15,452 nucleotides of DNA from Desulfobacterales bacterium (GTDB lineage Bacteria > Desulfobacterota > Desulfobacteria > Desulfobacterales > Desulfobacteraceae). The translations under genes and the position numbers were made by a program. Shown here piece by piece: positions 1-15,452 of this stretch. Each line of letters starts with the position of its first letter. The stretch's first letter is position 1. Location: NCBI GenBank assembly GCA_022361135.1, contig JAKSBM010000972.1, positions 1 through 15,452 of the forward strand, read 5' to 3'. The notes under the pieces are model-generated. The model saw only the letters and a program-made list of their open reading frames with translations, had not been told where the DNA came from and did not search any database.

Positions 1-439
1 GGGTGATTCCACTGAAGGAGGCGGTATTGTGCTCGGATTCCGATTGATAATTATCATTGCCGGCTGTATAGGCGATCCCCATGGCCAGATCGGTTCTTCG
101 GGTGGGGGACCACTCCCCCCCCAGTTCAATGGGGTGAACCAGCCGGTCCCGGTCATTCAACTCTTTATAATCCCGATACTCCGGGCTGTAATTCAAATAA
201 AATCTCAGGTTCTTTTCAAACATACCCAGGGAAAATCCTGCTCCGTAGGTGGTAATAAACTCCTCTTGTTTATTGTCCCGGGTCTCCAGGTAATTGTCGG
301 AAAATTCTTCGCTAACGGACAAGGTGGGCCAAAATTGAAACAAAACCTTTGGATAGACATTGGTCGGAGGCAGTAGGACAAAAAGAATAAACAGACTCCA
401 TGCCCCGATGTAGAGCTTATATCTTCCCAGGAAATTCAT
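1..439 (-). CDS. Outer-membrane beta-barrel protein of the exopolysaccharide locus (N-terminal part, cut by window edge)
   Basis: Reading the minus strand from the ATG at 439 gives an open frame of about 146 codons that runs off the window start. It begins MNFLGRYKLYIGAW and continues with a hydrophobic segment (roughly residues 11-27), which looks like a signal peptide. After that come alternating aromatic and polar stretches (FQFWPTLSVSEEF, then LRFYLNYSPEYRDY), typical of transmembrane beta-strands in outer-membrane barrels. A GGGGAG ribosome site lies 7 nt before the ATG. It follows the polysaccharide export gene by 57 bp on the same strand, so it is probably the next gene of that operon. 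Comparable barrels sit beside export genes in many deltaproteobacterial and exosortase-associated EPS loci. The exact family cannot be fixed from the visible third, so a secretion-channel role is inference. Confidence 0.75.
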   Translation of the reverse strand, partial: MNFLGRYKLYIGAWSLFILFVLLPPTNVYPKVLFQFWPTLSVSEEFSDNYLETRDNKQEEFITTYGAGFSLGMFEKNLRFYLNYSPEYRDYKELNDRDRLVHPIELGGEWSPTRRTDLAMGIAYTAGNDNYQSESEHNTASFSGIT

Positions 440-496
440 AATCCGTCTCCCCATTCTCACTGCTGTTAAGTTTAATCAACCCGGAAAAACCAAAAT

Positions 497-1087
497 CTAG
501 GGTACGATAATGATATCGTCGGCCATCAATTGAATATCATGATTCAGTCGACCTTTGACTATATCATCATAATCAATTTTTATCATAACTTCTTTTTCCG
601 ATGTTCTGCGATAAAGGAGAATTTCATCCTTGGAAGCCCACTCGGTAAACCCCTTGGCCAAGGCAAAGGCCTGGATAACGGTCAGATTCTTAATCAGGGG
701 ATACTCTCCCACCTCCTGGACCTCACCCAAAACATAATATCTCTGGCTCACCGGATTGACCAGAGTGACGGTCACGGAAGGTGCTTCCACAAATTCACTC
801 AACTGGTCCTGGATCATGGTCTTCAGCTCCACCGTGGTATTCCCTTCGGCGGGCAGGTCATCCAACAAGGGAAAAGTGATCTTACCATCATTGCGCACCT
901 GGATACTCTCAAAGGACAGATCCTCTTCCTTCCAGGTAGTAATTTTCAAAATATCGCCAACACCGATTTTATAATCCTTTCCAACGGCCATGGGCTCCTG
1001 GGCAAAGAGTAAATCCCCCCGGGCAACACCGATGACCACCATGGCCACACCAAAGAATAAAACGATATTTTTGTGGAAATTAAACAT
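497..1087 (-). CDS. Periplasmic/outer-membrane polysaccharide export protein (Wza-like, Poly_export + SLBB)
   Basis: This 196-residue protein belongs to the Wza/polysaccharide export family, which forms or lines the outer-membrane exit for capsule or exopolysaccharide. Residues 1-30 are a signal peptide with a hydrophobic core and a likely cleavage after FAQ. No lipobox cysteine is visible, so unlike Wza it is probably not a lipoprotein. The Poly_export domain starts at the typical YKIGVGDILKITTW (39-52) and runs to about 110. A single SLBB-type domain follows (YYVLGEVQEVGEYP, 117-130), and the protein ends at DDIIIVP. It is about half the length of E. coli Wza and lacks a C-terminal membrane helix, like the short export proteins of XrtA/PEP-CTERM-type EPS loci. 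The start has a good GGAGCGGAG ribosome site directly preceded by a GC-rich hairpin. It lies downstream of the kinase and chain-length genes, which supports a role in one export machine. Confidence 0.92.
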   Translation of the reverse strand: MFNFHKNIVLFFGVAMVVIGVARGDLLFAQEPMAVGKDYKIGVGDILKITTWKEEDLSFESIQVRNDGKITFPLLDDLPAEGNTTVELKTMIQDQLSEFVEAPSVTVTLVNPVSQRYYVLGEVQEVGEYPLIKNLTVIQAFALAKGFTEWASKDEILLYRRTSEKEVMIKIDYDDIVKGRLNHDIQLMADDIIIVP

Positions 1088-1502
1088 AGCTCCGCTCCTT
1101 CAATCCCCGGGGGGGATTTGAATTAATGATAACATGTACGTTTCGCAATGAATCCCTTGGGGGCCATTGGATACGCATTGGAATTAGAGATCCCTTGAAT
1201 GAATTCTTGTACGATACCATGGAAATGTTATCGCAACTCCCTGTAAAGCGCACGGGGCGCCACCGTCATAACGGATTTAGCATTAATATTTCCAGTATAA
1301 AAGATATTTCTGATTCACCATGCCGACGAACTTTACACCAGAAACAACAGGGCAAGAACAGATTGCCGCCCTGCCCCGGGGGGATATAAAAACCGATTGG
1401 AGAAATCAAAGATTCTCAAAGAGGAATCTTCCCTTAATTGCTTTATGTGAAACCTGTCCCGTAGATGGCCCATGGGCTTCCATGTACCAGGGAATTTTTT
1501 TT
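1088..1502. other. 415-bp region without a gene inside the EPS operon
   Basis: The stretch between the kinase stop and the export-protein start is far longer than the other gaps of this same-strand cluster (18 and 57 bp). No frame on either strand combines a ribosome site with plausible protein composition. Visible structure is limited. There is an inverted repeat AAGATTC/GAATCTT at 1409-1415 and 1424-1430. A CAGGGC/GCCCTG pair lies at about 1349-1374. There is a TATACT box on the minus strand at 1299-1294 without a convincing -35 box. There is also the hairpin next to the export-gene ribosome site. It may carry a second promoter or a long leader for the export and barrel genes. I recognise no known riboswitch motif. 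Confidence 0.5.
1102..1118 (-). promoter_or_regulatory. GC-rich hairpin abutting the ribosome site of the export gene
   Basis: A perfect 7-bp inverted repeat, AATCCCC / GGGGATT with a 3-base loop, ends about 15 bases upstream of the export-protein ATG. It sits directly against the GAAGGAGCGG ribosome-binding region. In the mRNA this hairpin could affect ribosome access or stabilise a processed 5' end. No alternative base-pairing partner was found, so the regulatory role is inference. Confidence 0.35.
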
Positions 1503-2654
1503 CTAATTCTTTGGATAGCCGTATTGCTGATATCGATAGCTTGCAACGGGCTGTTTTGTTGAAAAATTCTTTATAACGCCAAGGATTTTATCCCTGCCAT
1601 AAATATCGATGATGTCCTGCACATCCTTTTTCCGGGTGATCCCCTGCCGGATAACAATGATGATGCCGTCCACAATTCGCGCAATGGCATTGGTTTCGGA
1701 GGTGATATTGGGGGGCGGTGCATCCACTATGATATACCGATCACTGTATCTGGATTTCAGTTCGGAAAGAAGCCGTCTCATCTGTTCTGAAGACAAAAGT
1801 TCGGAAGGATTGGGAGGAATTTGTCCCCCGGGCAAGACAGTCAACTTATCCAGAAAGGATTTAGACAAAAGGGGAGCCAGGGGAATTCCCGAGGACAAAT
1901 AATCACTCAGCCCTCGATTCCCATCCATTTCAAACAATTGATGAATGGTGGGCGCTCGCAAATCGCAATCCATCAAGAGTACATATTCGTCAATGCTGTT
2001 GGCAATGCTGACGGCAAGGTTGGCCGCCACAAAGGATTTACCCTCATTGGGGGAGGGGCTCGTAATCATGATGCTTCGGGGCGGCGTTCCCTTTTCCGGG
2101 AACAGAATATTATTCTTCAGGAGACGAAATTGTTCCGAAGCGATTGAATTGGGTTTTGTTGCCGTTATTAACCCCTTGGGAATTTGACCGCTCCGCACCT
2201 TGTTCAGCTTGGGAGCGCTGGATGCAAATCGTCTTTTCCGGGGATCCTTGGATACAAACTCCGGGTAGGGCTCCTCAACTTGCTGCCGCGCAGGTTCAGG
2301 CTTGGGCTGGGCAACCCTGGGCTGGGCAGGCTTGGGTTGGGCCGGCTGGGGCTGGGCAGGTCTGGGCGGCGCCTGTTTCGGCTGGGGGGGGGCGGGCCGT
2401 GTATTTTCAACCTTTGGTGCCACCGGAGCTTCGGGTTGCCGGGGGGGAGTTTCAACCTTTTTGCGTGGCGGGGCCGGCGGGGCCTCGGGAGGCGAATCAA
2501 AAGCGCCATCAAAGGCATTGGGAGCCGGCGGCGTTTCCTTGGCAACCGGAGGAGCGGATGGTTCTTCGGAAAAAGGATCCGGGGTCTTTTCCTGTTGTGC
2601 CGGACTTCCGGGTTTGCCCAAATCCTTATCCATGGCTTGTGAAAATTTACCCAT
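1503..2654 (-). CDS. Bacterial tyrosine kinase (BY-kinase, CpsD/Wzc-C type) with Pro-rich N-terminal extension
   Basis: This 383-residue cytoplasmic P-loop ATPase is of the BY-kinase class, which autophosphorylates on a C-terminal tyrosine cluster and, with its Wzz-type partner, controls polymer assembly and length. It shows a Walker A motif SPSPNEGKS (199-207, K206), Walker A' VLLMDCDLR (225-233, D229 and D231) and Walker B YIIVDAPP (307-314, D311). The cluster YRYQQYGY (373-380) near the C-terminus carries four tyrosines. The usual 'KPNSIASEQFRLLKNNI' lead-in lies at about 168-183. The first 130 residues are a Pro/Ala/Gln-rich, presumably disordered tail with repeated PAQP units. This is unusual for the family and could be a linker or docking tail. 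It has no membrane segment. The kinase begins 18 bp after the Wzz-type gene, so the two are separate polypeptides, as in CapA/CapB or CpsC/CpsD pairs. The start has GGGGAG about 10 nt upstream. Confidence 0.93.
   Translation of the reverse strand: MGKFSQAMDKDLGKPGSPAQQEKTPDPFSEEPSAPPVAKETPPAPNAFDGAFDSPPEAPPAPPRKKVETPPRQPEAPVAPKVENTRPAPPQPKQAPPRPAQPQPAQPKPAQPRVAQPKPEPARQQVEEPYPEFVSKDPRKRRFASSAPKLNKVRSGQIPKGLITATKPNSIASEQFRLLKNNILFPEKGTPPRSIMITSPSPNEGKSFVAANLAVSIANSIDEYVLLMDCDLRAPTIHQLFEMDGNRGLSDYLSSGIPLAPLLSKSFLDKLTVLPGGQIPPNPSELLSSEQMRRLLSELKSRYSDRYIIVDAPPPNITSETNAIARIVDGIIIVIRQGITRKKDVQDIIDIYGRDKILGVIKNFSTKQPVASYRYQQYGYPKN
2280..2399 (-). repeat. Degenerate in-frame repeat encoding PAQP-type units in the kinase tail
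   Basis: This stretch encodes about residues 86-125 of the kinase, with recurrent 15-bp-scale units reading P-x-P-A-Q (for example QPKPAQPRVAQPKPEPA). On the plus strand it appears as repeated 'ggctgggc' variants. Such repeats change copy number easily by slippage. The strong bias also creates long spurious Gly/Trp-rich frames on the opposite strand. Confidence 0.7.
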
Positions 2655-2672
2655 GGTTCATCTACTCCCCTG

Positions 2673-4301
2673 TTAAAAATTAAAATAAGTCTTGATAAGA
2701 TTAATGGTTCGATCCAGCCCCCTGAGGCTCAGGGTACCGAAACTTGCCAACAATATCGCAACATAGACGGAGCAACCGACAAAGGCAACCACAGTCAGAT
2801 ATTCTTTCCTTTCCTTTACCGAATCCTTTAACAGGGGGATGGTGGCCAATATGGTAAGGTCCAACTCATCCTCCAATTGCTCGTCCCTTCGAATAAAGGG
2901 GTCGAAAAATTCCAAAAGGAAAATAAAGCCAACGGCCAGACCAAGGCCCAGGAAAACAGCCAGGAAGAAAAACTTTTCCACATTGGGTGAAATGGGTTTT
3001 TCAGGCAGACGGGCATAATCAATGATCCGGAACTGTTCGCCCTTTTGTTTCTTTTCCATGTTCACGGAAAGCTCTGCTTCCAGCTTCCGATCCAGAAGGG
3101 AGTTATAAATATCCCGGATATTGGCATAATCACGCTTGAGGGACTGGAGTTCCAATTCACGCTTGGGAGTATCCTCCACCCGCCGTTGGTAGACCTTCAT
3201 CTTCCCTTCGATATCCCTGATATTATAACCAATCTTCTCAATGTCGTTCTTTATCAGGGCCTCGTTGGCCTGCAATTGCATCAAAGCCGGATTTATGGTT
3301 GCCCTGGGCTTGCTGACCGAAGCCTTGGCTTCTTCATTGGCAGACAGTCCCCGCTCCACCTCCACGGCCCGGGTTAATTTTTCAATACGCTTCTTGATTC
3401 GCTGGATATCGGGATGGCGGTCGGTGTAGCGGCTCAGGAGTTCATTGTACTCCTGCTCTGCCAAAAATAATTGCTCCTCACTCTCGGTCATGCCGAATGG
3501 CGGAGCAAACTGGCTGGCCTGGGTGGAGGAGCGGGTGCCGATGTTCTGTTGCTGCTTCACCGTTGCTATTTGTGAAGCAACCAAAGCCAGGGCGTTTTTC
3601 GCTTCCCTCAACTCGGTATTTTTATCGGCCAGCTGTTGCTGCAACCGGTCCAGGGTTCTCAGGTTACTCTCCAGTTCATCGGGCAGCCCCCCCAGGTATT
3701 TGGAACGGAAGGCCGATAATTTCAACTCATGCTCTTCCAACCGGCGGCGCGTCTTTTCCAACTCAGAATACAAAAATTCGCTGGTCCCAATGGCCTGGGC
3801 CTCCCTGACCTTCAGGTTCTCATCCATGAAAAAACTGGCCAGGGTATTGGTAATACGCATCACCTTCTGGGGCTCGCTGCCAGTGAATTGTATGGAAAAG
3901 GCTTCGGCGCCATGGCGGGCCCTTTCAATCTTCACCTGAACCCGCTTTCGCATATTGGCAATTTTTTCTTCCAGATAAAGATCCGACCGATCCGCATAAA
4001 GATTAAATTGTTCGATGATTTTTTCCAGATTGCTCCGACTTAAAATCTGTTGCGAAATGGTATTAATCCGTTGGTTGATACTGGAGGTCACAACGGATCG
4101 CACATAGGCGGTGGGTACGCTTTGTTGCTGTACAAGAATCAGGGTTGAAGCTTGGTAGGTTTTCTGCGCAGTAAGAACAAGTAGCAGTCCAATGGTGAGC
4201 GATATGCACAATGGTACAATAATGAACCATCGCCTACGCACAATGATATCAAAAATCTGTTCCGGCTTAACTTGAGCCGGCGAGTGTAATGAATCTGCCA
4301 T
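2673..4301 (-). CDS. Polysaccharide chain-length determinant (Wzz/GNVR family inner-membrane co-polymerase)
   Basis: This inner-membrane polysaccharide co-polymerase sets chain length and recruits the kinase encoded just downstream. With the start used here it has 542 residues. TM1 is WFIIVPLCISLTIGLLLVL (about 25-43), preceded by the family hallmark PEQIFDIIVRRR. A long periplasmic coiled coil follows (about 150-400, rich in Leu/Glu/Lys/Arg). The GNVR-type return segment ends in ARLPEKPISPN (about 430-440), then TM2 (about 443-465). An extra hydrophobic segment near 500-522 is present and is not universal in the family. The frame is open up to an ATG at 4361. I prefer the ATG at 4301 because it has an AGGT ribosome site 6 nt upstream. 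The -10-like TATAAT at 4372-4367 would also start transcription at or beyond the 4361 ATG. The 4361 start (562 residues) remains possible. No kinase domain is fused at the C-terminus. Confidence 0.9.
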   Translation of the reverse strand: MADSLHSPAQVKPEQIFDIIVRRRWFIIVPLCISLTIGLLLVLTAQKTYQASTLILVQQQSVPTAYVRSVVTSSINQRINTISQQILSRSNLEKIIEQFNLYADRSDLYLEEKIANMRKRVQVKIERARHGAEAFSIQFTGSEPQKVMRITNTLASFFMDENLKVREAQAIGTSEFLYSELEKTRRRLEEHELKLSAFRSKYLGGLPDELESNLRTLDRLQQQLADKNTELREAKNALALVASQIATVKQQQNIGTRSSTQASQFAPPFGMTESEEQLFLAEQEYNELLSRYTDRHPDIQRIKKRIEKLTRAVEVERGLSANEEAKASVSKPRATINPALMQLQANEALIKNDIEKIGYNIRDIEGKMKVYQRRVEDTPKRELELQSLKRDYANIRDIYNSLLDRKLEAELSVNMEKKQKGEQFRIIDYARLPEKPISPNVEKFFFLAVFLGLGLAVGFIFLLEFFDPFIRRDEQLEDELDLTILATIPLLKDSVKERKEYLTVVAFVGCSVYVAILLASFGTLSLRGLDRTINLIKTYFNF

Positions 4302-4366
4302 GTATTTACCTGGAATTTTTGATTTGAAGTATTGCATTTTCATGCTTTTAACTGACTCCATTTTTT

Positions 4367-4388
4367 ATTATAGTGGGATTTTTGTCAA
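4367..4388 (-). promoter_or_regulatory. Candidate promoter of the EPS (Wzz-kinase) operon
   Basis: On the minus strand a perfect TATAAT lies at 4372-4367, with TTGAGT 15 bp upstream and a TTGACA hexamer at 4388-4383. The exact pairing is ambiguous: TTGAGT-N15-TATAAT, or TTGACA with a weak AAAAAT. Both place the transcript start at about 4360 or below, so the first in-frame ATG (4361) would be leaderless or untranscribed. The hexamers are seen directly; promoter activity is inference. Confidence 0.45.
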
Positions 4389-4435
4389 CTCAAAAAGCAT
4401 TGTGCATCTTCCTTAAAGCCTCGATTTTATAATGT

Positions 4436-4464
4436 TTGACAATGAATTAACCTGGTTTTATCCT
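4436..4464 (+). promoter_or_regulatory. Candidate sigma-70 promoter of pepN, very close to the start codon
   Basis: TTGACA (4436-4441) is a perfect -35 box, followed after 17 bp by TATCCT (4459-4464), which matches TATAAT at 4 of 6 positions. Transcription would start near 4471, just before the ATG at 4473. No Shine-Dalgarno sequence is visible there either, so a leaderless or nearly leaderless mRNA is possible. Confidence 0.4.
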
Positions 4465-4472
4465 TCACAATT

Positions 4473-7085
4473 ATGAAACAGCATACTGAAAAATTCCTAA
4501 AAGACTATCGTCCCGCACCGTATCTTGTTGATTCCATCGAGTTAACCATTGATATCCAAGCGGAAAAGACCCTTGTAACGTCTTCAATGCAAATCCATCG
4601 AAATCCGGAGACGGCAGATGAAACAACGCCGTTGGAACTGGATATGGGCCCCTATGAAATCACCCGGGTGGTCGCCAACGACATGGTGTTGTTAAAGGGG
4701 GAATACCAGGCCGACCAGCGTCATTTCAAGCTGGCAAGAACCCCGGATCAATTCTGCCTGGAAATCACCAATATCCTCCATCCCGACCAGAACACAAGCC
4801 TGGAAGGTCTTTACCAGAGTGGAAAGATTCTCTGCACCCAATGCGAAGCCGAGGGCTTTAGAAATATCACCCCATTCCCCGACCGCCCGGACGTGATGGC
4901 CAAATTTTCCTGCACCCTGGTTGCGGACAAGACCCGATATCCCATCCTGCTTTCCAACGGCAATTGCATGGAATCCGGTGATCTGGAGGACAACCGCCAC
5001 TTTGTGAGGTGGGAAGACCCCTTTAAAAAGCCCTCCTATCTTTTTGCCATGGTGGCCGGTGATCTGGCCTGCCTCACCGATACATTCACCACCCGGTCCG
5101 GCAGGAATGTGGCGCTTAAGATCTATTCAGAAAAAAACGATATAGACAAATGCGGCCATGCCATGGAGAGCCTGAAACAATCCATGGCATGGGATGAAGA
5201 GCGCTTTAACCTGGAATATGATCTCGACCTTTACCAAATCGTGGCCATCAATGATTTCAACGCCGGAGCCATGGAAAACAAAGGACTGAACATATTCAAT
5301 GCCAAATATGTTCTGGCCAACCCGGAAACCGCCACAGATGATGATTTCATGGCCATCCAGGCGGTCATCGGCCATGAATACTTTCACAATTGGACCGGCA
5401 ACCGGGTCACCCTGAAAAACTGGTTCCAACTCAGCCTGAAGGAAGGGCTCACCGTGTTCCGGGACCAGGAGTTTTCATCGGATCTCAACTCCCGTGCCGT
5501 GAACCGCATCGCCAACGTGAAAACCCTTCGAGCTCACCAATTCCCTGAAGACGAGGGCCCCATGGCCCATCCGGTTCGGCCGGAATCCTATATCAAAATG
5601 GACAACTTCTACACCATGACCGTCTATGAGAAGGGTTCGGAATTGGTGAGGATGATCCATTCCATCCTGGGAGAAGAGGATTTCCAGAAAGGGATGAACC
5701 TCTATTTCGAACGATTTGACGGCATGGCCGTCACCACCGAGGACTTTCTCCAGGTCATGGCCGATGCGTCCAATAAGGATTTATCTCAATTTAAATATTG
5801 GTACGCACAGTCGGGGACGCCAAGGGTTAAATTGAAACGGGCCCACGATCCAAAGACAGGCAGCCTGACCCTGACCTTTGAACAATTTACAAAGCCCGAC
5901 CGCAATCAATCCGTGAAGCACCCCGTGCCCATCCCCATTTCACTGGGGCTCATCGGGCCGGATGGAAAGGAGTTACCCTCCAATGGAAGGGGAATGTTCC
6001 TCCTTGAACAGGATCGACAAAGTATTTCCTATGCCAATATTCCCCAGGGAACGGTTCCATCGGTTCTAAGGGATTTTTCAGCACCGGTTCACATGGAAAC
6101 CGATCTTGAAAACCATGAGCTTGCCCATCTCATGGCTTGGGATACCAATGATTTCAACCGGTGGGATGCCGCACAAACCCTTTACAAAAATGAAATACTT
6201 GGCCTGGTGACAACCATCCAAAATAATGAAACAGTCAAGGTCAGCCCAAATCTGGTGGATGCCCTTGCCCAGGCATTGGATCAACCCGATCCGGATCGTG
6301 CCTTCCTGGCCAAGGCACTGGCCATTCCCCGGGAAACCGAAATCAAGGACTATTACGATGCCATAGATGTGGATGCCATCCACCAGGCCCGGAGCTTCCT
6401 TAAAAGGGAATTGGCAGTGGCCCTCAAGGATCGGTTGATTCAAACCGTGGAGACCTGCAAATCGGCTGACCCCACCCGCATTGAACCGGATGATGTGGCC
6501 AAGCGTGCCCTTAAAAACCTGGCCCTCTCCTTCCTGGGCAGCATCAATGATGATGCCTCCAGGCAAATGATCGTCCAGGCATTTGAATCCGCGCGGAACA
6601 TGACCGACGAATTTGCAGCCCTGGGCATCCTTTGCCAATTGGATGAAGGACTCAAAGCCAATGCCGTGGATCAATTCTACCGGAAATGGTCCAATGACAC
6701 CCTGGTTTTGGACAAATGGTTCCAGGCCCAGGCCATCTCCCAATTGCCCGACACCCTGGACCGAATCAAAGCCCTGGCCCAACACCCGGCCTTCAGCATC
6801 AAAAACCCCAATAAGGTACGTTCCCTGGTCCATATGTTTGCCATGCACAACCCCCTGCTCTTCCATGCAAAGGATGGGAGCGGTTACGCCTTTATTGAAA
6901 ACGTTTTACTGGATCTGGATGCCATAAATCCCCAGGTGTCCGCACGGTTGGCATCCAGCTTCAACCTATGGAAAAAATATGATCCCCAACGGCAGGAATT
7001 AATGGGCCAAGCCCTTGAAAGGATTCTATCCACCCAGAATTTATCCAAGAATGTTTACGAAATCATTTCCCGGGCCCTGGAATAA
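4473..7085 (+). CDS. pepN: Aminopeptidase N (M1 family zinc metallopeptidase)
   Basis: This 870-residue protein matches E. coli PepN (870 residues) along its whole length in remembered sequence. Aminopeptidase N is a cytosolic, broad-specificity enzyme that removes N-terminal residues in the last steps of peptide turnover. Visible landmarks are the exopeptidase motif GAMEN (265-269), the zinc site HEYFH (301-305, catalytic E302) with the distal ligand E324 in KEGLTVFRDQEF, and Y385 in FYTMTVYEKG, the transition-state tyrosine. The N-terminal SLYQSG-like and CTQCEAEGFRNITPF segments and the C-terminal helical domain (DKWFQAQA, NPNKVRSLV, NPQVSARLAS) are also conserved. No signal peptide is present. 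It is transcribed away from the EPS operon as a single gene ending in a strong terminator. The ATG lacks a ribosome site, but the N-terminus aligns well with E. coli PepN, so this start is probably right. Confidence 0.97.
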   Translation: MKQHTEKFLKDYRPAPYLVDSIELTIDIQAEKTLVTSSMQIHRNPETADETTPLELDMGPYEITRVVANDMVLLKGEYQADQRHFKLARTPDQFCLEITNILHPDQNTSLEGLYQSGKILCTQCEAEGFRNITPFPDRPDVMAKFSCTLVADKTRYPILLSNGNCMESGDLEDNRHFVRWEDPFKKPSYLFAMVAGDLACLTDTFTTRSGRNVALKIYSEKNDIDKCGHAMESLKQSMAWDEERFNLEYDLDLYQIVAINDFNAGAMENKGLNIFNAKYVLANPETATDDDFMAIQAVIGHEYFHNWTGNRVTLKNWFQLSLKEGLTVFRDQEFSSDLNSRAVNRIANVKTLRAHQFPEDEGPMAHPVRPESYIKMDNFYTMTVYEKGSELVRMIHSILGEEDFQKGMNLYFERFDGMAVTTEDFLQVMADASNKDLSQFKYWYAQSGTPRVKLKRAHDPKTGSLTLTFEQFTKPDRNQSVKHPVPIPISLGLIGPDGKELPSNGRGMFLLEQDRQSISYANIPQGTVPSVLRDFSAPVHMETDLENHELAHLMAWDTNDFNRWDAAQTLYKNEILGLVTTIQNNETVKVSPNLVDALAQALDQPDPDRAFLAKALAIPRETEIKDYYDAIDVDAIHQARSFLKRELAVALKDRLIQTVETCKSADPTRIEPDDVAKRALKNLALSFLGSINDDASRQMIVQAFESARNMTDEFAALGILCQLDEGLKANAVDQFYRKWSNDTLVLDKWFQAQAISQLPDTLDRIKALAQHPAFSIKNPNKVRSLVHMFAMHNPLLFHAKDGSGYAFIENVLLDLDAINPQVSARLASSFNLWKKYDPQRQELMGQALERILSTQNLSKNVYEIISRALE

Positions 7086-7091
7086 ACACCA

Positions 7092-7112
7092 GGGGAATCC
7101 TGTGGAATCCCC
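7092..7112 (+). repeat. Imperfect hairpin just after pepN
   Basis: GGGGAATCC (7092-7100) and GGAATCCCC (7104-7112) form a 9-bp stem with one mismatch and a 3-base loop, 6 bases after the pepN stop. It has no T-run of its own. It probably protects the pepN 3' end or adds to the terminator that follows. Confidence 0.45.
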
Positions 7113-7121
7113 AAACAGAAA

Positions 7122-7157
7122 AAGGGAAGGCATCCTGTGGCTGCCTTCCCTTTTTTT
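7122..7157. terminator. Strong bidirectional rho-independent terminator between pepN and the epimerase
   Basis: A perfect 11-bp stem, AAGGGAAGGCA (7122-7132) with TGCCTTCCCTT (7142-7152) and a 9-base loop, is followed on the plus strand by a run of T to 7157. On the minus strand it is followed by five T opposite 7119-7123. It lies between two convergent genes and fits as terminator for both. Confidence 0.85.
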
Positions 7158-7161
7158 CACT

Positions 7162-7183
7162 TCCCCCCATTTGCGTGGGGGGA
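7162..7183. repeat. GC-rich hairpin upstream of the epimerase stop
   Basis: TCCCCCCA (7162-7169) and TGGGGGGA (7176-7183) form a perfect 8-bp stem with a 6-base loop. On the plus strand it is followed by TTTTAAT, a weaker second terminator for pepN read-through. On the minus strand it lies 25 bases past the epimerase stop without a T-run. Confidence 0.5.
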
Positions 7184-7207
7184 TTTTAATCGAATTAAAT
7201 CAGCCCA

Positions 7208-8215
7208 TCATTGCTGGTAATATTCACGATACCATTTCACAAAATTGGCAATGCCGTCTTCAACGGAAGTGGAGGGTTTAAACCCCGTATCCGCAATCAA
7301 ATCACTGACATCGGCATAGGTGGAAGGTACATCACCGGCCTGGAGGGGCAGATAATCAATTTCCGCCTTTTTACCCAGGGCCGATTCAATGGCCCGGACA
7401 AAATCCATCAATGGAACCGGATTATTGTTGCCGATGTTGTAAATCTTATAGGGCACGCAGGAGGTGGACGGATCCGGCTGCTCCGAGGACCAGGATGGAT
7501 TGGCCTCGGGCACCTTTTTCATGACGCGAAACACACCCTCTACGATATCGTCGATGTAGGTAAAATCGCGTTGCATATTCCCATGGTTAAAAACCTTAAT
7601 GGGTTCGCCGGCCATAATGGCCTTGGTAAAAAGGAATAAAGCCATGTCGGGGCGTCCCCAGGGCCCGTAAACCGTAAAAAACCGCAATCCCGTTGTGGGA
7701 AGGCCATACAAATAGCTATAGGTATGTGCCATGAGTTCATTGGCTTTTTTGGAGGCCGCATAGAGGCTGATGGGATGATCCACATTATCCTTTACGGAAA
7801 AGGGCATGTTGGTGTTCAGGCCGTAGACGGAAGAGGAAGAGGCATAGACCAGATGCTTCACCTTGGATTGACGACACCCTTCCAAAACATTTCCAAAGCC
7901 CACCAGGTTACTGTCCACATAGGCCCCTGGATTTTCAATGCTGTATCTCACACCGGCCTGGGCCGCCAGGTTTACAACACAGTCAAAGGAGTGATCCTGG
8001 AAAAGCGCTTCCATTTCGCTACGATGGGAAATATCCATCTGGATAAATTGAAACCCCTGTTTTTCATTGAGGCGTTTCAACCGATCTTTTTTCAAATTCA
8101 CATCATAGTAATCATTCAGATTATCAATACCGACGACGGTGTGTCCTTCATCCAAAAGCCGCGATGCCAGATTAAATCCGATGAATCCCGCAATTCCGGT
8201 AATTAAAGTATTCAT
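7208..8215 (-). CDS. NAD-dependent epimerase, UDP-glucuronate 4-epimerase-like (extended SDR)
   Basis: This 335-residue extended short-chain dehydrogenase/reductase interconverts sugar nucleotides by C4 oxidation-reduction on tightly bound NAD. It has the Rossmann fingerprint TGIAGFIG (6-13), the NAD acidic residue in [10 protein letters not shown] (29-38), [15 protein letters not shown] (82-96), ASSSSVYG (125-132) and the catalytic pair Y152/K156 in YAASK. The segment [19 protein letters not shown] (178-196) is the signature of UDP-glucuronate 4-epimerases (CapI/LspL type), distinguishing them from GalE. The product would be UDP-galacturonate, a precursor for acidic capsule, EPS or LPS. The start has GGGAGC about 5 nt upstream. 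It lies 79 bp downstream of the small Arg-rich gene on the same strand and may share its promoter. pepN separates it from the EPS export genes, so a shared product is plausible but unproven. Substrate assignment is by motif only. Confidence 0.9.
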
Positions 8216-8294
8216 AGAGCTCCCATTTCAAGTAGAATTCTAACCTTGTTGAAGGGCATTTTTACCACGAAGTTCTGCGGAAAACAATTAATAA

Positions 8295-8516
8295 TCACGG
8301 AAGATCCTTATAGGTCGGCGAACTGCTCCAGCGACTGATCCGCTCCCATCCGAACCGGTCCTCCCATCCCTTTCGCCGATCTTTCATCTTTCCCCGTCTC
8401 TCCACGCCGGGGTATCCCGGCCCCATGTCAAGGATGCGACGATCAATGGGGGATCTGCGATCAATGGGGGAACGTTTGATGTAAGCCGTTTTGGCCTGAC
8501 TTTTACCCTGGGTCAT
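8295..8516 (-). CDS. Small Arg-rich hypothetical protein with SPIDRR tandem repeat
   Basis: The frame encodes a 73-residue, very basic protein with 19 Arg or Lys. I believe it is real because GGGAGG lies about 8 nt before the ATG and a near-consensus promoter lies upstream. It carries two adjacent copies of SPIDRR (16-27), then PGVERRGKMKDRR and a Trp-rich tail GWEDRFGWERISRWSSS (50-66). Short proteins with ERR/DRR spacing and a W-rich end resemble small basic proteins I associate with Desulfobacterota, but I cannot name a family or function. It has no signal peptide, membrane segment or cysteine. The charge and aromatic tail would suit binding to nucleic acid, acidic polymer or membrane surface, which is speculation. 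It sits directly upstream of the epimerase and downstream of the CULT gene on the same strand. Confidence 0.72.
   Translation of the reverse strand: MTQGKSQAKTAYIKRSPIDRRSPIDRRILDMGPGYPGVERRGKMKDRRKGWEDRFGWERISRWSSSPTYKDLP
8440..8475 (-). repeat. Two tandem 18-bp units encoding SPIDRR-SPIDRR
   Basis: The plus-strand units 8440-8457 and 8458-8475 share their first 14 bases (cgatcaatggggga), then diverge at the last four. The divergence shows the duplication is not brand new, and the repeat keeps frame. Confidence 0.8.
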
Positions 8517-8541
8517 ATTTTGCCCTCCCGCTAAATTTACG

Positions 8542-8561
8542 ACGTTAATTATTATTAACGT
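8542..8561. promoter_or_regulatory. Perfect 8-bp dyad (operator-like) in the leader of the small Arg-rich gene
   Basis: ACGTTAAT and ATTAACGT flank a 4-base centre in an A/T-rich stretch, 26-45 bases upstream of the ATG at 8516. The 20-bp symmetrical element has the size and spacing of a site for a dimeric helix-turn-helix repressor. It lies downstream of the predicted promoter, in the transcribed leader. No candidate regulator is encoded nearby. The symmetry is observed; the function is inference. Confidence 0.5.
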
Positions 8562-8651
8562 ATATGTGTATTTTTTTTGAAGGTTTGCGGCTGATTAGAA
8601 ATGAAATCCCCTGGGGGAAAAATGGGTTATCCAACACAAGAGACTGGATTA

Positions 8652-8679
8652 ATTATATAAGAATCGGAAGGGTTGTCAA
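8652..8679 (-). promoter_or_regulatory. Near-consensus sigma-70 promoter for the small Arg-rich gene (and possibly the epimerase)
   Basis: On the minus strand TTGACA (8679-8674) and TATAAT (8657-8652) are both perfect consensus hexamers separated by 16 bp. This is the best promoter in the window. It begins only 9 bases after the CULT stop codon and predicts a transcript start near 8645, giving a leader of about 130 nt before the ATG at 8516. Such strength suggests high expression unless repressed, and the dyad in the leader is a natural place for control. Confidence 0.75.
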
Positions 8680-8687
8680 AATTTTTT

Positions 8688-9059
8688 TTAACGGGTTACA
8701 AGGTTATCCATGATCAAGCCCCAGAAACCATAGGCTGTTTGGCTGTAAAACCATCCCAAATGGCCGCTGCACTGGGAACAGACGGCCACCTGCCACTCAT
8801 ACCCCTTGAACCACGAAAAATCGGAACTGGGCTCCGAAGCCGTTGTGGCCCCGGGGGCATTGGAAAAACAACCGATTTCAAACACTTGACCATGGGGGTT
8901 GGCAAAAACGTGGGTTCCCTGGTCATCCACCCGGATCCCATGGGCGGCATCGGCCACCTCTTTCCGGCAAAATCGGCATAGATATTTCAATTCATCCGGG
9001 CTTGCCTTTTCTTCGATACGGACTTCCTGATCCGTCTTCTCCTTGCAGACTATGGTCAT
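8688..9059 (-). CDS. Stand-alone CULT-domain protein (bacterial cereblon homologue)
   Basis: This 123-residue protein is a complete single CULT domain, the zinc-bound beta-tent fold that in eukaryotic cereblon (CRBN) binds thalidomide and C-terminal cyclic imides. Zinc ligands are C28/C31 (CRFC) and C94/C97 (CSQC). The aromatic cage is W83, W89 and W103, with spacings of 6 and 14, the same as W380/W386/W400 of human CRBN. Y105 stands at the F402 position. ANPHG (53-57) matches the VNPHG loop of CRBN, and SWFKGYEWQVAVC and HLGWFY match SWFPGYAWTVAQC and HIGWKF. F81 replaces CRBN H378; as I recall, the characterised Magnetospirillum protein has Phe there too. No DDB1-binding or Lon-like part is present, so it is not a ubiquitin-ligase receptor. 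The natural bacterial ligand is unknown. The ATG overlaps the stop of the upstream membrane protein (ATGA), with GGGAG 7 nt before it, so the two are translationally coupled. Confidence 0.93.
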   Translation of the reverse strand: MTIVCKEKTDQEVRIEEKASPDELKYLCRFCRKEVADAAHGIRVDDQGTHVFANPHGQVFEIGCFSNAPGATTASEPSSDFSWFKGYEWQVAVCSQCSGHLGWFYSQTAYGFWGLIMDNLVTR

Positions 9060-9778
9060 TTGACGCTCCCCTCCCGGTCAAGTATGAACAAGGTTGCCCC
9101 CACCGGTGCATAGGAAAGAAATAGAATATTGAGCCAGGGAATCAAAAACAACAAACCAAATCCCAGGTGAAATCCCAGATTTTGTTTTAGAAATCCCAGC
9201 CGTTCACGAAAGGGAATCATCCGCCTGGCATATATGAGATCCGTATGATCCCAGGCCAGGAACAGGGCTGCTGCCATGGAAGAGACCACAATGAACACGG
9301 GTCCAAGGGGGGTTAACAACCCCACAAGTGCGATAAAAAGTGAAATAAAAAGGGGGATTATGGCCCGGGGGATTTCCTGTTTCATGAGGTAAATGAAAAG
9401 GCCGATCCAGGATTCGTCGCCGGCCCCCTTCTCCATTCCCACATGGATTCGTTCGGTGATCCTGGACATATAATCCATGATAAAAACACAGAAAAAGATC
9501 TGGGCCACGATATAGGACATCAACATGGCCACCGCGGTGAGGATCACCACCAGGAACCAGGAAACGATATTCCAAACGTAGACCAGCCACCCGCCGTCGG
9601 GCATGGTCCAAATTAAATTCAAGATTTCATTGTGCCAAACCAGGACAAGGCCGGACATGAACAAAAAAACGGCCATAATAATCACAAACCGCAAAAGGCC
9701 AAGCAGGAGCAATGAAGGAGTTTTAAGAGCCAGAAAAAGTCCTTTGAAATTATATTTAATTCCATTTATAAAAGCCAT
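9056..9778 (-). CDS. EI24/CysZ-like integral membrane protein
   Basis: This polytopic inner-membrane protein has about 240 residues and four or more long hydrophobic stretches, near 23-48, 65-100, 140-176 and 204-232. The block FLAWDHTDLIYARRM...F (about 173-190) and the following LGFGLLFLIPWLNILFLSYAPVGATLF match the EI24 (PF07264) pattern also found in CysZ, where it supports sulfate uptake for cysteine synthesis. Generic EI24 proteins have no settled function, so sulfate transport should not be assumed, and no cysteine-biosynthesis gene lies nearby. The frame opens further upstream at 9802. I chose the ATG at 9778 because it has AAGG about 8 nt upstream, the 9802 ATG has none, and MAFINGIKYNFKG is a typical EI24 N-terminus. 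Its stop overlaps the CULT start in ATGA, implying joint expression. Confidence 0.85.
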   Translation of the reverse strand: MAFINGIKYNFKGLFLALKTPSLLLLGLLRFVIIMAVFLFMSGLVLVWHNEILNLIWTMPDGGWLVYVWNIVSWFLVVILTAVAMLMSYIVAQIFFCVFIMDYMSRITERIHVGMEKGAGDESWIGLFIYLMKQEIPRAIIPLFISLFIALVGLLTPLGPVFIVVSSMAAALFLAWDHTDLIYARRMIPFRERLGFLKQNLGFHLGFGLLFLIPWLNILFLSYAPVGATLFILDREGSVK

Positions 9779-9800
9779 TGATTTACCTTGATTGATGGTC

Positions 9801-9845
9801 ATTATTTTTATAGATCACGACTCTGGGTCGTACTATAAAAATAAT
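9801..9845. promoter_or_regulatory. 45-bp near-perfect dyad between the divergent membrane-protein and aminotransferase genes
   Basis: The outer arms ATTATTTTTATAG (9801-9813) and CTATAAAAATAAT (9833-9845) are perfect 13-bp inverted repeats. Inside them ACGAC (9817-9821) and GTCGT (9827-9831) form a second perfect pair around TCTGG. The centre lies about 45 bases from the start at 9778 and 52 bases from that at 9875, so it is almost exactly in the middle of the divergent region. The arms contain TATAAA/TATAAT-like hexamers facing both ways. It fits a shared operator or symmetric bidirectional promoter. A terminator role is less likely because both genes start, rather than end, here. Confidence 0.65.
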
Positions 9846-9874
9846 TTTTTATCAACGTGCCATGGAGCAAGAAA

Positions 9875-10726
9875 ATGAAAATATACTACGTTGATGGTCA
9901 ATTTGTCCCTTCGGACCAGGCTGTAATCCCCGTGGATGACCTTGCAATTCTCAGGGGATACGGCATTTGTGATATCATGCGAACCTACAAGGGGCAGCCC
10001 TATTTCCTGAACGAACACGTTCGCCGGCTTGAAGATTCCGCCCGGGAAACCGGCATTGACCTCCCCTGGGACAGTGATGAACTCAAAACCATCATCCTCC
10101 AAACCCTGGAAAAAAATCCCGCCATTGAAGATGCCAATATCCGCATCATCGTCACCGGGGGATCCAGCTCGGATTTTTTCACCCCCCAGGGAGAGCCCAG
10201 ATTAATCGTCATGGTCACCCCCATCCCTGCCCTGCCCCCCCAATGGTACACCCACGGCATCCATGTCGTTACCCATCACCAGGAAAGGGCATTGCCCAAG
10301 GCCAAGGTTATTTCATACATGTCTGCGGCCATGGCATTGAAGGAAGCCAAAAAAAGCGGGGCCATCGAAGCCCTTTACATCACCCGGGAAGGGGAGGCAC
10401 TGGAGGGGACCACAAGTAACCTTTTCGCATTTTTCAACAATATCCTGGTCACTCCTGGTGATAAGGTCCTCAAGGGAATTACCCGAAAACTGATCCTCTC
10501 CCTGGGAAAAAAGATATTTAAGGTGGAAGAACGCCCCATTCCCCTGGAGGACCTGCTCCAGGCCGATGAAGTCTTTATCTCTGGAACCAACAAGGGAATT
10601 GTTCCGGTGGTGCAGATCGATTCCACACCCGTTGGAAGGGGAATCCCGGGGAAAAACACCCAAAAACTCATGGCCCTGCTCCAGGAACATGCCCAGGACT
10701 TTATGATTTCCCAAGACCCATCCTAG
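9875..10726 (+). CDS. Class IV PLP-dependent aminotransferase (branched-chain / D-amino-acid aminotransferase type)
   Basis: This 283-residue fold-type IV aminotransferase transfers an amino group between an amino acid and a 2-oxo acid using PLP. Landmarks are MKIYYVDGQFVPSDQA at the N-terminus, RTYKGQPYFLNEHVRRLEDSA (36-56), the Schiff-base K144 in KAKVISYMSAAMALKEA, E177 in EALEGTTSNLF (174-184), and LKGITR (199-204), which holds the phosphate group. This layout is shared by IlvE, D-amino-acid aminotransferase and 4-amino-4-deoxychorismate lyase. The residue order around K144 and the LKGITR block resembles D-AAT and archaeal-type BCAT equally, so the substrate is left open. The frame continues to a GTG at 9857, but the ATG at 9875 has GGAG 7 nt upstream and matches the family N-terminus. 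It is divergent from the EI24/CULT pair and convergent with the cyclase gene 7 bp away. Confidence 0.9.
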   Translation: MKIYYVDGQFVPSDQAVIPVDDLAILRGYGICDIMRTYKGQPYFLNEHVRRLEDSARETGIDLPWDSDELKTIILQTLEKNPAIEDANIRIIVTGGSSSDFFTPQGEPRLIVMVTPIPALPPQWYTHGIHVVTHHQERALPKAKVISYMSAAMALKEAKKSGAIEALYITREGEALEGTTSNLFAFFNNILVTPGDKVLKGITRKLILSLGKKIFKVEERPIPLEDLLQADEVFISGTNKGIVPVVQIDSTPVGRGIPGKNTQKLMALLQEHAQDFMISQDPS

Positions 10727-10733
10727 TCCCCAT

Positions 10734-12329
10734 CTATCCCGCCCGGGGAATACATCCTATCAAACAGGTATTTTCCCGGGCAAATTCTTTATAGGCAACA
10801 CCGGAACGGGGGGTAATAAAATTATCCCCCAATTGAAATCGAGTCTTAAATCCCTCCAAAAAATCCAGGGACGCGACATGGGGCGGAGCACTGGAAAAAT
10901 CTGTTACCCGGAACACCCTTTCCAACAACGGCGTCTGGGAAGAAATTTCAGCGGATCGAAGTTTATCCAGCAACCGTTCTTCCACATGGATGGCTCCGGG
11001 TTTACCGGTGTGTTCCAATCGGGATGCCGTATTCACGGCCGCACCAATGGCCGTGATCACCCGACGGCTCCGACTTCCCAACGGGCCGATGGTGGCATTT
11101 CCATAATCCATCCCCGCCCGAAAATTCATCTCAATCCCGTATTTTTCCAATAATCCTTTCACAAGCCCCTGGGGATCTGAAGCATGGCACCCCTGCTTCA
11201 ATTGGTTCACCTGGGAAAAAAAACTCCCCAGGGCCATGGTCATGATCATCAACCGGTCCTTGATACCCGGAGGATTGGGATAGGCATCGAGGGGATCAAA
11301 CACGGAGACATGTTCGAGGAAGACCGAATCTCCAATGAAATTATCCAGCCGACACCCGTGGGTGAAGGCAATGTCTGCGGTAATTTCGTGGCAGTGTTTA
11401 AGGACGAAAAAATAATCCCTGGGGGCCATGGTTCCAAGGACCTTCACCGATCCAACCATATCGATGAAGGCATAGACCCCGTCATCAATGCTGATGGGCT
11501 CCATGTGAACCTGATCCAGCGTCACCCCTCCCAGGGCCCTGAGGTAGCGTTTCTGTTCATTTAATTCTTCGGCCTTGGCATTGACCCGGTCCCAGGCCCT
11601 GCGCAGTTTCAATTCCTTTCGCTGGATGATCCGGGAAGCCGAAGTGCCCCTGGCCCGGCCCAGGGAAATGATGGATGCCATTTCAACGGCTTCAATCAAA
11701 AGATCCAATCGCCGTTTCAATTCATCCAGCTGCCCCCCCTCCCCCAGGGCCAGAAGGGAGGGGCAGATGGTGTTGAAAACAATGGCCCCGTAGTCCGGGA
11801 TATAGGCTGAAAGAAAATTTCTGGCCTTAAACCATTGAACAATTCCCATGTTCACCTGGATATCCTCAAGGGCACCAAACCGGTTTCCATCATAGGAAAA
11901 GGAGGGAAATTTCTCCTGGTTCCCAAGGGGATCGATGGGATGGAGAATGATAATCTTAACCCCGCGGCGATAATAGTCCCTGTGATTGCGAAGCACATGG
12001 GCAATAACACCCGGTGTCTCACGGGATTCCCCCCTGGCTCCCTGGCCATACAGGGGGATGGGGGAAAGGGATTTTCGACGGACCAGCCCAGGCCCGAAGT
12101 ATCGAATAAAAACACCCCGGATCCCTCGGCCATCTGCCAGGTGGAAAATTCCCCGATCCCAATGGGAAGGACGCACATACCGTCTGCCGGTGGCGTCGGA
12201 ACCATAAACGACACCGGCCTGTTCAGCCTTCAATAATCTCCGGCTGAATCGAAGCAGGCAGGCCATGACGTTTTTGGATCGTTTGGCCTGCCGCTTAAAG
12301 ACGTGTAGGTCATTCCAATCGGGTTTCAT
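10734..12329 (-). CDS. Class III nucleotidyl cyclase-like protein with long N-terminal region and altered substrate residues
   Basis: The protein has 531 residues. The C-terminal part (about 280-460) is a class III adenylate/guanylate cyclase homology domain. Both metal-binding aspartates are present: D290 in FIDMVGS and D334 in FIGDSV. So are the transition-state pair N433 and R437 in AVNTASRLE. The positions that normally select adenine differ: the Lys of KFIGD is N330, and the Asp of DFTVIGD is V424 in VITAIG. The following IGD is IGA. Catalysis is thus possible, but the product (cAMP, cGMP or other) cannot be called. Residues 1-230 match no sensor domain I recognise. A helical segment at about 232-265 is probably the coiled-coil signalling linker. 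No membrane segment is clear. The start lies 20 bases inside the end of the fatty-acid synthase gene without its own ribosome site, so translational coupling is likely. Confidence 0.85.
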   Translation of the reverse strand: MKPDWNDLHVFKRQAKRSKNVMACLLRFSRRLLKAEQAGVVYGSDATGRRYVRPSHWDRGIFHLADGRGIRGVFIRYFGPGLVRRKSLSPIPLYGQGARGESRETPGVIAHVLRNHRDYYRRGVKIIILHPIDPLGNQEKFPSFSYDGNRFGALEDIQVNMGIVQWFKARNFLSAYIPDYGAIVFNTICPSLLALGEGGQLDELKRRLDLLIEAVEMASIISLGRARGTSASRIIQRKELKLRRAWDRVNAKAEELNEQKRYLRALGGVTLDQVHMEPISIDDGVYAFIDMVGSVKVLGTMAPRDYFFVLKHCHEITADIAFTHGCRLDNFIGDSVFLEHVSVFDPLDAYPNPPGIKDRLMIMTMALGSFFSQVNQLKQGCHASDPQGLVKGLLEKYGIEMNFRAGMDYGNATIGPLGSRSRRVITAIGAAVNTASRLEHTGKPGAIHVEERLLDKLRSAEISSQTPLLERVFRVTDFSSAPPHVASLDFLEGFKTRFQLGDNFITPRSGVAYKEFARENTCLIGCIPRAG

Positions 12330-13560
12330 TTTTTGAAAAAAGGCTTAAAAAATACCTGTTTTCCCCTCCGCATATGGGTGGTTTATAAAATAAATTTTGA
12401 TACAGGGAAATCTCCCCTTGCTGGAACGAGACCATGGAACCGATGAAAAAGACATGGTAGATCCGATATACCGATTCCGAAACAATTTTCAAAAGGCGAT
12501 CCCGGTGATGCTCCATCCGTGCAATCCAGTCCTCCAGGGTGCGAACATAATGGAGGCGAAAATTCTCCGCATTTAACAGTTCAAACCCGGACCCGCTGGC
12601 CATATCCACCAAATCCTGCTGGGGAAGAAGCTCGCCGCCGGGGAACATATAGGTGTCCAGAAAAGCATTTTTCAACCGCTTTTTCCGCCGCACATTGGTG
12701 GTGATGGTATGTTGGAGAAACAAGCCTTCGGGTTTGAGTGCATCCAATACCTTTCCATAGAAAATTTTCATATTGGACCGTCCCACATGTTCGGACATGC
12801 CAATGCAGGAAATCTTGTCAAAACATTGGCCCTCCAGATCCCTGTAATTCATGATCCGGATATCGATTTGACTGGAAAGTCCCTGGGATTCAATCCAATC
12901 TTCGGCATAGGCTTTTTGTTCCCGGCTCAGGGTGATCCCGGTCACCCGGACCCTGTAATGCTTAGCCGCGTAAACGGCAAAATTTCCCCAGCCACATCCG
13001 ATGTCCAAAAGATGTTCCCCCGGTTGCAGCCTTAGCTTACGGCAGATGATATCCATTTTTTCATTTTGTGCGTCGGACATGGATGCATCCGCAGACGGAT
13101 AATAGCCACAGGTGTATCCCATGGTTTCCCCCAAAAAAATTCGGTAGAAACTGCTGGGGGCATCATAATGATATTCGATATTTTCTTTTTCCTTTTCCCG
13201 CTTTGAGGCCAGGGCCGCCCCCACACGCTCCACCAATCGTTTGGGTTGATCGGTACTCAAAATCTTATCCCAAACCTGTTCATAGAGCTCCCGAATGCTG
13301 CCGGCCACATCAAAATAGCCTTTGACATAGGCCTCCCCAAGGGAAAAGGCATCGGGGGACATCAGGGCTTTGAAAAATTTTTTATCCCGGATCAGAATAC
13401 GGTACCGGATGTCGCCCAACCCGGTTGAATAGGAACGACCATCTGGAGCAACCACTTCCAGTGGAATCATTGCATCCTTGAGGATCTGGACAAATTTATT
13501 GAGGAAAAGACGCTGATAGGATTCAGAGAAACCGGACAGAGAAGGAAAACGAGACCACAT
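12310..13560 (-). CDS. Cyclopropane-fatty-acid synthase family SAM-dependent methyltransferase
   Basis: This 416-residue enzyme of the CFA/mycolic-acid cyclopropane synthase family adds a methylene or methyl group from S-adenosylmethionine to unsaturated acyl chains of membrane phospholipids. Landmarks are YHYDAPSSFYRIFLG (130-144) with YTCGYY (149-154, C151 in the active-site position), the SAM loop LLDIGCGWGNFAVYAAKHY (184-202), GITLSREQKAYAE, GMSEHVGRSNM (E257), FLQHTI (H284) and HYVRTLEDW (337-345). The N-terminal part shows the usual CFA lead-in (GEAYVKGYFDVAGSIRELYE). The frame is open to an ATG at 13611. I use 13560 because AAAGGAGATGTT places a strong ribosome site just before it. Other modifications, such as methyl branching, are possible within the family. 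It overlaps the cyclase-like gene by 20 bases, so membrane-lipid change and the cyclase are co-expressed. Confidence 0.93.
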   Translation of the reverse strand: MWSRFPSLSGFSESYQRLFLNKFVQILKDAMIPLEVVAPDGRSYSTGLGDIRYRILIRDKKFFKALMSPDAFSLGEAYVKGYFDVAGSIRELYEQVWDKILSTDQPKRLVERVGAALASKREKEKENIEYHYDAPSSFYRIFLGETMGYTCGYYPSADASMSDAQNEKMDIICRKLRLQPGEHLLDIGCGWGNFAVYAAKHYRVRVTGITLSREQKAYAEDWIESQGLSSQIDIRIMNYRDLEGQCFDKISCIGMSEHVGRSNMKIFYGKVLDALKPEGLFLQHTITTNVRRKKRLKNAFLDTYMFPGGELLPQQDLVDMASGSGFELLNAENFRLHYVRTLEDWIARMEHHRDRLLKIVSESVYRIYHVFFIGSMVSFQQGEISLYQNLFYKPPICGGENRYFLSLFSKNETRLE

Positions 13561-14117
13561 AACATCTCCTTTGAAATTCAATGGAATTGGAAATTTGTGA
13601 CACCATTTCAACCTAGTGCGGACATTATCGAATTAGGGATAAAATTTAAAGACTTATCTATAAAAAATAAGATCCACATAAATCCTTGGGCATGACGCCG
13701 GTATAAAAATGGCAGACAACCGGAATTTTCACACCCCTAAATGGACCATTTGTGGATGGAAAATCGGGGTCGAAAGGAACGATCAACCCGCATACGGCGA
13801 TGTGGAAGGAAACATGCCCACCATAGCCGTTCTCAAAAATATGTTCCGAAACCATGGACTATCTTCACGATGGTTTAAACCCCTTCCAACAGGGTTGACC
13901 ATCGAATTTGCCAATCACGCCCGGAGGATCAGGTGGTAGCGGAATCTTCCTCCCCCCGTCATCGCCGGGTGGGGAGAAAAACCTTCCAATCAAATGGAAA
14001 AAGGCCCATTCAATGGGAACGTTATTTTGAGAATCACTATAAAAGAAAAATACGGCAGGTTCTACACCGGGTGTGGAAATCCCCATGCAAAACCCTTGTG
14101 GAATGCAGCCATGGCAA
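13561..14117. other. 557-bp interval between the CFA synthase and the ABC transporter genes
   Basis: No confidently supported gene lies here. The part next to the CFA gene (about 13612-13680) is A/T-rich and probably holds its promoter: GATAAT occurs on the minus strand near 13625-13630, without a good -35 box. CTTAT/ATAAG flank an A/T centre around 13653-13671. A 13-base palindrome CCCATTCAATGGG lies at 14005-14017. No convincing terminator follows the substrate-binding gene. One plus-strand frame through this interval looks coding and is listed separately. Confidence 0.5.
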
Positions 14118-14152
14118 TCAATGGATTTGAGCCAGCAGCTCCGGCGCAGTGA
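13709..14152 (+). pseudogene. Possible small gene interrupted by one UAG (degraded, or UAG read-through)
   Basis: From the ATG at 13709 the plus frame gives 76 codons, a single TAG at 13937-13939, then 70 more open codons in the same frame to TGA at 14150. Composition after the stop remains protein-like (ITIKEKYGRFYTGCGNPHAK, then PLWNAAMAINGF), which is the reason for listing it. There is no ribosome site before 13709; a weak AAGGA precedes an internal ATG at 13814. The last 35 bases overlap the 3' end of the convergent substrate-binding gene. I recognise no family. It could be a pseudogene with a recent nonsense mutation, a UAG-as-pyrrolysine gene (known in some Desulfobacterota), or chance. 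Confidence 0.22.
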
Positions 14153-15083
14153 TGGTGTTTAAATCCGGAACCCCATTGATTATCCCCTGGTCCACCAAAA
14201 AGGCAGCGGTCCGGGCCAGACTCCCCATGACGGTAGGGCCCAGTTGAAGTCCGTATTCATGGCGCGCCATGACCTCCCGGGTGATCTTTGAATCAAGACC
14301 GGTTTGCCGGGATACCAATGCAATTGCTTCCCGGGGATATTTAATCTGGAAGGTCCGGGCATCTTCCAGGGCCCTTAGAAAGCCAATGGCCAGATCCCGG
14401 TTTTCCCGAACCCATTCCCGCCGTGCCAGGATCAGAATGGGATATTGATTCCCAAGCCCGCCAAATGTAGTCAACTCCCGTGCCCCACGGGTCTCGGCAA
14501 GGGAAGGGGTAGGCTCACTGGCGGCAAAGGCATCCAAGGATCCGGCCATGAGGGCATCCACCATGGTGGCGGGTTTGAGATCCATGGGCATGAAGGCATC
14601 CCCGGAAAGCGATGCAGCCTGGAGTGCCGCCAGAAATCCCCCATGGGTGGATGTTCCCTTCCGGATCCCAATACGCTTGCCCTTTAAATCAGCCAAACTA
14701 TTAAAGGGACTATCTGGCTTGACCATGACCCGGTGCCGAAACTCCCCCTGGGCATGGCTGGCAATCACCACGAAATCCGGGTTTTTGGCCGTTAAAATCA
14801 AGGCCGTGGTATCCCCCATGGTGGCAATATCCACACTGCCCGAATACAAGGCTTCCATGCATGACGGCCCGCTGGAAAAACGGAAGGGCTTGATGGGAAT
14901 GCCCTGTTTTGAAAAATAATCCCTTTCCACCGCCACCATGGGAAGCACACTGCCAATGCGATCCTGCAAGGCGAACCGAACCACAGAATTCCCCCCGTGA
15001 ACCAGGGCCGTAAAATTCAAAACACCAAAAAACGCTAGGAGCCAAATTTTCCAGAAAACAAATCCGCCGGTGTTATTTTTCAT
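14118..15083 (-). CDS. ABC transporter substrate-binding protein, nitrate/sulfonate/taurine (SsuA/NMT1-like) family
   Basis: This 321-residue periplasmic binding protein captures a small solute and delivers it to an ABC importer. Residues 1-31 form a signal peptide: MKNNTGG, then the hydrophobic FWKIWLLAFFGVLNFTALVHGG. No lipobox cysteine is present, so it is probably freely periplasmic. The mature part begins VVRFALQDRIGSVLPMVAVERDYF, the SsuA/TauA/NMT1 opening, followed by SGPSCMEALYSGSVDIATMGD, DLKGKRIGIRKGTSTHGGFL and MVDALMAGSLDAFAASEP. These are the ligand-loop and hinge segments of the family. The substrate cannot be told apart among alkylsulfonate, taurine, nitrate, bicarbonate and pyrimidine-type ligands. 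The frame continues upstream to 15224, but AGGAGG just before the ATG at 15083 decides the start. It overlaps the ATPase gene by 11 bases. No permease is inside the window. Confidence 0.92.
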   Translation of the reverse strand: MKNNTGGFVFWKIWLLAFFGVLNFTALVHGGNSVVRFALQDRIGSVLPMVAVERDYFSKQGIPIKPFRFSSGPSCMEALYSGSVDIATMGDTTALILTAKNPDFVVIASHAQGEFRHRVMVKPDSPFNSLADLKGKRIGIRKGTSTHGGFLAALQAASLSGDAFMPMDLKPATMVDALMAGSLDAFAASEPTPSLAETRGARELTTFGGLGNQYPILILARREWVRENRDLAIGFLRALEDARTFQIKYPREAIALVSRQTGLDSKITREVMARHEYGLQLGPTVMGSLARTAAFLVDQGIINGVPDLNTITAPELLAQIH

Positions 15084-15452
15084 TTCCTTCCTCCTGGAAA
15101 GAATATTCGGGTAGGGCCGGGCTGCACTGCCCCGCCAAAATTTCCCGCAATCCATGGACCATGGCGCCAAAGGCCGAGCTGGACCGGGTACGGGGCCGGG
15201 ATAGATCATTGGGCACTTCGGCACAAATCCGGGCCGGAGTCTGCCCCATCACAATGATCCGATCGGATAGGTAGGCGGCTTCTTCCACACCATGGGTCAC
15301 ATAAACAATGGTTTGCCGAAATCGCTCCCAGGCCATCAACAGCGTATCCTGCAAAAGTTCCCTGGAAATGGTATCCAGGGCGCTGAAGGGTTCATCCATG
15401 AGCAAAACCTTGGGGGCCATGGCCAGAACCCGGGCGATGGCAACCCGTTGCA
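15073..15452 (-). CDS. ABC transporter ATP-binding protein, SsuB/TauB type (C-terminal part, cut by window edge)
   Basis: The last 125 residues of an importer ATPase are visible; the N-terminus lies beyond the window. The visible part starts QRVAIARVLA, immediately after where the LSGG signature would be. It continues with Walker B LLMDEPFSALD, including the D-loop, and the H-loop histidine in VTHGVEEAAYLSDRIIVM. This matches the nitrate/sulfonate/taurine ATPase group (SsuB, TauB, NrtD). The tail of about 50 residues after RICAEVPNDLSRPRTRSS is normal for the group. Its TAA stop lies inside the start of the substrate-binding gene, so the two are translationally coupled. It energises uptake of the ligand bound by that protein. 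Confidence 0.93.
   Translation of the reverse strand, partial: QRVAIARVLAMAPKVLLMDEPFSALDTISRELLQDTLLMAWERFRQTIVYVTHGVEEAAYLSDRIIVMGQTPARICAEVPNDLSRPRTRSSSAFGAMVHGLREILAGQCSPALPEYSFQEEGNEK

Follow-up and report, generated by a model that had tools for sequence, protein, structure and literature searches.

A single-domain cereblon-like CULT protein of Desulfobacterota and its EI24/CysZ-type gene neighbour

The minus-strand ORF at positions 8688–9059 of the window (the whole 15,452-nucleotide stretch of Desulfobacterales DNA analysed here) encodes a CULT (cereblon-like) protein of 123 residues, as judged by ORF reading, phmmer, AlphaFold2 and Foldseek. Going by its sequence and predicted fold, the product is a complete single-domain CULT protein. 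A 2015 study described such proteins from bacteria, chiefly deltaproteobacteria (PMC4287342), and the window's protein is a further member of this group. The bacterial CULT protein itself being known, what is added here is the pairing of its gene with an EI24/CysZ-type membrane protein gene and an N-terminal motif, on both of which the preliminary description of this DNA was silent.

Sequence and predicted fold of the CULT protein

The ORF opens with an ATG at 9059, and the last base of its stop codon lies at 8688. Six nucleotides before the ATG, the purine-rich stretch GGGAGGGGAG (9066–9075, minus strand) resembles a ribosome-binding site and may act as one; it sits within the 3' end of the upstream EI24/CysZ-family gene. 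Several elements, all encoded on the minus strand, can be read directly in the translation: two CxxC pairs, C28-x2-C31 (8967–8978) and C94-x2-C97 (8769–8780), which would form a putative zinc site; the cage tryptophans W83 (codon 8811–8813), W89 (+6; 8793–8795) and W103 (+14; 8751–8753); Y105 at the fourth aromatic position (8745–8747); and A53-N54-P55-H56-G57 (8889–8903), placed at the inserted hairpin following the motif assignment in PMC4287342. The preliminary description had listed the spacing W83-N6-W89-N14-W103, Y105, ANPHG and both CxxC pairs, and each of them is present in the ORF. Apart from a Yippee-Mis18 match, no further Pfam domain was found, i.e., the CULT domain stands alone, as in the bacterial group.

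Against the PDB, phmmer retrieved 6r0q (E 1.9e-22) and 4v2y (2.5e-22), both Magnetospirillum gryphiswaldense 'cereblon isoform 4' (MsCI4), and chains named 'Protein cereblon' at 8.4e-13 to 1.1e-10, a resemblance far above chance. In these comparisons W83, W89 and W103 fall on the cage tryptophans of MsCI4 with conserved spacing, and NPHG 54–57 aligns with NPHG or NPAG of the Magnetospirillum chains. The AlphaFold2 model, built from a 23-row alignment, reached a pLDDT of 88.6 and a pTM of 0.79, with values of 66 and 72 for the first two ten-residue blocks. The best 34 Foldseek matches of this model were all Magnetospirillum chains, beginning with 8rdp_A (E 4.8e-10, TM by target 0.86, rmsd 1.9), and CRBN-midi (8rqc_A) followed at rank 35 with an rmsd of 1.6 across 107 columns. 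TM by target against MsCI4 structures ranged from 0.72 to 0.90 among the matches listed, which points to a beta-tent fold. Sequence and predicted fold, together with the conservation described below, bear out the claim that the CULT protein is complete, consists of one domain and has its cage intact; a structure-prediction check, proposed along with this claim, ranked MsCI4 first and then CRBN.

The protein therefore shares with the Magnetospirillum CULT (PDB 4v2y, 6r0q) a single domain, two CxxC pairs, a three-Trp cage, the NP hairpin and a predicted beta-tent fold, with 36–40% of residues identical across ~100 columns of the listed structure alignments; the EI24/CysZ-type pairing and the N-terminal hydrophobic-hydrophobic-C-K motif of the window's protein may be further differences. 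With the thalidomide-binding domain of human cereblon it has the predicted fold and the cage in common, whereas the LON domain and the DDB1-binding part of human cereblon are both missing from the 123-residue ORF. To our knowledge, bacteria lack a cullin-ubiquitin system.

Yippee/Mis18 proteins are zinc beta-tent relatives of CULT (PMC4287342), and a Yippee/Mis18-type or MsrB-type protein resembling cereblon in fold only was considered. The sole Pfam match was indeed Yippee-Mis18 (PF03226, E 1.2e-5), but the score of 25.8 bits narrowly missed the gathering cut-off of 26.6; NCBIfam returned no match at E <= 1e-3, although two of the 33 proteins retrieved in a database search carry the NCBI name 'cereblon family protein'. 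Since cereblon came top in both the sequence and the fold searches and the full Trp cage is present, we regard such a protein as highly improbable. A decayed or spurious ORF is more improbable still, to the point of being negligible. The gene is short and is overlapped by a 102-residue plus-strand ORF, and the plus-strand frame across it contains one stop; against this, the ORF is intact, its start is coupled to the upstream gene, its key residues are invariant among relatives, and the database search returned 32 other homologous proteins.

Conservation and distribution

The comparison set comprised 121 CULT sequences, after three of the 124 found had been dropped for being under 85 residues. 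It consists of 61 sequences from the family to which the Desulfobacula MAG belongs (hereafter the family; window included), 39 from other Desulfobacterota, 20 from Pseudomonadota and one from Verrucomicrobiota; 39 of 41 'other Desulfobacterota' sequences were used, one (L099) being the additional CULT gene of family genome G002, and 20 of 21 from Pseudomonadota. C28, C31, C94, C97, N54, W83, W89, W103 and G102 are identical in 121/121 sequences, and G57 and F112 likewise have zero entropy, against a median column entropy of 2.46 bits. P55 is Pro in 118/119, and position 105 is always aromatic (F in 89, Y in 32). The His of ANPHG (H56) is not shared by all, this position being His in 66/121 and Ala in 24/121. 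The sequences, gathered with a CULT profile, are in part related to one another, with a few paralogues among them, and thus represent fewer independent lineages; gathering by profile does not, however, impose invariance on just these residues. The unvarying cage tryptophans, N54 and zinc cysteines thus argue for strong selection on the pocket and the zinc site, and this sequence comparison gives good support to the proposal, made at the outset, that ligand binding is under selection.

Of 395 genomes sampled from the phylum Desulfobacterota, 39 had a CULT match (E <= 1e-6), as had 21 of 398 sampled Pseudomonadota, the best ten candidates per genome having been scored in both samples; at the same threshold a match was found in 65 of the 86 genomes of the family. 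The earlier characterization of CULT as scattered consequently holds at the phylum level but not within the family, where the gene is common. Three genomes (G002, G423 and G466) carry two CULT genes each, and the second copy of G002 (L011, L099) has a lower score and is not paired with EI24. A mobile-element origin was also considered and rejected: there was no match in 50,697 phage or 72,556 plasmid records, and no confirmed IMG/VR relative.

The EI24/CysZ-type neighbour

Directly upstream of CULT on the minus strand, positions 9056–9802 encode a 248-residue EI24/CysZ-family membrane protein (PF07264, 1e-19), whose stop codon overlaps the CULT start in ATGA. The protein is 52–64% identical to 19 members from the family, and the gene order of the window is shared with family loci, which suggests that the window belongs to this family or to one close to it. 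According to genome coordinates, 63 of the 68 family CULT genes have an EI24-type gene upstream on the same strand and contig. Measured between profile matches, the distance is within 250 bp in 59 of these, 310 bp in one and about 1.1 to 1.5 kb in three. The five unpaired genes are the second copy of G002, those of G447 and G449, which by eye have a different gene upstream, and those of G403 and G454, whose EI24-type genes lie on contigs other than that of CULT. In each of the 65 CULT-positive family genomes there is an EI24-type gene, whole or fragmentary, in G435 and G449 only as a short piece at a contig end. Among the 86 family genomes, nine have EI24 without CULT and twelve have neither; Fisher's test for co-occurrence gives p 1.9e-9, which we do not count as evidence because of the kinship among the genomes, many of which are incomplete.

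The order of genes was read in 43 family loci (the window, L001 and L002, both from Desulfobacula, and L109–L148). An EI24-type gene lies nearby in 39 of them, in 36 as the directly upstream neighbour of CULT; next in frequency are a class-IV aminotransferase (27), an epimerase (20), PepN (18) and an adenylate-cyclase-like gene (17), and contig ends shorten many loci, which lowers the counts of more distant neighbours. In one locus, the place of EI24, 23 bp upstream of CULT, is taken by a gene (L148:48-2450) that looks by eye to be of the penicillin-acylase type.

Elsewhere in the window, three further observations were made on the minus strand. There is a small ORF with DRR repeats (8295–8516), ending RWSSSPTYKDLP; judged by eye, similar ORFs lie downstream of CULT in 10 of the 42 other family loci. 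Between the window's copy and the CULT stop lies a 12-of-12 sigma-70-like promoter, TTGACA-16-TATAAT (8652–8679), one of five promoter-like sites found where 2.8 were expected. At 497–4361, three ORFs resemble, by eye, polysaccharide export and chain-length/tyrosine-kinase genes. At 10734–13611, an adenylate-cyclase-like protein (PF00211, 1e-6), the one recurring in the family, adjoins a cyclopropane-fatty-acid-synthase-type gene (PF02353, 2.2e-85).

Outside the family, the pair was found in 0 of 42 loci by BLAST clusters within eight genes (L003–L005 and L069–L108 minus L099, some of them short, L107 and L108 from one genome), and it cannot therefore account for CULT generally. The EI24 subfamily was detected at 1e-6 in 26 of the 395 phylum-sample genomes, seven best candidates per genome having been scored, 16 of them strong (E < 1e-80). 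Of these 16, only G002, G137 and G140 have CULT, and in G137 and G140 the two genes lie apart. The occurrence of CULT without nearby EI24 outside the family, together with that of EI24 without CULT, indicates that neither needs the other in general. The EI24-only family loci point the same way: eight of the nine were read, and in six (L191–L196) the EI24 stop overlaps the start of an epimerase-like gene by 4 nt with CULT absent between them, other sequence following EI24 in the remaining two (L189 and L190), so the membrane protein can do without CULT. L191–L196 are natural CULT-free genomes for comparison.

No shared partner emerged among the neighbours scanned outside the family. In the Desulfobacterota loci, 67 of 68 same-strand neighbours were scanned (one 1447-residue protein was left out), and no Pfam family occurred in more than three; haem-synthesis and alpha/beta-hydrolase families were the commonest. 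In 20 Pseudomonadota loci, 123 of 127 neighbours were scanned, three of the four left out lying at contig ends and one being very long, with response regulators (8), VWA (6), TPR (5), rhodanese (4) and others. Tallies covered the 25 commonest of 76 Pfam families in the Desulfobacterota outside loci and of 140 in Pseudomonadota, and no recurrent ligand-related neighbour was seen among these. One Pseudomonadota locus, noticed beforehand, has a canonical CysZ-type gene downstream of CULT (L184:9717-10475, PF07264 9.8e-49); further PF07264 members may stand among the rarer families outside the tally, and a single such neighbour in 20 loci is not evidence of a general link.

The membrane protein may simply be a bystander. 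CULT, with the same pocket, would then have been inserted behind an older EI24-type gene in the family ancestor and would ride its transcript, and the soluble binder, working alone, would sequester or sense damaged, imide-ended peptides or a pyrimidine-like metabolite, the neighbour being functionally unrelated. The absence of a CULT match from 13 of the 16 strong-EI24 phylum genomes fits this account, as do the six loci without CULT directly behind EI24 and the varying neighbours of CULT outside the family, and operon membership may last through descent alone. It fits less well with a pair kept in 63/68 cases, mostly at very short spacing while the flanking genes change, nor does any family genome have CULT without the EI24-type gene or a fragment. 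We consider this account a real contender whose chances lie somewhat below even. A functional EI24–CULT link within the family is accordingly presented as a lead and not as a result. In the literature searched by title and abstract start, with subscription papers mostly outside coverage, nothing was found on gene neighbourhoods of bacterial CULT genes, and the word 'operon' is absent from the main text of PMC4287342.

The neighbour itself passes the gathering cut-off of PF07264 (71.9 bits against 32), and a profile of its subfamily gives a weak match to CysZ 6d79 (E 1.8e-4), and these are the traits it shares with the CysZ/EI24 family. CysZ has been described as a sulfate permease in which GLR(R) forms the sulfate-binding motif (PMC5967866), and CysZ-type transporters have been proposed for sulfate reducers in a study that searched the TSUP family and not PF07264 (PMC5840216). 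The neighbour differs in that, in the weak 6d79 alignment, CysZ GLRL stands opposite k-l-l-l of the profile, the Arg is missing at the aligned place, and GLR(R) was not found there in the subfamily. Judging from sequence, we would not call the product of 9056–9802 a sulfate transporter. The literature searched contained no paper joining CysZ, EI24 and sulfate, and what it held on EI24 with E3 ligases was eukaryotic work only.

N-terminal motif, ligand and possible mechanism

The window's protein begins with MTIVCK (residues 1–6; 9042–9059, minus strand), which comparison within the family identifies as a motif. A triplet of a hydrophobic residue (or T/D), Cys or Ala, and Lys or Arg occurs in 48 of the 61 CULT proteins of the family, 23–26 residues ahead of the first zinc Cys (at 24 in 34 proteins, 25 in 10, 23 in the window). 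The central residue is Cys in 44 and Ala in four, usually with a second V/L/I ahead, and in 38 of the 48 a Met stands four residues ahead of the motif Cys. Entropy is 0.41 bits at the Cys and 0.54 at the K/R position, compared with 2.3–3.6 in the following linker. Both Cys codons are in use (TGC 27, TGT 17), which indicates a protein-level feature. A looser pattern matched 51 of 61 family proteins against a shuffled mean of 7.2 and maximum of 14, and stayed within the shuffled range outside the family (9/40, mean 5.1, maximum 11; 7/21, mean 3.2, maximum 10); the patterns were picked after viewing the sequences, which are related, shuffles leave kinship in place, and true starts are uncertain. 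A residue-class scan outside the family gave three hydrophobic residues followed by a basic one in 17/53 (shuffled mean 4.2, maximum 8) and hydrophobic-hydrophobic-basic-x-Pro in 11/53 (mean 1.9, maximum 5), both among the twelve most enriched of many patterns tried, after 6 of 59 sequences had been dropped as redundant. The segment probably makes contact with a partner or with the CULT domain itself, and its near-fixed spacing in the family may indicate packing on the domain rather than reaching a partner. No description of this motif was found in the literature searched by title and abstract start.

As to the ligand, MsCI4 binds thalidomide and uridine at low micromolar concentrations, and the work on it implies that roughly one third of the domain becomes folded only upon ligand binding; the biological context of uridine binding was left unsettled by the authors (PMC4449219). 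In eukaryotes, the cereblon cage reads C-terminal cyclic imides, and PCMT has been reported as a maker of such ends (PMC13001092). PCMT was considered as a discriminating CULT partner and rejected: present in 60 of the 65 family genomes that have CULT and in 18 of the 21 that lack it, it is near-universal either way and carries no signal. Heim and colleagues (2022) reportedly presented such cyclic imides as cereblon degrons, using a bacterial protein. An imide-end ligand is a reasonable idea, partly in print already, and the present results do not favour imide ends over uracil-like rings.

Starting from the observed identity, predicted fold, cage conservation, gene pairing and N-terminal motif conservation, our explanation as a whole is that of an imide-type binder coupled with an EI24/CysZ-type membrane protein, and we hold it tentatively, at barely less than an even chance. 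The CULT protein would be cytosolic, a beta-tent pinned by zinc, whose three-Trp cage would bind a small group resembling a cyclic imide, the leading candidates being a peptide C-terminal aspartimide or glutarimide or a uracil/uridine-like ring. Its gene would be the second of a two-gene unit, transcribed together with that of the CysZ/EI24-type protein. Ligand binding may order the CULT domain, and the liganded protein would then act on a partner, for which the membrane protein is the first candidate; contact with it, and any regulation exerted through it, would follow from this. It is plausible that ligand binding is relayed in this manner to the membrane or to another partner. A bolder version would make bacterial CULT proteins ubiquitin-free, cereblon-like adaptors whose cage reads the cyclic-imide C-termini of damaged proteins, while an N-terminal motif, in the family the one with Cys and in other groups perhaps the enriched hydrophobic triplet with Arg/Lys, docks the liganded protein on a partner, in the family the EI24/CysZ-type protein or a protease; this we think unlikely.

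A conserved partner together with a conserved motif allows specific deletion and interaction tests of the use that bacteria make of a cereblon-type pocket. The family has many members, some of which keep the partner without CULT, which makes the role of CULT testable. The adjacency of the EI24/CysZ-type gene may in this way serve as a testable clue to the role of CULT in bacteria.
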